A stretch of 64,000 bases of DNA from Rhodospirillaceae bacterium (GTDB lineage: Bacteria > Pseudomonadota > Alphaproteobacteria > Rhodospirillales > Rhodospirillaceae): positions 62,001 to 126,000 of the forward strand of contig JAPKDQ010000006.1 in the NCBI GenBank assembly GCA_028822445.1, in the 5' to 3' direction. Of the stretch, positions 1 through 64,000 are shown in pieces. The notes under the pieces were generated by a model that was not told the origin of the DNA, did not search any database, and saw only the letters and a list, made by a program, of their open reading frames with translations. How positions within the stretch are numbered: position 1 is the first letter of the stretch; every line of letters begins with the position of its first letter. The translations under genes were made by a program, and so were the position numbers.

Positions 1-71
1 ATCCGCCTGTAAGTTTCTCTGTATGTTTACTGTGCAGCTTTCCATCATAAGTATTACTAATTTACGATTTC

Positions 72-929
72 CTACTTAGCTAGGCGAGCACGAGGATCAG
101 CATATTCTTTGGGGTATTGGTCCTTCATGTAGGCTTTCCAAGCTTCCGGCATATCCTCTATCGATTCAGCTTTTCGGCCAAACCCGCGAGAGGCGTAGTT
201 CCCTGGATGGTCTCCCATGTTAAGCCACGATGGCCATGTATTTATGTCGGTAAAGGACTGAGTTGCAGACGCGCTCATGACATCTGGGTTGCTAATTTCG
301 GCGATCGAGCCCTGGTAGGTGAACCAGTCATTAACCTGCGAGAGTTTCCCATCAGGTGTTTTTGGTTCCGATCTAAAGCCAGTGTCACCGCGACACCATA
401 CATCATCTCCAATTACCCACGCCGGCCCAATTGCGCCATATTCGATCATGTCGTAGCCCTCGCGAGATGACCGGTAGTTTTCCAAACCGGCAATATCGTA
501 GGCGCGGGTTGCAACCCTGACTGGAGGCTGCCGAACAGGTATCTTTTCTCCAGTAAACGGGTTGTTAAAAGTCTCAAGTAGGGCACCGCTCTCCAGCTCA
601 GTATAAAAAATTGCATTCATAGTCTTTACCTCGAAACGCTTATCCTCCAGATCCCTAACGGAGGAGATGAACCCCACATTCATGTTCCAGAATGGGGTGA
701 ACTTGCTATCGACGAGCCCACTTCGAACCGCTTGAATGAACCAAATCACGAGGCCGTCGTCAAACGTGTAGTTCAGCTTTCTATGAATGACATAAAGGTC
801 GTCCGGGTTACTTGGGTCTAACTGTTTGGAATGAGGTACCGCTGAGGCCGGAGGTGACCTAAGAGCAGTCCCTGTTGATATTGCGATCGGTACTGCTCCG
901 AGTACGCTAAGTGCTATTCTTCGCTCCAT
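72..929 (-). CDS. DUF1838 family protein, exported
   Basis: The 285-aa product matches my memory of the DUF1838 family over its full length: an early 'SNPDDLYVIHRKLNY' block, 'NPFTGEKIPV' in the middle, and 'WPSWLNMGDHPGNY' followed by 'RGFGRKAESIEDMP' near the end. No biochemical function of this family is known to me. The N-terminus has a twin-arginine-like start (ERRIALSV) and a hydrophobic stretch ending in an A-S-A-type site near residue 30, so export by Tat or Sec is likely. An AGGAG ribosome site sits just before the ATG. It is divergent from the two nitrilase genes and shares about 200 bp of upstream DNA with them, so a common promoter region and pathway are possible. Confidence 0.85.
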   Translation of the reverse strand: MERRIALSVLGAVPIAISTGTALRSPPASAVPHSKQLDPSNPDDLYVIHRKLNYTFDDGLVIWFIQAVRSGLVDSKFTPFWNMNVGFISSVRDLEDKRFEVKTMNAIFYTELESGALLETFNNPFTGEKIPVRQPPVRVATRAYDIAGLENYRSSREGYDMIEYGAIGPAWVIGDDVWCRGDTGFRSEPKTPDGKLSQVNDWFTYQGSIAEISNPDVMSASATQSFTDINTWPSWLNMGDHPGNYASRGFGRKAESIEDMPEAWKAYMKDQYPKEYADPRARLAK

Positions 930-1137
930 GAGCTTTCTCCTACATCTAGTCTAAGTATGTCTATCGAAACACAGGCCCTTGGTTAGTCCAAGACTAGTTT
1001 TCCTAACATAAGTAGAACGGCTAACTAGCGGACACTTTTCCAAAGTAGAGACAACGAATGCATAAGCTGAACTATCCTATTCCTCATATAAAGCTCAACT
1101 AGAGCGGTCAGGTACGAGACTAATGAAAGGTTCACCG

Positions 1138-2175
1138 ATGATTGATCCATGGCGCGCGACATGTATGCAGGTCTACACCCACATTCTCAACAGAGTCTCA
1201 ACCCGAGAAGATGCGATGGTGATAGTGAATAGGAGCCTAGACCGCTGGACCGAGTTAGTTGGAGCTGCGAAACGGAGCGACGAAAAACAAATCATGCTCT
1301 TTCCGGAGTTTGCTTTGCAGGGTTTTCCGATCCACGAAAGTTCAGAGGAGTGGATTGCGAAGGCTTGTTTTGAGATACCAGGTCCGGATACAGAACGGCT
1401 GCAGAAACTCGCACAGGATAATAATTGTTACATCGGCGCTAACAGTTACGAGATAGATCCGGAGTGGCCAGGTCGTTATTTTAACTGTTCGTACCTAATC
1501 GACGATACAGGCGAAATTATTTTAAAGTACCGCCGTATCAATACTGCGCACTCTGCTTCCCCGCATGATTTTCTAGATAAGTATCTCGATAAGTATGGGA
1601 TTGAGGGGATGTTCCCCGTCGCAAAAACGCCACTTGGAAACATCGGAATGATTCCCTGTGGCGAGATCATGTACCCTGAGGCAGCAAGGGCATTGGCCTT
1701 TCGTGGGGCAGAAGTAATTCTTCATCCAACCTCCGACTATGGCGCAGATGATAACTGGAGCTGGCAATCAGCAAAAAAAGTGCGTGCCTCGGAGAATATG
1801 GTTTATCTCATTTCAGCAAATGCTGGAGGGATGCCAGAGGCCTATCGCGGGATAAACGATATCGCCGGACAATCACGGATCTTTGATTGGGAGGGCCGAG
1901 TACTAACTCAGGGCCCATCACCAGGTGAATCGTTGCGTTGCTCGGCTCTGATTGACGTGGAGGCACTGCGCCGTGTCAGGTCTACGCGGGGAGGATTCAA
2001 TCGCTTGGCGCAAGCTCGGCCAGAAGCCTATGCGGCCTTGTATGCCTCGACTTCAATTTACCCTGTCAATAAGTTTGCTGATAAACCCATGGAATCCCGC
2101 AAGTCTGTAAAGGAAGCGTTGAACGATGCTTTAGATAACATGGTTAAAAACGATATGCTTCCACCACGCACTTAG
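1138..2175 (+). CDS. Nitrilase-superfamily carbon-nitrogen hydrolase, copy 1
   Basis: The protein (345 aa from this start) has the nitrilase fold motifs: Glu57 in 'LFPEFALQGFP', and Cys174 in 'IPCGEIMYPEAAR', the expected nucleophile. At the usual catalytic lysine position (Y-R-K in aliphatic amidases) the protein reads Y-R-R (Arg133), with a lysine three residues earlier. The family hydrolyses amides, nitriles or carbamoyl groups; the substrate here is unknown. An in-frame ATG lies at 1123, but the chosen ATG aligns with the start of the adjacent copy ('PWxATCMQVYTH' in both) and has AAAGG upstream. No signal peptide, so it is cytoplasmic. Tandem with a close paralogue 30 bp downstream, probably one transcript. 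Confidence 0.9.
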   Translation: MIDPWRATCMQVYTHILNRVSTREDAMVIVNRSLDRWTELVGAAKRSDEKQIMLFPEFALQGFPIHESSEEWIAKACFEIPGPDTERLQKLAQDNNCYIGANSYEIDPEWPGRYFNCSYLIDDTGEIILKYRRINTAHSASPHDFLDKYLDKYGIEGMFPVAKTPLGNIGMIPCGEIMYPEAARALAFRGAEVILHPTSDYGADDNWSWQSAKKVRASENMVYLISANAGGMPEAYRGINDIAGQSRIFDWEGRVLTQGPSPGESLRCSALIDVEALRRVRSTRGGFNRLAQARPEAYAALYASTSIYPVNKFADKPMESRKSVKEALNDALDNMVKNDMLPPRT

Positions 2176-2205
2176 TACACAGTTAAAATACAGGAGTAAA
2201 AACAC

Positions 2206-3252
2206 ATGGTACAGCCTTGGACAGCCACCTGCATGCAGGTTTACACACATACGGTTAACAGCGCAGTCACGCGGGAAGAAGCGATGGTGATCGTTAATTC
2301 TAGCCTAGATCGGTGGGTTACTTTAGCGAAGGGGACTGCGCGTGGGGCGGGGCCTTATGTACTTCTATTCCCAGAGTTTGCCTTGACCGGATTCCCGCTT
2401 CTTGAAACAGCGGACGAGTGGATAGAGAAAGCCTGTATTGAGATTCCGGGCCCAGAAACGAACAAACTTCAAGAAGCTGCTCAAGACTTAAAATGTTATA
2501 TCGGGGCAAACAGCTATGAGAAGGATCCTGAATGGCCAGGGCGTTATTTCAACTGTTCATATTTGATCGACCCGTCCGGCGATGTGATCCTTAAATACCG
2601 CCGAATTAACACCGTTCACACGGCATCTCCGCATGACTTCATGGACGCCTATCTCGATAGATACGGGTTGGAAGGGACTTTCCCTGTCGCGAAAACACCC
2701 CTTGGCAATATTGCAATGATGCCGTGCGGTGAGATCATGTATCCCGAAGCAGCTCGAATGTTCATGTTTCGCGGCGCTGAAGTTCTTCTGCATCCAACAT
2801 CCGACCACGGTGCTGCCGATAAGTGGGGCTGGGAGTCAGCAAAAAAAGTGCGTGCCTCTGAAAATATGATGTATCTGATTTCAACAAATGCGACCGGTCA
2901 GATAGGGACATTTATTCCTGAAGGACAAACGTTAGGGCATTCCAAGATTATTGATTTTCACGGCCGTATCTTGGCCGATGTCGGTGGTCCTGGGGAGAGT
3001 ACGGTCGCGTCGGCAACTATTGATGTAGAGGCCCTTAGAAGGGAGCGTCGTATACCAGGCGCGGGAAATAGGTTGCTACGGCAGCGTATAGAAATGTATC
3101 GGCCGCTCTACAACCAAAGTTCATTTTACCCACCGAATGCCTTCGCAGATTCGCCCATGGACTCAAAAACAAGGATTATGGAACTTCAAGAAGAAGCACT
3201 AGCCAAGATGACAGCATCCGGGGTTGTGACTTTACCGGATACGGGCGGCTAG
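2206..3252 (+). CDS. Nitrilase-superfamily carbon-nitrogen hydrolase, copy 2
   Basis: This 348-aa paralogue of the preceding gene is alignable end to end, with long shared blocks such as 'CYIGANSYE' and 'DPEWPGRYFNCSYLID'. It keeps Glu57 ('LFPEFALTGFP') and the nucleophile Cys ('MPCGEIMYPEAAR'), and again has Y-R-R where family members usually have Y-R-K. A clear AGGAG site precedes the ATG. The two copies differ most between about residues 205 and 260 and at the C-terminus, which suggests an old duplication with possible substrate divergence. It is cytoplasmic (no signal) and co-directional with copy 1. It ends 2 bp before the convergent DsbA-like gene. Confidence 0.9.
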   Translation: MVQPWTATCMQVYTHTVNSAVTREEAMVIVNSSLDRWVTLAKGTARGAGPYVLLFPEFALTGFPLLETADEWIEKACIEIPGPETNKLQEAAQDLKCYIGANSYEKDPEWPGRYFNCSYLIDPSGDVILKYRRINTVHTASPHDFMDAYLDRYGLEGTFPVAKTPLGNIAMMPCGEIMYPEAARMFMFRGAEVLLHPTSDHGAADKWGWESAKKVRASENMMYLISTNATGQIGTFIPEGQTLGHSKIIDFHGRILADVGGPGESTVASATIDVEALRRERRIPGAGNRLLRQRIEMYRPLYNQSSFYPPNAFADSPMDSKTRIMELQEEALAKMTASGVVTLPDTGG

Positions 3253-3254
3253 AC

Positions 3255-3914
3255 TCAGCCTGAGCTTTGAATAACTGGTTGCTCTGCTTCTTGGGTCGAG
3301 ACCATATCTAGCATGCGAACAATAACCTCTGGTTCTTGCGCACCAGAAATGGCTTTGTCTCCATTAAAGATGTAGCAGGGTACCCCCGTTACGCCCAGTC
3401 GATGCATTCTGGCATTCTCATTAAAAACTGAGGTGAGGTCGCTTTCACCAAGCATGTGCGTCATAGCAATCTGCCGTTCTATTCCTATACCTTCAGCTAA
3501 ACTGATTAAGATTTCGGGGTCACCGATATCCAGGCCTTGTTCGAAGTAAGCTGCGAAGACTGCGTCCATCGCTTTGCCTTGTGCACCAATTGTTTCTGCG
3601 AGACGCACTAGACGGTGGGAATTGGCGGAATTAGGTGTCTTATTGATCTTGTCTAGAGCAAAATTAATGCCTTCGCTTTTTCCTGTCAGTATTAGCCCCT
3701 CCACGACGCGGTCATACTGTTGAGAGGATCCAAACTTGCGCTCCAAGAATTCATGCCGGTCAACCCCGCCGGCAGGTAAGTCGGGATTTAGCAGAAAGGA
3801 TCGGTATTGAATCTCGGGCTTTAGTTTAGGCCTTAAACTCAATGCACGGTCGAACCTGCGCTTACCCACATAGCACCAAGGACAAACAGAATCAAAAACG
3901 ATGTCGATACGCAT
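3255..3914 (-). CDS. DsbA-family oxidoreductase, FrnE-like
   Basis: The 219-aa protein begins with a thioredoxin-fold strand followed by Cys11-Pro-Trp-Cys14, then 'YVGKRRFDRAL', the hallmark of FrnE/2-hydroxychromene-2-carboxylate isomerase-like DsbA proteins. 'GVTGVPCYIFNGDKAISGAQ' near residue 180 is the cis-proline loop region, here with a Cys after the Pro. There is no signal peptide, so a cytoplasmic thiol-disulfide oxidoreductase is expected; FrnE members have been linked to redox stress and polyketide tailoring. GAGAGG precedes the ATG. It is convergent with the nitrilase pair and probably transcribed alone. Confidence 0.9.
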   Translation of the reverse strand: MRIDIVFDSVCPWCYVGKRRFDRALSLRPKLKPEIQYRSFLLNPDLPAGGVDRHEFLERKFGSSQQYDRVVEGLILTGKSEGINFALDKINKTPNSANSHRLVRLAETIGAQGKAMDAVFAAYFEQGLDIGDPEILISLAEGIGIERQIAMTHMLGESDLTSVFNENARMHRLGVTGVPCYIFNGDKAISGAQEPEVIVRMLDMVSTQEAEQPVIQSSG

Positions 3915-4025
3915 AAAACCTCTCGGGCAGGTTACTTGTCATGGCCATTAATCCGGCCCAAAATAGGAACGAAAGACGTGAAAACTATTTAACAGCATCA
4001 TCCCTAGCTATCTAATGAGGCGTTA

Positions 4026-4124
4026 ATGTTAACTCCAAATCGTGTCGTAGTGATAATATTACTTGCAGCGGGGTTCAACATTGCCGGTTCACTTTTGATG
4101 TGTAAGTTCGATTTGAAAGCCTGA
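4026..4124 (+). CDS. Possible 32-aa hydrophobic small protein
   Basis: A short ORF with GAGG placed about 8 bases before its ATG encodes 32 residues: a short polar start (MLTPNR), a run of roughly 19 mostly hydrophobic residues that could span a membrane once, then a short tail with a Cys and Lys. It ends 6 bp before the start of the 82-aa zinc-ribbon-like gene, consistent with coupled expression. Nothing homologous comes to mind, and ORFs of this length arise by chance, so this is a weak call based only on the ribosome site, hydrophobicity and position. Confidence 0.3.
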   Translation: MLTPNRVVVIILLAAGFNIAGSLLMCKFDLKA

Positions 4125-4130
4125 CGATTA

Positions 4131-4379
4131 ATGCTCACGGGAACCCTTCAAGATTGGCTCGATTCTAACGTCACTGGCCTACGCATAAGCTGCAATAGGT
4201 GCGGGCATCACCCGCTTGTACCAGTATGGTATTTGGTCTCGCGCCTAGGCGCTACAACCACCTATAAAGAAATTGAAACGGCAATGAAGTGTAGCAAGTG
4301 CGGCGGTAAAAACGTCACGGCTGAGAGGATGCGTGAGCGAGACCCAACTCTTGCATGGAACGCGAAGAAAGTAACGTAG
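4131..4379 (+). CDS. Small zinc-ribbon-like protein
   Basis: The 82-aa product has two Cys pairs, 'CNRCGHH' near residue 23 and 'CSKCGGKN' near residue 56, spaced as in a zinc-ribbon or rubredoxin-like knuckle. Its charged C-terminus (RMRERDP) would suit nucleic acid or protein binding. I do not recognise a named family. The N-terminal 'GTLQDWLDSNVTGLRI' reappears in degenerate form at 16151-16225, so at least two copies existed. No ribosome site stands out; translation may be coupled to the short ORF just upstream. It lies between the DsbA-like gene and a DnaQ-like exonuclease. Confidence 0.6.
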   Translation: MLTGTLQDWLDSNVTGLRISCNRCGHHPLVPVWYLVSRLGATTTYKEIETAMKCSKCGGKNVTAERMRERDPTLAWNAKKVT

Positions 4380-4541
4380 TGTCGAGCTCTAACAAACTAT
4401 AGTCGGTCGTTGTTCGGAAGCTACAAAGGTCTCTTTCTCACTTTAAATCTAAGAAATATATAGCATGTCTCTTGGTGACCAGTTTTGCAGCACGACTTTG
4501 TAGAATTTTCATGTAAGAAAAATTTTCGTTAAGGAGGGTAA

Positions 4542-5246
4542 ATGCTTCTTAGAGTTATCGACATTGAGACGACGGGGATTGAACCGTCAGCCGAGATTAT
4601 AGAGTTAGGGCGAGTTGACGTTATTTCACAAGGGGATGGCTGGCATGTTGCTGGACCTATGACCCGGCTCTATCGACCATTAAACGGTATTCCCCCAGAA
4701 ACGATGGCGGTTCATCATATTACAGAGGATGATTTTGAATCTGATACTCCGGCTTGCTCAGATGAACTGTTGCACAAGGCCGTATGGGGCGGTGAAAGAC
4801 CCCACATTCTCGTAGCTCATAACTGCTCTTTTGAGGAAATGTTCATCACTGATAATGCGACCAATGGGTTACCATGGATATGTACACTTAAAGCTGCGTT
4901 GCGTGTCTGGCCGGAAGCCCCAGCCCATTCAAACCAGGTTCTTCGGTATTGGCGCGGATTAAGGCTCGATGCCGCGATGGCAATGCCACCCCATAGGGCA
5001 GGGCCTGATGCGTGGGTTACCGCACATTTGCTAACTGAACTGCTTAAAGTAGCAACGGCCGAGCAGATGATTGAATGGACTAAACAGCCCAGAAAATTGC
5101 CCACTATTCCGTTCGGGAAACACCGGGGTGCTAATTGGCGAGATGCCCCAACTGATTATTTAAAATGGATGGCTAGGCAAGAGGAGATGGACCTTGATGT
5201 AGTCTGGTGTGCTAGGGAAGAGTTGAAGAGACGTACTATCTCTTAG
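4542..5246 (+). CDS. DnaQ-like 3'-5' exonuclease with DUF3820 tail (ExoX-like)
   Basis: The 234-aa protein has the DEDDh exonuclease motifs: Asp7-x-Glu9 in 'VIDIETTG', 'LVAHNCSFEE' near residue 90 (ExoII), and 'HRAGPDAW' near residue 150 (ExoIII). From about residue 187 comes 'IPFGKHRGANWRDAPTDYLKW', typical of the DUF3820 domain found after ExoX-type nucleases. It should remove nucleotides from DNA 3' ends, probably in repair or salvage. An excellent AAGGAGG site lies just before the ATG. It appears monocistronic, with a likely terminator about 60 bp after the stop. Confidence 0.88.
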   Translation: MLLRVIDIETTGIEPSAEIIELGRVDVISQGDGWHVAGPMTRLYRPLNGIPPETMAVHHITEDDFESDTPACSDELLHKAVWGGERPHILVAHNCSFEEMFITDNATNGLPWICTLKAALRVWPEAPAHSNQVLRYWRGLRLDAAMAMPPHRAGPDAWVTAHLLTELLKVATAEQMIEWTKQPRKLPTIPFGKHRGANWRDAPTDYLKWMARQEEMDLDVVWCAREELKRRTIS

Positions 5247-5307
5247 GCAATAGCGCATCATACTCATTGAAACTACGAACCTATTGAAGCTATCAAAAAC
5301 AACAGAT

Positions 5308-5341
5308 GAACTCAGGCTAATTGCCTAGGGGTTCTGTTTTT
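5308..5341 (+). terminator. Probable rho-independent terminator after the exonuclease gene
   Basis: An imperfect hairpin (GAAC...AGGC pairing with GCCT...GTTC, 2-nt bulge, 5-nt loop) is followed by TGTTTTT. It sits about 60 bp after the exonuclease stop. The rest of the 370-bp interval from 5247 to 5616 shows no gene that I can support; it should contain the promoter of the downstream small-protein/methyltransferase cassette. Confidence 0.5.
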
Positions 5342-5616
5342 ATCTAATGTTCACAATGAGTAATGGTTCGGCGACATAATTGCCTGAATGCTTAGAGCGG
5401 ATGGGTTGTCCGACCCATACTTCCTTAAGCCGTTGTTATTCCATTCTAAAAATCAGGTACACCATCCCGGTTATTACTTAGTAATGTAGTGCGGAGACGG
5501 CTACCCGCGGTATCGTCCATCCCTATTGAATTAGCGGCTGGATAGGCGCACGTTATAATCCGACTAGTTTGCAAATTGTCGGAATACCCAGACCTTTCGC
5601 AAAGGGGCGGCTTTTC

Positions 5617-5976
5617 ATGGCTGATCGAAAATCCAATCGTCCGACCTATACGGCCGATTACATCAAAGGTGATTTCGAAAAGGCTGTCTATCTCGACAAC
5701 GCCCACACAGACAATCTTATGACAGCCTTTCTTGGACTTGGCGCCGAGCATTGGGCGTTGCGCCGTCGTGTCATGGTGCTCGAGAAATTTATGGCTGAGG
5801 GTAACGTCATCGACCCCGCCTTGGTAGAAGCTTACGAACCAACGCCAGAAGAAAAAGTCACTTGGGAAGCCGAGCGTGATGACTTTATTGAACGTACTTT
5901 TAGTGTTTTGACCAGGGCAACCAACACCGTTTCTGGTCCTGTACCAACCGGAAAGGTTCCCGCTCGCGAGCCTTAA
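5617..5976 (+). CDS. Small partner protein of the Tat-methyltransferase cassette, copy 1
   Basis: The 119-aa protein is a clear paralogue of the product of 39721-40149: shared features are 'YTADYIKGD', a 'LDN' followed by an 'MT' pair, 'LGAExWAxRRR' and 'ERDxFIxxTF'. It looks mostly helical, is rich in charged residues, and has no signal peptide. No Pfam family comes to mind. The frame is open further upstream, but the chosen ATG has AAAGGGG before it and aligns with the start of the other copy. Both copies lie immediately upstream of a Tat-signal methyltransferase gene (gap 36 bp here, 4-bp overlap in the second), so it is probably a subunit, chaperone or regulator of that enzyme. The function is unknown. 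Confidence 0.75.
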   Translation: MADRKSNRPTYTADYIKGDFEKAVYLDNAHTDNLMTAFLGLGAEHWALRRRVMVLEKFMAEGNVIDPALVEAYEPTPEEKVTWEAERDDFIERTFSVLTRATNTVSGPVPTGKVPAREP

Positions 5977-6012
5977 TCTCTGAAACTGAGACTCTAGTCA
6001 GGAGAGAACAGT

Positions 6013-7227
6013 ATGCTAAGCCGCCGCACTATTCTTGCTACCTCCGCCGCCGCCGCCGCCGCAGTAGTCACCGCGGCGGGTACATCCCAGGCAAGCACCC
6101 CCTCGCTCGACATCAAGATAGACCCCTATAACCAGACTGCTGAACAGAAAGCTTTACATACGGCGCGCTTTGAAAAGCTTGATCAGGAGAGCCTGATGAG
6201 TTTCGCCGAGGGCTTCAAAAGTTGGAATGGGAAAGACCTAGCCGGCCGTGGGCAACGACGCATAACAAACGCGTTTCTGCGTTCGAAGGGTCTAACCATT
6301 GGCCGGACAGAGATAGGGTATGAAGAGTGCTTCAACCTCATGCTCGATGAGCCCTCCTTTGCTGCGAAAATACGGTTTAACCGGAGCGCACAAGCTTTGA
6401 TGTGGGACCGCGCACTACGCGCTTTCCATGGCGAGCCTGATAGGTATCTCGCGCTTATGGAAGAAACGGATAATACTGGACCGGGTAGCTTAGAACTTAA
6501 CCCAGGCATGCATTTACCCGACTACACCGTCCATGAAATTCACGCCCAACCCGGTGGCTATGTTGGTGACCCTTTCGCCGGATGGATTTATCACTGGGCG
6601 CTCACCCAAGCCTTCTATCAAGCACGAAACCAATACGACGAAGTGTTTACTGCTATAGCGCAGGACTGCCCGAAGCCTGACGACGGCCAGGTACGCCGCA
6701 TTCTTGACTTAGGATGCGGATCAGGCTTATCGACCATGGCCTATAAAGAGCGTTTTCCTAACGCAGAGGTATGGGGGATCGATGCCGGCGGCCCAATGGT
6801 TCGCTACGGTCATTATGAAGCAGTGCAAAGAAACCTCGATGTTCACTTCGCCCAGCGTCTAGCGGAGGATACTAGGTTTCCAGACGGCTATTTCGACATC
6901 GTCTCCGACTATCTTCTGTTCCATGAAGTGACCGTCCCCGCAGCGCAGAAGATCATGCCGGAAATCCACCGCGTTCTGAGGCCGGGAGGCGTGTTCTATC
7001 ATGACGACAGCCCAACGATTGGTAACCCGAATGTTCCGATGTCGTTGACAGTTTACGCCAAGGCCAGGGCTTGGGAAGATCACCGTCATAACATTGAACC
7101 GTGGATCCTAGGGTACCGGCACGCGGACTTCCCGGCACTCATGAGAGGGTCTGGATTCGAAGTTGACCTAACTATTAGACAGAACGTTCATCGTAAGCGC
7201 GCTATTTTTGGAATAAAGCCCGCCTAA
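6013..7227 (+). CDS. Class I SAM-dependent methyltransferase with Tat signal, copy 1
   Basis: The 404-aa protein starts with a twin-arginine signal (SRRTILATS, then an Ala/Val-rich core and a likely cleavage site near residue 28). A family-specific N-terminal half follows, with the signature 'LNPGMHLPDY' and 'HAQPGGYVGDPFAG' at about 161-190. The Rossmann methyltransferase core comes next: motif I 'ILDLGCGSG' near 232, the acidic motif II 'VWGIDAGGPMVRYG', and 'VLRPGG' near 320. AGGAG precedes the ATG. It forms a pair with the small protein 36 bp upstream. Substrate unknown. Export of a SAM-dependent enzyme would be unusual, so either the signal acts as an anchor, the protein binds something other than SAM, or the motif is fortuitous. 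Confidence 0.85.
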   Translation: MLSRRTILATSAAAAAAVVTAAGTSQASTPSLDIKIDPYNQTAEQKALHTARFEKLDQESLMSFAEGFKSWNGKDLAGRGQRRITNAFLRSKGLTIGRTEIGYEECFNLMLDEPSFAAKIRFNRSAQALMWDRALRAFHGEPDRYLALMEETDNTGPGSLELNPGMHLPDYTVHEIHAQPGGYVGDPFAGWIYHWALTQAFYQARNQYDEVFTAIAQDCPKPDDGQVRRILDLGCGSGLSTMAYKERFPNAEVWGIDAGGPMVRYGHYEAVQRNLDVHFAQRLAEDTRFPDGYFDIVSDYLLFHEVTVPAAQKIMPEIHRVLRPGGVFYHDDSPTIGNPNVPMSLTVYAKARAWEDHRHNIEPWILGYRHADFPALMRGSGFEVDLTIRQNVHRKRAIFGIKPA

Positions 7228-7360
7228 ACGGTTAACGAGAATAAATAGGTGGTTAATCACTAAGAATACCAAGTTTTAGTTTGGCTCAGTGTGCAGAACG
7301 GCATATATGGAAATTAGCAGTACTTCCAAAAATAATTAAATTAAAAATTGGATCCATAGA

Positions 7361-9541
7361 ATGAGTAAGAGAACAATATACAGTTCAATTATAGAACATG
7401 CTTCGTTTGCTACTAAGTTACTTGCCTCCGCAGCGATTATTAATGCGATATCCGTATCGGTTGCCGGTAATTTAGCTCTCGCACAGAACTTGGCGCTCGA
7501 AGAGATCGTTGTTACGGCAGAACGCAGAGTTACTAATCTTCAGTCAACGCCAGTCGCGGTCTCAGCATTTACCGCAGATAAACTAGAGAATCTTCAGGTT
7601 GACGAAACACTGGACCTGGCTAACAACGTCCCGAATCTGGTCTTGTACACGGGTGTCGCTAATCCGGGCATGGTCAATCTCTATATGCGTGGTGCGGGCG
7701 AGCAGATCGGTGGTCTTGTAACTTCTGAGTCGGCCGTCGGCATGTATGTGGACAATGTTTACAATGCTCGACTTTCTGCTGCTAACTTTGACCTCGTAGA
7801 TATTGAACGGATCGAGGTTCTCCGCGGTCCCCAGGGCACTCTCTACGGCCGGAATTCAATGACTGGTGCGTTAAAGATTGTAACCCGTGAAGCAAATGGT
7901 GAAACCTGGGCAAAGGGCTCGGTGGGGTACGGCAGTTTTGACGAGATAACTGTATCGGCTGGTGGAGGCTTTGCCCTCGTTGAAGATGCTCTTGGTATGA
8001 CTGTCTCTGCACAATATCGTGACCAGAGCGATGGCTGGCTCGAGAACCGGGCTACAGGCGAAGACCGAGGGGTTCGAGAAGTCTTCTCATTGCGTGGAAA
8101 AATGTCCTATTTCGGTTCTGATACGTTTAAGGCAACACTGTCTGGCTACTACTCAGATGATGACAACGATGGCTTAACACCGGTTGCAGTCAATTCGGTG
8201 ACGTTGGCTAATCAGACTGGGGGTGTTCGTACCGTGCAATCTCCCAACCCATCAGATGGGTTCACCGAGCAATATGGTGGTTCCCTCGACATGGAATGGC
8301 AGATTGGTAATCTCTCACTACAGTCAGTCACGGCCTATATCGATGTAAAAGATGGGTTTCGATTTGACCTTTCCGGCGGTGTGGAGGTTGCACCGTCTAC
8401 ATTCCTCACTTTTATTGACCGGACCAGCGTCGCGTCTTCATCGCAATGGTCCCAAGAGCTACAATTGAGTGGCAAGTCTTTAGATGATCGCTTGGATTGG
8501 ATAGTTGGAGGTTTTTACTTCGATGAGCAGGCAGATCAGCAGATTGATGACGTCATTTTCTTTAACGCCTTGGTGCCGACGATCATCGACCAAGAATCTA
8601 AATCATATGCGCTCTTTTCTCAGGGAACCTATCAGCTCACGGATAGATTAAGTGGGACGGCGGGTGTACGTTGGACCAAGGATCAGAAAACATTAACTGG
8701 TCAAATCGATACATTCTTCGGTTCAGGTATTCCTTCGCTCGTTGATCGCGGAGATAGCTGGTCAGTTTTCACGCCACGTGTTGGACTTGATTATCAGGTT
8801 TCAGACGATGTCTTTGTTTATGGGTCTGTCTCTCGAGGGTACCGCGCTGGCGGGTACAATGGGCTAACTGTTGCAAATCCGACCTCTTTCAATACGCCAT
8901 TTGACCCCGAAACGGTCTGGGCGTTTGAACTAGGTAGCAAAGCAGATTTGTTAGAAAACCGTCTCCGTCTAAACACGGCAGTCTTTATGAATAAGTTTAA
9001 TGATATTCAACAGTCATCTACGTTGGGGGCTGGAGCTACAGCCATTCAAAACGTAGGTAAAGTTGACGTTTATGGCATCGAAACTGAAGTAACCGCTATC
9101 GTTACGGAAGCGTTGGAAATCTTTGCTCACTTGACTGTCCAAGATGATAGCTACAAGGAACTCGACCCTGGTTCTGTTGCCGCGACCCAGGGCTTGGGTC
9201 GATTGTCTCACCTATCTAAACTGCAATCGCAACTCGGGTTTACTTACCAACATGATATCAACGATTCTGGATCTATCGTGCTGGGAAGTGACTACAGCCA
9301 TCGCAGCAATTACTTTTCAGATGCGGCCAATCAACTAATTAATAGGTCTGGCACGATCGATTTGGTAAACGGATTTGTCTCGTACCGGGCGAATAGCGGA
9401 AAATGGAAGGCTACACTCTCCGGCAAGAACCTCACGGGCAATGACTATTCCAAAATCGGTTTGGTGCTAGCCGCACCTAATGGAATTCGATTTGTTAATG
9501 AGCCCACGACATGGAAGTTCCAGATCGACGTAAGTCTGTAA
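7361..9541 (+). CDS. TonB-dependent outer membrane receptor
   Basis: The 726-aa protein has a long N-terminal signal region ending 'LALAQ' near residue 42, then the TonB box 'EEIVVTAERR'. The plug follows, with 'IERIEVLRGPQGTLYGRN' near 145-165, and a 22-strand-type barrel ends in an aromatic-hydrophobic terminus. This is the sphingomonad/marine type of receptor that takes up diverse organic ligands rather than only siderophores. The ligand cannot be read from sequence, but the neighbours (PQQ dehydrogenase, cysteine hydrolase, methyltransferase cassette, nitrilases) suggest an organic substrate. The region before it is AT-rich and should hold its promoter. Confidence 0.93.
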   Translation: MSKRTIYSSIIEHASFATKLLASAAIINAISVSVAGNLALAQNLALEEIVVTAERRVTNLQSTPVAVSAFTADKLENLQVDETLDLANNVPNLVLYTGVANPGMVNLYMRGAGEQIGGLVTSESAVGMYVDNVYNARLSAANFDLVDIERIEVLRGPQGTLYGRNSMTGALKIVTREANGETWAKGSVGYGSFDEITVSAGGGFALVEDALGMTVSAQYRDQSDGWLENRATGEDRGVREVFSLRGKMSYFGSDTFKATLSGYYSDDDNDGLTPVAVNSVTLANQTGGVRTVQSPNPSDGFTEQYGGSLDMEWQIGNLSLQSVTAYIDVKDGFRFDLSGGVEVAPSTFLTFIDRTSVASSSQWSQELQLSGKSLDDRLDWIVGGFYFDEQADQQIDDVIFFNALVPTIIDQESKSYALFSQGTYQLTDRLSGTAGVRWTKDQKTLTGQIDTFFGSGIPSLVDRGDSWSVFTPRVGLDYQVSDDVFVYGSVSRGYRAGGYNGLTVANPTSFNTPFDPETVWAFELGSKADLLENRLRLNTAVFMNKFNDIQQSSTLGAGATAIQNVGKVDVYGIETEVTAIVTEALEIFAHLTVQDDSYKELDPGSVAATQGLGRLSHLSKLQSQLGFTYQHDINDSGSIVLGSDYSHRSNYFSDAANQLINRSGTIDLVNGFVSYRANSGKWKATLSGKNLTGNDYSKIGLVLAAPNGIRFVNEPTTWKFQIDVSL

Positions 9542-9559
9542 TCTTTCCGAGGGTTCAAT

Positions 9560-9594
9560 TCGACCGGGCTGCCTTTCTTAGGTGGTCCGGTCGA
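9560..9594. terminator. Hairpin between receptor and PQQ dehydrogenase genes
   Basis: A perfect 8-bp inverted repeat (TCGACCGG / CCGGTCGA) with a 19-nt loop that can pair further inside lies 19 bp after the receptor stop. There is no T-run on the + strand, so it is a weak terminator candidate. It may instead be an mRNA-stabilising hairpin between two co-transcribed genes. Confidence 0.35.
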
Positions 9595-9641
9595 CTTATC
9601 GTAGATACTATGAAAGCTAGCTCATAACAGGAGGGCTTTCT

Positions 9642-11591
9642 ATGGACATCAAAAACGTTAAATCACCTTTCATATCTGTTCTATTCTTGGTGGCCAGTTT
9701 CACGCCCTTGTACTCGGCTGATACACATACGTCACTAATCGAAAATACGTCTTGGCCCTCATTCGGCGGCGTACGGTCAGGTGGCCAGTACTCAGCGTTA
9801 AATCAAATCAATAAATCTAACGTTGCTGGGCTAGAGCGCGCCTGGACTATTCACACTGGCGACGTGGAGAAAGGGCCCGCCGCTAGCGGCGGATCATCAT
9901 TCCAGGCAACGCCCGTGTTATGGAATGACACCCTTTACGTCTGCACACCAAGTAACAGAGTGCTTGCGTTGAACCCGGAGAGTGGGGAAGAAGTTTGGAC
10001 CTTCAATGCATATTCTGTTCTGCCCGAAGGGACCCCCGTATTTTCTTCGACCTGCCGCGGCGTTGCGATTTGGGCTCAAGGCCGTGAAGCCCCAAAAACT
10101 GAAACGTGTGCAGCGCGCATCATTCACCCTGACGTTTTTGGTAACCTATATGCTTTGGACGCTAAGACGGGAGCACTATGTAATGATTTTGGAACGGAGG
10201 GCGTACTCAATCTGAATCAGTTTGACTACTTTGGTACCGGGGGCATCTTCTTAGCCTCTCCGCCCTCTATCATTGGGGATACAATCGTCGTTGGTGGTGG
10301 AGTTGCCGATAATATGTTTGCTGATTCAGCTGACGGAATTGTCCGTGGACTTAATGTTCGAACGGGTGAAGAGCTTTGGTCGTTTAACCCGATTCCAGAG
10401 GGGCTACGTGATAAGACCGGTGGAGCTAATGTTTGGTCTATCTCCGCCGTCGACGAAGACGCTGGGATCATATACTTGCCCACATCAAGCCCAAGTGTCG
10501 ACCCTTATGGTGGGGCTCGCCTAGCTGATATTCCATATGCAAATGCTCTGGTTGCTTTGGATGCAGCCACGGGTAGAGTTATTTGGCACCAACAGATTAT
10601 TCATCACGACGTATTCGACTATGACTTACCAGGCCAACCCATCCTTCTTGATTTAGACCGTGATGGGGAGCGTTATCCGGCCGTCGTGCAGATTACAAAG
10701 ATGGGTTTCATTTTTGTCTTTAATAGGGAAACTGGTGAACCGCTATTTGATATTGAAGAGTTTGCTGCGCCCGCCACTGATGTCCCTGGCGAACAAACAG
10801 CACCGACACAGCCACGACCAGTAAAACCAGCACCATTTGCACAGCAGGACGTATCTGCAGACGAGCTTTGGGGGTTAACTTTTTGGGACCGTGGCAAATG
10901 CCGTGATACATTTTCTGAATTGAGATATGATGGCCTATACACACCCCCAAGCCTGCAAGGATCATTGCAGCTCCCCTCGGCGCTTGGCGGGGGAAATTGG
11001 GGTGGAGCAGCGGTCGACCCGATCACCGGTGTTATAATCGTTAAAACTCAGAACCTTGCTACAATTATCAAGCTCGTAGCCGCGGATATTAATGAAGTGC
11101 GGCCTTTAGGGCCCCCTGTGGAATTTTTACAGAAGCCTCTCAATGGCACGCCGTATCGGTTAGATGGGGAATTCTTTCTATCGCCGTTTGGCATGCCATG
11201 TACGCCACCGCCATGGGGTGAGCTGGTAGCGATCGATCTCAACACGGGTAATCATCTCTGGCGTGAACCTCTAGGCCGCATTGAAATCGGACCGTTTAAG
11301 ACACCTAAGTCTTGGGGCTCGCCGAACGTAGGTGGACCTATAGTGACAGCCGGTGGCCTCATATTTGTTGGTGCCGGCATGGACTCTGCTTTTCATGCCT
11401 TAGACATCAGCACAGGTAAAAACCTTTGGACTGACAGCTCTATTCCTGCTCCCGCTATGGCGGTGCCAATGACCTATATGATTGATGGTGTGCAATATGT
11501 CGTTGTGGCCGCAGGTGGGAATGGAATGGCGGGCACTAAGCAGTCTGACGCCGTTATTGCCTACAAACTACCTCAGAATAGTTCTAAATAA
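9642..11591 (+). CDS. PQQ-dependent dehydrogenase, periplasmic
   Basis: The 649-aa protein begins with a signal peptide (about residues 1-26, ending PLYSA) and lacks the five N-terminal membrane helices of E. coli Gcd. It folds as an eight-bladed quinoprotein propeller: 'GEEVWTF', 'GANVWS', 'ATGRVIWHQQIIHHDVFDYD' near 307-325, 'NWGGAAVDP' near 451 (the expected catalytic Asp), and 'GKNLWTD' near the end. 'HHDxxDYDLPGQP' matches the membrane glucose/quinate dehydrogenase-like class, which passes electrons from sugars or alcohols through PQQ to quinone. AGGAGG precedes the ATG. No cytochrome domain or pqq biosynthesis gene is in the window. It probably works with the upstream receptor. Confidence 0.92.
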   Translation: MDIKNVKSPFISVLFLVASFTPLYSADTHTSLIENTSWPSFGGVRSGGQYSALNQINKSNVAGLERAWTIHTGDVEKGPAASGGSSFQATPVLWNDTLYVCTPSNRVLALNPESGEEVWTFNAYSVLPEGTPVFSSTCRGVAIWAQGREAPKTETCAARIIHPDVFGNLYALDAKTGALCNDFGTEGVLNLNQFDYFGTGGIFLASPPSIIGDTIVVGGGVADNMFADSADGIVRGLNVRTGEELWSFNPIPEGLRDKTGGANVWSISAVDEDAGIIYLPTSSPSVDPYGGARLADIPYANALVALDAATGRVIWHQQIIHHDVFDYDLPGQPILLDLDRDGERYPAVVQITKMGFIFVFNRETGEPLFDIEEFAAPATDVPGEQTAPTQPRPVKPAPFAQQDVSADELWGLTFWDRGKCRDTFSELRYDGLYTPPSLQGSLQLPSALGGGNWGGAAVDPITGVIIVKTQNLATIIKLVAADINEVRPLGPPVEFLQKPLNGTPYRLDGEFFLSPFGMPCTPPPWGELVAIDLNTGNHLWREPLGRIEIGPFKTPKSWGSPNVGGPIVTAGGLIFVGAGMDSAFHALDISTGKNLWTDSSIPAPAMAVPMTYMIDGVQYVVVAAGGNGMAGTKQSDAVIAYKLPQNSSK

Positions 11592-11638
11592 TGAGGGCCT
11601 TGATAACATAAGTGACCTAATACTTTCTGGAGATAGGC

Positions 11639-12253
11639 ATGGTTGAGTTTCAATATGAAGCTTCAACGTTGGGACTCATAAACGTTGATATGCAATCCGT
11701 GTTCGTTCATGGGACCCCAATTTCAGCGCCCAATGGCCTTCTCGTGCTCGAAAAAGTAAACCAGATTACCGCTCAATGCCGTTCAAATGGCGCTACAGTA
11801 ATCCATACACGTCATGTTATCCGGCCTAACGGTTCGAACGTCGGCGTGATGGGGGAATTGATGCCCAACGTGTTTGATGGCTTTATGAATAGCGATCAAG
11901 AAAGGACCCAGCTCTATCCTGAGCTTGACGTCGAGGCCAGTGACATTGTTTTAGACAAGCCTCGTTTCGGTGCTTTCACTCATACCGATCTCGACCTCAT
12001 ACTGAGGAGTAAAGGTATCGATACTGTGGCAGTCACAGGTATCGCAACTAACATATGTTGTGAGACTACCGCTCGGGAGGCATACGCTCTTAATTACAAG
12101 GTTCTATTCATTGAAGATGCTACATGCACATTTGATATGGAAGGTTCAACCGCCGGGGATCTGCAAAAAGCTACATGTTCTTCGCTAGCATTCGGGTTTT
12201 CAGAGGTCGTCACTACCGAACAGTTTTGTCGAGAGCTTAACCGCTCCATATAA
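11639..12253 (+). CDS. Isochorismatase-family cysteine hydrolase
   Basis: The 204-aa protein shows the family's triad: Asp17 ('LINVDMQ'), Lys107 ('LDKPRFGAF') and Cys140 in 'GIATNICCETTAREA', the nucleophile position. Members hydrolyse isochorismate, nicotinamide, ureidoacrylate or N-carbamoyl compounds; the RutB/N-carbamoylsarcosine amidase-like pattern fits best, but the substrate is unknown. TGGAGA precedes the ATG. It follows the PQQ dehydrogenase by 47 bp on the same strand and likely shares its transcript. With the nitrilases at the left edge it adds to a C-N bond hydrolysis theme. Cytoplasmic. Confidence 0.9.
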   Translation: MVEFQYEASTLGLINVDMQSVFVHGTPISAPNGLLVLEKVNQITAQCRSNGATVIHTRHVIRPNGSNVGVMGELMPNVFDGFMNSDQERTQLYPELDVEASDIVLDKPRFGAFTHTDLDLILRSKGIDTVAVTGIATNICCETTAREAYALNYKVLFIEDATCTFDMEGSTAGDLQKATCSSLAFGFSEVVTTEQFCRELNRSI

Positions 12254-12537
12254 TTAGAGAAGCTCTGTCAGTGATAGCGCTGAGTATGTTCTCTATTTTT
12301 GACCAGAAGCTTAAGGTAGATGGAAGTGTTCGATACATTCTCACTGCGTGAGTTCATCGCGGGACAAATGTTTTAGATCTTAATGCGAACCCGTCCACCT
12401 ATTATAAGATAAGCGCTACAGGTTCTCGTAGATTTGGCTATTTGAACTAGATGCTCAGGTTAAGAGCGTGTAATATTATGTGACTATTAGGGCAAATCAT
12501 ACATGGCTATCCCCCTGGACTTCAGGCACAGCACTCC

Positions 12538-13416
12538 ATGAGAGATATTCGGGCATCCTTCGTAAAAGCTATGGAGTTTCGTAGTAGGGAGAACTTCGAA
12601 GTACCCGTTGGACTCAGAGAATTGGTCCGCATGCCAACGTTTTCTGGCTTTGTAGAGGCCGTGATCGGCACGAACCCAGCGTTCAATATGTTCATTTGTG
12701 AAATGGACGACCTTGTCGCGGCACGCTTATTTTGGATTAGGGTTTTTGAGCCTATGTCTTCACTGTTGTGGTGCGAACTCTGCAAGAGTACCGATCACGC
12801 TTTTGATATCGGAGCACATTCGGGGTATTACACCCTACTTGGAAAACGGGTGAATCCATCTCTAGCTATTCTATCCTTTGAACCTCACCCGACGGTGTTC
12901 TCTCGGCTGATGATTAATATCAGAGCAAATGGTTTGCGCTCTGAATACTGTCTCAATAAGGCAATAGTTCCCGACGATACTCAATTTGTTCCACTGTTTG
13001 TAAACGCAGATAACTGGGCAATTACTTCTGGCTCCAGTATCGTGAATCCAACCAGTGAATCCATCAACGTGGGCGCGTTAAATATAAAGAAAATCGCCCA
13101 GGTCAAAGGCAGAGAACCCACGCTCCTGAAGATGGACGTGGAAGGTGCTGAAGAAAGTCTTATTGGAGCACTGGCGGCTATAAGCTTCGCAAAAATAGAG
13201 GACATGCTAGTAGAGCAGCTTAAACCTTGGAGCGAGTTTACAAATACTGCGCTTACCGAGGCAGGTTGGTCAACGTACTACATAGATGAGGATAAAATGA
13301 TAATCGTTCCTTCTTTTAGTCAGCAACGAGAGGGACCGCCTACAGAAAGCCGCAACCTTTGGCTTACGCGTCGCAGCCTAGAGGCCTCCAGCCAAATTCT
13401 GGATAGACTTCGATAG
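12538..13416 (+). CDS. FkbM-family methyltransferase
   Basis: The 292-aa product carries the FkbM pattern: 'DIGAHSGYYTLLGK' near residue 88 (SAM-binding motif I), 'LSFEPHPTVFSRL' as motif II, and 'LLKMDVEGAEESLI' near residue 195, the family signature. Such enzymes O-methylate sugars or related groups on glycans and secondary metabolites. The ribosome site before the ATG is poor, so the start is uncertain. A 284-bp gap precedes it in which I see no gene. It is convergent with a TPR-glycosyltransferase gene 340 bp away, so both may act on surface glycans. Confidence 0.85.
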   Translation: MRDIRASFVKAMEFRSRENFEVPVGLRELVRMPTFSGFVEAVIGTNPAFNMFICEMDDLVAARLFWIRVFEPMSSLLWCELCKSTDHAFDIGAHSGYYTLLGKRVNPSLAILSFEPHPTVFSRLMINIRANGLRSEYCLNKAIVPDDTQFVPLFVNADNWAITSGSSIVNPTSESINVGALNIKKIAQVKGREPTLLKMDVEGAEESLIGALAAISFAKIEDMLVEQLKPWSEFTNTALTEAGWSTYYIDEDKMIIVPSFSQQREGPPTESRNLWLTRRSLEASSQILDRLR

Positions 13417-13755
13417 AATTTAGCAAAGCGGCGCGATACTTAAGACGCGAAGGTCGGCTAGAACTAAATCTCTCGAGTTTCGAATCCTGTATCGGCTTAG
13501 AATAGTGAGATAGGCGGGCTTCCCAAGTTAAAAATACAGAATAGGAGTTTGGCCGGAAGGAGTAAACTGAGGATGGTCCAGTTTGATTAGAACTGCCTTA
13601 GCGTGGGTGACTGTAATTTTCGCAGTTATGCATTTGGCGGGGCAGTAAGGAAAAACTGGGTTCAGTTGTTTTCCGGTAAATAGAAATATCTAAAGAATCA
13701 AATAATAGTTGAGCGTATATATAGATTGATGAAGCGTAAAAATCTGTAATAAGCC
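13417..13755. other. Intergenic region without a supported gene
   Basis: This 339-bp stretch lies between two convergent genes. It contains an AAGGAG followed by a 21-codon hydrophobic ORF with a TTG start (13583-13648), too short to call, and a T-loop-like 'TTCGAATCC' near 13479 that does not fold into a tRNA. No convincing terminator was seen. Confidence 0.5.
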
Positions 13756-15306
13756 CTAATTAAAGACACTTGGCATGCTTCTCGGTTTGTCACCCTTATC
13801 TGTCCATATTAAACTTGTATCGGCAAACCCATCCCAATCAAGAAAATTATGCGGGGCGCTAACTATTTCCACTCCACCTTCTTCTTCGCGAAGCAAGTTC
13901 GTGGACATAAGAAGAGCAAACTGATCAACGAACCATTTCTCTTCAGCCCTCTCTATAAAGTGAGATATGTAAGAGGCTACGATGGTAGAGAATCTCTTTC
14001 CATTTGGAGTTGGAGCGACAGCTACAAAACCAGCCTTGAACAGTTGCGACATGCATAGTTCCGGACCCGTGTCATAAACTAATGCATCAAAAGGTGATAA
14101 AAGTTCAATAGCTGTAGCAACTTCATTTCTTACCAATGAGTCTATATCGAGGCAAACAACTAGCCGGTTTGTATTCTCAAGTAACTCAGGCAGCCGCATA
14201 AAGCGCCACGACGCATATACCGCTTTTTTCTGCTCGCCTAGTACTTCACACGTCCAGGAGACACGGTCGGGCGGAAAACCTATCAAGCTCTTAGCAGGGT
14301 TAAAAACTTGATCTATGGGGTTTAGAATGTGGATATGAACGTCACATCCATCGGAGTTCTGGAGAACCGATTTTATAAAAGGTAACCCGAATTCACTCAG
14401 ATAGTCAGGGGTTGCAGCGGTATATATTACCGGTCTTTGAGAGGGGAGGGGCCACTCACCAGATACGTCGGGCAGTTCTTTCTGTAAAATACCAGTAGGT
14501 TCTCGGACAATATATTTCTCGAAATCCTCCCTCAACATTGTATTAAACATATTTGATAAAGCTGCCGCTCCAGCATCGCGAGAGCCCTGCATATATTTAG
14601 CCCATGCATTGATACGTACGTCATCGTCACATTGGCAATTTACGGCTACTATATGTTCAAGAGCCGCTAGGTAATTTACTTTCATGTCGTTATGACTAAA
14701 GCGGAGTGCTATATTCCCCATAAACCTAAGCGGGGCCGGCCCTACAATGGCTAACAGCCCTTCATGACCCGCCCCAAGTTCACCCACAAGCCTCATAAGA
14801 AAGTCGGCTTCCACGCCATCAAGGCGGGTCTCCATAGGTAGCTCATAGATAACAACACCGAGATAGCCTAGCGCTTCGTAACCCTGTGCATCGCACTTTA
14901 GAGCGTTGACTAATTCTTGTCGCGCAGCAGGAAGGTCACCTTCCTCTCTAAAGAGTACTCCCAGGTTGACCCTTGGCTCTGAAAAATTTGGCTCTATCCC
15001 TATAGCTTGTTCGTAGCTTATTTTAGCACCACGAGTCTTCAAAGCCTTCAATAAGAGATTGCCTTTTGTATAGTGAAGAAGTGCAGATCCTTGGTCTACC
15101 TTAAGGGCCTGGTCTATGGTCTCTAATGCTTTTTTCAACTTTCCGGTATCACTGTATAAAAGCGATAGCATTCTTAGTGCATCCCTTTCTCCCGGATTTA
15201 ATGAAAGGGCCTCTTTGTAAAGTTTCTCGGCACCTTTAAAATTTCCGGCACGATGATACCCTGCACCCTCAACCAGCTTTTTCTTAATGAGAATCATATA
15301 ATACAT
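13756..15306 (-). CDS. TPR protein fused to a GT-A-like glycosyltransferase domain
   Basis: The first ~150 residues of this 516-aa protein are tetratricopeptide repeats ('AGNFKGAEKLYKEALSLNPG', 'GKLKKALETIDQALKVD', 'GDLPAARQELVNALK'). A linker of ~120 residues follows. From about residue 290 the C-terminal part ('VIYTAATPDYLSEFGLP', then 'RLVVCLDIDSLVR' with a D-x-D near 385) resembles GT8/GT-A type nucleotide-sugar transferases. TPR-coupled transferases often modify proteins or surface polymers; the acceptor is unknown. There is no signal peptide. A second Met at residue 4 is an alternative start. Its 5' end overlaps the 86-aa ORF upstream by 23 bp, suggesting translational coupling. Confidence 0.7.
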   Translation of the reverse strand: MYYMILIKKKLVEGAGYHRAGNFKGAEKLYKEALSLNPGERDALRMLSLLYSDTGKLKKALETIDQALKVDQGSALLHYTKGNLLLKALKTRGAKISYEQAIGIEPNFSEPRVNLGVLFREEGDLPAARQELVNALKCDAQGYEALGYLGVVIYELPMETRLDGVEADFLMRLVGELGAGHEGLLAIVGPAPLRFMGNIALRFSHNDMKVNYLAALEHIVAVNCQCDDDVRINAWAKYMQGSRDAGAAALSNMFNTMLREDFEKYIVREPTGILQKELPDVSGEWPLPSQRPVIYTAATPDYLSEFGLPFIKSVLQNSDGCDVHIHILNPIDQVFNPAKSLIGFPPDRVSWTCEVLGEQKKAVYASWRFMRLPELLENTNRLVVCLDIDSLVRNEVATAIELLSPFDALVYDTGPELCMSQLFKAGFVAVAPTPNGKRFSTIVASYISHFIERAEEKWFVDQFALLMSTNLLREEEGGVEIVSAPHNFLDWDGFADTSLIWTDKGDKPRSMPSVFN

Positions 15307-15544
15307 TCCAGTCAGATGGATCCGTCATTTGGCATTCAACCTCCGAGCCGTGTGAGCTCACTCTAATTCTCTCACTCAATGCGGCCTCGCCGGTCATGGC
15401 TAGAATCTCGTTCATATCTGGATCAGTGATCATAAGCCTGAGTCTATCATCCCGTCCGAATCCATCCGATGCCGGATATTCAGCGCGCAACAACATAGCT
15501 TCGAGAAAGCGTCCCTCAGACGTCTCGAAATCCATTACCTGCAA
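15284..15544 (-). CDS. Hypothetical 86-aa protein
   Basis: A short acidic protein without recognisable motifs, signal or membrane segment. It overlaps the start of the TPR-glycosyltransferase gene by 23 bp in another frame, the usual look of a two-gene operon. Support comes only from this arrangement and from the absence of any better reading of the stretch. It could be a chance ORF. Confidence 0.4.
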   Translation of the reverse strand: MQVMDFETSEGRFLEAMLLRAEYPASDGFGRDDRLRLMITDPDMNEILAMTGEAALSERIRVSSHGSEVECQMTDPSDWNVLYDSH

Positions 15545-15632
15545 CGATCAATAACTATGAACCCCTGCCAGATCTTTGTTCCAGTCTTCATTGTTCTTTA
15601 TCCCTATCAAAGATCACCACTTCAAGGCCTAG

Positions 15633-16100
15633 TCAAAGTCGTCTCCACTCCCATGGCACGACAAATTCACCTGACCATAGTCCCCGCTCAGCAGTTTCGG
15701 CGTCAGCTTCCTCATCCACATATTCTCTTGAATAGCGCCTGTAAGCTAGAGCTAAGCCGCGCCTAACCATCCATTCACCGATGTCAGATCCGTCGCGGCC
15801 GAAACACCTTGCGACCATACGTCCATAGCGGTCTGTATCTAGTTTCTCGCACCTAACTTCGGCACCGTTCACATACTCGCGCAGAGCCTTAGAAGAATCT
15901 TGTCCGCAGAGCCAATCTATACCATCGCGCTGACAGGTTTGCTTTGTCTCAGGAGCATCAATGCCGTGCAGACGTATCCGTGTTCTCTCTATCACTAGCG
16001 TGTCGCCATCAACGATGCGTGGTGTTCCAGTGATGCTTTCAACACTTGAAGCAGCGAGTGAGGGCAGGGCGATTAGAAGTACGGCTGCTAAAAACTTCAT
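15633..16100 (-). CDS. Secreted thermonuclease-family (SNase-like) nuclease
   Basis: The 155-aa protein has a signal peptide (residues 1-17, ending LAASS) and a staphylococcal nuclease domain: 'IVDGDTLVIERTRIRLHGID' with the catalytic Arg and metal-binding Asp residues, 'APETKQTC' after it, 'DRYGRMVARCF' near 95, and 'GLALAYRRYS'. Four cysteines around the core may form disulfides, which fits a periplasmic or secreted enzyme that cuts DNA/RNA with calcium. It seems monocistronic, running towards the 86-aa ORF on the same strand. Confidence 0.9.
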   Translation of the reverse strand: MKFLAAVLLIALPSLAASSVESITGTPRIVDGDTLVIERTRIRLHGIDAPETKQTCQRDGIDWLCGQDSSKALREYVNGAEVRCEKLDTDRYGRMVARCFGRDGSDIGEWMVRRGLALAYRRYSREYVDEEADAETAERGLWSGEFVVPWEWRRL

Positions 16101-16150
16101 GGTTAAGCCTAAAAGTTCTCTGGTTCAGCTTCAGATGGTTGTATCCACCC

Positions 16151-16225
16151 ATGCTACCAGGAACTCTTCAAGACTGCTGGGACTCTTACGTCACTAGCCT
16201 ACGTATTACTCCTGCAATTCGCTAA
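16151..16225 (+). pseudogene. Degenerate copy of the 82-aa zinc-ribbon-like gene (5' part)
   Basis: These 75 bp align base by base with the first third of the gene at 4131: 'LQD', 'VT' and 'LRI' are kept in the same frame, with many shared bases including 'CGTCACTxGCCTACG'. The copy hits a stop after 24 codons, before any cysteine pair, and the downstream sequence no longer matches. It is probably a truncated duplicate. Confidence 0.55.
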
Positions 16226-16437
16226 GCTTGTTTGCTTGCAGTAGGTCACTAGCCATGGATCAAGCATTTTAACGGTGGGGATCAATAAATAAAGGAACCT
16301 CGCCCTATCCTCCAGAATAAAGCTTATTAAAGAGGACTATGTCATGACCTTTTTACACAACATACAATCAACACGACGGCATGCATCGTATACCGGGGCA
16401 GGGCCGGTACACTGCGTAGAGAACTGGGTAGAAGAGT

Positions 16438-17628
16438 ATGAGTGATGGTATCAGCATAGGCATTGTTGGCGCTGGCCTGGGCGGCATGACCGCGGCTGTG
16501 GCCCTGCAACAGCGCGGGTTTCAAAAGGTTACTGTGTTTGAGCAGGCCCCCCAGCTGGGGGAGATCGGCGCCGGTATAACCGTCGGGCCCAACATAACGT
16601 TGATCCTCGCGGGACTAGGGCTGGAAGATGCCACTGAGTCCTTTGCCAGCGCGACCACCACCTTTGGCACAAATCACTATCAAACCGGGGAACGCATCCT
16701 GTTTACCGAGCGGAGTATTGAGCAGGCGCTCGCAGACCGGGGGGCCGTGGTGCGCCACTTGCACCGTGCCGACCTGCACAAAGTCCTGGAGGACGCTTTC
16801 AATGCCGAAGGAAATGCTCTGCGCTTGAACCATACCTTGAAACACATCGAACAAGATGCCGTGGATCAGGAAGACGGAGGTGTGACACTCCACTTCACCA
16901 ACGGTGCAACAGAACGATGTGATGTTGTTATCGCCTGTGATGGTTTGAAGTCGGTGGTGCGCGATACTTTGTTTGATACCCAGCAACCCACCTTTACCGG
17001 CTTTCTCACCTGGCGTGGCCTGGTCGAAGCGGATGACGTGCCGGGGCTTGATGTAGTGCCACATTTCGCCAGTTATCCGTCAGAGGGCCGCATGTTCGCG
17101 CGCTACCCCTTGCGTCACTTCCAGCAGATAAATTGGGTTGCCAACGCCTACCAACCGGAAGCGACAGGTGAGGAAAGCTGGAACGACTGGACCGATGTCA
17201 GTGAAGTGCTGGAGCACCTGGGCGGTTATCATTCTGAGGTCCAACGCATCATTAAGGCGTCGCCGGGTGGGCGGTGTTTGCGCTGGGCCCTGCATAGCCG
17301 TCAGCCACTAGACAGTTGGACCGCCGGTAGGGTGATCCTGCTAGGTGATGCGGCCCACCCGATGACACCCTTTTATGGAATGGGCGCGGGCATGGCCTTT
17401 GAAGACGCTGCTGTGCTTGCCCGCTGCTTTGAAACCGATACTGGTGACTGGCAGGCCTCCTTCGCCCGCTATGAAAGAGCTCGTCTCACCCGGGCCAACA
17501 AGTTCCACGAGAAGTCTCTTGAGCGGGGAAAAACCTATATGAGTGCCGACCCAGCAGACCGGGCCAAAGAGCCCACGGATGGAATGAGAGGTGAGTTCAC
17601 TTACAATGCCATGACGGTGGAGATTTGA
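16438..17628 (+). CDS. FAD-dependent aromatic-ring monooxygenase (salicylate hydroxylase-like)
   Basis: The 396-aa protein has the three flavoprotein hydroxylase fingerprints: 'GIVGAGLGGMTAA' with GxGxxG at residues 9-14, 'VVIACDGLKSVVR' near 161 (DG motif), and 'VILLGDAAHPMTPFYGMGAG' near 300 (GD motif). This group uses NAD(P)H and O2 to hydroxylate or decarboxylate aromatic acids (salicylate, 3-hydroxybenzoate, 6-hydroxynicotinate); the substrate is unknown. By eye its DNA is visibly richer in G/C and CTG codons than the genes after it, hinting at transfer. A 33-codon ORF (16344-16445, preceded by AGAGGA) ends inside its first codons and may couple translation. Confidence 0.88.
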   Translation: MSDGISIGIVGAGLGGMTAAVALQQRGFQKVTVFEQAPQLGEIGAGITVGPNITLILAGLGLEDATESFASATTTFGTNHYQTGERILFTERSIEQALADRGAVVRHLHRADLHKVLEDAFNAEGNALRLNHTLKHIEQDAVDQEDGGVTLHFTNGATERCDVVIACDGLKSVVRDTLFDTQQPTFTGFLTWRGLVEADDVPGLDVVPHFASYPSEGRMFARYPLRHFQQINWVANAYQPEATGEESWNDWTDVSEVLEHLGGYHSEVQRIIKASPGGRCLRWALHSRQPLDSWTAGRVILLGDAAHPMTPFYGMGAGMAFEDAAVLARCFETDTGDWQASFARYERARLTRANKFHEKSLERGKTYMSADPADRAKEPTDGMRGEFTYNAMTVEI

Positions 17629-17789
17629 TTTTTGTATCGAACGCTACAACTTTTAAGGCCGGTCGGTATGGGCGAGATTCCAATATTTTACAGTCGAGTC
17701 CATTAGCCAGAACGCGCTTTTAGATGTAGGAAAGATGAGATCAAAGACTACCTTGAACTCTAACCGCGAAATAGAAAAAGGCTTTTTTT

Positions 17790-18512
17790 ATGTCTCAACA
17801 TCAAGAATTACGTGGGGAGCTGTTAGAGCTTATTAAGACCAACAAGGAAGGCTTTGGGTCCGAAACGCCAGAATCAAAACGCATAGATACTTTGATTGAC
17901 GAATTGGTAGAATTCACACCTTACCCAGGTGCACTCAATCATGCGGATGTGTTTCAAGGGCATTGGGAAGGGAGCTACTTTAGTTTTGGTAAGTTGGTAG
18001 GTGGCGATGGCGCGAAGGGTCAAGGCGCTGGGGTAACCACAACACTTCGGGTTTTCTCTATGGGCCGGCTTCCAGACATTAAGGCGACACAGGTTTATAC
18101 AGCACTAGAAATAGACCCTAATGAAACCTCCTACAATTTCTACCAACGTCTGAAAGTTGGCGACGATAAGATCGATACGCATCATTTCACTTATGGCCGC
18201 TATATAAAAAAGAATGAGAATCTCGACCGGTTTTTCGTTGAATTCGATAAGTTCGAAATCGGACCGGCCGATCCTAACGTATCGATTGAAGCTTACTGTG
18301 CTGCAATTAACGTAGAGTCGGTAGGCGAACTTTCTGCAAAATTATCACCCTCGCCTAAATTGTGGTCGCACGTTGCCTATATGGATGACGACATTCGTAT
18401 TCAGTTGGGTCAAATGGGTGGTCACTACGTCATGCTAAAAAGAGACTTACCAATGTATGCTTTAGAACATGCTAGAGGGAACCAAATTGATCCACCGCGT
18501 GTAGCGACTTAG
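17790..18512 (+). CDS. PAP/fibrillin-like protein
   Basis: The 240-aa protein resembles the plastid-lipid-associated protein (PAP)/fibrillin domain at both ends: 'IDTLIDELVEFTPYPGA' then 'FQGHWEGSYFSF' at about 30-70, and 'VAYMDDDIRIQLGQMGGHY' near 205-225, which matches the family's 'YLDxDLRIxRGxxG' block. The domain is a lipocalin-like barrel thought to bind hydrophobic molecules. It has no signal peptide. It sits 11 bp before a GPH-type transporter gene, so both are likely co-expressed and may handle the same small molecule. The assignment is from remembered motifs and needs a profile search. Confidence 0.5.
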   Translation: MSQHQELRGELLELIKTNKEGFGSETPESKRIDTLIDELVEFTPYPGALNHADVFQGHWEGSYFSFGKLVGGDGAKGQGAGVTTTLRVFSMGRLPDIKATQVYTALEIDPNETSYNFYQRLKVGDDKIDTHHFTYGRYIKKNENLDRFFVEFDKFEIGPADPNVSIEAYCAAINVESVGELSAKLSPSPKLWSHVAYMDDDIRIQLGQMGGHYVMLKRDLPMYALEHARGNQIDPPRVAT

Positions 18513-18523
18513 AGCTAACGATT

Positions 18524-19840
18524 ATGGGCGTTTCTAGATGGGTATCAATTGGCTGGGCGAGCGGAACCCTAGGGTCAAGCATGGCTCTTGGGGCTATGAG
18601 CCTCTTAATCTTGTTTTATCTCACGGAATATGTCGGACTTTCTCCGTCTGTAGCGGGGCTTCTCATTTTTCTATCTCGGTTATGGGATATCGTTGCTAGC
18701 CTGACTGTCGGTCAGTGGAGCGATCGGACGCAAAGCCGTTTAGGGAAACGGGTACCGTTCTTGTTGGCGGGAGCTCCGTTAACAGCAGTAGCATATTTCC
18801 TGTTATTCTCAACGCCAACTAGCTTGGATGGCTTACCGCTAAATGCATACGTTCTGGTCACCTTATTGTTGTATGCGACTGGATATACATTGTTCGTCGT
18901 TCCCTACCTTACAATTCCGGCAGAGATAACAACCGTACGGCATCAGCGTACAACAATGATGTCGTACCGTGTTGTCTTTATGACGCTGGCGGGCCTGATC
19001 GTGGCTGGTCTTGGCCCCTCTTTGATTGAGATATTTGGCGGGGGTCGGGCTGGGTACTCAGGCATGGGGGCCATACACGCGCTTATAATGTTTATAGCCA
19101 TGGTGTGCTGTGCTGCTGTTGTTGTCCGGGCCCCAACTGTCGTTGAGGGAACGCCAGCATCAGGCGGTGTATTTACCCAACTCAGCATTATTCTGAAGAA
19201 CAGACCATTTAAGATCTTTATTGGGGTCAAGCTGTGCCAGCTTCTGGGAACGGCCACTGTTGGTGCATCACTGTTATACTTGGGGCGATATATTCTTGGT
19301 GAGGATGAGTCGTTTCTAACCCGTTTTATTCTCTACCAAACAGCTGGTACTCTTTTGTCACTTCCAGCCTGGTCTTGGTTAGCTAGACGTTACGGTAAAA
19401 AACTCATTTACATGGCAGCTGGTTATTTTTATGCGTTTATCGCGTTGACTTGGCTTTTTACTCTAACCGGTGAATTAAGCTGGATCACAAATACTCGAAT
19501 GTTCATGGTTGGCGTCGCCGCATCCGGTTTGCTGGTGATGGGTTTCTCATTGTTACCAGATACAATGGAATACAATACCAATAGCAGCGGCGTCTCCCAG
19601 GAGGGCACCTTGGCTGCCATATACAGTATGGTGGAGAAGGGGACTGCAGCCATTGGACCGTTACTTGCAGGTCTTATGCTAGAGGCCTCTGGGTTCATAA
19701 GTGCTGGGGGGGGCATGCTTCCGCCAACTCAGCCTCAATCAGCCATAATTGCTATACTACTACTGGCTTCGGTGATCCCGGCCATCTGCAATATCGCCGG
19801 ATCCCTTTTGCTCATAAAATTTAATCTAAAGGAAGAGTAA
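18524..19840 (+). CDS. MFS transporter of the GPH (MelB-like) cation symporter family
   Basis: The 438-aa protein is a 12-helix carrier. 'DxVASLTVGQWSDRTQSRLG' followed by 'KRVPFLLAGAPLTAVAYF' in loop 2-3 is the typical signature of glycoside-pentoside-hexuronide:cation symporters, and 'LPDTMEYN' near residue 345 is the conserved late motif ('xADxxEYx' in relatives). It should move a sugar, glycoside or other small organic molecule with H+ or Na+ across the inner membrane. The start lies 11 bp after the PAP/fibrillin-like gene. Its substrate is unknown; adjacency to an aromatic monooxygenase leaves non-sugar substrates open. Confidence 0.88.
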   Translation: MGVSRWVSIGWASGTLGSSMALGAMSLLILFYLTEYVGLSPSVAGLLIFLSRLWDIVASLTVGQWSDRTQSRLGKRVPFLLAGAPLTAVAYFLLFSTPTSLDGLPLNAYVLVTLLLYATGYTLFVVPYLTIPAEITTVRHQRTTMMSYRVVFMTLAGLIVAGLGPSLIEIFGGGRAGYSGMGAIHALIMFIAMVCCAAVVVRAPTVVEGTPASGGVFTQLSIILKNRPFKIFIGVKLCQLLGTATVGASLLYLGRYILGEDESFLTRFILYQTAGTLLSLPAWSWLARRYGKKLIYMAAGYFYAFIALTWLFTLTGELSWITNTRMFMVGVAASGLLVMGFSLLPDTMEYNTNSSGVSQEGTLAAIYSMVEKGTAAIGPLLAGLMLEASGFISAGGGMLPPTQPQSAIIAILLLASVIPAICNIAGSLLLIKFNLKEE

Positions 19841-19891
19841 CGGGATAATTTGCAGCGGCATGGCACCGGTCTCGGACACGCTATGTGATCA

Positions 19892-20123
19892 ATGTTAAAG
19901 CAATGGTGGCGAAAACCTCAGGGTCGTTCTTATATAGCTATCGTCTCAGGGAAGTCGAAGTATTGAGCTACTCACGGAGCAATATCCTGGAATAGTCACC
20001 TTCCATAACGGAGAGTATGTTGGGTTGGATGTTATCAAAGAAATATATGAACAACAGAGACCTGAAACTGCGCCGTTCAGCGGTGCACCCATGGTGAACA
20101 CCTATATATATCTTGTTGGATAG
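19892..20123 (+). pseudogene. Possible decayed small gene
   Basis: An ATG ORF from 19892 ('MLKQWWRKPQG' onwards) stops after about 24 codons. Another frame, open from 19938 to a TAG at 20123, carries 61 codons of natural-looking protein ('PGIVTFHNGEYVGLDVIKEI' and onwards) but has no good start. Joining the two by one frameshift near 19950-19970 gives a continuous small protein. I do not recognise it. It may be a pseudogene or two chance ORFs. The rest of the 319-bp gap between the transporter and the cupin is featureless. Confidence 0.3.
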
Positions 20124-20159
20124 GGACCTGGAGTGGAAACCAAAATGGAGGAAATAGTT

Positions 20160-20591
20160 ATGCGTCTTCTCGTTACGATTTGTTTCTTATTTGTATCCTC
20201 AGTTGCTCATGCCCAACAGACCTATCCAAACATAGGTGGTGAAGTCTTACTCGATGATGATCGAGTGATTGTTCAGCGCTTTGTTTTGAACCCGGGCCAG
20301 TGGGAAGGTATTCATGAACACCCAGAACATCAGCTCGTCATCGTGTTGAATAATACCGATGAACTGACTTTTCGGTTTGCTGGCGCTGAAAGAGTATTTA
20401 CGAGCACCGACGGCGAAGATGCTGAGGCTATTGATGTATTCTGGCGACCCGGACCAGTTTCAATGAGCGACCAACATGACTCGGGCAATACCGGTAAGCG
20501 CCCGCTTGAGTGGATTGCCATCACGTTCAAAAGTGACTCAGTCGCAACAGATAACCCTCCGGTACAGTTTGTGGAACCGCTCAACGAATAA
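20160..20591 (+). CDS. Exported cupin-domain protein
   Basis: The 143-aa protein has a signal peptide (residues 1-19, ending AHAQQ) and a small cupin barrel: 'VQRFVLNPGQWEGIHEHPEH' supplies histidines of the first cupin motif, and 'WRPGPVSMSDQHDSGN' the second. The metal and substrate are unknown. The frame is open upstream to a GTG at 20133, but the chosen ATG has GGAGG about 10 bases before it and begins a proper signal peptide. Transcription is probably independent of the transporter gene. Confidence 0.8.
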   Translation: MRLLVTICFLFVSSVAHAQQTYPNIGGEVLLDDDRVIVQRFVLNPGQWEGIHEHPEHQLVIVLNNTDELTFRFAGAERVFTSTDGEDAEAIDVFWRPGPVSMSDQHDSGNTGKRPLEWIAITFKSDSVATDNPPVQFVEPLNE

Positions 20592-20828
20592 CCGCTTATG
20601 GCTAATAGCGGACCTCACTGCACACTCAGCTAGTCAGTAGGGATGGTCAACTGAATGGACCGTACCGCTTGAAGACCTACCCTGTGAGGCGTTCAGTCCG
20701 CTGCGGAGCGGTTCAATTTTATTCTTTTAACAGACCACAAAGCAAGATTATGAAGATGGGTCAAAAGATGGGTTTTCTGGTTATTAATTAACTAACCAAT
20801 TGTTTTTATTATTTAAATAGAATGTATT

Positions 20829-20919
20829 GGCGGATGGGGTGGGATTCGAACCCACGAGACGCTTTCACGCCTGCTGGTTTTCAAGACCAGTGCCTTCAAC
20901 CGCTCGGCCACCCATCCGC
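20829..20919 (-). tRNA. tRNA-Ser(UGA)
   Basis: On the minus strand the sequence folds as a long-variable-arm tRNA. The acceptor 5' GCGGATG pairs with 3' CATCCGC, the anticodon loop CTTGAAA gives anticodon UGA, and the T-loop region reads GGGTTCGAATCCC. CCA is not encoded. It lies between the accessory region and the mtn operon, a common kind of boundary. Confidence 0.95.
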
Positions 20920-21040
20920 ATAAAGTGAAGCGATTCATTAATTTGGATAGCGGGATACAAGAGGGCCTCGGTCCGGTCAAGACAGCTTTTAAAAAATAAG
21001 GGCCTGTGCGAGATTACAGTGTCATTTATTGGAGACTATC

Positions 21041-21946
21041 ATGGAGCAAGAAGGACCAGCACCAGTCATCGGGATCATCGGTGGATCGGGGCTTTATGAT
21101 ATAGACGGGCTAAGCGAAACTTCCTGGAATGCCGTTGAAACTCCTTTTGGTTCGCCATCGGACGAGCTTCTGACGGGGCAATTTGGCGGGCAACCGGTCG
21201 TATTCCTGCCACGGCATGGTAGGGGGCACAAACTTTCACCTTCTGAGGTGAACTACAGAGCAAACATCTACGCTCTTAAGTCCCTCGGTGTGACAGAGAT
21301 ACTATCTCTGAGCGCTTGTGGATCGTTTAAAGAGGTGCTGCCACCTGGAAGTTTCGTGCTGGTTGACCAATTCATCGATAGAACCTTTGCGAGAGAGAAA
21401 ACGTTCTTTGGTGATGGCTTCGTTGCTCATGTTTCAGTCGCACATCCTACATGTTTAAGGCTAGGCGCGGACCTTGAGACAGCCGTTAAGCTTGTTGGAG
21501 TTCCATACCAGAAAGGCGGCACTTACCTCGCTATGGAAGGGCCTCAGTTTTCAACGCTTGCTGAATCCAATTTGTACCAGGCATGGGGCTGCGATGTGAT
21601 TGGTATGACAAATATGCCTGAAGCAAAATTAGCCCGGGAAGCAGAGATGTGTTTTTCAACTATCGGTATGGTGACAGATTATGATTGCTGGCACCCAGAT
21701 CATGGTGAGGTCACGGTCGATCAAGTGATACAAACCTTGCTAACAAACGCGGACAAGGCGAAGTCATTAGTTAAAACTATAATTCCTCTTCTCTCAAAAA
21801 GAGTGGGGTTTTGTGAGGAGGGGTGCCATACAGCGCTCGACAATTCGATTATTACAGCTCCAGGTGCGCAAGACCCGGGAAGAATAAGTACACTAGGACC
21901 TATTCTCACCCGAGTTCTAGGTGAGTATGAAAACACTGACCTATGA
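21041..21946 (+). CDS. mtnP: S-methyl-5'-thioadenosine phosphorylase
   Basis: The 301-aa protein matches MTA phosphorylases throughout: 'IGIIGGSGLYDIDGL' at the start, 'LPRHGRGHKLSPSEVNYRAN' (phosphate and substrate binding), 'GTYLAMEGPQFSTLAES' near 170, 'VIGMTNMPEAKLAREAEMC' near 190, and 'VTDYDCW'. It splits 5'-methylthioadenosine (and probably 5'-deoxyadenosine) with phosphate into adenine and the ribose-1-phosphate. The frame is open to a TTG at 21029, but the ATG with GGAG upstream is preferred. It overlaps mtnA by 4 bp (ATGA), and mtnA overlaps the aldolase likewise, so this is one tight operon. Confidence 0.93.
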   Translation: MEQEGPAPVIGIIGGSGLYDIDGLSETSWNAVETPFGSPSDELLTGQFGGQPVVFLPRHGRGHKLSPSEVNYRANIYALKSLGVTEILSLSACGSFKEVLPPGSFVLVDQFIDRTFAREKTFFGDGFVAHVSVAHPTCLRLGADLETAVKLVGVPYQKGGTYLAMEGPQFSTLAESNLYQAWGCDVIGMTNMPEAKLAREAEMCFSTIGMVTDYDCWHPDHGEVTVDQVIQTLLTNADKAKSLVKTIIPLLSKRVGFCEEGCHTALDNSIITAPGAQDPGRISTLGPILTRVLGEYENTDL

Positions 21947-23040
21947 AAGTTGATGGAACACCATATAGAACAATCTGGCTGGCAGATGACCACCGGACTG
22001 TCCAGGTTATCGACCAGACAAGATTACCGCATGTCTTTGAAATAAAGTCTCTTACCTCTTTGAACGACGCTACTGTCGCGATACGCGATATGCTTGTTCG
22101 TGGTGCTCCATTGATTGGAGCGACCGGTGCATATGGGATGGCTCTCGCGATGACAGAAGGCTCAAGCGATAGTTGTGTTGCGATAGCCTATGATGCTCTA
22201 TTCGAAACGAGACCCACGGCCAGTAACTTGGGATGGGCGTTAAACGATCTCAGGAAACTACTTTTAGGTTTAGCGCCGGGTGACCGCTTGTGCGCTGCCT
22301 ATGCGCGTGCAGCCGAAATTTGTGAGGATGACGTCTCAACGTGCCATTCGATCGGCCAGCATGGCGCAGACTTAATCGGTGCCTTATGGGAGCAGAAGGG
22401 AAAGCCAGATCAACTGAATATATTGACCCATTGCAATGCCGGATGGCTCGCCGCGGTTGACTGGGGGACAGCCCTCTCTGCAATTTATGTGGCTGTCGAA
22501 CGCGGTATTCCGATCCACGTGTGGGCGGACGAGACCCGCCCCCGCAATCAAGGAAGTAGTTTGACCGCTTGGGAGCTAGGCAAGCAAGGCGTTCAACATA
22601 CGGTGATCACTGATAACGCAGGCGGCCATCTAATGCAGCATGGGCTTGTCGACATGTGTATCGTCGGTACAGATAGAACCACGGCCTCCGGAGATGTGTG
22701 CAATAAGGTGGGAACATATTTGAAGGCTCTAGCAGCACACGATAACAACGTTCCATTCTATGTTGCACTCCCTCATTCAACAATCGATTGGGAAGCGCAG
22801 GATGGATTGCGAGACATTCCAATTGAAACGCGCTCCTGCGAGGAGGTTACTCACATTTCAGGAAAGGTGCGCGAAGGTGAAACTGTCTCAGTACAGTTAA
22901 CACCTGACGGCACAGAAGCTTTAAATATAGCCTTTGATATCACACCTGCTTGTTACGTAACCGGCTTCATAACTGAGAGAGGCGTTTGTGATGCTAGCGC
23001 CGACGGTTTACTCGACCTCTATCCAGAGAGAGCTCTATGA
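21943..23040 (+). CDS. mtnA: Methylthioribose-1-phosphate isomerase
   Basis: The 365-aa protein is an eIF2B-like sugar-phosphate isomerase. 'MLVRGAPLIGATGAYGMALA' near residue 45, 'ILTHCNAGWLA' (catalytic Cys near 164), 'ADETRPRNQG' and 'IVGTDRTTASGDVCNKVGT' (catalytic Asp near 243) are the MtnA signatures. It converts 5-methylthioribose-1-phosphate to 5-methylthioribulose-1-phosphate, the step after mtnP. It is coupled to both neighbours by 4-bp ATGA overlaps. Confidence 0.94.
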   Translation: MKVDGTPYRTIWLADDHRTVQVIDQTRLPHVFEIKSLTSLNDATVAIRDMLVRGAPLIGATGAYGMALAMTEGSSDSCVAIAYDALFETRPTASNLGWALNDLRKLLLGLAPGDRLCAAYARAAEICEDDVSTCHSIGQHGADLIGALWEQKGKPDQLNILTHCNAGWLAAVDWGTALSAIYVAVERGIPIHVWADETRPRNQGSSLTAWELGKQGVQHTVITDNAGGHLMQHGLVDMCIVGTDRTTASGDVCNKVGTYLKALAAHDNNVPFYVALPHSTIDWEAQDGLRDIPIETRSCEEVTHISGKVREGETVSVQLTPDGTEALNIAFDITPACYVTGFITERGVCDASADGLLDLYPERAL

Positions 23041-23720
23041 CCCCTAGTCGTGAAGCTAGTCTTAGGTCTGAGTTAATTGATACCTGTAATGCGATGGCAG
23101 AGCATGGTCTAACATTCGGCACGTCTGGAAATGCCAGCGTGCGTTTAGACGAGGAATCATTACTTATTACGCCAACCGGTTTGCCTTACGCTTCGCTACG
23201 CCCCAACGATATCGTTCACCTACGCTTTGATGGGCAGTTCTATGGAGGCCAGAGACCGTCTTCCGAATGGCTGTTCCACAGAGATATTATGAGAGAAAGG
23301 CACGATGTAAACGCGGTTGTGCATACCCATTCCTCGTTCGCCACGACACTCGCATGTCAGGGAACGAGTATTCCATCGTTCCACTATATGGTCGCGGTGG
23401 CAGGCGGCGACAATATTCGTTGCGCACCATATGCCCTGTTCGGCACCCAAGCTCTCTCTGACCAGGCACTCGAAGCACTGGACCAGAGAACGGCCTGCCT
23501 GCTAGCGAATCACGGCCAGCTAGCCCTTGGTAAAGATCTGAGTGCGGCACTAAAAATGGCAGGGGAGGTAGAAACTTTGTCCCGTATGTTTTGGCAAAGC
23601 CTTCAAAATGGATCGCCTATCCTATTGAGTGTTGAGGAGATGGCACACGTCAAAAAGAAATTTGAATACTACGGTAAGCAGGATGCACCGCTAGATGATG
23701 GCCTCAGCCAAGATAAATGA
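23037..23720 (+). CDS. Class II aldolase, probable 5-methylthioribulose/5-deoxyribulose-1-phosphate aldolase
   Basis: The 227-aa protein is a zinc aldolase of the FucA/AraD fold. 'GLTFGTSGNASVR' binds phosphate, 'SSEWLFH' supplies the catalytic Glu near 73, 'AVVHTHSSFATTLAC' gives two zinc histidines near 94-96, 'LLANHGQLALG' the third, and a FucA-like tail 'YYGKQ' follows. After mtnP and mtnA the expected role is the Ald2 step of the DHAP shunt: splitting the 1-phosphate to DHAP and (methylthio)acetaldehyde or acetaldehyde. The alternative is MtnB (dehydratase of the methionine salvage pathway), which has the same fold; no mtnC, mtnD or mtnE is nearby, which favours the shunt. Confidence 0.85.
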   Translation: MTPSREASLRSELIDTCNAMAEHGLTFGTSGNASVRLDEESLLITPTGLPYASLRPNDIVHLRFDGQFYGGQRPSSEWLFHRDIMRERHDVNAVVHTHSSFATTLACQGTSIPSFHYMVAVAGGDNIRCAPYALFGTQALSDQALEALDQRTACLLANHGQLALGKDLSAALKMAGEVETLSRMFWQSLQNGSPILLSVEEMAHVKKKFEYYGKQDAPLDDGLSQDK

Positions 23721-23730
23721 AAGCGTCTGC

Positions 23731-24501
23731 TTAAGGGTTCCCAAACGCGCTTTCGTGCCAATTACGGAGTAAGCGGTCAGAGAGCCAGTTCAATGCGGCG
23801 TATATACAAAAACCGGTGATGCTTAGAAGAACGAAGCATGCCAGCGCTCTGGAAAGTTCAAGGCGATAACTTGACTCTAGTAAACGAGACGCAAGACCAG
23901 AGCTCTCACCACTGGTCCCAGCCACCATCTCAGCCACTACCGTACCGATGAGAGCGAGACCGCCACTTATACGAAGGCCACCTAGGAAATAGGGTAGCGC
24001 TGACGGGATGAGCAGGTGTCGCAATGTTTGGGTCCTGTTCGCTTCGTACAATATGAATAGGTCTCGTAAATTGCGATCAGCACTTTTAAGACCGAGAAGC
24101 GTATTAGATATGACCGGGAAGACTGCGGCCATCCATGCCAAGATCAAGAGGACAACGAAAACGCTATCGACCCAAATAATTACGAAAGGTGCGATGGTAA
24201 CGATTGGTGTAACTTGCAGGAACACAGCGTAAGGAAAGAGTATCCGCTCTAAAGTCTTTGATTGTTCGAGCAGAATGGCTATTCCCGCGCCAGAAATGCA
24301 TGCAAGCACAAGGGCCGCTAACGTGACTTGCAGGGTAACCGCGAGAGACTTGAGAAGACTTGGCCCATCGTTCCATAGTGATGCTGCAACATCACTAGGT
24401 CCTGGTAATATATAAGGCGGGACCTCGTACATAATTATTAGAGTTTCCCAGACACCTAATAACGCCAGGCCAAACGCTAGAGGCCACAATATGCGGCTCA
24501 T
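23731..24501 (-). CDS. ABC transporter permease (SsuC/ThiX-like)
   Basis: The 256-aa inner membrane protein has about six helices and the binding-protein-dependent transport motif around residues 150-185 ('LFILYEANRTQTLRHLLIPS', then 'ALPYFLGGLRISGGLAL'), placing it with the SsuC/TauC/ThiX permeases. It overlaps the ATPase gene upstream by 4 bp (ATGA), and the binding-protein gene comes first, so the three form one operon. It is convergent with the mtn operon, 10 bp apart. Confidence 0.9.
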   Translation of the reverse strand: MSRILWPLAFGLALLGVWETLIIMYEVPPYILPGPSDVAASLWNDGPSLLKSLAVTLQVTLAALVLACISGAGIAILLEQSKTLERILFPYAVFLQVTPIVTIAPFVIIWVDSVFVVLLILAWMAAVFPVISNTLLGLKSADRNLRDLFILYEANRTQTLRHLLIPSALPYFLGGLRISGGLALIGTVVAEMVAGTSGESSGLASRLLESSYRLELSRALACFVLLSITGFCIYAALNWLSDRLLRNWHESAFGNP

Positions 24502-25268
24502 CGTTCTTCACCATTCATGTGCACGGCAAGACGCGAAGCAATATCTGCACATAGATCATTGTAAGCATGGCTGTTGCGTAATCCTGGATCTCTTGGGTGG
24601 TCAAAGCGAACTGGAACATCAGCGATGATGCGACCCGGCCTTGGTGACATCACCAGGATCCGGTTCGAAAGAAACACAGCTTCACGAATACTGTGCGTTA
24701 CAAAAATAGACGTCCATTTTTCTTGCTGCCATAGATGGAGCAGGTCTTCATTCAATTGAGCCCGGGTAAATTCATCCAACGCTGCAAAAGGCTCGTCAAG
24801 TAAGAGCAAGTCTGGCTGGATAATAAGTGCGCGCGCAATGGAAGCCCGCATTTTCATTCCGCCTGAGAGCTCTCTCGGATAGACATCTCTAAAATCCGTG
24901 AGTCCGACCCAATCTAAAACGGTTGCAACATGCTCTTTAAGTCCCGGCTCCAACATATTCGAAAGCTTGAGAGGTAACTGAATATTCTCAGAGACCGTGG
25001 CCCAAGGCATAAGGGTAGGGTCTTGAAAGACAAAGCCTATTTTTGTAGTGCCGGACCCAAGATATGCTTTACCCCTGGTTGGTTCTGTAAGTCCGGCTAC
25101 CAGACGAAGCATGGTTGATTTTCCACAGCCAGATGGGCCAACAAGTGAAACAAACTCGCCGGGGTAAAGAGAAAAATTTATTGGCGCTAGCGCGTCTAAT
25201 CCAGATGGGTACGTCTTCGAAACGTTAGCGAGGGTAAGCGAGTGGGAGGTTGAATTGTCTGATGGCAT
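24498..25268 (-). CDS. ABC transporter ATP-binding protein (SsuB/ThiZ-like)
   Basis: The 256-aa ATPase has Walker A 'GPSGCGKST' near residue 44, Q-loop 'FVFQDPTLMPWATV', the signature 'ELSGGMKMRASIARAL' (GGM instead of the more common GGQ), Walker B 'LLLLDEPFAALDEF', and the H-loop 'FVTHS'. It powers the permease encoded next to it. This class serves sulfonates, nitrate, taurine or thiamine/riboflavin precursors. It lies 6 bp after the binding protein gene in the same operon. Confidence 0.92.
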   Translation of the reverse strand: MPSDNSTSHSLTLANVSKTYPSGLDALAPINFSLYPGEFVSLVGPSGCGKSTMLRLVAGLTEPTRGKAYLGSGTTKIGFVFQDPTLMPWATVSENIQLPLKLSNMLEPGLKEHVATVLDWVGLTDFRDVYPRELSGGMKMRASIARALIIQPDLLLLDEPFAALDEFTRAQLNEDLLHLWQQEKWTSIFVTHSIREAVFLSNRILVMSPRPGRIIADVPVRFDHPRDPGLRNSHAYNDLCADIASRLAVHMNGEER

Positions 25269-25274
25269 GAGCGC

Positions 25275-26285
25275 CTAGTCTCCACTGGGAAGCACGGGGT
25301 CTATGCCAACCCGTTTACCAACGAATTCCAAGGTATAAGCTTTGGTATAGTCAAGTTCGATAGGGAAAACATTGTCTGCTGCCATGACATCAAAGAAAGC
25401 TTTCCATCGCGATTTAGTCATCATACCAATCCCATTAAGCGCCGCATCGCCGCTATCGACTAGACCATACTGTTTTAATATATCTCGCCCATATGTCAGC
25501 AGCTCATCGGTCATATCTGGATTATCACGCTTAATAAGCGCATAGCCAGGTGAGGGGTCTGTATATAGGAAACTGTACCACCCGCGGATGCTGGCATCGA
25601 TAAACCGCTGCACCAGGTCGGGGTTATTATGGATCAGTTTCTGAGATGTCTGAATCACAGCCGCATAACTAGCGTAGCCGGAGTCGGCGAGTAAGAAGAC
25701 TTTAGCCTCGATCCCAGCCTGGCTAATAACGAATGGCTCACTTGTAAGGTAGCCCTGCTGGACTGATGTTGGATCAGCAAGAAAAGGCGCTACGTTGAAG
25801 GTGTAAGGCGCAATCCTATTATCTGTAAAACCATACTTAACTTTTAAAAAACGCCAAAAGCCGATGCGAGTGTCAGGAGAGATCATGATCTTCTCTACCT
25901 TTAGGTCAGAGAGTATTTCATGGCCGCGGGAGGCGTGAGCAATTAGCACCGCCGGATCTTTTTGAAACATGGCCGCAATGGCGACGACAGGTATCTCTTG
26001 ATTGGCAAAATTGATAGGGATGAAAGAATTCGGTGACAGTCCGAAATCTAACCGGCCAGCCGCTAGAAGTTGTGAGTGATTAATTTGGGGTCCACCTTGG
26101 CGGATTATCACATCCAAGTTGACATCCTCATAGAATCCGAGAGCTTGCGCTTGGTAGAAACCACCGTGTTCCGCCTGCGCTCGCCAATCCGTACCAAAAA
26201 TAACGCTATCCGCAGACACCGCTACTGATGAAATGCCTATGGTAATCGCAACCGTAATAAGCGCCCGAGAGAGATCAGGGGCCAT
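25275..26285 (-). CDS. ABC transporter substrate-binding protein (NMT1/THI5-like)
   Basis: The 336-aa periplasmic protein begins with a signal peptide (about 1-25, ending VAVSA). Its start 'FGTDWRAQAEHGGFYQAQAL' followed by 'GFYEDVNLDVIIRQGGP' is typical of NMT1/THI5-like binding proteins such as ThiY (pyrimidine precursor) and RibY (riboflavin). 'GYLTSEPFVI' near 175 is another family feature. The ligand is uncertain; I see no TPP or FMN riboswitch upstream that would settle it. It is the first gene of the transporter operon. Confidence 0.85.
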   Translation of the reverse strand: MAPDLSRALITVAITIGISSVAVSADSVIFGTDWRAQAEHGGFYQAQALGFYEDVNLDVIIRQGGPQINHSQLLAAGRLDFGLSPNSFIPINFANQEIPVVAIAAMFQKDPAVLIAHASRGHEILSDLKVEKIMISPDTRIGFWRFLKVKYGFTDNRIAPYTFNVAPFLADPTSVQQGYLTSEPFVISQAGIEAKVFLLADSGYASYAAVIQTSQKLIHNNPDLVQRFIDASIRGWYSFLYTDPSPGYALIKRDNPDMTDELLTYGRDILKQYGLVDSGDAALNGIGMMTKSRWKAFFDVMAADNVFPIELDYTKAYTLEFVGKRVGIDPVLPSGD

Positions 26286-26656
26286 GATTTATCTCTTACT
26301 AAATGGTGAAGGTATTCGAGCGACCTCCATTAGCTCTCGATCGAGCTCCACCGGAACAAGTATGGTTACGTTGAAGAACCTACTATGCTGAATGATGCTA
26401 ACTGCCACGTCTTCTTGACCTTCCACTAAGCCTCCCCTTAACCATCATGGTGAATGAGCACTGAAGCCGGGTTGTATGAAACCTCTAATGTTTGAATCTC
26501 TGCCACCCAAAACACTGGCCCAACAGACTGAAATAGAGGCGATTTTAGGCTGCGACGCAACAGACAAAAGAGTTTAGCTTCGGCGATTATAGTTTGCCAA
26601 ACACACTGCCTGAATTACATCTAATCCTATTAAAAATATTAAAGAACGACGGCCTT
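26286..26656. other. Divergent intergenic region
   Basis: This 371-bp stretch separates the ABC transporter operon and the lytic transglycosylase gene, which point away from each other, so it should hold both promoters. It contains an 11-bp palindrome (ACCATCATGGT, 26441-26451). No riboswitch fold known to me and no gene were recognised. Confidence 0.5.
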
Positions 26657-27916
26657 ATGACCACAAAACGCTTAAGTCATTCAAAACAAAAAATAAAATT
26701 TATTTTAGCACTAATGATCATGGCCGTAACCTCTTCGAGCCCAGGTTTCACGCTTGCTGACGACACCGCTATTCCCAAACCATCCTTCGAAGACTGGCTT
26801 ACGGTTGTATTATATGAAGCAAGAGAGAGCGGGCTCACCTCTGGGAGAGTCGAGACTGCGTTAAACACCATTACACCAAACCGACGTGTAATAGAGCTGG
26901 ATCAGAAGCAGCCAGAATTCACACAGACATTCTGGGCCTATTTAGATAGTCGCGTGTCCAGTAATAGGATTGAGCGAGGGCGGGAGCTCCTGGCCCAACA
27001 CAGAGAACTACTCACTGGTATCGAAGAGAAATACCGGGTCCAGGGTAGGTTCCTAGTTGCGCTCTGGGGGCTTGAGACCAATTTCGGAAGTCACCTTGGT
27101 GGTTTTCCAGTAATCGAGTCATTGGCAACGCTAGCATATGATGACCGAAGGAGTGATTTCTTTAGATCAGAACTCTTTGATGCCCTAACTATCCTAGAAG
27201 AGAATCACGTGGACATAGACGACATGGTTGGTTCTTGGGCTGGGGCAATGGGACAACCACAGTTTATGCCGTCGACTTTTTCAAGATATGCAGTTGATGA
27301 AGACGACGATGGTCGAAAAGACATATGGGGGAGCTTACCCGACGTTTTCGGCTCTGCATCGAATTATTTAAGCGGCATCGGCTGGGACAATAAATATACA
27401 TGGGGTAGAGAAATACAGCTTCCAACTGACTTCGATCTTGATCAGGCGGCACTGCGTATAATGAAGTCGTTACCCTCTTGGGAAGAATTAGGCGTTCGAC
27501 GAATTGACGGCCGCTCTTTACCCAATACAGACATTGATGCTGCCGTGGTCCTACCCGCAGGTCACAGAGGGCCAGCTTTCCTAGTCTATAATAATTTTGA
27601 AGTGATATTAAATTGGAACCGTTCATTGCTTTACGCGATCTCAGTGGGGCATTTAGCTGATCGATTAATTGGGCTGGGCCCTCTTAAGTCGCCACGTCGA
27701 GCAGACAGCCCGTTGTCGCGGAACGAAGTGACGCAACTGCAAGAGCGACTAAATACACTCGGCTATGACGCTGGAGAGCCGGACGGGCAAGCCGGCCCAA
27801 GAACAAGAGCAGCGCTTAGGGCCTTCCAGAAGGAAAATGAATTACCTGCTGACGGGTATACTGATAAGCGGGCTTACGAGGCGGTTGTAGAGGTCGCAGC
27901 ACGAATTTCTGGTTAG
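26657..27916 (+). CDS. MltB-type lytic murein transglycosylase with peptidoglycan-binding domain
   Basis: The 419-aa protein has a signal peptide (about 1-35, ending TLADD) and an SLT domain of the MltB family: 'FLVALWGLETNFGSHLGGFP' with the catalytic Glu near 140, and 'GSWAGAMGQPQFMPSTF' near 195. A C-terminal PG_binding_1 domain spans about 355-415 ('LQERLNTLGYDAGEPDGQAG'). It cleaves glycan strands of peptidoglycan, forming 1,6-anhydro ends, in the periplasm. The frame is open to a TTG at 26594, but the ATG chosen gives the proper basic start of a signal peptide. It is followed by rlpA, another cell wall gene. Confidence 0.93.
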   Translation: MTTKRLSHSKQKIKFILALMIMAVTSSSPGFTLADDTAIPKPSFEDWLTVVLYEARESGLTSGRVETALNTITPNRRVIELDQKQPEFTQTFWAYLDSRVSSNRIERGRELLAQHRELLTGIEEKYRVQGRFLVALWGLETNFGSHLGGFPVIESLATLAYDDRRSDFFRSELFDALTILEENHVDIDDMVGSWAGAMGQPQFMPSTFSRYAVDEDDDGRKDIWGSLPDVFGSASNYLSGIGWDNKYTWGREIQLPTDFDLDQAALRIMKSLPSWEELGVRRIDGRSLPNTDIDAAVVLPAGHRGPAFLVYNNFEVILNWNRSLLYAISVGHLADRLIGLGPLKSPRRADSPLSRNEVTQLQERLNTLGYDAGEPDGQAGPRTRAALRAFQKENELPADGYTDKRAYEAVVEVAARISG

Positions 27917-27996
27917 CGATAGTCCTGTCCTTGCTTAGTCGGGACCTCGGCCATAAAATGCAACATAGTGTTGCGAGTCGGTGAAGGATCCACAAT

Positions 27997-29007
27997 ATGC
28001 GGCAAGCGCAAGGCCTTCGCAGCCTCGCAATAATCAGTTTTTCACTGATGGCTTTGGCCGGTTGCGCGAGTGATCAGCGGATTTTAGATAAAACTAACCC
28101 TGATTTTCCTCCTTACATGCAGCTCGGACGTGACACTAATGGCAACATCGTCACGAGCTTTAAGATTGGTAAGCCCTATCAAATTTATGGCGTTTGGTAC
28201 TATCCAGCTGAGGACTTTGGTTACAACGAGGTTGGGATCGCGTCTTGGTATGGGCCTGGCTTTAATGGAAAGAGGACAGCGAACGGCGAAGTCTATGACA
28301 TGAATGCGCTGACAGCCGCGCATAAGACATTGCCAATTCCTTCCGTCGTTCATGTTACTAATCTTGAAAATGGTCGAATGCTAAAGGTTCGCATCAACGA
28401 CCGTGGCCCGTTTGTTGAAGGCCGTATTATCGACCTCTCCTTGCGCGCGGCCGAGTTACTAGATGTTCAAAGGAAAGGAACCGCAAGAGTTCGTGTTGAA
28501 TTGGTTCCGGAAGACTCCCTTACATTAAAGCACTGGGCCCTTGATGCGAAAGGGCAGACTCCCGTTACAGATATGCCTATCGTAAGTGCAGCACCACGGC
28601 CAATGATCGTAGCCGAAACATTGACACCTGCTAGCCCCGCGGGAGTTGTCATCACCTCTGCCGCCGGGCGTTCCTCAGCAATCGAAAGCATCACAAGCAC
28701 CCACTTATCTCCACCGCCTATCACTGGGAACTCGCAATCACCTATGGTTACTGCCGCTGTGCCGGGATCTCTATCCAGACCTCAGCTCTACGTTCAAGCC
28801 GGTGCTTTTACGGACATCAACAAGGCCCATAGGCTAGAAGCTCAATTATCAGAAATAGGAAACACCGTTGTCGCGATAGCAGATATTGGGGGGAGGGTAT
28901 TTCACCGTGTCAGAATTGGACCGGTGGTCGACCAAGAAACAGCCAAACAATTACTGTCAGAAGTGCTAAACCAGGGCTATGAAGGCGCTCGAATAATCCA
29001 AGATTAG
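27997..29007 (+). CDS. rlpA: Septal ring lytic transglycosylase RlpA family lipoprotein
   Basis: The 336-aa protein has a lipoprotein signal with lipobox LAGC (Cys near residue 23), a double-psi beta-barrel domain at about 77-165 ('GIASWYGPGFNGKRTANGE', 'NDRGPFVEGRIIDLS'), a Pro/Ser-rich linker, and a C-terminal SPOR domain at about 263-335 ('LYVQAGAFTDINKAHRLEAQ'). RlpA digests denuded glycan at the division septum, and SPOR brings it there. It is the first gene of a conserved run rlpA-dacC-tmk-holB-metG-tatD. Confidence 0.95.
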   Translation: MRQAQGLRSLAIISFSLMALAGCASDQRILDKTNPDFPPYMQLGRDTNGNIVTSFKIGKPYQIYGVWYYPAEDFGYNEVGIASWYGPGFNGKRTANGEVYDMNALTAAHKTLPIPSVVHVTNLENGRMLKVRINDRGPFVEGRIIDLSLRAAELLDVQRKGTARVRVELVPEDSLTLKHWALDAKGQTPVTDMPIVSAAPRPMIVAETLTPASPAGVVITSAAGRSSAIESITSTHLSPPPITGNSQSPMVTAAVPGSLSRPQLYVQAGAFTDINKAHRLEAQLSEIGNTVVAIADIGGRVFHRVRIGPVVDQETAKQLLSEVLNQGYEGARIIQD

Positions 29008-29055
29008 AATGACTTTGCCATTACATTGCCGGATTGGGGGGCAACAAGCAGACCT

Positions 29056-30222
29056 ATGACACATATCTTTCGATATCTATCAACTGGCCTTTTAGCAGTC
29101 CTAATTGGTGTCTCACAGTCACCTTCTGCTTGGGCAATCGACATTGCAGCCCGCGAGTACATTCTCGTCGATTTCGAAACGGGAAGCGTCCTCGATAGCC
29201 ATAAAGCCGATGAATCGATGCCGCCGTCATCCATGTCTAAACTAATGACCGCCTATATGGTATTTGAAGCCATTCATTCTGGTGATTTGTCCCTCGACGA
29301 TGAATTTATGGTGAGCGAGAACGCATGGCGTCAGGGCGGAGCCGCCTCTGGCGGTTCGACTATGTTCCTTGAGCCAAACACCCGGGTACGGGTTGAAGAC
29401 CTTTTGCGAGGGATCATCATTCAGTCAGGCAATGACGCCTGTATTATTGTTGCCGAGAATATGGCTGGAAGTGAAGAAGCCTTTGCAGACGAGATGACGG
29501 ACCGGGCCCGCGACCTCGGGCTAACAGGCAGTAACTTTGCGAATGCGACCGGCTTGCCGGACCCCGATCATTACATGACGGCTACCGACCTCGCGCTGCT
29601 CGCTAGGCTTATCATCACCAACTTTCCTGAATACTATTCTCTCTATGAAGAGACTGAATTTACCTATAACGACATCAAGCAATTCAATCGTAACCCGCTA
29701 CTTTACCGTCCCGGCGGTGCAGATGGTCTTAAAACAGGTCATACTGACATTGCAGGGTATGGACTGACGGCCTCAGCAATGCGGGATGGCAAACGATTGA
29801 TCCTCGTCGCGAATGGCATGGAAAGCACGCAAGCCCGTTCAGAAGAGACGGCTAAACTTATGGATTGGGGTTTTCGTAACTTTACGAATAAAGACCTCTT
29901 CCGAGCTGGAGAGGTGGTTTCAGATGCCGAAGTCTGGCTAGGCCTCGAGGCAACTGTTCCACTCATCATAGAGAAAGACGTTACCGTCACCATACCGAGG
30001 CGAGCATGGCGTACTCTTGAGGTTAAGGCTGTTTACGACGGCCCGATCGCCGCCCCAATTCAACAAGGGAACAAGATTGCAAAGCTTGTGATAGATGGAG
30101 AGGGAATGTCCCCACTTGAATACGACCTTGTAGCGGGAGCACCCGTCCCTAAGCTTGGATTTACCGGACGCATACAAGCCGCGGCTTCGCAAATAATCTT
30201 TGGCTTTTCCATCAACAATTAG
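29056..30222 (+). CDS. dacC: D-alanyl-D-alanine carboxypeptidase (PBP5/6 family)
   Basis: The 388-aa protein has a signal peptide (1-27, ending PSAWA), then the penicillin-binding motifs SxxK ('PPSSMSKLMTA' near 58), SGN ('IIQSGNDACII' near 120) and KTG ('DGLKTGHTDIAGYG' near 220). A C-terminal beta domain and an amphipathic tail follow, as in PBP5. It trims the terminal D-Ala from peptidoglycan pentapeptides at the outer face of the inner membrane. The frame extends to a TTG at 29026; the ATG before the signal peptide is preferred. The symbol is by family, since dacA/dacC/dacD cannot be told apart here. Confidence 0.93.
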   Translation: MTHIFRYLSTGLLAVLIGVSQSPSAWAIDIAAREYILVDFETGSVLDSHKADESMPPSSMSKLMTAYMVFEAIHSGDLSLDDEFMVSENAWRQGGAASGGSTMFLEPNTRVRVEDLLRGIIIQSGNDACIIVAENMAGSEEAFADEMTDRARDLGLTGSNFANATGLPDPDHYMTATDLALLARLIITNFPEYYSLYEETEFTYNDIKQFNRNPLLYRPGGADGLKTGHTDIAGYGLTASAMRDGKRLILVANGMESTQARSEETAKLMDWGFRNFTNKDLFRAGEVVSDAEVWLGLEATVPLIIEKDVTVTIPRRAWRTLEVKAVYDGPIAAPIQQGNKIAKLVIDGEGMSPLEYDLVAGAPVPKLGFTGRIQAAASQIIFGFSINN

Positions 30223-30258
30223 AGCCGTAACCGGCGCATTAGAAATAGGGACAGTCTC

Positions 30259-30897
30259 GTGGCACGAGGCCTATTCATCACTTTAGAAGGCGGCGAAGGC
30301 AGCGGTAAATCAACGCAGTCAAAGCGACTTCAGGCCAGACTAGAGGCTGAGGGGCAAAGTGTAATTATCACGCGTGAACCCGGCGGTTCACCAGGTGCAG
30401 AGGCAATACGGTCGCTTCTCGTGACAGGGGCTGCGGATCGCTGGGACGGCATGACGGAAGCCTTTCTTTTGTTTGCCGCGCGTCGTGATCATGTTGAAAG
30501 AATAATCAAACCGGCACTAGATAGAGGCACTACAGTAATCTGCGATCGGTTCACAGATTCCACCATGGCCTATCAAGGTTATGGCCATAACCTTGGCCGT
30601 GAGCCCGTTGAACAGCTGAACAGAATAGCTCTTAATGACTTCAAACCAGACATCACATTAATTTTGGACCTGGCTGTAGAAGTGGGCCTGAAACGCGCAG
30701 TTTCTCGCGGCGGCGACGAACTTCGGTACGAAGATATGGATGTAGCCTTTCACCATCGACTCCGTGAAGGCTTTATAGATATCGCGAAGCGTGACCCGAA
30801 CCGATGTCATGTCATCGATGCGACCGGTTCAGAAGACGAGGTCTCTAATCGTCTTCAGGGCGTAGTATTAACAGCGGTGAAATCCGGGAATGGCTAG
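30259..30897 (+). CDS. tmk: Thymidylate kinase
   Basis: The 212-aa kinase has the P-loop 'EGGEGSGKSTQSKRL' near residue 8, the DR(Y/F) motif 'VICDRFTDSTMAYQGYG' near 95, and a basic lid region. It phosphorylates dTMP to dTDP, required for DNA synthesis. The start codon is GTG (GTGGCACGAGG), since no ATG lies before the P-loop. It overlaps holB by 8 bp, the usual tmk-holB arrangement. Confidence 0.95.
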   Translation: MARGLFITLEGGEGSGKSTQSKRLQARLEAEGQSVIITREPGGSPGAEAIRSLLVTGAADRWDGMTEAFLLFAARRDHVERIIKPALDRGTTVICDRFTDSTMAYQGYGHNLGREPVEQLNRIALNDFKPDITLILDLAVEVGLKRAVSRGGDELRYEDMDVAFHHRLREGFIDIAKRDPNRCHVIDATGSEDEVSNRLQGVVLTAVKSGNG

Positions 30898-32014
30898 AAA
30901 ACCAAAGATATCTTCACCGGAGGACCAGGTCCCGTTAGCACGGGATAACCCTTACTTCAGCGGGCATAACGAAGCAGAGCGCACGTTCTTAGATGCGTGG
31001 ACATCTGGTCGCCTCGCTCATGCTTGGCTGATCTGTGGGCCACGCGGGATTGGTAAAGCGACATTGGCCTACCGCATGGCTCGGTTCGCTTTGTCTCAAC
31101 CCAATGACGCTGATCAAGGGGGTGGCCTATTTGGCGACCCTACCCCTGAATCTGACACATTGCAGATGTCCGGAGAGCATCCAGTCTTCAGACGTGTTTC
31201 AGCTCAGGGGCATGGCGATTTTAGAGCCATTGAACGGGCCTGGGCCGACACTAAACAGAGTAAGCGAAAAGCATCCATATCAGTTAGCGAGGTCAGAGGG
31301 ATCGGTAGCTTTCTTCGACTGACCCCGGCCGAAGGCGGATGGCGTGTCGTGGTCATCGACGCCGCGGATGAAATGAACCACAACGCTGAGAACGCCGTTC
31401 TTAAAGTACTCGAGGAACCACCACAAAAAGCGCTAATATTCCTGGTATCACACAATCCCGCGAGATTGCTACCCACGGTCAGATCACGGTGTCGGCGTCT
31501 GGATTTATCGCCTTTGCCCACGCAAACCGTTTCAACATTACTGACCCGCTACCGACCAGATTTTTCGAGTTCAGAGACTGGTCCTCTATCCGTTTTAGCA
31601 GATGGATCCATTGGCCGAGCCATAGAATTGGCTAATTCAGGAGGGTTAGACCTATTCAGGAACCTTATCGGTGTGCTCGCAACTCTACCTAAAATGGACA
31701 TCACGATGGCTCATGCATTATCTGATAAGACGTTCAAGGGAGAGGGGTTTCGCACCGTTGCTGACCTTTTGACCTGGTGGTTGGCCCGAATGGTGACCGT
31801 CACCGCCAAGGATGGCTGGTCTCAGGTCCAAGAAATTGTACCTGGAGAACACGCAATAGCTGATCGGCTGTGTGCCAGTGCTGGCCTTGATCAATGGGTA
31901 GAGGTGTGGGAAAAGATCGCCCGCTTATTCGAGCGCGCCGATGCGGTGCATCTCGACAGAAAGCACACCGTTCTCAACGCGCTTCTCGCCATCGAGAAAA
32001 GGGCAGCCGGATAA
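30890..32014 (+). CDS. holB: DNA polymerase III subunit delta'
   Basis: The 374-aa protein is an AAA+ clamp-loader subunit: 'LAHAWLICGPRGIGKATLAY' near residue 45 (P-loop-like), 'SEVRGIGSFLRLTPAEGGWR', 'VIDAADEMNHNAENAVLKVL' then 'EEPP' (Walker B region and sensor), and 'RSRCRRLDLSPL', typical of HolB. The spacing between P-loop and Walker B is long, as in alphaproteobacterial delta' with its extra insert. It helps load the beta sliding clamp. It overlaps tmk and precedes metG by 39 bp. Confidence 0.93.
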   Translation: MARKPKISSPEDQVPLARDNPYFSGHNEAERTFLDAWTSGRLAHAWLICGPRGIGKATLAYRMARFALSQPNDADQGGGLFGDPTPESDTLQMSGEHPVFRRVSAQGHGDFRAIERAWADTKQSKRKASISVSEVRGIGSFLRLTPAEGGWRVVVIDAADEMNHNAENAVLKVLEEPPQKALIFLVSHNPARLLPTVRSRCRRLDLSPLPTQTVSTLLTRYRPDFSSSETGPLSVLADGSIGRAIELANSGGLDLFRNLIGVLATLPKMDITMAHALSDKTFKGEGFRTVADLLTWWLARMVTVTAKDGWSQVQEIVPGEHAIADRLCASAGLDQWVEVWEKIARLFERADAVHLDRKHTVLNALLAIEKRAAG

Positions 32015-32053
32015 CCCGGAAGCCCCAGCATTGGCGCAGCGCTGGAGTTTGCT

Positions 32054-33631
32054 ATGACTGGCGGATCAAACAAAACCTTTTACGTCACGACACCCATCTA
32101 CTACGTCAATGACAAGCCCCATACCGGGCATGCCTACACTACCATAGCCTGCGATGTATTGGCACGTTTTAAGCGACTGGATGGGTATCGAGTAAAATTC
32201 CTCACTGGAACGGATGAGCATGGGCAGAAGGTCGCTAAAGCCGCCGCTGAGAAGGGGATTAGCCCACAGGCCTTTACGGATGAGGTCTCGAAGACATTTA
32301 GTGACCTGACCGAAACACTGGACGTCACCAACGACGACTTCATTCGCACCACGGAAGACCGGCACACAAAGGCCTGTCAGGCTCTGTGGATCAGGATCGC
32401 CGAGAAAACGGCTCCAGACGGCAAGCCTTGGATTGTGTTGGATAAGTACTCAGGCTGGTACTCGGTGAGGGACGAGGCATATCATACCGAAGATGAGCTG
32501 ACGAAGGGGCCAGATGAAACTAAGCTAGCGCCCAACGGTAATCCTGTTGAGTGGGTCGAGGAGGAGAGCTACTTCTTCAGACTCTCCGCCGCGGAACCCC
32601 TTCTTCTTGAATACTACGATGCCCACTCGGATTTCATCGCGCCCAAGAGCCGCCGGAACGAAGTTACCAGCTTTGTTAAGGGCGGTCTCAGAGACCTTTC
32701 AATTTCCCGCACTACGTTCGATTGGGGGGTCCCGGTCCCGGGAAACGACAAACACGTCATGTATGTCTGGATCGATGCCTTAACAAACTACATCACCGCT
32801 GCCGGCTATCCTGATGAAAAGACGGCAGATTATAAAGCCTTCTGGCCGGCAGACCTCCATATGATTGGTAAGGACATCATCCGCTTCCATTGTGTGTACT
32901 GGCCCGCGTTCTTGCTTGCGGCTGGCTTGCCTTTACCGAAGCGTATCTTCGCCCATGGATGGTGGACCATTGAAGGCCAGAAGATGTCTAAATCCCTTGG
33001 AAACGCGATCGATCCAAATGCTCTGATCGAGGCCTATGGTTTAGATCAACTGCGCTATTTCTTGCTCCGGGAAGTGCCTTTTGGGAATGACGGAGATTTC
33101 TCTAAAACTGCCCTAATACAACGCGCCAACGGGGAACTTGCAAACGAATTCGGGAACCTATCACAGCGCGTACTATCTATGATCAACAAGAACTGTAACG
33201 CCAAGGTCCCAATGCCGGGCGATTTCTCAGATGAAGATGCTGAACTGCTGAATGCCGCAGCATCTATGTTGGAGCCCGTCCGCGAGGCCATTGATCGCCA
33301 GGCCTTCCATGAGGCACTGGAAGTCATTTGGACCGTAGTTCGGGCCGCCAATGCCTATGTGGACAAGCAAGCACCTTGGATTCTGCGCAAAGAAGACCCA
33401 GCTCGCATGGGGACGGTGCTCTACGTGCTAACGGATGTCATTCGACTGTTAGCTTTAGTGATGCAGCCTTTCACACCCCATGCCTGTGAAGACATCCTGG
33501 ATCAATTAGCAATCCCATTTGATAGCCGTAACTTTGAGGCTTTTGCCCCTGGGCACGCTCCAGTACCAGGAGAAGACTTACCTAAGCCAGAGCCAGTCTT
33601 TCAACGGCTTGAAATGCCAGAAACAGAGTAG
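32054..33631 (+). CDS. metG: Methionyl-tRNA synthetase
   Basis: The 525-aa class I synthetase has the HIGH-type motif in 'PIYYVNDKPHTGHAYTT', 'FLTGTDEHGQK', and 'KMSKSLGN' near residue 310. The region after 'GTDEHG' has no four-cysteine zinc knuckle, and the length matches the short metG type without the C-terminal tRNA-binding domain. It charges tRNA-Met with methionine. It sits in the conserved holB-metG-tatD order. Confidence 0.96.
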   Translation: MTGGSNKTFYVTTPIYYVNDKPHTGHAYTTIACDVLARFKRLDGYRVKFLTGTDEHGQKVAKAAAEKGISPQAFTDEVSKTFSDLTETLDVTNDDFIRTTEDRHTKACQALWIRIAEKTAPDGKPWIVLDKYSGWYSVRDEAYHTEDELTKGPDETKLAPNGNPVEWVEEESYFFRLSAAEPLLLEYYDAHSDFIAPKSRRNEVTSFVKGGLRDLSISRTTFDWGVPVPGNDKHVMYVWIDALTNYITAAGYPDEKTADYKAFWPADLHMIGKDIIRFHCVYWPAFLLAAGLPLPKRIFAHGWWTIEGQKMSKSLGNAIDPNALIEAYGLDQLRYFLLREVPFGNDGDFSKTALIQRANGELANEFGNLSQRVLSMINKNCNAKVPMPGDFSDEDAELLNAAASMLEPVREAIDRQAFHEALEVIWTVVRAANAYVDKQAPWILRKEDPARMGTVLYVLTDVIRLLALVMQPFTPHACEDILDQLAIPFDSRNFEAFAPGHAPVPGEDLPKPEPVFQRLEMPETE

Positions 33632-33644
33632 GAACCTCGTAGCC

Positions 33645-34427
33645 ATGCTGGTCGATAGTCACTGTCATCTCGACTTTCCAGACTTCCAAGATGATCTGGA
33701 AGGTGTGGTAGCCCGAGCGCGGGAGGCCGGTGTCGGCCATTTCCTCACTATTTGCACCCATATTACTAGGTTTGAGCAGGTACGCGCCATTGCAGACCGG
33801 TTCGAAGATATGCATTGCACGGTTGGTATTCACCCGCATGAAGCTGAAAACGAGCCGGAAATAGACAAGGCGCGGCTGATCGATATCGCCACCAACGACC
33901 CGAAAGTGGTCGCCTTTGGTGAGACAGGCCTGGATTTCTTCTACGATAACAGCCCTCACGAGGTACAGGAGCGTCAGTTCCGCACCCATATCCAGGCATC
34001 CCGAGACGCAGGGTTACCCATCATCATCCATACTCGTGACGCTGACGGCGATATGACGCGTATCTTAGAGGACGAAATGGCTAAAGGCGCTTTCACTGGA
34101 GTAATACATTGCTTTAGCTCAGGAGCACAACTCGCTGATAAAGCGATAGAATTAGGTCTCTATATTTCACTATCAGGAATAGTCACCTTTAAAAAAGCCG
34201 ACCAGTTGCGCGAGACAGCCAAGCAGATTCCGCTAGACCGGATACTCGTTGAAACAGACTCACCATACCTTGCGCCCATTCCTAAACGCGGGAAACGCAA
34301 TGAGCCCGCGTTTGTTGCTCACACTGCGGCCTGCGTTGCAGAGTTGCATGGGCTTACATCGAACGAGCTGGCGACCAAGACCACAGAGAACTTCTTCCGA
34401 CTTTTTAGCAAAGCCAAGGTGTTATAA
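33645..34427 (+). CDS. tatD: TatD-family metal-dependent DNase
   Basis: The 260-aa TIM-barrel hydrolase starts 'MLVDSHCHLDFPDF' (HxH metal ligands), then 'TVGIHPHEAE', 'AFGETGLDFFYD' (metal Glu), 'PIIIHTRDAD', 'GVIHCFSSGA' and 'ILVETDSPYLAP'. TatD proteins are 3'-5' exonucleases acting on ssDNA/RNA in repair. The frame is open well upstream inside metG, but family starts always lie just before 'xDSHCHL', so this ATG, 13 bp after metG, is chosen. Confidence 0.94.
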   Translation: MLVDSHCHLDFPDFQDDLEGVVARAREAGVGHFLTICTHITRFEQVRAIADRFEDMHCTVGIHPHEAENEPEIDKARLIDIATNDPKVVAFGETGLDFFYDNSPHEVQERQFRTHIQASRDAGLPIIIHTRDADGDMTRILEDEMAKGAFTGVIHCFSSGAQLADKAIELGLYISLSGIVTFKKADQLRETAKQIPLDRILVETDSPYLAPIPKRGKRNEPAFVAHTAACVAELHGLTSNELATKTTENFFRLFSKAKVL

Positions 34428-34644
34428 AAGCTCAGAAGTCCTACTTCAGGTGCAACCTCTAAGATAAAGATTCACAATAATTATTCATAATATACATTAT
34501 GCGACTAAATGATGTAATGGTTTGTGAACTAACCTAATTACATATGTGCTTTCCTAATCCATACTTCCGAAGTGCCGACGAAACTCTGTCACTAGTGTCA
34601 AAACCCGCATGACTATTACACAACTATCCGAGATACTTTAAAAT

Positions 34645-35886
34645 ATGACTGTCCCTCTTCCTGCTGACTCCCGCTCGCTCTATCGGCACGGTATGACGCC
34701 CGATATCAATCATGATGAGTCTGCGCGGATCAATGTACTGGCATCACTTAATGCTGCTGTAGCGGCGACCCTCAGTAAGGGCGTGAAGCTCGCTTACGAG
34801 CACGAGGTTTTACCAAAGCTTACAGCCGAGGATCTCAATCTTTCTCACCCTAAAGCGCAGACCGGCGCGATGATCCGTGATGCCATTAGACCTAGTCCAG
34901 TCTACCAATCCTGGGCGAGTCTTCGCCGTATGATCCAGGAAATGAATCGACAGACCTCACGCCATATCGCGATCAGGCAAATGAGCGATTTACAGGAGCG
35001 TGCTATTGCCCTTACTGAGGATTCGAATGACTGTACTCTCGTCCTTAATCCATCTCTGAAAGTACCGCGCTATCTAGCAAATGCCGATAATCACCTTCAG
35101 CCCGGGGGATATCACACGGAGATCGAGCCTGGGGATATGACGGCCGCCGCAACCTATGATGTTGCGACCTTTGTTACGGCGATGGGCATGTTTGGCCCGA
35201 AGGGTGATTCAGCCGGACGGGGCATGGCGCAATGGTTGGCTGAGCACCACCCGAACTTCAAGCCTAAGCGCATTCTTGATATCGGTGCGGCCCATGGCAA
35301 CAATACCCTACCCCTTGCGGCTGCCTTCCCCGAAGCAGAAGTGGTCGCCCTAGATGCCGGTGCACCGATGCTACGCTATGGGCAAGCACGGGCGCTCTCT
35401 ATGGGGGTCTCGAATGTTCGTTTTGTCCATGGGGCTGCTGAAGAGATTGATAAGTCACTGGGTACGTTCGACTTAATCCAAAGCACTATGGTCTTCCATG
35501 AAACATCAGGAACAGCCCTGCCCCAGATCCTGAAACGAATATACGCTGCGCTTAATCCAGGCGGCCTGACCACTCATCTTGAACAGCCCAATTTTACCCC
35601 TGTTACCCCGGTGTTTGATCGTTTCCTGCGCAATTGGGATTCCTGGTACAACAACGAGCCATTTTGGGTTCAGCTGCACGGCATGGATTTTAAAACGGAG
35701 TTACACGCTGCGGGGTTCGACCCTGACAAATGTATTGAAAGTGGCGTGAACCCAAACCTGGAACCAGGCCAGTATCCGTCGTGGGCCGGTCGGATCAGCC
35801 GCCACGATCATGAGCATGCGAAACCCGAGGCCGTACAACAGGGCTACAACGGCGAGACTTGGTATCTGTTCGGTGCATGGAAATAG
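34645..35886 (+). CDS. Class I SAM-dependent methyltransferase, third family member, no signal peptide
   Basis: The 413-aa protein belongs with the two Tat-signal methyltransferases in this window: it shares 'LNPSLKVPRYL' followed by 'HLQPGGYHTE' (about 130-155), 'ILDIGAAHGNN' as motif I near 211, and 'VVALDAGAPMLRYGQARAL'. It differs in having a soluble N-terminus and no adjacent partner gene. By inference it acts in the cytoplasm on a related substrate. The ribosome site is weak, and the ~215 bp upstream is strongly AT-rich, marking the left edge of the second accessory block. The next gene is convergent, 15 bp away. Confidence 0.8.
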   Translation: MTVPLPADSRSLYRHGMTPDINHDESARINVLASLNAAVAATLSKGVKLAYEHEVLPKLTAEDLNLSHPKAQTGAMIRDAIRPSPVYQSWASLRRMIQEMNRQTSRHIAIRQMSDLQERAIALTEDSNDCTLVLNPSLKVPRYLANADNHLQPGGYHTEIEPGDMTAAATYDVATFVTAMGMFGPKGDSAGRGMAQWLAEHHPNFKPKRILDIGAAHGNNTLPLAAAFPEAEVVALDAGAPMLRYGQARALSMGVSNVRFVHGAAEEIDKSLGTFDLIQSTMVFHETSGTALPQILKRIYAALNPGGLTTHLEQPNFTPVTPVFDRFLRNWDSWYNNEPFWVQLHGMDFKTELHAAGFDPDKCIESGVNPNLEPGQYPSWAGRISRHDHEHAKPEAVQQGYNGETWYLFGAWK

Positions 35887-35901
35887 GTCGGTAAATACGC
35901 C

Positions 35902-36639
35902 TTAGAGCGAAAACCGGAGCTGGTTCTCATCAACGAACTTCGGCAGTTGGTGCGAATTTTTCGACACCAGTGTCGCATTCAGGTTCGTGCCTTCATAGGG
36001 TCGGCACATCCGCTTCAGAGCCTGAGGTGCTGCATGACTAGACAACCATATATCCATCATTCCGCCTGTCAGGATCACCGGCATGCGATCATGGATCTCT
36101 TCGGTAATCTCATTGGGTTCGGTTGTCAAAATGACGAAATGCCGCTGTTTGGTTTTCGGGCTTGCCATGAACAGGCCAGCCATAACGAGCAGGTTCGCTC
36201 CCTCACCTTCGAACAGCTTGTTCTTTGAAACCTGACGCTCTGCTGCAATTGCGCCGCCGGTGTTGGCTACTCGATCTAACGAGAAATGCCACGGTGTGCG
36301 CGAGCCAGTAACCTCTTTTTTCCACTCGTAATAGCCGGTTACTGGAATCACGCAGCGATGATGCTCGAAGGCATTGGCGAAGGTTGGCAGCACATCCATG
36401 GTTTCACAGCGGGCATTGATGATGGGGGTCGAGCGACCCGCGGGTGGCGAAAAGCCCCAGGTACCCAGGTCCAAACCGCGTTCTCCTCCAGCCACACGAA
36501 TAAAAGGTCGTTGATCCGTTGGCCGCACGACTGCGGTTGGCTGTGGGTCGACCTTCTTTAAGCGCTCACTAGAGATGGATAGAGAATAGAAATCCTGAAT
36601 CTCCTTCCAGGGTTTGTAACTCGATAAACTGCCGCACAC
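35902..36639 (-). CDS. SRAP-domain protein (YedK/HMCES-type abasic site processing)
   Basis: The 245-aa protein starts at a GTG so that Cys is residue 2 ('MCGSL'), as the mechanism requires: after Met removal Cys2 forms the thiazolidine crosslink with abasic sites in ssDNA. Other conserved positions are 'INARCETM' (Asn and Arg), 'VIPVTGYYEWKK' (Glu) and 'EIHDRMPVIL' (His). These proteins shield abasic sites at replication forks. It lies inside the accessory block between two unrelated genes and seems to stand alone. Confidence 0.92.
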   Translation of the reverse strand: MCGSLSSYKPWKEIQDFYSLSISSERLKKVDPQPTAVVRPTDQRPFIRVAGGERGLDLGTWGFSPPAGRSTPIINARCETMDVLPTFANAFEHHRCVIPVTGYYEWKKEVTGSRTPWHFSLDRVANTGGAIAAERQVSKNKLFEGEGANLLVMAGLFMASPKTKQRHFVILTTEPNEITEEIHDRMPVILTGGMMDIWLSSHAAPQALKRMCRPYEGTNLNATLVSKNSHQLPKFVDENQLRFSL

Positions 36640-36777
36640 GTTAAGATCCCGCCAGATAATTTTTGAGAGCTCTAAAGCACTAAGCCGGTGTCAGAATCAG
36701 CCAGTCATTTAGGAAACTGCGCATGGGTAAACCTGTCTCCGACATTCTGTATCCTATATTAGGTCTGGCTGCTTCGC

Positions 36778-37917
36778 TTAACCAGCGTCCCCTTGTATAT
36801 TCAGCCAACGGCTTTTCTCGTCCATGAGCTTCTTCATGCCCTCACGGGACTGGGGAAGTTCTTCCAGAGGGACATCGAGGATATTCATGGGAACTTCCTG
36901 GACGAACTGATCGAAGACCGGCTTGACGACTTCCATTGGATAACGCGGAATACGACGGTCTTTTCTGAGCTCGGCGATGTTTAGTTCGGCCTCGACAATG
37001 GCTTCATCGCCAGATTTCTCTTGAGCCAAGATTTTTCCACCGGGCGCAACAATCAACGAGTTTCCACCAAACCCAGGAGGGAAGTTGGGGTTAGAGGGAA
37101 ATGTGATGTTCGACATGCCCGAATACACATTGTTGTAATAAGCAATGGCTTGAACATCGACTTCCGAGAATCCGGTTGCTGTACGGAGCATGATCTCTAC
37201 GCCACGCATAGCGAAAGCGGCAAACACGAACGGATCGATCTGCACTGTGCTAACGGCGATATTACCGAATTCGGTTTGCAGGATCGGGAACTCTTCTTCA
37301 ATGCCGTACTTCGCCCGAAATTTATCATGGACGTTTTCGATGGTAGTGGTTGGAATTTCGCCGCCATCGTCGGTGTAGCGCGAGGCGTTACGTGTTTTCC
37401 AATAGGTGTGTTTGATCTCGCCATCGCGCCCGATCACCGGGTTCAGGCTGAGAATATGTCCGGGCCAGTCTGGGTCGGTCGCATAGCTGCCAAAGATAAT
37501 GTAGGTATCGCAGGCTTTAGCGAATGCACCGATGGCTTTTGTTTCAGGCCCGGGAACTTGGATAGTGAATTTGAGTTTCTCTTCCCGGGTGCCGGAGGAA
37601 TAACCGGTCAGTGGAAATTCATTGAACAGAATGAAGTCTGGCTTTTTGCCTTCGGTGCAGGCTTTTTTGATCCAATAGCCCATGCGTTTCACGTTTTCTT
37701 TGAGGCCCGATTCAACGCTTTCGGCTTCTTGCAGAAGCATTGGTTCATTTTGGACGACCTTGAGGACAACAACGTCCTTCTCCAACGGGACTGTGGGATA
37801 GCTGCCATCTGGACGCACCAATTCTGGCACCGACTGCGATATCGCCTCCACACTCCAGACACTGGCAAGTAATCCTAGGCAGAGCCCTATGGATTTCAAC
37901 ATGGGTCGTTTTTCCAT
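36778..37917 (-). CDS. Exported nitrilase-fold protein lacking the catalytic cysteine
   Basis: The 379-aa protein has a signal peptide (about 1-27, ending VEAISQ) and a nitrilase-superfamily fold. Glu100 in 'ILFNEFPLTGYS' and Lys174 in 'HTYWKTRN' fit two catalytic positions. Where the nucleophile Cys should be, it reads 'GNIAVSTVQIDPFVFAAFAM': the conserved Pro aligns with that of the two cytoplasmic copies, and the Cys position becomes Ser223, with a 2-residue gap before it. No other Cys is near. It may be a non-hydrolytic binding protein, a Ser-dependent variant, or inactive. GGAG precedes the ATG. It neighbours the second methyltransferase cassette. Confidence 0.82.
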   Translation of the reverse strand: MEKRPMLKSIGLCLGLLASVWSVEAISQSVPELVRPDGSYPTVPLEKDVVVLKVVQNEPMLLQEAESVESGLKENVKRMGYWIKKACTEGKKPDFILFNEFPLTGYSSGTREEKLKFTIQVPGPETKAIGAFAKACDTYIIFGSYATDPDWPGHILSLNPVIGRDGEIKHTYWKTRNASRYTDDGGEIPTTTIENVHDKFRAKYGIEEEFPILQTEFGNIAVSTVQIDPFVFAAFAMRGVEIMLRTATGFSEVDVQAIAYYNNVYSGMSNITFPSNPNFPPGFGGNSLIVAPGGKILAQEKSGDEAIVEAELNIAELRKDRRIPRYPMEVVKPVFDQFVQEVPMNILDVPLEELPQSREGMKKLMDEKSRWLNIQGDAG

Positions 37918-37992
37918 GGCCGTCTCTCCAGTAGTTCGGCTGTATATCTGCGTTTATAAGCTAACGGTGCCCGCGCCCTTGAGTTGAGTCAA

Positions 37993-38520
37993 TTACTTAC
38001 TCCTCAGCGAAACGATTGGGCCCAGACGCGCTGGAAAGGCCCCGAAAACTATCGAAATACAAAGGGATATCAAGAACGGATAGGTAGCCGCCTCCCAGGT
38101 TAGAGCCATATCCCATCCGGTGATTTTGCTGCCAATGAGGATACACCCACCTCCAATAACAACGCCGATAATGCCACCAAGCAGCGCAAGTAAGACAGAC
38201 TCTGCAAGGAATTGGCAGGATATCCCGTGGCTGTGCACCGACGGCCATACGCAACCCTATCTCTCCATAGCGCTCTCTAACTGAAAGGAGCGATACCGCT
38301 AGCAAGCCAACGCCCCAAAGACTAAGCGCCAGTCCGGCAAGTCCAAAAGTTAACTCTCCGAAGGACCCTTTCATCTGTTCTTGTGTAGCGAGTAAGGAAT
38401 CCTGATCTTGTATCTCAAAGTCATCAGTGAAGTTGGGACGGTCATAGCCATGCTCATCGCGTAAGAGAGCGGTGATATCCGCATTGGCGACCTCGATCGC
38501 CGGTTGGGACAGGGATGACG
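37993..38520 (-). pseudogene. Remnant of a MacB/FtsX-type ABC permease gene
   Basis: Two overlapping frames together read as the C-terminal part of a MacB-like permease. The first gives 'ITALLRDEHGYDRPNFTDDF', then a helix, then 'VRERYGEIGLRMAVGAQ' followed by 'PRDIL'; after a frameshift near 38220 the second gives 'CQFLAESVLLALLGGIIGVV' and two more helices. The upstream part has no start codon and begins directly after the stop of the methyltransferase gene. It is therefore truncated at its 5' end and frameshifted: a dead gene, probably left by the insertion that placed the methyltransferase cassette here. Confidence 0.85.
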
Positions 38521-38527
38521 TTAGCGA

Positions 38528-39724
38528 CTACGCTGGTTTAACACCCATGATGTTGCGCCTAGAGCCACGACGGCTCGGCGGACCATCTTCGTTGACAATG
38601 AATCCGGCCTTACGCATGGCCGATGCCATATCGAACTTGGCATACCCTAAACGCCAGGGTTCACCGTTCCACCGGCTATCCCACCATTGGCGGAAAGTGC
38701 TATAAACACCCTTCGGAACCGGGTTCCCAGTGTAGAAGTCGATTGGATAATACACTCCACCTGGCCGCAATACACGATAGGATTCCGCCAGAATTTGATG
38801 CGCCGCTTCTGTCGTCACTTCATGAAACATGATGTTGTTAGTGGCTAGATCGAAGTGATTATCAGGAAACTGTGAATCCTCAGCCAACCGTTGCGCAAAA
38901 TTGACATCAACACCAATATCCACGGCACGCATATGAGCGTAACGCACCATCGGTCCGCCAACATCAATGCCCCACACCTCCGCATCGGAGAATCTCTGTT
39001 TCAAAGCAACACTCAACTGACCACAGCTACATCCTTGATCGAGTACCCGCATCACCTGGCCATCTTCCGGTTCGGGCATGGCGTTGGCTAAAGCAATGTG
39101 CAGTTCATCCTGGTCGTTGCGACCTTCGAAGAAGTTGTTGGTGCCGTAATGATAGATGTGCCCGGCGAACGGATCACCCACATAGCCACCCGGCTGGATA
39201 TGTATCTCATGGGTCACGTAGTCAGGCATCGCCATATCCGGGTTCAACTCTAATGTACCCGGTCCAACGTTATCTGCCGCTTCCATTTCCGCGAGATATG
39301 CATCCGCGTTGCCATGAAATTCGTCATGCAACGTTTTCCAGTTGATTTGCTGTGCACTGAGCCACATTCGCGCACTAGCGGCAACGAGAGGGTCATTACC
39401 CACGTGTTTCAGAACGTCTGCTGTCGGAAGTTTCTTGGTAGGGTCTATACCCTTAGCCCGCATGATATTTGCAATACGACGGCGCGCGGCGCTGTTCATA
39501 TCCCGGTTGGCGAACACGCGAAAGCCAGTGATAAAATCGTGTTGCGCTTCTAAATGCTGGCGGGGAAGACGCTCCAATCGACCATTCGAGCCACGAGGTT
39601 CAACATCGGCCGCATTGAACTTAGAAGACGATATCGCGGCTGATGCTTTCTTGCTGCCAAACAAAGCACCAACGAAAGAGGCGGTTGCCGCTGAAGCGCC
39701 AAAGAGATTCCGTCTGTTAATCAT
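38528..39724 (-). CDS. Class I SAM-dependent methyltransferase with Tat signal, copy 2
   Basis: The 398-aa protein is an end-to-end paralogue of the one at 6013: twin-arginine signal ('NRRNLFGASAATASF', cleavage near residue 28), the family block 'LNPDMAMPDYVTHEIHIQPG' then 'GYVGDPFAGHIYHY', motif I 'VLDQGCSCGQLS' near 229, 'VWGIDVGGPMVRYAH', 'FAQRLAED' and 'VLRPGGVYY'. In motif I the usual GxGxG becomes GCSCG, which still may bind SAM. Its ATG overlaps the partner gene's stop by 4 bp, so translation is coupled. The substrate and compartment are unknown. Confidence 0.85.
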   Translation of the reverse strand: MINRRNLFGASAATASFVGALFGSKKASAAISSSKFNAADVEPRGSNGRLERLPRQHLEAQHDFITGFRVFANRDMNSAARRRIANIMRAKGIDPTKKLPTADVLKHVGNDPLVAASARMWLSAQQINWKTLHDEFHGNADAYLAEMEAADNVGPGTLELNPDMAMPDYVTHEIHIQPGGYVGDPFAGHIYHYGTNNFFEGRNDQDELHIALANAMPEPEDGQVMRVLDQGCSCGQLSVALKQRFSDAEVWGIDVGGPMVRYAHMRAVDIGVDVNFAQRLAEDSQFPDNHFDLATNNIMFHEVTTEAAHQILAESYRVLRPGGVYYPIDFYTGNPVPKGVYSTFRQWWDSRWNGEPWRLGYAKFDMASAMRKAGFIVNEDGPPSRRGSRRNIMGVKPA

Positions 39725-40149
39725 GATCCGCCCCCCATTCTCATACCCGCGTCTCCGGAGCGCGTCGTCTCATCCTCTGGGTCCACCCCCGAAGATTTAC
39801 CAGGATTATCCTTGGCACTGATATCTAATGCGGTTTGGTCTTCACCTGTGCGGGCAATATGGCCGTAGGTCAGTTGAATGAAGGCGTCGCGTTCCTTGCG
39901 TAGTTCCGCCTCTTCTTCCTCCGTCAGCACATAACCTTCGATCATATTGCGGGTGATCGTGCCCTCTTTCTCGAACAACAGTTCTATCGTCCGCGTGCGC
40001 CGCCTGTTGGCCCATACTTCAGCCCCAAGGGCGATGATCGATGTCATCATATCGTCCATCAACGGATTATCGAGAAACACGGCTTGTTCGGTATCGGATT
40101 TTATAAAGTCCGCCGTATACATCTTACGACTAGATTTTGAGCCAGCCAT
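39721..40149 (-). CDS. Small partner protein of the Tat-methyltransferase cassette, copy 2
   Basis: The 142-aa protein is a paralogue of the one at 5617, sharing 'YTADFIKSD', 'AVFLDN', 'LGAEVWANRRR', 'LTEEEE' and 'ERDAFIQLTYG'. It adds a Gly/Ser/Asp-rich tail of about 40 residues. There is no signal peptide or membrane segment. It has a good GGGAGG site before its ATG and overlaps the methyltransferase gene by 4 bp. Recurrence of this pair in two places is the main evidence that the two proteins work together, for instance as chaperone and Tat substrate or as two subunits. Confidence 0.78.
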   Translation of the reverse strand: MAGSKSSRKMYTADFIKSDTEQAVFLDNPLMDDMMTSIIALGAEVWANRRRTRTIELLFEKEGTITRNMIEGYVLTEEEEAELRKERDAFIQLTYGHIARTGEDQTALDISAKDNPGKSSGVDPEDETTRSGDAGMRMGGGS

Positions 40150-40717
40150 GATACTGCCCTCCCCAGTTAGACCATATTTGTTAAAATCTGCACTTATAAG
40201 AGGTTAATCGCAAGGTTAGATACTGTTTCGGTCAAAGAGCGAAAGCGAAGCCAATTTCTGTATCATTCTGATCCCATTTATAACGCATTATCTAGAAGCG
40301 AGCTGATGGTTCGCACAAGGGCCGACGGGTCGCGATGGGTCGGCACTAAAAAAGCCTCGGTCAAGGTCGGCTCTTTCAATAACGGCAGCACCTGGCAAAA
40401 CCACAGCCCCACGCATGACCTCATCTTTCAAACCTTTTCCCAGCGATAAGATAAACGTTGGCCGCGAGATCTGAGGAGACCGATCAATACCCGGATACCG
40501 CATCGCCGCTAGTTCGGTTTTGATAAAATCCTGGCGTGCAGAACTGTTCCTACAAAGGCTGCTGAATCGATCTGTTGTATCTTCAAAGCCGGAGCGTCTA
40601 TACGCCACTGATCCAGGCCCGATGCTATATTTCAACGCACTGGTATTGGGCCGTTTTACCCGATATTAGGCGTGGCTATAGTTGATTAGAACCCATCATC
40701 ACGTTAAGCCGTACACT
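40150..40717. other. Intergenic region at the right edge of the accessory block
   Basis: This 568-bp stretch separates the divergent partner gene and mazG. A minus-strand ORF of 115 codons (40288-40635) fills part of it, but its product shows no family features I recognise and no clear ribosome site, so it is not called. The interval should hold the promoters of both neighbours. Gene remnants are possible. Confidence 0.4.
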
Positions 40718-41521
40718 ATGGTGAAATCAAGACATAGCCTCAACGATCTACTGCAAATCATGTCCGATTTGCGCGATCCCGAGACCGGATGCCCTTGGGA
40801 TATAGAACAGGACTTTAACTCCATAGCATCCTATACAATAGAAGAGGCCTATGAAGTCGCGGATGCTATCTCTCGCAACGATATGTCGTCGCTTAAAGAT
40901 GAGCTTGGAGACCTACTTCTCCAGGTCGTTTATCACGCGCGTATGGCAGAGGAAGCAGGCTTGTTCGACTTTGCCGATATCGCTGATGCCATCTCCACTA
41001 AGATGATCCGCCGGCATCCCCACGTATTTGGCGATGCCGTGGTTACAGATTCTAAGGCACAATCCGTCAATTGGGAGAATATCAAGGCAGAGGAACGAGC
41101 AATAAAGAAGGGAACGGGTAAAGCGCCAAGTATCCTGGATGATGTCCCTGTTGCCCTGCCAGCCATGAAACGCGCAGAAAAGCTCCAAAAACGTGCTGCG
41201 CTCGTAGGTTTTGATTGGCCTAAGATAGCGCCCGTCATTGGTAAAATCCGTGAAGAGATTACAGAGTTGGAATCTGAGCTGTCAGCAGAATCAAGCCAAG
41301 ACCGCATCGAAGATGAATTGGGTGACCTCCTTTTCGCGGTAGTGAACTTAGCGAGAAAAATCAAGGTGGAACCCGGTTCCGCACTGCGCAGAACTAATCT
41401 AAAGTTCGAGCAGCGTTTTCAGTTCATCGAGGGCATGCTTGCTAAACAGGGCCGGGCCCCACAAGACGCTAGCTTGGATGAAATGGAATCACTGTGGCAA
41501 CGGGCAAAAACTGAAAAATAA
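40718..41521 (+). CDS. mazG: Nucleoside triphosphate pyrophosphohydrolase MazG
   Basis: The 267-aa protein has two MazG domains: the N-terminal one with 'LRDPETGCPWD', 'TIEEAYEVADAI' and 'LKDELGDLLLQVVYHARMAE' (acidic metal ligands), and the C-terminal one with 'KIREEITELESEL' and 'IEDELGDLLFAVVNLARK'. It hydrolyses NTPs and dNTPs to monophosphates, cleaning the pool and possibly lowering (p)ppGpp. The frame is open to a TTG at 40682; the ATG is preferred as it lies just ahead of the first conserved segment. It is convergent with hflX; the 221 bp between them show nothing notable. Confidence 0.94.
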   Translation: MVKSRHSLNDLLQIMSDLRDPETGCPWDIEQDFNSIASYTIEEAYEVADAISRNDMSSLKDELGDLLLQVVYHARMAEEAGLFDFADIADAISTKMIRRHPHVFGDAVVTDSKAQSVNWENIKAEERAIKKGTGKAPSILDDVPVALPAMKRAEKLQKRAALVGFDWPKIAPVIGKIREEITELESELSAESSQDRIEDELGDLLFAVVNLARKIKVEPGSALRRTNLKFEQRFQFIEGMLAKQGRAPQDASLDEMESLWQRAKTEK

Positions 41522-41742
41522 AAAGTATTCTAGAGACACTTCTCGGAAGTCCTCGCAGGATTTTTCGTCGTGCGAGCCCTCATCTGATGTTACGTGACCG
41601 ATAAACCCTGACCACGAATTCGCGAAAATACGTTATAAGCCTTAAAGAAATGGCCTGAATTGTTTGAAAATTTTCGGCTTAGAAACGTCTTGAATGATCC
41701 CATCCACGTCTGGCCGAAACTCTGAGCTTGGGGACAGGTGTA

Positions 41743-43065
41743 TTACAAGACCCGAACTGTTTCATTTGTGGCTATTCGTTGAGCATCTATAGGGTCAAGG
41801 AACACGGTAACCGTTGTTTCCATATCACCGTCCTGCCGAGCAACCACCTCTCCTTTGCGATACAACCAGGCTAGTGTTTTGCCGTCAGCGACTGGTACCG
41901 CAACGTTAAGCTCACGCCTGCCAATGGATATAATACGATCGATTTGGGAGATAAGGACTTTCGTCCCTTCTCCCGTTAAACCAGATACCAAGACAGGTGC
42001 GCCTTCTGATCCATCAGGCTCGATGATCAATCCACGAGCAGACGCATCAAGGAGGTCTGCTTTATTCAAGGCTTCCAGGATTGGGTGATCATCACTGGAT
42101 TCAATATCCATGCGAGAAAGAACTTCCTCCACGTCACGCTTCTGGTCTTCAGTTTCAGCGTGGGAAATATCGCGCACATGTATAATTGCGTCTGCCTCGA
42201 CTACCTCTTCAAGGGTCGCCCGGAATGCCGCGACCAACTCGTGTGGAAGGTCAGACACGAAGCCCACTGTATCTGATAATATAATGCGGCGGCCTGATGG
42301 GAGTTGAAGAGCTCTCATCGTCGGATCAAGGGTCGCGAATAGTTGGTCTTCCGTATGCACCGAGGAATTAGTTAAATGGTTAAATAAAGTTGATTTACCG
42401 GCATTCGTGTAGCCAACCAGGGCAACAATTGGATACGGCACCCGCTTGCGAGCGGCCCTGTGCAGATCTCGCGTCCGCAAAACCTTATCCAGCTCCTTTT
42501 TTAGTCTAGTTATCCTCTCACCAATCAGCCGTCTGTCGATTTCAATCTGTGTTTCACCTGGCCCACCAAGGAAACCAGAGCCACCGCGCTGCCGTTCCAA
42601 GTGAGTCCAACTCCGGACCAACCTGCTTTTTTGGTAAGTCAAATGAGCCAATTCGACTTGCAGCATACCTTCTCGCGTCCGGGCACGTTCTCCAAATATC
42701 TCTAATATTAGGCCCGTACGGTCAATGACTTTTACTTGCCACGACGTCTCCAGATTGCGCTGCTGACCAGGCGACAAAGTGTGATCAACTATGACCAGGT
42801 CGACTTCTAGTCCATCAATTAAAGACTTAAACCGTTCAACAACGCCCTTGCCAAATAAGGTGGACGGCCGCGGTTGGGATACTGAAATGTGCTCTGCGTG
42901 GACAACTTCGAGGCTAATCGCTGCGGCTAAGCCACACGCTTCTTCCACGCGTGCTCGTACCTCTTTTGCAACTCTTCTCTTGTGCAAATCGGGATGAAGA
43001 ACAATAGCGCGGGTTTTCGGTCGCGCTGTTTCTACGAAATCTGGTGGATGGCCGTTAGAGCTCAC
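41743..43065 (-). CDS. hflX: GTPase HflX
   Basis: The 440-aa GTPase has an N-terminal HflX domain ('VVHAEHISVSQPRPSTLFGK', 'GPGETQIEIDRRLI' near 165) and a G domain: 'LVGYTNAGKSTLFN' (G1) near 215, 'LSDTVGFVSDLPHELVAAFR' (G3), and 'ALNKADL' (G4, NKAD). It rescues or splits stalled ribosomes, notably under heat stress. The start is GTG, 12 bp after hfq, and hfq-hflX is a conserved alphaproteobacterial pair. Confidence 0.94.
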   Translation of the reverse strand: MSSNGHPPDFVETARPKTRAIVLHPDLHKRRVAKEVRARVEEACGLAAAISLEVVHAEHISVSQPRPSTLFGKGVVERFKSLIDGLEVDLVIVDHTLSPGQQRNLETSWQVKVIDRTGLILEIFGERARTREGMLQVELAHLTYQKSRLVRSWTHLERQRGGSGFLGGPGETQIEIDRRLIGERITRLKKELDKVLRTRDLHRAARKRVPYPIVALVGYTNAGKSTLFNHLTNSSVHTEDQLFATLDPTMRALQLPSGRRIILSDTVGFVSDLPHELVAAFRATLEEVVEADAIIHVRDISHAETEDQKRDVEEVLSRMDIESSDDHPILEALNKADLLDASARGLIIEPDGSEGAPVLVSGLTGEGTKVLISQIDRIISIGRRELNVAVPVADGKTLAWLYRKGEVVARQDGDMETTVTVFLDPIDAQRIATNETVRVL

Positions 43066-43077
43066 AAAGGTAAAAGC

Positions 43078-43347
43078 CTATTCGGCAACCTCTTCCTTGG
43101 CCGAGTCATCTTGAACCTCGGGCTCAAACAACTGCAGTGGGCCAGATGGCATTACAGTTGAGATCGCGTGCTTATACACTAGCTGGCTATGACCGTCCCG
43201 CCGCAGCAACACTGAAAAATTATCGAACCAGGTCACAATCCCCTGGAGTTTGACGCCATTCACCAAAAACACCGTTACCGGGTTCTTGTTCTTCCGAATT
43301 GTGTTTAGAAAGACGTCCTGAACGTTTTGTGATGTATCACCAGACAT
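43078..43347 (-). CDS. hfq: RNA chaperone Hfq
   Basis: The 89-aa Sm-like protein shows Sm1 '[19 protein letters not shown]' followed by '[10 protein letters not shown]', and Sm2 '[14 protein letters not shown]' with the Y-K-H RNA-binding residues. The short acidic tail after residue 75 is usual for alphaproteobacteria. It forms a hexamer that pairs small RNAs with mRNAs. Its upstream 125 bp contain an AT-rich tract that likely includes the promoter for hfq-hflX. Confidence 0.96.
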
Positions 43348-43472
43348 TTTATAAGCCCTTGTTTTCTTTATTTTTTTGTCCAGAGGAATTGAATGGCACG
43401 GACTTGCACCTGTATCTAGAGCCTTTCTTTTAGTTGGGTCAACAGCACACCGCGGACACTTCTATTTCAAAA

Positions 43473-44135
43473 TTAACCCAAGACTCCAAAAACCACGTTT
43501 TGTAACTCTGGTAACCCCTCAACCCGGCAATCTGGATTGGAGTCAGGATACGCTTCCCCAACCAAAATAGTGGTGCAACCAGCTGCTCGGCCACAAGCTA
43601 CATCAACGTTATTATCTCCGATGAACCAGGTTCTCGAACTAGGCTCGATCCCTAACGAGGTTAACGCATCATACACAGGATCAGGTGCCGGTTTATCCCT
43701 TGAACTCTCGCCAGAGCCAATAAACACGGAGAAGGCCTCACTCCAGCCGAAATGCAAGGCCTCTTTGCGCAAATACTCACCGGTCTTGTTGCTCACCACA
43801 GACATAGGTATGGAAATTTCGATTAGAGCCTCAACTAACTCCGCCGCCCCTTTAATAAGCTGAATGCGCTCCAGGTGAAGTTCTCCGTATGCTTCAAGGT
43901 AAATTCTGCGAGCGTCATCCCAGGCTCCGCCAAATACCTTTGGAAAAGCATCTCTCGCGGACAGGCCTAACCAGGCCTGCCACTGCTCGTAACTCCAGGG
44001 CTCAAGGTTAAAAGCCTTTAAAGTTTCGTTCATCGCCGCTGCCAAGACTGGATGGCTGTCAACCAACGTACCATCCCAATCGAAAAGCAGTGCATTTGGT
44101 TTAGGTAGATTAGCTCTGCCTTTATTCAGAGACAT
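43473..44135 (-). CDS. HAD-family hydrolase (phosphoglycolate phosphatase-like)
   Basis: The 220-aa protein has HAD motif I 'LLFDWDGTLVDSHPV' near residue 16, motif II 'SVVSNKTGEYLRKEA' near 115, the lysine of motif III in 'SSRDKPAPDPVYDAL', and motif IV 'WFIGDNNVDVACGRAAGC'. The helical cap is of the Gph/beta-phosphoglucomutase type. It should dephosphorylate a small metabolite. It overlaps the aminotransferase gene by 14 bp and so belongs to the trkA-aminotransferase transcript. Confidence 0.9.
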   Translation of the reverse strand: MSLNKGRANLPKPNALLFDWDGTLVDSHPVLAAAMNETLKAFNLEPWSYEQWQAWLGLSARDAFPKVFGGAWDDARRIYLEAYGELHLERIQLIKGAAELVEALIEISIPMSVVSNKTGEYLRKEALHFGWSEAFSVFIGSGESSRDKPAPDPVYDALTSLGIEPSSRTWFIGDNNVDVACGRAAGCTTILVGEAYPDSNPDCRVEGLPELQNVVFGVLG

Positions 44136-45006
44136 GCCAACTAGGCCTAGGCTTAAGCGATGCTAAATATGACTGGTATCGATCACGTAGGTCGCAAGAA
44201 GTGTTGCCAGGATGACCATTAGCTATGACCGCGTGATCCACATTTACGACGGGAAGGACAAATGTTGTGGTCCCAGTTAGGAACACCTCTCGGGCAGATA
44301 GTACTTCATCGAGAGTGAAGACGGCTTCTTTGGTCGAGTAGCCCGCGTCACTAGCGATCGACATGACACGGGCCCGCGTAATCCCTCCAAGAATCTCCGA
44401 ACCAAGCGGGCGGGTCACCAATGTTCCATCTTGATCCACTAACCACACATTCGCCGCGCTTGATTCTGTGACGGTGCCATCTGGATCGATTAATAACGCC
44501 TCAAAAGCGCCACTCGACTTCGCCGCCTGTTTCGCGAGTACGTTCGCGAGTAATCCGATGCTCTTGATATCCCTTCGTTGCCATCTCTGGTCGTCCTGCA
44601 CTTTCAAAGTAACACCATTTTGGATTTCGCTCACAGATGGTCCTAAGCCATGCCGTACCGTCATGACGACGGAACAGTTTATCTCCCCAGCCGGAAATAG
44701 GTGATTTCTTGGCGCTGTTCCGCGGTTGATTTGAATATACAGTATACCCGTTTGAACCCTATTCACCCGCACGACTTCTTTAGCAATCACGCCTAGTGAT
44801 GAACGCTCTGGCGTATTCCGGAACTCTAGTTCTGACATGGATCGTTCAAGCCTATCCATGTGAGGCTTTAAGTCCACCGCGCTGCCCTTCCAGATCGCGA
44901 CAACTTCGTAGACGCCGTCCGCGAATTGGTAACCACGGTCCTCAATAGAGACCGCCGCCATATCATGGTGCTCATACCTGCCATTCACGTATGCAAAGCG
45001 TGTCAT
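44122..45006 (-). CDS. dat: D-amino-acid transaminase (PLP fold type IV)
   Basis: The 294-aa protein starts 'AYVNGRYEHHDMAAVSIEDR' and 'GYQFADGVYEVV', has the catalytic lysine in 'RRDIKSIGLLANVLAKQAA' near residue 145, and 'VTESSAANVWLV' near 178. The 'DIKSLxLL' lysine context is that of D-amino-acid aminotransferases rather than IlvE. It interconverts D-Ala, D-Glu and 2-oxo acids, supplying cell wall D-amino acids. This gene recurs between hfq and trkA in relatives. It lies 7 bp after trkA. Confidence 0.87.
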   Translation of the reverse strand: MTRFAYVNGRYEHHDMAAVSIEDRGYQFADGVYEVVAIWKGSAVDLKPHMDRLERSMSELEFRNTPERSSLGVIAKEVVRVNRVQTGILYIQINRGTAPRNHLFPAGEINCSVVMTVRHGLGPSVSEIQNGVTLKVQDDQRWQRRDIKSIGLLANVLAKQAAKSSGAFEALLIDPDGTVTESSAANVWLVDQDGTLVTRPLGSEILGGITRARVMSIASDAGYSTKEAVFTLDEVLSAREVFLTGTTTFVLPVVNVDHAVIANGHPGNTSCDLRDRYQSYLASLKPRPSWHVSE

Positions 45007-45013
45007 ATTGGGC

Positions 45014-46390
45014 CTAGAAATATTCGAGACGTACTGAGAAAAGCTCCTCGACCTTACGCACAGCTTCTGTGGCTACAAATAAAATGATTCGGTCACCACC
45101 CTCAATAACGGTCTGTGGACGCGGTACGATAACCTGCCCGTCTCTTATGATTGCTCCAACACGGGCTTTGCCAGGCAAATCGACATCCTTTAGTGGTTTA
45201 CCTACCAAGACAGACGTCTCCATCGCATCTGCTTCAATGAGTTCACCGAAGTTCTCCTGAACAGAATACGCAGAATGAACACGACCTCTTCGAACATGTG
45301 ACAGAATCTGTGAGACAGTAATTGAGCGCGGATTAACGACAACATCAACACCGAGAGGCCCCATTAATGGGTTGTATGTAGATTTGTTCACCAGGGTAAT
45401 CGTCCGTTCTGCACCACACTTCTTTGCCAAGAGAGAGGCTAGAATATTTGTTTCATCATCCTCAGTAACAGCGATCACCGTTTCCGCTTTTTCCACTCCG
45501 GTTTCGAAAAGAATCTCGGGGTCCAAGATATTACCATTAATCACAACGGTATTATTAAGGGCTGCCGATACAACTTCTGCTCGTTCGCGGTTTATTTCGA
45601 TAATCTTAACGTTAATCTCTGGATGCTCACGCTCGAGCTCTTGAGCCAAAAACAATCCAACATTACCACCGCCAAAGATAACAGCTCGACGGGTTTCTGC
45701 CTCTTCGTGACCGAAGGCAGACATAGCCCGTTCGCATTGATCAGAAGCCACAACGAAATACACGTCGTCTCCCGGAAACATTTCGTCTTCAGCGTGGGGA
45801 ATAATAGACGTATCGCCGCGCTTAATTCCGACAATGATGATCTGCATTTCTGGAAAAAGGCTAGTTAACTGCCGGAGCGGCGTATTGATGAGCGGCGTAT
45901 CCTCAGTCATCCGAACGCCAATCAAGCGGACCTTATCATCGGACAGCGGGATGACATCCATTGCGCCTGGAACCTCCAGGCGCCTCGTCACCGCTCGCGC
46001 AATCTCCACTTCGGGCGAGATTACGACATCAATAGGAAGGTGGTCTCTCGTAAACATCTTTGACCACATCGGCTGGAGATAACTTTGGCTCCTGATACGA
46101 GCAATCTTGGTCGGCACACCAAACAAGGAATGCGCAACCTGACATGCAATCATGTTCACCTCATCGGTAAACGTAACTGCAATAATCATGTCAGCGTCTT
46201 CTATACCCGCACGTTCAAGAACGTCTGGCTGCGAAGCGTGTCCTACGAGACCTTTAACATCGAGGGATTCGGAAAGCCTACGTATCAGCTCGGGGCTCTG
46301 ATCAACAACGGTCACATCGTTGGTTTCAGTGGCTAAGTACCGTGCAATGTTAGAGCCGACTTCCCCAGCACCACAGATTACTACTTTCAT
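45014..46390 (-). CDS. trkA: Trk potassium uptake regulatory protein TrkA
   Basis: The 458-aa protein has two RCK units: 'VVICGAGEVGSNIARYLATE' at the N-terminus and 'AVIFGGGNVGLFLAQELERE' near 235 are the NAD-binding Rossmann starts, each followed by a TrkA-C domain. It sits on the cytoplasmic side of the TrkH/TrkG channel and gates K+ uptake with NAD(H)/ATP. No trkH is in the window. Its place directly after ntrX is a conserved order in Rhodospirillales and Rhizobiales. Confidence 0.95.
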   Translation of the reverse strand: MKVVICGAGEVGSNIARYLATETNDVTVVDQSPELIRRLSESLDVKGLVGHASQPDVLERAGIEDADMIIAVTFTDEVNMIACQVAHSLFGVPTKIARIRSQSYLQPMWSKMFTRDHLPIDVVISPEVEIARAVTRRLEVPGAMDVIPLSDDKVRLIGVRMTEDTPLINTPLRQLTSLFPEMQIIIVGIKRGDTSIIPHAEDEMFPGDDVYFVVASDQCERAMSAFGHEEAETRRAVIFGGGNVGLFLAQELEREHPEINVKIIEINRERAEVVSAALNNTVVINGNILDPEILFETGVEKAETVIAVTEDDETNILASLLAKKCGAERTITLVNKSTYNPLMGPLGVDVVVNPRSITVSQILSHVRRGRVHSAYSVQENFGELIEADAMETSVLVGKPLKDVDLPGKARVGAIIRDGQVIVPRPQTVIEGGDRIILFVATEAVRKVEELFSVRLEYF

Positions 46391-46405
46391 TGCTCTTCCC
46401 CGGCC

Positions 46406-47833
46406 CTACGACTTCTGAACTGTAGTTTCTATGCCCGCATGCTTTTCCGCACTTTCGCGAGTAAGCTTTACTTCAGTCGTTACTCCAAGAGCCTTTAACT
46501 TACGGTGCAACGCTGATCTTTCCATACCCACGAACTCGGCTGTACGAGAGATGTTTCCGCCACAGCGAATTACTTGGGCCATCAGGTACTCACGCTCAAA
46601 CATCTCGCGAGCGCCTCTCAACGGCTGCATCATAATCTCATCAGATCGTTCCAGCCTTAGCAATTGTGGTGTTTCGCCGGCTAAATCGGAAGGTAACATC
46701 TCTGCTCGGATGCTATCTGAGGCGCCACCTGGCGCCATTATAAGAAGCCAGTCAATAACGTTTCGAAGCTGCCGAACATTTCCGGGCCACGAATGGGCTT
46801 GAAGTGCGGCAATGGCATCTTCAGAAAGCGTTCTCTGGGGCATGCCAGACTTAATCGCGCCCACCTGAATGAAGTGCCTTGCTAGGGAGGGGATATCCTC
46901 AGCTCTATCAGAAAGTGGTGGCACCTCCAGCGGAACTACAGCCAACCGGTAGAACAACTCCTCCCTGAATCGGCCCCCTCGAATCTCTTCTTTTAAGTCT
47001 CGGTTAGTGGTCGCAATAACGCGGACATCAATCTCGACTTCACCTTGCCCGGCCGCACGCTCGAAGCGCTGTTCTTGCAGCATCCGAATCATGCGGCTTT
47101 GCGTCTCGAGTGGCATATCTGCGACTTCATCAAGTAGTAGTGTTCCTCCATCAGCTTGGTCAAAGACGCCACCTGATGGCGTGTTTCGACCATCACCAAA
47201 GAGAAATCCGTGTAAGCTCCCCGGCGCAAGAGATGCACAGCTCACTGCAATAAAAGGCGCCTCAGACCTTTTAGAGTTTCGATGAATTAGACGCGCAACG
47301 ATTTCCTTGCCTGACCCCGCTGGCCCGGTAATCAACACGCGAGAGCCCGTAGGGGCAACACGGTCTATGGTACGCGAAAGTTGCACAATCGGGTTGGAAA
47401 TACCTATTAAGTCTTCAGGAGGACCTTCCCTAGAACGTAATTCAAGGTTCTCTCTCCGTAAGGCTACGGACTCAATAGCGCGTTCAACGAGCAACACTAA
47501 TCTGTCTGATTGAAACGGCTTCTCGATAAATTCATACGCACCGTACTTCATAGCCTTAACGGCTGTCTCAATTGTCCCATGACCACTAATCATAATAACT
47601 TGTGTGTTTGGACGAAGGTGTTTGATCGCTTTTAATAGCTCCATCCCATCCATGGAACTTCCTTCTAACCAGATATCAAGCAGGACCACCGACGGCGCGC
47701 TGGCCCGCACTTGATCCAAAGTCGTCTCTGCATCTACGGCTTGCCGAGTAATATAACCTTCATCCTCGAGAACGCCGGCGATCAGTACACGAATATCTTT
47801 TTCGTCATCAACTATTAGAATATCGGAAGACAT
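46406..47833 (-). CDS. ntrX: Response regulator NtrX
   Basis: The 475-aa regulator has a receiver domain ('ILIVDDEKDIRVLI', Asp near 52 in 'VLLDIWLEG'), an AAA+ domain with Walker A 'GPAGSGKEIVARL' near 165 and Walker B 'GGTLLLDEV', and a Fis-type HTH ('ISRTAEFVGMERSALHRKL'). In the L1 loop, where sigma-54 activators have GAFTGA, this one reads 'FLFGDGRNTPSGGVFDQ', so direct sigma-54 activation is unlikely. With NtrY it controls nitrogen and redox-related genes. It starts 5 bp after ntrY. Confidence 0.95.
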   Translation of the reverse strand: MSSDILIVDDEKDIRVLIAGVLEDEGYITRQAVDAETTLDQVRASAPSVVLLDIWLEGSSMDGMELLKAIKHLRPNTQVIMISGHGTIETAVKAMKYGAYEFIEKPFQSDRLVLLVERAIESVALRRENLELRSREGPPEDLIGISNPIVQLSRTIDRVAPTGSRVLITGPAGSGKEIVARLIHRNSKRSEAPFIAVSCASLAPGSLHGFLFGDGRNTPSGGVFDQADGGTLLLDEVADMPLETQSRMIRMLQEQRFERAAGQGEVEIDVRVIATTNRDLKEEIRGGRFREELFYRLAVVPLEVPPLSDRAEDIPSLARHFIQVGAIKSGMPQRTLSEDAIAALQAHSWPGNVRQLRNVIDWLLIMAPGGASDSIRAEMLPSDLAGETPQLLRLERSDEIMMQPLRGAREMFEREYLMAQVIRCGGNISRTAEFVGMERSALHRKLKALGVTTEVKLTRESAEKHAGIETTVQKS

Positions 47834-47838
47834 ATTTC

Positions 47839-50166
47839 TTAGGCACTCTCTGCAATGGTCACGAGCACAGACGAATCATCTGGATCTATTGTTTTTTTTG
47901 ACGGCTTTACTACCGGAAAGTAGAATACAATACGCGCACCGCCATCTACTGCATCTTCAAGTAAGAGCCGTCCGCCATGGTCTTCAATAATTTTCCATAC
48001 AATCGCTAAGCCAAGCCCGGTCCCTTTCGTACGTGTCGTAATATATGGTTCCGTAAGTCGTTCGCGAACATCGTGTTCAGGAAGACCAACGCCGTTATCG
48101 ATGACTTCAAGATAGGCCTCCTCCAATCTTACGCCAACGGAAATTCTTATTTTTCCAAAGTCCCCTTCGCTGCTTTCATATTTCTTAGAGCCAATCGCCT
48201 CAACCGCATTTTTGAGAACATTTGCGATGGCTTGTCTGATCTGTTGGGGGTCACACTTGACTACGATGGGAGTAGTAGTGACTTCAAGTTCGATAGAGAT
48301 ATTTTTGTATGCCGTTTGTGGCAGGACCACAGCACTACGCGTTAGCTCAACCAAGTCGGAGATAGCCATAGTGGGTAGTGGCATCCGCGCGAAAGATGAG
48401 AACTCATCAACCATCTGCCCGATTTCTCCCACATGTCTAATAATCGTATCCGTACAAAGCGCGAATGCTCCTGCATCATCGCCTACACGTGGCAAATATT
48501 TTTTCTTCAGTCTTTCGGCAGCCAGCTGGATCGGCGTGAGGGGGTTTTTTATTTCATGGGCAATACGGCGTGCAACATCTGCCCATGCTGCTTTCCTTTG
48601 CGCTGCCTGAAGGTCAGTAATGTCGTCAAAGGTAAACACGAAACCCAGTACCCGTAAATCGGATTTTTCCGCTGTTAGCCGAACGAGAAATTCTCGCGGC
48701 TTGCCCGCAACCTTAATACGCATTTCTCGCTCAATCATCCGGTCAGTATTGACACTTAGTTCTTCGATCAATCGACCAAACTCAGGTACGAGCTTGATCA
48801 GTGGCAACCCAACGGTCTCAGATAGCGATACAGAAAGCAGGTCAGATGCAGCCTTGTTTGGAAGCGTAATATTTCCATCCGGGTCCAAACCGATCACTCC
48901 AGCTGTAACTCCGGAAAGTACGGCTTCAGTAAACTGGCGGCGTTCATCTAATTGCCGATTCGCTTCGACAAGCGCTTCTCGCTGCGCCGCAAGGCGGTTC
49001 GTCATTCTGTTGAATGCTCGGCCAAGTGAATCAATTTCATCGCTGGTGGCCTTCTCTTCGACGCGTACTGTCAGATCTCCGCGGCGCACACGCTCTGACG
49101 CGTCGATAAGGTCTACAATCGGTTTAGCAAGCTTAGTCGCTAATGTAAGGCCAAACCAGACTGATGCCACAAGAAGCAAGAGCGCAACTACGATGAAGAG
49201 TAACGTAAAGCCAATTTCGATTTCAGAGCGGCGCCCTTCGAGCAAGAAATATTCATCGACCGCGTCTTTTGTTCGCGCAACACGTCCAAGCACCTTCGCA
49301 TCGATAAACCTGCCCACATAAAGGAAATTACCGGGAAGTGACTCCAACCTCACCAAAGCACGCACACGGTCGCCCCCCTCTCCTGTAACAACGGCGACAT
49401 CACCCATGCTAGCCCTAGCAATGACACTTAGGGGTATCTGCTCACCTGTCTGTAAGGCAAACGTGTATCCCGCTTTTGCGATCACTTGCATATCATCCCG
49501 AAAAATGACTGCCTCGGTTAAGCCACGCAAGCCAGCTTGAGTGGAAAGAAAACGCGTTAGAACCTCGTTGGAACGGCTCAGTTGTGGCCACTGCCTATTT
49601 ATATCACTTGCCACAGACAAGGCGTCAGCGCGTATAACCTGTATGTGTTCAGCAAGATAAGCCTCCGCAACTTCAGTAGACTCAACTAAGGCTGTTCGCA
49701 CACGGTCACTGAACCAACTCTCGACACCAAGTGTGAACAGTAATGCTGCGAACACCATCATGACGATTGCAGGAGTAATGGCGACCGCGCCAAAGAGAAG
49801 AGCAAGCCTCACATGAAGTCGACTCCCAACCGCCCCGGAACGACGATTACTCCATAGCTTGGCGACATGAAGTGACACCAAAACTCCCAGTGCCAAAAGC
49901 AGAAATAAGTCAATATTCAACAGTATAAGAACGGTGGCCGGGTTAGGCCCTTCACCTTCCCAGCTAGACAGAGCAGTGACCGTCGCAACACCTGATACGA
50001 TTGCCGCCAAAGACAAGACCATGGCTAGAGCGTTATACAGTTTTTTACGTCGAGCCCAGACAAAGAAACGCAGAGTTATACGTCTTAGAGATAATGGACG
50101 CCGATACGCTTCCTTATCTGTGCGCCATGCTGCTACTTCACCATAACCTACCTTGGTATGGGGCAT
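47839..50166 (-). CDS. ntrY: Sensor histidine kinase NtrY
   Basis: The 775-aa membrane kinase has about three N-terminal helices (near 45, 85 and 130), a periplasmic segment, a further helix near 325, a HAMP domain, a PAS domain ('FTEAVLSGVTAGVIGLDPDG'), the HisKA box 'ARRIAHEIKNPLTPIQLAAE' near 550, and an HATPase domain ('TTRTKGTGLGLAIVWKIIED'). It autophosphorylates in response to nitrogen or redox status and passes phosphate to NtrX. It follows ntrC by 2 bp in the ntrBCYX cluster. Confidence 0.95.
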   Translation of the reverse strand: MPHTKVGYGEVAAWRTDKEAYRRPLSLRRITLRFFVWARRKKLYNALAMVLSLAAIVSGVATVTALSSWEGEGPNPATVLILLNIDLFLLLALGVLVSLHVAKLWSNRRSGAVGSRLHVRLALLFGAVAITPAIVMMVFAALLFTLGVESWFSDRVRTALVESTEVAEAYLAEHIQVIRADALSVASDINRQWPQLSRSNEVLTRFLSTQAGLRGLTEAVIFRDDMQVIAKAGYTFALQTGEQIPLSVIARASMGDVAVVTGEGGDRVRALVRLESLPGNFLYVGRFIDAKVLGRVARTKDAVDEYFLLEGRRSEIEIGFTLLFIVVALLLLVASVWFGLTLATKLAKPIVDLIDASERVRRGDLTVRVEEKATSDEIDSLGRAFNRMTNRLAAQREALVEANRQLDERRQFTEAVLSGVTAGVIGLDPDGNITLPNKAASDLLSVSLSETVGLPLIKLVPEFGRLIEELSVNTDRMIEREMRIKVAGKPREFLVRLTAEKSDLRVLGFVFTFDDITDLQAAQRKAAWADVARRIAHEIKNPLTPIQLAAERLKKKYLPRVGDDAGAFALCTDTIIRHVGEIGQMVDEFSSFARMPLPTMAISDLVELTRSAVVLPQTAYKNISIELEVTTTPIVVKCDPQQIRQAIANVLKNAVEAIGSKKYESSEGDFGKIRISVGVRLEEAYLEVIDNGVGLPEHDVRERLTEPYITTRTKGTGLGLAIVWKIIEDHGGRLLLEDAVDGGARIVFYFPVVKPSKKTIDPDDSSVLVTIAESA

Positions 50167-50168
50167 GA

Positions 50169-51605
50169 CTAACTCAACCCCCGAATAACGTTGATACCGA
50201 GATCTTTGACCTTCTTCCGTAATGTATTTCTATTCATCCCCAATATACGAGCCGCCTTGAGTTGATTACCAGATGTTGCTCTCAGAGTTAACGAGAGTAA
50301 CGGCCGCTCGAGTTCGCGAACGAATCTCTCATAGAGCCCTGGTGGTGGAAACTCACCGTTAAGCGATGTAAAATAATGGTTTAAATGCTGCTCGATTGAA
50401 TCGCTTAATGTCTCACCAGTATTCCACTCATCCACATCAGCTCGAGATTCACTTGCCAACTCCATTTCGATGGCATCGACGCCTAGAGTATCTTCCGCAT
50501 AAAGTGCCACCAAGCGCTTCACCATATTTTCAAGCTCGCGCACATTACCCGGCCAGCGGTATGACTTTAGACGAGCAACCGCGTCCGGGTCGATGGCTTT
50601 TTCTGGTAATCCATCTCCAACAGCCAGTGATAGAAAATGTTGAATAAGTTCTGGAATATCTTCAGTTCGTTGCCGCAATGGCGGAAGGCGAACCGGCACC
50701 ACATTAAGCCGATAGTAGAGATCCTCTCTAAATAGTCCCATTTTAATAAGTTCAGTTAAATCACGATGGGTCGCCGCAATAATGCGAACATCTGCTTTCA
50801 TCGATGTTCGACCACCAACGACCGTGAATTCACCCTCCTGCAACACGCGAAGTAATCGTGTTTGAGCCTCAGCAGGCATGTCACCTATCTCATCTAGAAA
50901 AAGTGTTCCCCCCGCCGCTTGCTCAAACCTACCCGTAGTTCTTTGAGCAGCACCGGTGAACGCACCTTTCTCATGGCCAAAAAGTTCACTTTCAATCAAC
51001 TCTCTGGGGATTGCCGCCATATTGACTGCAACGAAAGCTCTGTTTCTCCGCTGACCGTAATCATGTAATGCGCGAGCGACTAACTCTTTTCCTGTACCAG
51101 ACTCACCCGTAATCATAACAGTTAGGTCAGTGTTAATAAGACGAGCAACAGAACGATAAACCTCCTGCATTGCAGCAGATCGGCCGATCAACGGTAGCCC
51201 TTCCTCCTCTAGTCCAGCCTTAATAGAAGGTCTATCAGACGCCGTATCGAGCGCCCGTTTCACCACCCCCACCAACTCTTCCAGGTCAAAGGGCTTTGGC
51301 AGATATTCAAACGCACCCCGCTCAGCCGCCTTAACGGCAGTAAGCAAAGTATTTTGTGCGCTCATAACAATAACGCGGAGGTTAGGGCGCAATTTACGAA
51401 TGCGAGGAATGAGGTCTAGCCCGTTTTCGTCCGGCATGACCACGTCGGTGATGACCAGGTCGCCGTCACCATTTTCGATCCAATTCCAGAGTGTCGACGC
51501 ATTGCTCGTTGTCCGCACATTATACCCAGCGCGACCGAGTGCCTGATTTAGCACCGTTCGAATACTGGTATCATCGTCAGCGACGAGAATAGAATGCTCA
51601 GTCAT
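50169..51605 (-). CDS. ntrC: Nitrogen regulator NtrC (sigma-54 activator)
   Basis: The 478-aa protein has a receiver domain (Asp in '[13 protein letters not shown]' near 54), an AAA+ domain with Walker A '[17 protein letters not shown]', a complete sigma-54 loop '[17 protein letters not shown]', and Walker B '[13 protein letters not shown]'. The Fis-type HTH at the end reads '[20 protein letters not shown]'. It activates nitrogen assimilation genes when phosphorylated by NtrB. It overlaps ntrB by 8 bp. Confidence 0.97.
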
Positions 51606-52713
51606 GAACCAAACTACTATCCGTCAAAATAGGTAACATAATTCTAAAAGTTGTCCCCTGATTATTTGACTCAAAATCAATAACGCCACCGTGACCCGAC
51701 ACAATCTTTGCGACGAGGGCCAGTCCGAGCCCACTTCCATTTGACTTTGTTGTAACAAACGGGTCAAACAGGTTAGAACTCAGATCCTCTGGAACACCAA
51801 CTCCATTGTCCGCAACAGTTACTACCAAGGGCAACTGCACGCGGCTTATCTGACCGGGTATCTTAACCCGCACGCCCGGTTGATACGCTGTCGATAAAAC
51901 AATTTCACCGTTTGATTCTGGAGATGCCTCGGCCGCGTTCTTGACAAGATTGAGGAGGACTTGAACGAGTTGATCGCGGTGTCCGTTTACGAGCGGTAAC
52001 GAGGGGTCGTATTTTTCAGTAAACATTATTCCTTTAGCAAATCCGTTTTCTGCCAGTCGCTTAACATGCTCGAGAACGCTATGAATATTAACACCCTCTC
52101 GTTCAAGCGGTCTATTATCTGAGAAAACCTCCATACGGTCTACAAGAGCAACTATTCGGTCTGCTTCATCACGAATTAATTGTGTCAGCCCCACATCGTC
52201 CCCTAGGGCATTTTGCTCCAAAAGCTGCGCAGCCCCGCGAATTCCGGAGAGTGGGTTCTTTACCTCGTGAGCCAGCAGAGCTGCCATAGCAGTCACCGAT
52301 CGAACGCTATAACCGTTCTCGAGCTGCCGTCCAATCTTCAGGGCGCGTGTCTCCTCTTGAAACAAGACCACAACAGAATCCGAGCGATCGATCAGAGGTG
52401 CTCCATGCACTGCCATAATGCGATTGCCCGTTTTCGGCGTGTCAAGTCGCACACCATACTCTGATATCGGAGCTTGATCCCTAACTACCTGACTAATAAG
52501 AGAATGAACCGGTCCATCAATCGGGAGAAACTGCGATAGGTCTCGACCGACAAGAGATGCCGTGCTGGACTGAAATAACTGTTCCGCCGCAACATTTGCA
52601 TATCGTAGCTCAAAGGATTGATCCACTACGAAAATCGCTGCCCCCAAAGCAGATAAAACTTCCTCGGCCTTAATTGGAAACTCTAGAGCTGTAACGGGAA
52701 GTACTTCTGCCAT
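51598..52713 (-). CDS. ntrB: Nitrogen-sensing histidine kinase NtrB
   Basis: The 371-aa soluble kinase carries a PAS domain (about 15-125), the HisKA motif '[20 protein letters not shown]' near 145, and HATPase motifs '[15 protein letters not shown]' (N box) and '[18 protein letters not shown]' (G2 box). It is controlled by PII protein and (de)phosphorylates NtrC. Its start shares one base with the dusB stop (TAATG), so the two are translationally coupled. Confidence 0.96.
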
Positions 52714-53705
52714 TACGCAGCCTGAGCTAAATCAGAAAAACCACCTGCAAACAAAGATTGAATCTTCTGCCTGACCACGCCAGGGTTTGTTTCCATATTA
52801 ATTTTGGCTCGGAAAGCATTCGCACCGGCTACGCCATACGCCGACCATGCAAGATGTTTTCGAGCAACCCGGATCCCCTTGCCCTCGCCGTAATGCGACA
52901 AGAGAGACTCATAGTGCTGAAGTGCAATCTCGCATCGATCCATATTTGATGGGTCTGGAACATGCTCACCTGTTGCAAGAAAACTAGCCACTTGAGACGG
53001 GAACCAAGGTTTGCCATAGCAGCCGCGACCAATCATTATGCCATCTGCGCAAGATTGCTTTAGGGCCTGGGCAGCATCAGTTTCAGAAACGATGTCACCG
53101 TTAACAATAACCGGAATTGAAACCGCGCGTTTCACATGGGATACAGCATCCCAATCTGCTGACCCGGTATACATCTGCGTCCGAGTCCGGCCATGTATCG
53201 TGATCATCTGAATACCAGCGGCTTCAGCCTTGCGGGCTAGAGACGGCGCATTTAGAGTTTTTTCATCCCAGCCTAGCCGCATTTTTAAAGTGACGGGTAC
53301 ATCGACCGCTTTCACCACAGCGTCCATAATACGGAGGGCATGGTCTTCGTCTCTCATTAGCGCGGAACCGGCCCACCCTTTGACAACTTTCTTAACCGGG
53401 CAACCCATGTTGATGTCTATAAGAGCGGCGCCACGCTCTTGGTTCAAACGCGCCGCTTGGGCCATCACGGAGGGGTCACAACCGGCAAGTTGGACTGCCA
53501 TCGGGGCTTCCTCCTCGCATGGAGTACTCATGCGAAGGGTATCCCGGTGGGCTCGCACCATTTGTTGGCTGGCAATCATTTCTGAAAAAACTAACCCGGC
53601 ACCGAAACGTCGAACTAAAGACCTAAACGGCTGATCAGTGACACCAGACATCGGAGCCAATAGCACCTGGTTATCAAGAATAATGTTACCGATTCTTAGG
53701 GTCAT
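52713..53705 (-). CDS. dusB: tRNA-dihydrouridine synthase DusB
   Basis: The 330-aa flavoprotein has the Dus signatures: '[20 protein letters not shown]' (FMN binding), '[11 protein letters not shown]' with the active-site Cys-Pro region near 98, '[10 protein letters not shown]', '[12 protein letters not shown]', 'VIVNGDI' and '[13 protein letters not shown]'. It reduces uridines in tRNA D-loops with NADPH. dusB before ntrB is a strongly conserved alphaproteobacterial order. The 230-bp gap upstream, shared with divergent ispDF, should carry both promoters. Confidence 0.96.
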
Positions 53706-53935
53706 TAGAATCCAGTTAAAATACTTGCCTAATTGTTGAGCATTTGCCGCCTGAATTACTCCAAAATCAAGAGGCTTACTTTATTATGGAGTGAGATAGT
53801 TTACCAAAGTGGCGGAATCTAGCCATTCTCTATGAAATAAATTGATGTAATTCAGCAACTATGGTTGCCAGGAATATCACATGGTATTGGGTTTCCTTGA
53901 TATCCGCATGATCCAATGAAAGACGCTGCAAGCTA

Positions 53936-55123
53936 ATGAAGACCTACGCTGCTCTCATCCTCGCTGCTGGACGTGGCTCTCGCTTCGGGTCAGAGGTGCC
54001 TAAACAATACGCTGACTTGTCAGGCCGACCTGTCATTACACATGCTATGACGGCACTGTCAGACCATCCTAGAATTACTCATATTCAGCCCGTTATTCAC
54101 CCAGATGACACTGAAGCCTTTTCAAACGCGGTGGGTTATTTGGATGTATCGATGCCAGTGTTTGGAGGCCAAACTCGACAGGAATCCGTCCACCTAGGAT
54201 TAGAGGCTCTTGTAACCCTCAAACCTGATTTCGTTCTCATTCATGATGGCGCCAGACCAAACGTTTCCAAGTCGACAATAGATCGCGTTATTGAAGCGCT
54301 CGAACACGGCGCAAAGGGGGCCATTCCCGGGATTGGTATCAGTGACACCCTAAAGCGATTGGGAGAACACGCCGAGATCATCGAGACTATCTCGCGAACT
54401 AAAATAGTTCGGGCGCAAACACCTCAAGGGTTTCATTTCCAAAGCCTACTCGATGCCCACCGCCAAGGTAAGGCGCTCTCCCTCACAGATGATTCTGCGA
54501 TTATGGAGCACTCTGGGGAAACCGTTATCGTGGTTGACGGTGACGAAGACAATATAAAAATTACGGAAGCAGAAGACTTGAACAGAATATCCGAGACAAT
54601 GTTGGAGACACGTACGGGCATAGGCTTTGACGTCCATCGTTTTGGGCCCGGGGGTGGCATTAAACTAGGTGGTATAATGATCCCGATGGATAAGGCGCTC
54701 ATTGGGCATTCTGATGCAGACGTCGTTTTGCACGCTGCGACAGATGCTATATTAGGGGCTATAGGTGACGCAGATATTGGATTTCACTTTCCACCATCAA
54801 ATAACAAATATGCTGACGCAGACTCCAAGAAATTTATGCTCTTTGCCATGGAGCGCCTTAAGGCATACTCAGGATCGCTTATTCACCTTGATCTCACGAT
54901 AATTTGTGAGCACCCTAAGATTACCCCCCATCGACATGAAATTCGAAGATCGATCGCTTGCACTGCCAACGTTACCCCCTCACGTATCAGCGTTAAAGCG
55001 ACAACCACAGAGGGGCTCGGTTTTACAGGGCGCGGAGAAGGCATCGCGTGCCAGGCTGTTGCTACTGTTAAGTCACTAGCGCTCGATGATCACCCGCATT
55101 CTGAAACGATCACATCAAAATAG
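53936..55123 (+). CDS. ispDF: Bifunctional MEP-pathway enzyme IspDF
   Basis: The 395-aa fusion has an IspD half (about 1-220: 'LILAAGRGSRFGSEVPKQYA', 'VLIHDGARPNVS', 'AQTPQGFHF') and an IspF half (about 225-385: 'GIGFDVHRFGPGGGIKLGG' metal ligands, 'ALIGHSDADVVLHAATDAIL', 'VKATTTEGLGFTGRGEGIA'). It makes CDP-ME from MEP and CTP, and later closes the cyclodiphosphate, in isoprenoid precursor synthesis. The fusion is typical of many alphaproteobacteria. Confidence 0.97.
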   Translation: MKTYAALILAAGRGSRFGSEVPKQYADLSGRPVITHAMTALSDHPRITHIQPVIHPDDTEAFSNAVGYLDVSMPVFGGQTRQESVHLGLEALVTLKPDFVLIHDGARPNVSKSTIDRVIEALEHGAKGAIPGIGISDTLKRLGEHAEIIETISRTKIVRAQTPQGFHFQSLLDAHRQGKALSLTDDSAIMEHSGETVIVVDGDEDNIKITEAEDLNRISETMLETRTGIGFDVHRFGPGGGIKLGGIMIPMDKALIGHSDADVVLHAATDAILGAIGDADIGFHFPPSNNKYADADSKKFMLFAMERLKAYSGSLIHLDLTIICEHPKITPHRHEIRRSIACTANVTPSRISVKATTTEGLGFTGRGEGIACQAVATVKSLALDDHPHSETITSK

Positions 55124-55139
55124 TCTAGCAGTCCCGCCG

Positions 55140-55403
55140 CTATATCGTACGCCACCACACAAAGTGTTTCTTACGAATGAGGTTCTCACAACTAGCTTTG
55201 GTATCATTCCACCGGTTGACTGAAATCTCAACGATCATCACAGTCTCCGGATACTCTTCCACTTCTACATCCCAACGATATACCAACGTTGCAGTATCTA
55301 TAGCATGCTCACAGACCACTGAAGCCTTAGAAACCCGCTCTTTTACGATACTCCTGACCTCCGTAGGCCGGCTTGTGGTGGCATAAATCATGCCGGAGTA
55401 CAT
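55140..55403 (-). CDS. CutA-like divalent cation tolerance protein, short
   Basis: The 87-aa product resembles CutA1: 'IYATTSRPTEVRSIVKERVS' at the start and 'TLVYRWDVEVEEYPETVMIV' in the middle match the family's 'YRWxGxVEExxE' block. The C-terminus is shorter than the usual ~105-110 aa and lacks the 'HPYxxPEI' segment, so it is a truncated or diverged member. CutA trimers have been linked to copper tolerance. Met5 (55391) is an alternative start. It is convergent with ispDF, 16 bp apart. Confidence 0.55.
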   Translation of the reverse strand: MYSGMIYATTSRPTEVRSIVKERVSKASVVCEHAIDTATLVYRWDVEVEEYPETVMIVEISVNRWNDTKASCENLIRKKHFVWWRTI

Positions 55404-55502
55404 AGGGCTGGGTCTCCCACAAGCGCGTGCTATACTTTTCCTAGCCTAACGCCGTCATCACTCTTTATAATTCTTTTGTCCGACGGCAAACGGGAAATCG
55501 CC

Positions 55503-55754
55503 ATGGATGCCAAAGTATCAAAATCCCCGCGCTTATCGATGGCGCAAAAAAAATGGCTTACCCGCGGGCTTACCCAGCCCGGCGGTAAGTTACCCTTGTT
55601 TGATGAGAACGGTAAAAAGATAAATCAACAAGTTGTCCGCAAATGTGTCGATGCGGGATGGGCTGAGCCATGGTTTACAAACCAGCTTAAGCCGGATTGG
55701 CTCATCTGTAAGCTCACAGATGATGGCCGACACGCTTTGAACCAAACTAACTAA
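55503..55754 (+). CDS. Hypothetical 83-aa protein
   Basis: A small basic protein with 'AQKKWLTRGLTQPGGKLPLF' then 'DENGKKINQQVVRKCVDAGW', reading like a compact winged helix in which a conserved 'CKLTDDGRHAL' end forms the wing. I recall similar unnamed proteins in alphaproteobacteria but no function. The frame is open to a TTG at 55476; the ATG is favoured. It may bind DNA, by inference from the fold-like pattern only. Confidence 0.6.
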   Translation: MDAKVSKSPRLSMAQKKWLTRGLTQPGGKLPLFDENGKKINQQVVRKCVDAGWAEPWFTNQLKPDWLICKLTDDGRHALNQTN

Positions 55755-55860
55755 TATCCTTGGAGTTAGACTTGGAAGGGTTAAACCAAAACCAATAGCC
55801 GGACTTACGTGAATACCCAAGCATGGGAACCCGCCCTAAGAGATTGCATATTAATTAAAT

Positions 55861-55937
55861 TGGTCGGAGCGGCGGGATTCGAACCCACGACCCCCACACC
55901 CCCAGTATGGTGCGCTACCTGACTGCGCTACGCTCCG
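55861..55937 (-). tRNA. tRNA-Pro(GGG)
   Basis: On the minus strand the cloverleaf is clear: acceptor CGGAGCG pairs with CGCTCCG, the anticodon stem CCATA/TGTGG encloses the loop CTGGGGG with anticodon GGG, the T arm is GTGGGTTCGAATCCCGC, and the discriminator A with CCA is encoded (ACCA at the end). The 77-nt length includes CCA. Confidence 0.96.
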
Positions 55938-56048
55938 ACCGATCTTAGCCAATGCCTATACTTGGGGGGCAACAGGCCAGGAGCCGCGGACTATAGCGGC
56001 GGCATACAGACAAAACAATCTCAAGAATTTAGGATAAATTGAGAACAA

Positions 56049-56474
56049 TCAATGTACGGCTAATGCAGCTCGTAAGTCATCTCTGATACTTTTAAGGTCT
56101 GCCAACAGCACCGTGAAATTAGGTTTGGCCGATACCGACCCAATGGGCTCATCTGTCTTCGTTATCAGCGTGTTGGCAGGACCGCTCTCGCCATCAATAA
56201 CAGTTTTGACACTATGGTCGCGAAAAAGCTTCTGCACACCTTTAATGGTGAGGCCGTCATCATACAGCAGGGTTCGTATGCGCTTGAGCAGAACCACGTC
56301 CTCGGGGCGATAGTATCGGCGCCCACCGCCTCTCTTGAGCGGTTTTACCTGGCTGAACTTGGATTCCCAAAATCGTAAGACATGCTGAGGCAAATTGAGT
56401 TCAGCAGCGACCTCACTGATCGTTCTGAAAGCAGCTTCAGACTTGCGAGATTTTGGAGGCTCTTGATCGCTCAC
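56049..56474 (-). CDS. MerR-family transcriptional regulator
   Basis: The 141-aa protein has a MerR-type winged HTH: '[20 protein letters not shown]' then 'ESKF', followed by '[20 protein letters not shown]' and '[11 protein letters not shown]'. This is the merR next to ihfA in alphaproteobacteria; its target is not known to me. The start is GTG. It lies 18 bp after ihfA on the same strand and is likely co-transcribed. Confidence 0.9.
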
Positions 56475-56492
56475 TTCGGGTCTCGCTCCAGA

Positions 56493-56846
56493 CTAGAATG
56501 AATTAGACGTTAAAGTCGGCTCTGACCCATTTTCCTCATCTGTCATTCCAGACACATCTTCTTCAAGAATGCGGGCCTTAAGTAACTGAGACGGTCTAAA
56601 GACCAGGACTTTACGCGGCAAAATAGGAACCTCGTCACCGGTCTTGGGATTTCGACCAATGCGCTCTCCCTTCTCGCGAACTGAAAAGCTGCCGAAGGAT
56701 GAAATCTTTACAGTCTCAGAGGCTACAAGTGCTGATGATATCTCCCCAAGAACCATTTCAAGCAACTCGGCAGATTCGTTCCGAGACAGCCCCACTTCCT
56801 GGTATATCGATTCACCCAATTGCGCTCGGGTAATGGTGCGTCTCAT
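56493..56846 (-). CDS. ihfA: Integration host factor subunit alpha
   Basis: The 117-aa HU/IHF-fold protein starts '[20 protein letters not shown]', and has '[20 protein letters not shown]' then '[10 protein letters not shown]', which contains the DNA-bending proline arm, and '[18 protein letters not shown]'. Its acidic tail is longer than in E. coli. It bends DNA at regulatory and replication sites together with IhfB, not in this window. The frame is open to a TTG at 56864; the ATG agrees with the family start. Confidence 0.95.
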
Positions 56847-56970
56847 ATCGCACGATCCCCTCAATCTTGCGGTTCTACAAGTTGAGACGGTAACCCGGTT
56901 ATCGCAGTCGCGTCAATACGGGGTTTCTATTCGATTGCAAGGCATTAGGTTAGTTATACTAAGGTTCGTT

Positions 56971-57945
56971 CTACATTCTCACTAGGGCTGAACCCCACGT
57001 GAAACCCCCGCCCATGGCCTCCATGAGAACAAGCTGGCCTGTTTGGATGCGCCCATCGTCAACACCAGTTGCCAGGGCAAGTGGGATAGAGGCCGCAGAA
57101 GTATTCGCGTGCTGGTCAACCGTGACTATGACTTTGTCGCCCGAGATCCGGAGCTTCTTCGCAGTTGATTCTAGAATGCGCTTATTCGCCTGGTGTGGGA
57201 CCAACCAATCAACGTCATCAATAGTGATGTCGTTCGCCTCCAGAGCCTCTCTAACAGTACTTGCTAAATTGACAACCGCGTGGCGGAAGACCTCCCTCCC
57301 TTCCATTCGAACATGGCCCGTCGTCTGCGTCGATGAGACCCCTCCATCCACATATAGTAAATCGTGTTGAGTGCCGTCGGAGTGGAGGTGTGTCGATAAC
57401 ACGCCGCGGTCAGCTGTTGATCCCTGACCTGTCTCCGCCGTCAATGCGACAGCGCCTGCACCATCTCCGAAAAGAACGCATGTGCCGCGGTCCTCCCAGT
57501 CTAATATGCGAGAGAAGGTTTCCGCTCCTATAAACAGAGCTGATTTGACTTGCCCGCATTTCATAAAATTATCAACAACGGAAAGGCCATAAACAAAGCC
57601 CGAGCAGACAGCTTGGATATCAAAGGATGGCACTCCAGGTCGCCCTAAAGCCGCCTGAACCTTCGCTGCAGTCGCAGGAAAGGTTTGGTCTGGTGTCGCG
57701 GTAGCAACAACGAATAGATCAATATCATCACTAGTCAGCCCCGCTCGTTCCATGGCTTGACGCCCTGCCGCAATTGCAAGGTCGGAAGTCATTTCTCCAT
57801 CCGCTGCAATATGTCTCTGCTTTATTCCGGTACGTTCCTGAATCCACAGGTCAGACGTATCAACTGTCTTGGACAGTTCCTCGTTGGTAACGACGTTCGC
57901 TGGCAGGTATGAACCTACACCTCGTATTACGGATCGAATGGTCAT
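56971..57945 (-). CDS. fabH: 3-oxoacyl-ACP synthase III
   Basis: The 324-aa thiolase-fold enzyme has the Cys-His-Asn triad: '[15 protein letters not shown]' (Cys near 112), '[14 protein letters not shown]' (His near 250) and the Asn in '[16 protein letters not shown]' near 281. It condenses acetyl-CoA with malonyl-ACP to start fatty acid synthesis. It overlaps plsX by 4 bp, the near-universal plsX-fabH arrangement. Confidence 0.96.
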
Positions 57946-58994
57946 GCAGTCTTAGTGGCCTGTGTCGACTCAGTCGCGACGAAGTTTAGATGTGTTATTT
58001 GCTCACCGATACTGCTGTTGAGATCGCGATCAACCATATCGACAGCGACACCTAGTGCGTTTGCAAACCCGATCGCATCGGTTCCGCCATGGCTCTTAAC
58101 TGCAACTCCATTGATACCGACAAAAAGCGCACCATTGTATTTTCGTGGATCTAGACGAGCCATAACCTTGCTTAGAACGGGTTTAATCAACAGATAGCCC
58201 AGTTTTGCCATTAAAGAGCTCTTAAAGGCTGATCTTAAAAACTCAGTATAGAGCTTCGCTGCCCCTTCTGCGGTCTTTAAAGAAACGTTACCGGTAAAAC
58301 CATCCGTAACAACGACGTCTACTGATCCGAGCATGATATCGTCACCCTCGACAAAACCGACGAAGTCCATGTCTAGGTCAGATTCCCTAAGGATTTCTGC
58401 TGCGTCACGCAGTAAATCCGTGCCCTTTAGATCTTCTGAGCCAATATTCAGAAGGCCGACACGCGGCTTCTCAATTCCTTTTAGAGCACGGGTGAAGCAC
58501 GCCCCCATCACTGCAAATTCTACCAAATTGTGGACATCGCATTGGGCATTCGCGCCCAAATCAAGCATCGTCGTCTCGCTCACCTGATTTGGAAACAGGG
58601 AACAGATCGCTGGACGGTCAATTCCTGGCAGTGTGCGCATGCTTAGCTTAGCCATAGCCATCAAGGCACCCGTATTGCCCGCGGATACGACACCATGGGC
58701 GTCACCGATTTTGACGGCGTTTATCGCATTCCACATACTAGAATTACGGCCTTGCCGTATGGCCTGGGAAACTTTCTGATCGCCTGTGATCACGTCGTCA
58801 CAGTGACGGATTTCGCAGCAATGTTTTAATGAAGGGTGTTTATCGAGGTACGGCGTTATCTCGGCTTCTCGACCGTAGACAAGGTATTTCACATGCGGGT
58901 AACGAAGGCGTGCCTCTACAAGACCGTCCATGACTATTGCTGGAGCGGCATCGCCGCCCATAGCATCCACAGATAGTTTAATATTTTTTGCCAC
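57942..58994 (-). CDS. plsX: Phosphate acyltransferase PlsX
   Basis: The protein (about 350 aa) shows '[20 protein letters not shown]' at the start, '[14 protein letters not shown]' near 100, '[18 protein letters not shown]' and '[18 protein letters not shown]'. It turns acyl-ACP into acyl-phosphate for phospholipid synthesis with PlsY. There is no ATG at the 5' end: adjacent TTG (58997) and GTG (58994) codons are possible, and GTG is favoured by its spacing from a GGGGG tract. Confidence 0.94.
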
Positions 58995-59083
58995 CAACAG
59001 CCCCCGGTCCCCTCAGCGGTCAACGAAGACAGCCCCGCTTAACTACCAACCCTAAAAAAGCGCCATTACCGCCGCAAATTAGA

Positions 59084-59272
59084 TTATAGGGCAGAATCAG
59101 ACGGTTCTACCACGTCTCGGTCATTGTAAGATCCGCAGGCCTGACAAACATGGTGTGGGCGCTTGATTTCACCGCAATTCGGGCATTCCTGATAAACACT
59201 CGCGCTGAGTGAATCATGAGAGCGACGCATGTCTCGCTTGGATTTCGAAACTTTTTTCTTAGGTACAGCCAT
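59084..59272 (-). CDS. rpmF: 50S ribosomal protein L32
   Basis: The 62-aa protein begins '[20 protein letters not shown]' and has two cysteine pairs ('CPNCGE', 'CQACGS') that bind zinc, so it is the zinc-containing form. It is placed before plsX-fabH as usual in Proteobacteria. Confidence 0.97.
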
Positions 59273-59387
59273 TTATCTTACTTTCTAGGAATTTCGGAGC
59301 TTAAACAACCTGATACGGGGTTTAAACGAAGGGCGAGTACATACCGAAAAGCATCCCTTGGGGCAAGGCCTGAAGCTAATTTGGCAT

Positions 59388-59936
59388 TCAGTGCCGCAAT
59401 GGACCCTTTTTTAAGGAGGATAGGACCGCAAAGGGGTTTTCCCCCTTTTCATCCCCCTCTACAACCTCAGAATCCTGACCTTGAGCATTATTGGCCTGAA
59501 AAGCGGCGTCCGGCACCCTCGGATAAGGGATAAGATTCAAAACCAAATGCTCAAGAGCAAGTGCGCCAAAATCGATCTGACCATCAAAAACAGGCTCAGG
59601 AGGGTCTTCATCCCTAGGGTCGAGATCAACCTCGGCCCGGATTTTGACCAGCTCCAATGTAAATTGGGCCGAAACATCGGCGTCAACGTGCTCTTCGATT
59701 GGCTCCAAGGTCACACCACAGGTCTGGATAACGTCTGCTACCACACACCCTTGGACTTCTATGAGCTGGCCTCTACCCTTAGTAACCTGGAACTCAGCTC
59801 TAAAAGCCTCAATCGACTTTAACTTGCAATATTTAGCGATATCGACCAATTGGATCGCTGTCGCTGTAACCGCCACATTACGTCCCTTATTTGACAGGGA
59901 CGTAACCGATATAAGATGAACCAATGGCCAAGTCAT
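59388..59936 (-). CDS. DUF177 (YceD-like) protein
   Basis: The 182-aa protein has the DUF177/YceD pattern: 'QLIEVQGCVVADVIQTCGVT' then 'LEPIEEHVDADVSAQF' near 60-100, and 'DEDPPEPVFDGQIDFGALAL' followed by 'EHLVLNLIPYPRVPDA'. The bacterial and plastid family is linked to 23S rRNA accumulation and 50S assembly; it is usually encoded upstream of rpmF, as here. The final 25 residues contain 'ENPFAVLSSLKK', a conserved end. It lies 3 bp after the cytochrome c chaperone gene. Confidence 0.9.
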   Translation of the reverse strand: MTWPLVHLISVTSLSNKGRNVAVTATAIQLVDIAKYCKLKSIEAFRAEFQVTKGRGQLIEVQGCVVADVIQTCGVTLEPIEEHVDADVSAQFTLELVKIRAEVDLDPRDEDPPEPVFDGQIDFGALALEHLVLNLIPYPRVPDAAFQANNAQGQDSEVVEGDEKGENPFAVLSSLKKGPLRH

Positions 59937-59939
59937 ATA

Positions 59940-60494
59940 TTATGCAGTGGTATTCTCAAGCTGCGGGCTGGGAAACTCTAAATTACCTGCCGCTACCTGT
60001 TCATCGGGAAGGTCACGCAAGGCAGAGTCCGCAGCAGTGACATAGGCTGCGAGATTATCCGGTCCATCTCCGGGCTCACTAACAGCACGAAACACGGTCT
60101 CCACCAAAGCGTTACGCAGCGTATCAACGTCCATATCCATGGCTTCTTCCCATACCTCCGCGCGTCCATAAAAAGCTTTTGCCATCTTTTTGACCTGTTT
60201 ACCAACGCTCAGATCCCCGACCCCCATTTCGCGCAGATTGCGGTCCATGTCAGCAAACATGAGATTGAGAGTAGCCTGGCTCAGGTTTGCTGCTTCTTTA
60301 CCCTGACGCCTAAGGCGCCGAATCAATAACATGGTATGCAATATAATGAGGTCAAAGCGACCGTCCACTGTGTCGGGCACGCCAAATTCTGTAAAAAATG
60401 CCGGGACACGTGCTTGATTAACACAAGCTAAATAAAGCGTATTTGACACATCAGCTTGCCGGCGAGCAGCTTTAAAGGAGGCTAAGACACCCAT
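59940..60494 (-). CDS. Ubiquinol-cytochrome c chaperone family protein (CBP3-like)
   Basis: The 184-aa helical protein matches the Cbp3/UQCC1 family: 'LYLACVNQARVPAFFTEFGV' then 'PDTVDGRFDLIILHTMLLIR' near 20-60, 'MFADMDRNLREMGVGDLSVG' near 95, and 'KKMAKAFYGR'. In mitochondria it assists cytochrome b of complex III; a similar role in bc1 assembly is likely. The pairing with DUF177 and divergent bamE is a conserved alphaproteobacterial arrangement. Confidence 0.93.
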   Translation of the reverse strand: MGVLASFKAARRQADVSNTLYLACVNQARVPAFFTEFGVPDTVDGRFDLIILHTMLLIRRLRRQGKEAANLSQATLNLMFADMDRNLREMGVGDLSVGKQVKKMAKAFYGRAEVWEEAMDMDVDTLRNALVETVFRAVSEPGDGPDNLAAYVTAADSALRDLPDEQVAAGNLEFPSPQLENTTA

Positions 60495-60630
60495 AGTGGT
60501 CGATACTCATGCTTATATGATGGGGCTAATATGTCGCCCGACCGGCATAGGAAGTCAAAGGGAACCTCCGCCTCATACACGCCATTTTGGCGTCTACCAA
60601 CATTAAGCTTTCTCTGATATATCAGTGTCC

Positions 60631-61110
60631 ATGAGCACATATCATTCAATAAAGCCTACCTTCCGGACAGTTTTGACAGCAGCTGTATGTGCGGTTGCAA
60701 TCAGTCTTTCTGGATGCGCAAAGGATATTAACGCAAGGGGCAATCTGCCGCCGGATGAAGCTGTATCGCAATTACAACCAGGTCAGCAGACCAGGCAGGA
60801 CGTTCAACTAATTCTCGGGACACCGTCTACGGTATCCACACTCGGCAACGAGACCTGGTACTACATCAGCGCCATTACAACGCAATATGCATTTTACTCC
60901 ACGGAAGAGATTGAGCGCGATGTATATGCTCTCTCTTTCGACGAACGCGGTATTCTTCAAGAGGTAAAAAACCTTGGCCTCGAGGAAGGTGAAGATCTAC
61001 AAATTGTTCAACGAGAAAGCCCGACCATGGGGCGCGAGTTTAGTTTAATTGAACAATTAATTGGTAACTTGGGCAGGTTCGACCGCGGAGGCCCAGAAGC
61101 CGGGCCTTAA
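60631..61110 (+). CDS. bamE: Outer membrane protein assembly factor BamE
   Basis: The 159-aa lipoprotein has a signal peptide ending in a lipobox 'SLSGC' near residue 28 and the SmpA/OmlA domain: 'LQPGQQTRQDVQLILGTPST' near 50-70, then 'GNETWYYISAITTQ' and 'LSFDERGILQEVK'. It joins the BAM complex that inserts outer membrane proteins. The frame extends to GTG at 60625, but the ATG 6 bp later is preferred. It is divergent from the cytochrome c chaperone gene, 136 bp apart. Confidence 0.94.
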   Translation: MSTYHSIKPTFRTVLTAAVCAVAISLSGCAKDINARGNLPPDEAVSQLQPGQQTRQDVQLILGTPSTVSTLGNETWYYISAITTQYAFYSTEEIERDVYALSFDERGILQEVKNLGLEEGEDLQIVQRESPTMGREFSLIEQLIGNLGRFDRGGPEAGP

Positions 61111-61173
61111 TCTCCTAGAGTGCATTTCTTTCTGCTCAAAAAAGGTGGACAGAATATTATTCTAAAATTCCCA

Positions 61174-61210
61174 TAAAAAGAAACGGCCCGCACAAAGGCG
61201 CGGACCGTTT
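61174..61210 (-). terminator. Rho-independent terminator after hppA
   Basis: Read on the minus strand, an 11-bp stem with one mismatch (AAACGGTCCGC pairing with GCGGGCCGTTT, loop near 61192-61199) is followed by CTTTTTAT. It lies 34 bp after the hppA stop. bamE ends about 60 bp away on the other side and may use it as well. Confidence 0.85.
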
Positions 61211-61243
61211 CCAGTATATTATGAGCCAGCCTAATTCAGCATA

Positions 61244-63325
61244 TTATCCAGCAAGCATTGCAACCAATAGAATAGCTACAATGTTTGCGATCTTAATCAT
61301 TGGATTGATGGCTGGGCCCGCAGTATCTTTGTAAGGGTCACCAACGGTGTCACCTGTAATGGCTGCTTTATGAGCTTCTGAACCCTTACCGCCATGATTG
61401 CCATCTTCGATGTATTTCTTAGCATTGTCCCAAGCCCCACCGCCTGATGTCATAGAAATCGCAACGAACAAGCCTGTAACGATAGTTCCAAGCAGCATCG
61501 CACCAAGAGCAATAAAGCCTTGCTCCTGTCCTGCCGTCCAAGCAACGACGAAGTACAAGACCACCGGCGCAAGCACGGGAAGCAACGACGGAACGACCAT
61601 TTCCTTGATCGCTGTTTTGGTCAGCATGTCCACCAAGACGCCGTATTCTGGCTTCTCAGTGCCTTCCATAATCCCCGGCTTTTCTTTGAACTGACGACGC
61701 ACTTCAACCACGACAGCACTCCCAGCCCGACCAACAGCTTGCATACCCATTGACCCGAACAGGTATGGCAGCATACCACCAATGAACAGACCAACGACCA
61801 CATACGGATCCTTAAGAGAGAAGGCGATGCCGGCAAGCTCTGGGAAGTAGAACTCAAGGTCAGACGTATAAGCTGCAAACAGAACTAGAGCTGCAAGAGC
61901 CGCCGAACCAATGGCATAACCTTTTGTCACAGCCTTTGTCGTGTTGCCAACAGCATCTAGCGTATCCGTAATCTTACGAACATCTTCCGGAAGATCAGCC
62001 ATCTCAGCAATACCACCAGCGTTATCAGTCACCGGACCATAGGCATCTAATGCAACAACCATTCCAGCTAACGCCAACATTGTGGTCGCCGCAATGGCGA
62101 TCCCGAACAGCCCGGCTTGAAGGAAGGATGCAATAATTGCGATAGAGATCAACAATACTGGCAGTGCCGTAGATTCCATTGAAACGGCTAAGCCTTGAAT
62201 GACGTTTGTGCCATGCCCAGTTGTCGACGCTTCAGCAACACTTTTTACGGGACGATAGTCCGTGCCGGTGTAGTACTCGGTAATCCAAATAATTAAGCCC
62301 GTCACAACAAGCCCAATTAGCGCGCAAATGAACATTTGATCCGACGTAATAGCTTGGCCATCCGTCATAATTAAGTCGTCTGCGAACATCATGTTAGTCA
62401 CAACGTAAATCAGTCCAGCAGAAATCACAGCACAGACGATAAAGCCGCGATACAACGCCGCCATAACTTTTCCGCCATCCTTAACACCGGCGAAGAACAT
62501 ACCGATGATCGAGCCAAAAATGCACACCGCACCGATAACCAATGGGTAAAGCATTGCGGTTGCCTGATCAGCGCCTTCGAAGAAGATCGTGCCAAGCAAC
62601 ATCGTTGCCACAACTGTTACCGCATAGGTTTCAAACAAGTCGGCGGCCATCCCGGCGCAATCGCCAACATTGTCGCCAACGTTATCTGCAATCGTTGCGG
62701 GGTTCCGAGGGTCATCTTCAGGAATCCCAGCCTCAATTTTACCAACCAAGTCAGCCCCAACATCAGCACCCTTAGTGAAGATGCCACCACCAAGCCGGGC
62801 AAAGATGGAAATAAGAGATGCACCGAAAGACAGGGCGACAAGCGATTCAATCAGCTCACGCTCATCGACACCGATGCTCTGCAGAAAGAAGTAGTATCCA
62901 GCGACGGCCAAAATACCAAGGCCAACTACCAGCATCCCAGTGACGCCACCTGACTTAAATGCTACCGCGTGGGCAGCACTCATGCCACTAGAACGAGCGG
63001 CTTCCGCGGTCCGCACATTAGCCCGAACAGATACATTCATGCCAACGTAACCCGCAATTCCAGAGCAAACAGCCCCGATAATAAATCCAATGGCCGACAG
63101 CTTTCCAAGCGCGAGGAATAGTATGACCGTGACGATAGCGCCAACTATCGCGACGGTCTTATATTGGCGATTGAGGTACGCCGACGCGCCTTCTTGAATG
63201 GCTGTGGCGATTTCTACCATACGGTCCGTGCCAGTACCTGTTTTCATCAGGCTTTGGATAGTGAGAATCCCGTAAACAATGGCAATAACGCCGCTGCCGA
63301 GGACAATTAATTCGAGAGTGCTCAT
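61244..63325 (-). CDS. hppA: K+-independent H+-translocating inorganic pyrophosphatase
   Basis: The 693-aa integral membrane protein (about 16 helices) has the pyrophosphate site '[20 protein letters not shown]', '[19 protein letters not shown]', and '[20 protein letters not shown]' then '[20 protein letters not shown]'. The sequence '[10 protein letters not shown]' near 465 has Lys where K+-dependent enzymes have Ala, so a K+-independent proton pump is expected. It couples PPi hydrolysis to H+ export. The frame extends to 63370, but the ATG at 63325 (with GGAACG before it) gives the usual short N-terminus. Confidence 0.95.
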
Positions 63326-64000
63326 ACTCGTTCCATTCGATTCGTTGATTATGCCAGAAAAACCGGCCATTCGACCCCAGAAAACCCTTTTGGATCAATA
63401 AGATCGGTTCATAGTCACCTCCCCGCCCGGGAAAGCGCGCGGAGGGTGCCAGAATGATAGTGGTCGTGCAATACAAGAGTGCGGTGAAACTGATGGAAAA
63501 CCTAGCTTTTCGAACTAGTAACAGCTTCCTTTATGACTACTCAAAGGCCGTAATCAGGAGCACATCTCAACCTTTATCTCCATTCACACCGTGCGCTGCA
63601 GCAACAATTTTCTTCATAAGACCCGACTAGTTTCGCAGCTTATTCTCGGAACAGTAATCTTTAAGGATAGACAACTTGACGTTCAGTCAACCAGCTCTTC
63701 ATGCAAGGAAGACCGTTTTCCACGGTTTGCACATTTGCTTACACTCGGCCATCTCTATCACAGCGACTCCAAGATTAGAGGGAGCAGGGGAATATCCATA
63801 ACAACAAATCCAGCAAAAGCGCTGCCAAGGCAAAGGGTGAGAAGGGCTGGTAATACAGATGGGCTTCATGGCTAAGGCTTTTAAGCTAATTCATGTGCCC
63901 AAGAACCGCCCTCACATTAAATATTAGGTGCGCTGCAACACGACACAGTTCATTCGTGTTGAAAACCTAACTGCTCCCAATGAACCCCTACCCCGTCCGC
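63326..64000. other. Non-coding right end of the window
   Basis: No gene is supported in the ~675 bp upstream of hppA. The proximal part should contain the hppA promoter. A minus-strand stretch around 63780-63850 reads as a short hydrophobic segment ('LPALLTLCLGSAFAGF') without a start codon; it vaguely recalls a membrane subunit and may be a gene remnant, but this is not a call. Confidence 0.4.

Follow-up and report, generated by a model that had tools for sequence, protein, structure and literature searches.

The window, a stretch of DNA of 64 kb, harbors two gene pairs, each encoding a small helical protein and a class I methyltransferase (MTase) with a predicted twin-arginine (Tat) signal. 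Both pairs belong to an MTase family that is multiplied in this lineage, most of its predicted members being devoid of a signal. One branch of the family carries the signal as a conserved feature, and the MTases of this branch are probably exported. An evenly balanced proposal is that the MTase and the small protein form a two-subunit enzyme with a SAM pocket, and that the Tat branch of this enzyme is loaded with its cofactor in the cytoplasm, exported in the folded state together with the small subunit and active in the periplasm.

The first pair consists of a small gene at 5617..5976 on the plus strand (119 aa, no apparent signal peptide in the product) and, separated by 36 bp, a downstream MTase gene at 6013..7227 on the same strand (404 aa). 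The layout of this MTase comprises a predicted signal at residues ~1-28 (MLSRRTIL...), a helical N-terminal part at ~40-220 and a putative SAM-binding core at ~225-345. The second pair is located on the minus strand, with the small gene at 39721..40149 (142 aa) and the MTase gene at 38528..39724 (398 aa) sharing 4 bp. The open reading frames and their translations thus bear out the two pairs at 5617-7227 and 38528-40149, and the 4-bp overlap in the second, that had been described in an earlier note on this DNA. The two small proteins are 44% identical over 100 aa (E 2e-26) and the two paired MTases 45% identical over 408 columns (E 9e-115). In both paired MTases the core matches the Pfam families Methyltransf_25 and Methyltransf_11, and the N-terminal half has no Pfam domain aside from a weak Tat-signal match in the first MTase. 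NCBIfam equivalog matches of the MTase are all far below cut-off among the matches listed. The small proteins had been regarded as members of an unrecognized family, in agreement with Pfam and NCBIfam profile searches, in which neither of them gave a match at E≤1.

A third MTase paralogue on the plus strand (34645..35886) has neither a Tat signal nor an adjoining small gene. It is located close to a CN_hydrolase gene (36778-37917) for a carbon-nitrogen hydrolase with a signal-like start, and further CN_hydrolase genes occur at 1123-2175 and 2206-3252. The window also encodes a DUF1838 protein with a twin-arginine-type start (72-929); a Tat-type DUF1838 gene adjoins a small-gene/MTase pair at locus L154, which belongs to another family of the phylum. 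At 37993-38374 two overlapping frames look, by eye, like fragments of a disrupted gene for an ABC-type permease. The only Rfam matches at gathering score are a tRNA-Ser(TGA) at 20828-20917 and a tRNA-Pro(GGG) at 55861-55937.

The genome from which the window derives (2.85 Mb, 41 contigs, 98.9% complete) yielded 47 MTase matches in a single-query search, two of which are fragments at contig ends. Its small genes numbered 18 with a single query, 24 with a profile in the fetched stretches and 25 in a later whole-genome profile search. Five relatives contain 44, 54, 44, 71 and 63 MTase matches, so that the six genomes, all of one family, harbor 44 to 71 each, along with 24 to 38 small genes. A survey of other genomes for co-occurrence had been proposed: among 61 genomes (the window's own and 60 relatives) the small family is present in 14, and the same 14 contain the MTase. 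In one extra genome the MTase search gave just one match, a weak one (E 7e-9). Small genes are present in 19 of 73 genomes of the family. In a phylum sample of 398 genomes, three besides the window's own were found to carry one small gene each, in every case adjoining an MTase without a Tat signal. The expansion of MTase and small partner is large and apparently undescribed.

Pairing of the two genes is commoner than chance. In the window's genome 21 of 24 small genes are located ≤200 bp from an MTase; of the remaining three, one stands in tandem after a small gene that is itself paired, and the other two lack an MTase within the 12-13 kb surrounding them. Genome contigs were also scanned for related loci, and the best 80 of 284 relatives were studied. 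In these, all small genes (60/60) lie ≤200 bp from an MTase. Lack of conserved adjacency elsewhere, which the earlier note had named as a finding that would speak against the pair, was thus not observed. The reverse pairing is weaker: a small gene stands beside 21 of 47 MTases in the window's genome and, among the clade MTases of the best 80 of 284 relatives, beside 59 of 118. Several MTases form tandem rows sharing one small gene. One tandem row (L039:9439-13021) is made up of three MTases: a Tat copy, a second member of its clade that lacks the signal and is poor in cysteine, and a member of the cytoplasmic clade that has six cysteines. The distance matrices of the two partners are correlated (r 0.70 for 21 pairs of the window's genome, r 0.85 for 80 pairs), a value reached in 0 of 2000 shuffles; such a correlation would also be expected from the shared ancestry of duplicated cassettes.

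The partnership postulated in the earlier note therefore stands as far as recurrent pairing is concerned (21/24 and 60/60, the latter in the best 80 of 284 loci), but the small protein accompanies MTases with and without the signal: in the window's genome a small gene adjoins 5 of 12 Tat MTases and 16 of 35 others. The pair is also part of a much larger set of paralogues. The absence of an adjoining small gene from 7 of the 12 Tat MTases was counted against the proposal of two-subunit export.

These counts also bear on the role of the small protein, which might be a dedicated Tat chaperone of the TorD/DmsD type for the MTase. It is helical, lacks a signal peptide and is encoded upstream of a Tat MTase, and at locus L084 its gene follows a DmsC-type gene. 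Chaperones of this type serve signal-bearing clients, but Tat-less MTases are the neighbours of 16 among the 21 paired small genes of the window's genome and of the three small genes of distant genomes, and no family match (Pfam, NCBIfam) and no PDB match below E 0.5 was obtained. We give this explanation a very small probability. Since its partners include Tat-less MTases, the small protein is rather considered a candidate subunit or activator of the enzyme.

Structures were predicted for both proteins, as the earlier note had suggested. The MTase model has a mean pLDDT of 90.6, which is low in the signal region, and combines a helical part at residues ~40-220 with a class I MTase core. The model of the small protein is helical and of moderate confidence (pLDDT 74.9), with two main helices at 29-60 and 77-99. 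The small protein gave no match below E 0.5 in a PDB profile search and none below E 4 with Foldseek. A remote nitrile-hydratase-like or chaperone fold was considered for it and rejected, as no Pfam match and no PDB or Foldseek match below these E values was found. For the N-terminal part of the MTase, the sole marginal match among PDB sequences (6nsi, E 0.0036, 51 positions) was judged to be due to chance.

The twin-arginine signal was analyzed in 170 aligned homologues, with the related loci again being the best 80 of 284 relatives. Own MTase fragments <300 aa (2/47) and related frames cut by a locus end (7/132) were dropped before residues, signals and cysteines were counted. Clade membership was set by five core residues and ignored the N-terminus; a signal was called, by our own rules, where 11 or more uncharged residues come after R-R. 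It was found in 116 of 131 clade members and in 1 of 39 sequences outside the clade. Inspection by eye showed that 1 of the 116 is false (L111, minus strand) and that 1 of the 15 misses is real (L144). The consensus is M-[LI]-[DN]-R-R-[TS]-L-F-[GA]-A..., with A-x-A ~25 residues further on, so that the sequences show, by the same rules, the twin arginine, the uncharged h-region and the A-x-A near the cut of Tat substrates. In the window's genome 12 of 47 MTases carry the signal according to a regular expression; the count by core markers was used because this expression misses signals in long open frames. The claim that an MTase with SAM motifs bears a Tat signal is thus upheld by conservation within the clade, and homologues devoid of the signal, which the earlier note had regarded as fatal to its reading if found in close relatives, are the minority within the clade. 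The window's genome also encodes TatC (E 2e-70).

Clade members without a detected signal include Gammaproteobacteria paralogues beside a Tat copy (several of these records presumably being from sponge symbionts), two L076 copies and the L043 copy of the window's genome. Further misses form a group of tandem copies at L039 (window's genome), L121, L139, L145 and L126. The tandem copy at L109 has a signal and is 74-75% identical to its Tat-less counterparts, and the Tat-less copies at L121, L139 and L145 begin approximately at the predicted cut of the L109 Tat copy. This comparison suggests that the signal may behave as a removable module. In a tree of 71 rows, the Tat rows group within a single clade of 31 that has full support. 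The Tat labels require six changes, at least five of them on starred branches, a count that is too high because L080, L122 and L138 were labelled Tat-less yet carry the motif.

Low cysteine content is generally a trait of periplasmic proteins. Cysteine makes up 0.53% of 13 clade members of the window's genome compared with 1.10% of its 32 other paralogues (p 0.0026), and the number of cysteines beyond motif I is 0.92 per protein in the former versus 3.34 in the latter (p 3e-5). As a yardstick, other genes of the fetched stretches contain 0.56% cysteine if predicted to be exported (64 genes) and 1.18% if predicted to be cytosolic (186 genes; p 1.5e-9). The Tat-less Gammaproteobacteria paralogues have three to five cysteines besides that of motif I. 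Two observations were counted against the proposal: the contrast comes mostly from a single clade, and cysteines are scarce in the nested Tat-less copies at L039, L121, L139 and L145 as well. The latter fits either a recent loss of the signal or co-export with the adjoining Tat copy.

Alternatively, the signal might be present without export, the enzyme staying cytoplasmic or being merely held at the membrane. Signal peptides are not enriched among operon neighbours (10/34 for Tat MTases, 15/49 for other MTases), the Pfam TAT_signal profile scored 17.3 bits against the first window MTase, below its cut-off of 22.7, and Tat-less copies occur inside the clade. Nevertheless, the strict R-R pair is retained within a variable stretch in 116 sequences and the cysteine content is at the level of exported proteins, which makes a signal without export quite improbable. 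Export remains the strongly favoured reading for the Tat branch.

The Tat branch appears to retain the cofactor pocket. In 107 signal-bearing sequences, the SAM positions are occupied by G234 (105), G238 (104), D/E at 257 (107) and D/E at 232 (99). The acidic residue at 257, at the end of strand 2, is found in all 107 Tat sequences and in all 34 non-Tat sequences of the window's genome. P169, H177, H304, E305 and G381 are invariant in the same 107 and 34 sequences, and N360 and E362 nearly so. The family accordingly shows the Rossmann-type core, the glycine-rich motif I and the acidic residue at the end of strand 2 of class I SAM-dependent MTases, motifs from which SAM binding is predicted. 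H177, H304 and E305 are likely active-site residues, and H304-E305 aligns where CysG (9fcs) has a histidine. As the SAM motifs and these three residues are identical in each branch, cofactor and chemistry are probably common to the Tat and the cytoplasmic branch.

At position 236 motif I varies (G 50, S 35, A 14 and T 8 of 107), as might be expected of a pseudo-enzyme whose fold binds another ligand, the Tat form then serving the periplasm as a binding or structural protein. The remaining SAM positions and the putative catalytic H304-E305 show little or no variation, however, and a pseudo-enzyme seems very unlikely. The identity of the SAM motifs and of H177, H304 and E305 between Tat and non-Tat members is also consistent with an ordinary periplasmic MTase that would consume SAM, supplied there by some route, and methylate imported or envelope molecules; a gene for a TonB-dependent receptor (7361..9541, plus strand) is located downstream of the first window pair with a gap of 133 bp. 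To our knowledge, however, free SAM is not expected in the periplasm, and we regard a SAM-consuming enzyme as unlikely. For the same reason, a tightly held cofactor loaded before export is favoured.

The closest known relatives differ from the window family in architecture. The best Foldseek matches to the MTase model are Coq5, DsyB, Rv2258c, SgvM and CysG. MTases of the UbiE/Coq5 and Methyltransf_11/25 type have the core fold and motifs in common with it, yeast Coq5 (4obw) being the top Foldseek match (E 1e-9), and residues ~215-350 match many solved MTases by sequence, the best being LahSB (6uak, 2e-17). Unlike UbiE/Coq5-type MTases, the window family has a helical N-terminal part that matches no Pfam domain, a Tat branch and a small partner. 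The two-domain dimeric MTases DsyB, Rv2258c and SgvM/MppJ likewise combine a helical N-terminal domain with an MTase core, but we know of no partner protein or signal in these. Their TM scores by query length are 0.44 (7wdq), 0.42 (5f8e) and 0.39-0.40 (SgvM). The N-terminal domains superpose poorly, with an rmsd of ~15-17 in long alignments. In SgvM, H244 and H296 are the ligands of a zinc ion (PMC10502145). Metal-dependent C-methyltransferases of the SgvM/MppJ type have two histidine ligands in the C-terminal domain; in the window family the invariant H304 may be a candidate for one such ligand.

In the favoured mechanism, the catalytic subunit would join the class I MTase fold to a helical N-terminal part of a new kind, and the small helical-hairpin subunit would stabilize or activate it. 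Most family members would act in the cytoplasm, one branch having acquired a Tat signal. An enzyme of this branch would fold in the cytoplasm, take up SAM (alternatively SAH or a close analogue) and be joined there by the small subunit where this is encoded alongside. The folded, cofactor-loaded complex would cross via Tat, the signal-less small subunit hitchhiking, and once in the periplasm would act on a small-molecule substrate; the cofactor would be tightly held and used slowly or not consumed. The family, the pairing, the conserved signal, the SAM motifs and the cysteine pattern are read from the sequences; export, the loaded cofactor, the complex, hitchhiking and the periplasmic small-molecule chemistry are what we infer from them. 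Loading before export is a weaker step than export, with at best an even chance and perhaps somewhat less. That the Tat branch is exported with bound SAM and its helical partner, and that SAM serves it in the periplasm as a cofactor which is retained and perhaps not consumed, is put forward tentatively.

Precedents exist for parts of this mechanism. Hitchhiker export is described for PaoB and PaoC, which leave with a signal-bearing partner (PMC4273604), and the Tat pathway transports folded, cofactor-containing proteins (PMC6708511), NADP-loaded glucose-fructose oxidoreductase being named among the references of the latter. In PaoABC, HybOC and glucose-fructose oxidoreductase, as in the window pair, the Tat signal is on one subunit and the partner is signal-less. 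By analogy with these enzymes, a nucleotide-type cofactor may be required before export in the window family. PaoABC, HybOC and glucose-fructose oxidoreductase are oxidoreductases, whereas the window family is methyltransferase-like. Judged from listings, neither Tat export of a SAM methyltransferase nor this MTase expansion was the subject of any paper in a literature search.

Genes with similar properties occur next to members of the family; these cases are examples without a statistic, the sole neighbour statistic being the negative one on signal peptides. Within the window, the first pair and the TonB receptor gene are followed by a gene for a PQQ-type dehydrogenase (9642..11591, plus strand) with a signal peptide by rule. 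At L084 the order is a molybdopterin enzyme (cut by the locus end), a 4Fe-4S protein, a DmsC-type anchor, the small gene and the Tat MTase, the molybdopterin oxidoreductase, 4Fe-4S and anchor genes immediately preceding the pair (L084:29-3438). Anchor genes similar to the DmsC-type gene of L084 are present at L081, L089 and L143. At L101, L103, L112 and L124 the MTase stands opposite a gene for a molybdenum hydroxylase whose start is Tat-like (identified by Pfam in L112 and by likeness in the others). Directly after the Tat MTase, L112:5171-5968 and L124:5180-5959 encode NAD(P)-binding proteins (NAD_binding_10) with a Tat-like start, which seem to represent a second exported enzyme with a nucleotide cofactor.

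The expansion is notable by itself, with 44 to 71 MTase matches and 24 to 38 small genes in six genomes. If export with a bound cofactor is true, SAM-dependent chemistry would be placed in an unexpected compartment, and the family would offer a simple genetic system for that question, with one signal peptide and one partner.
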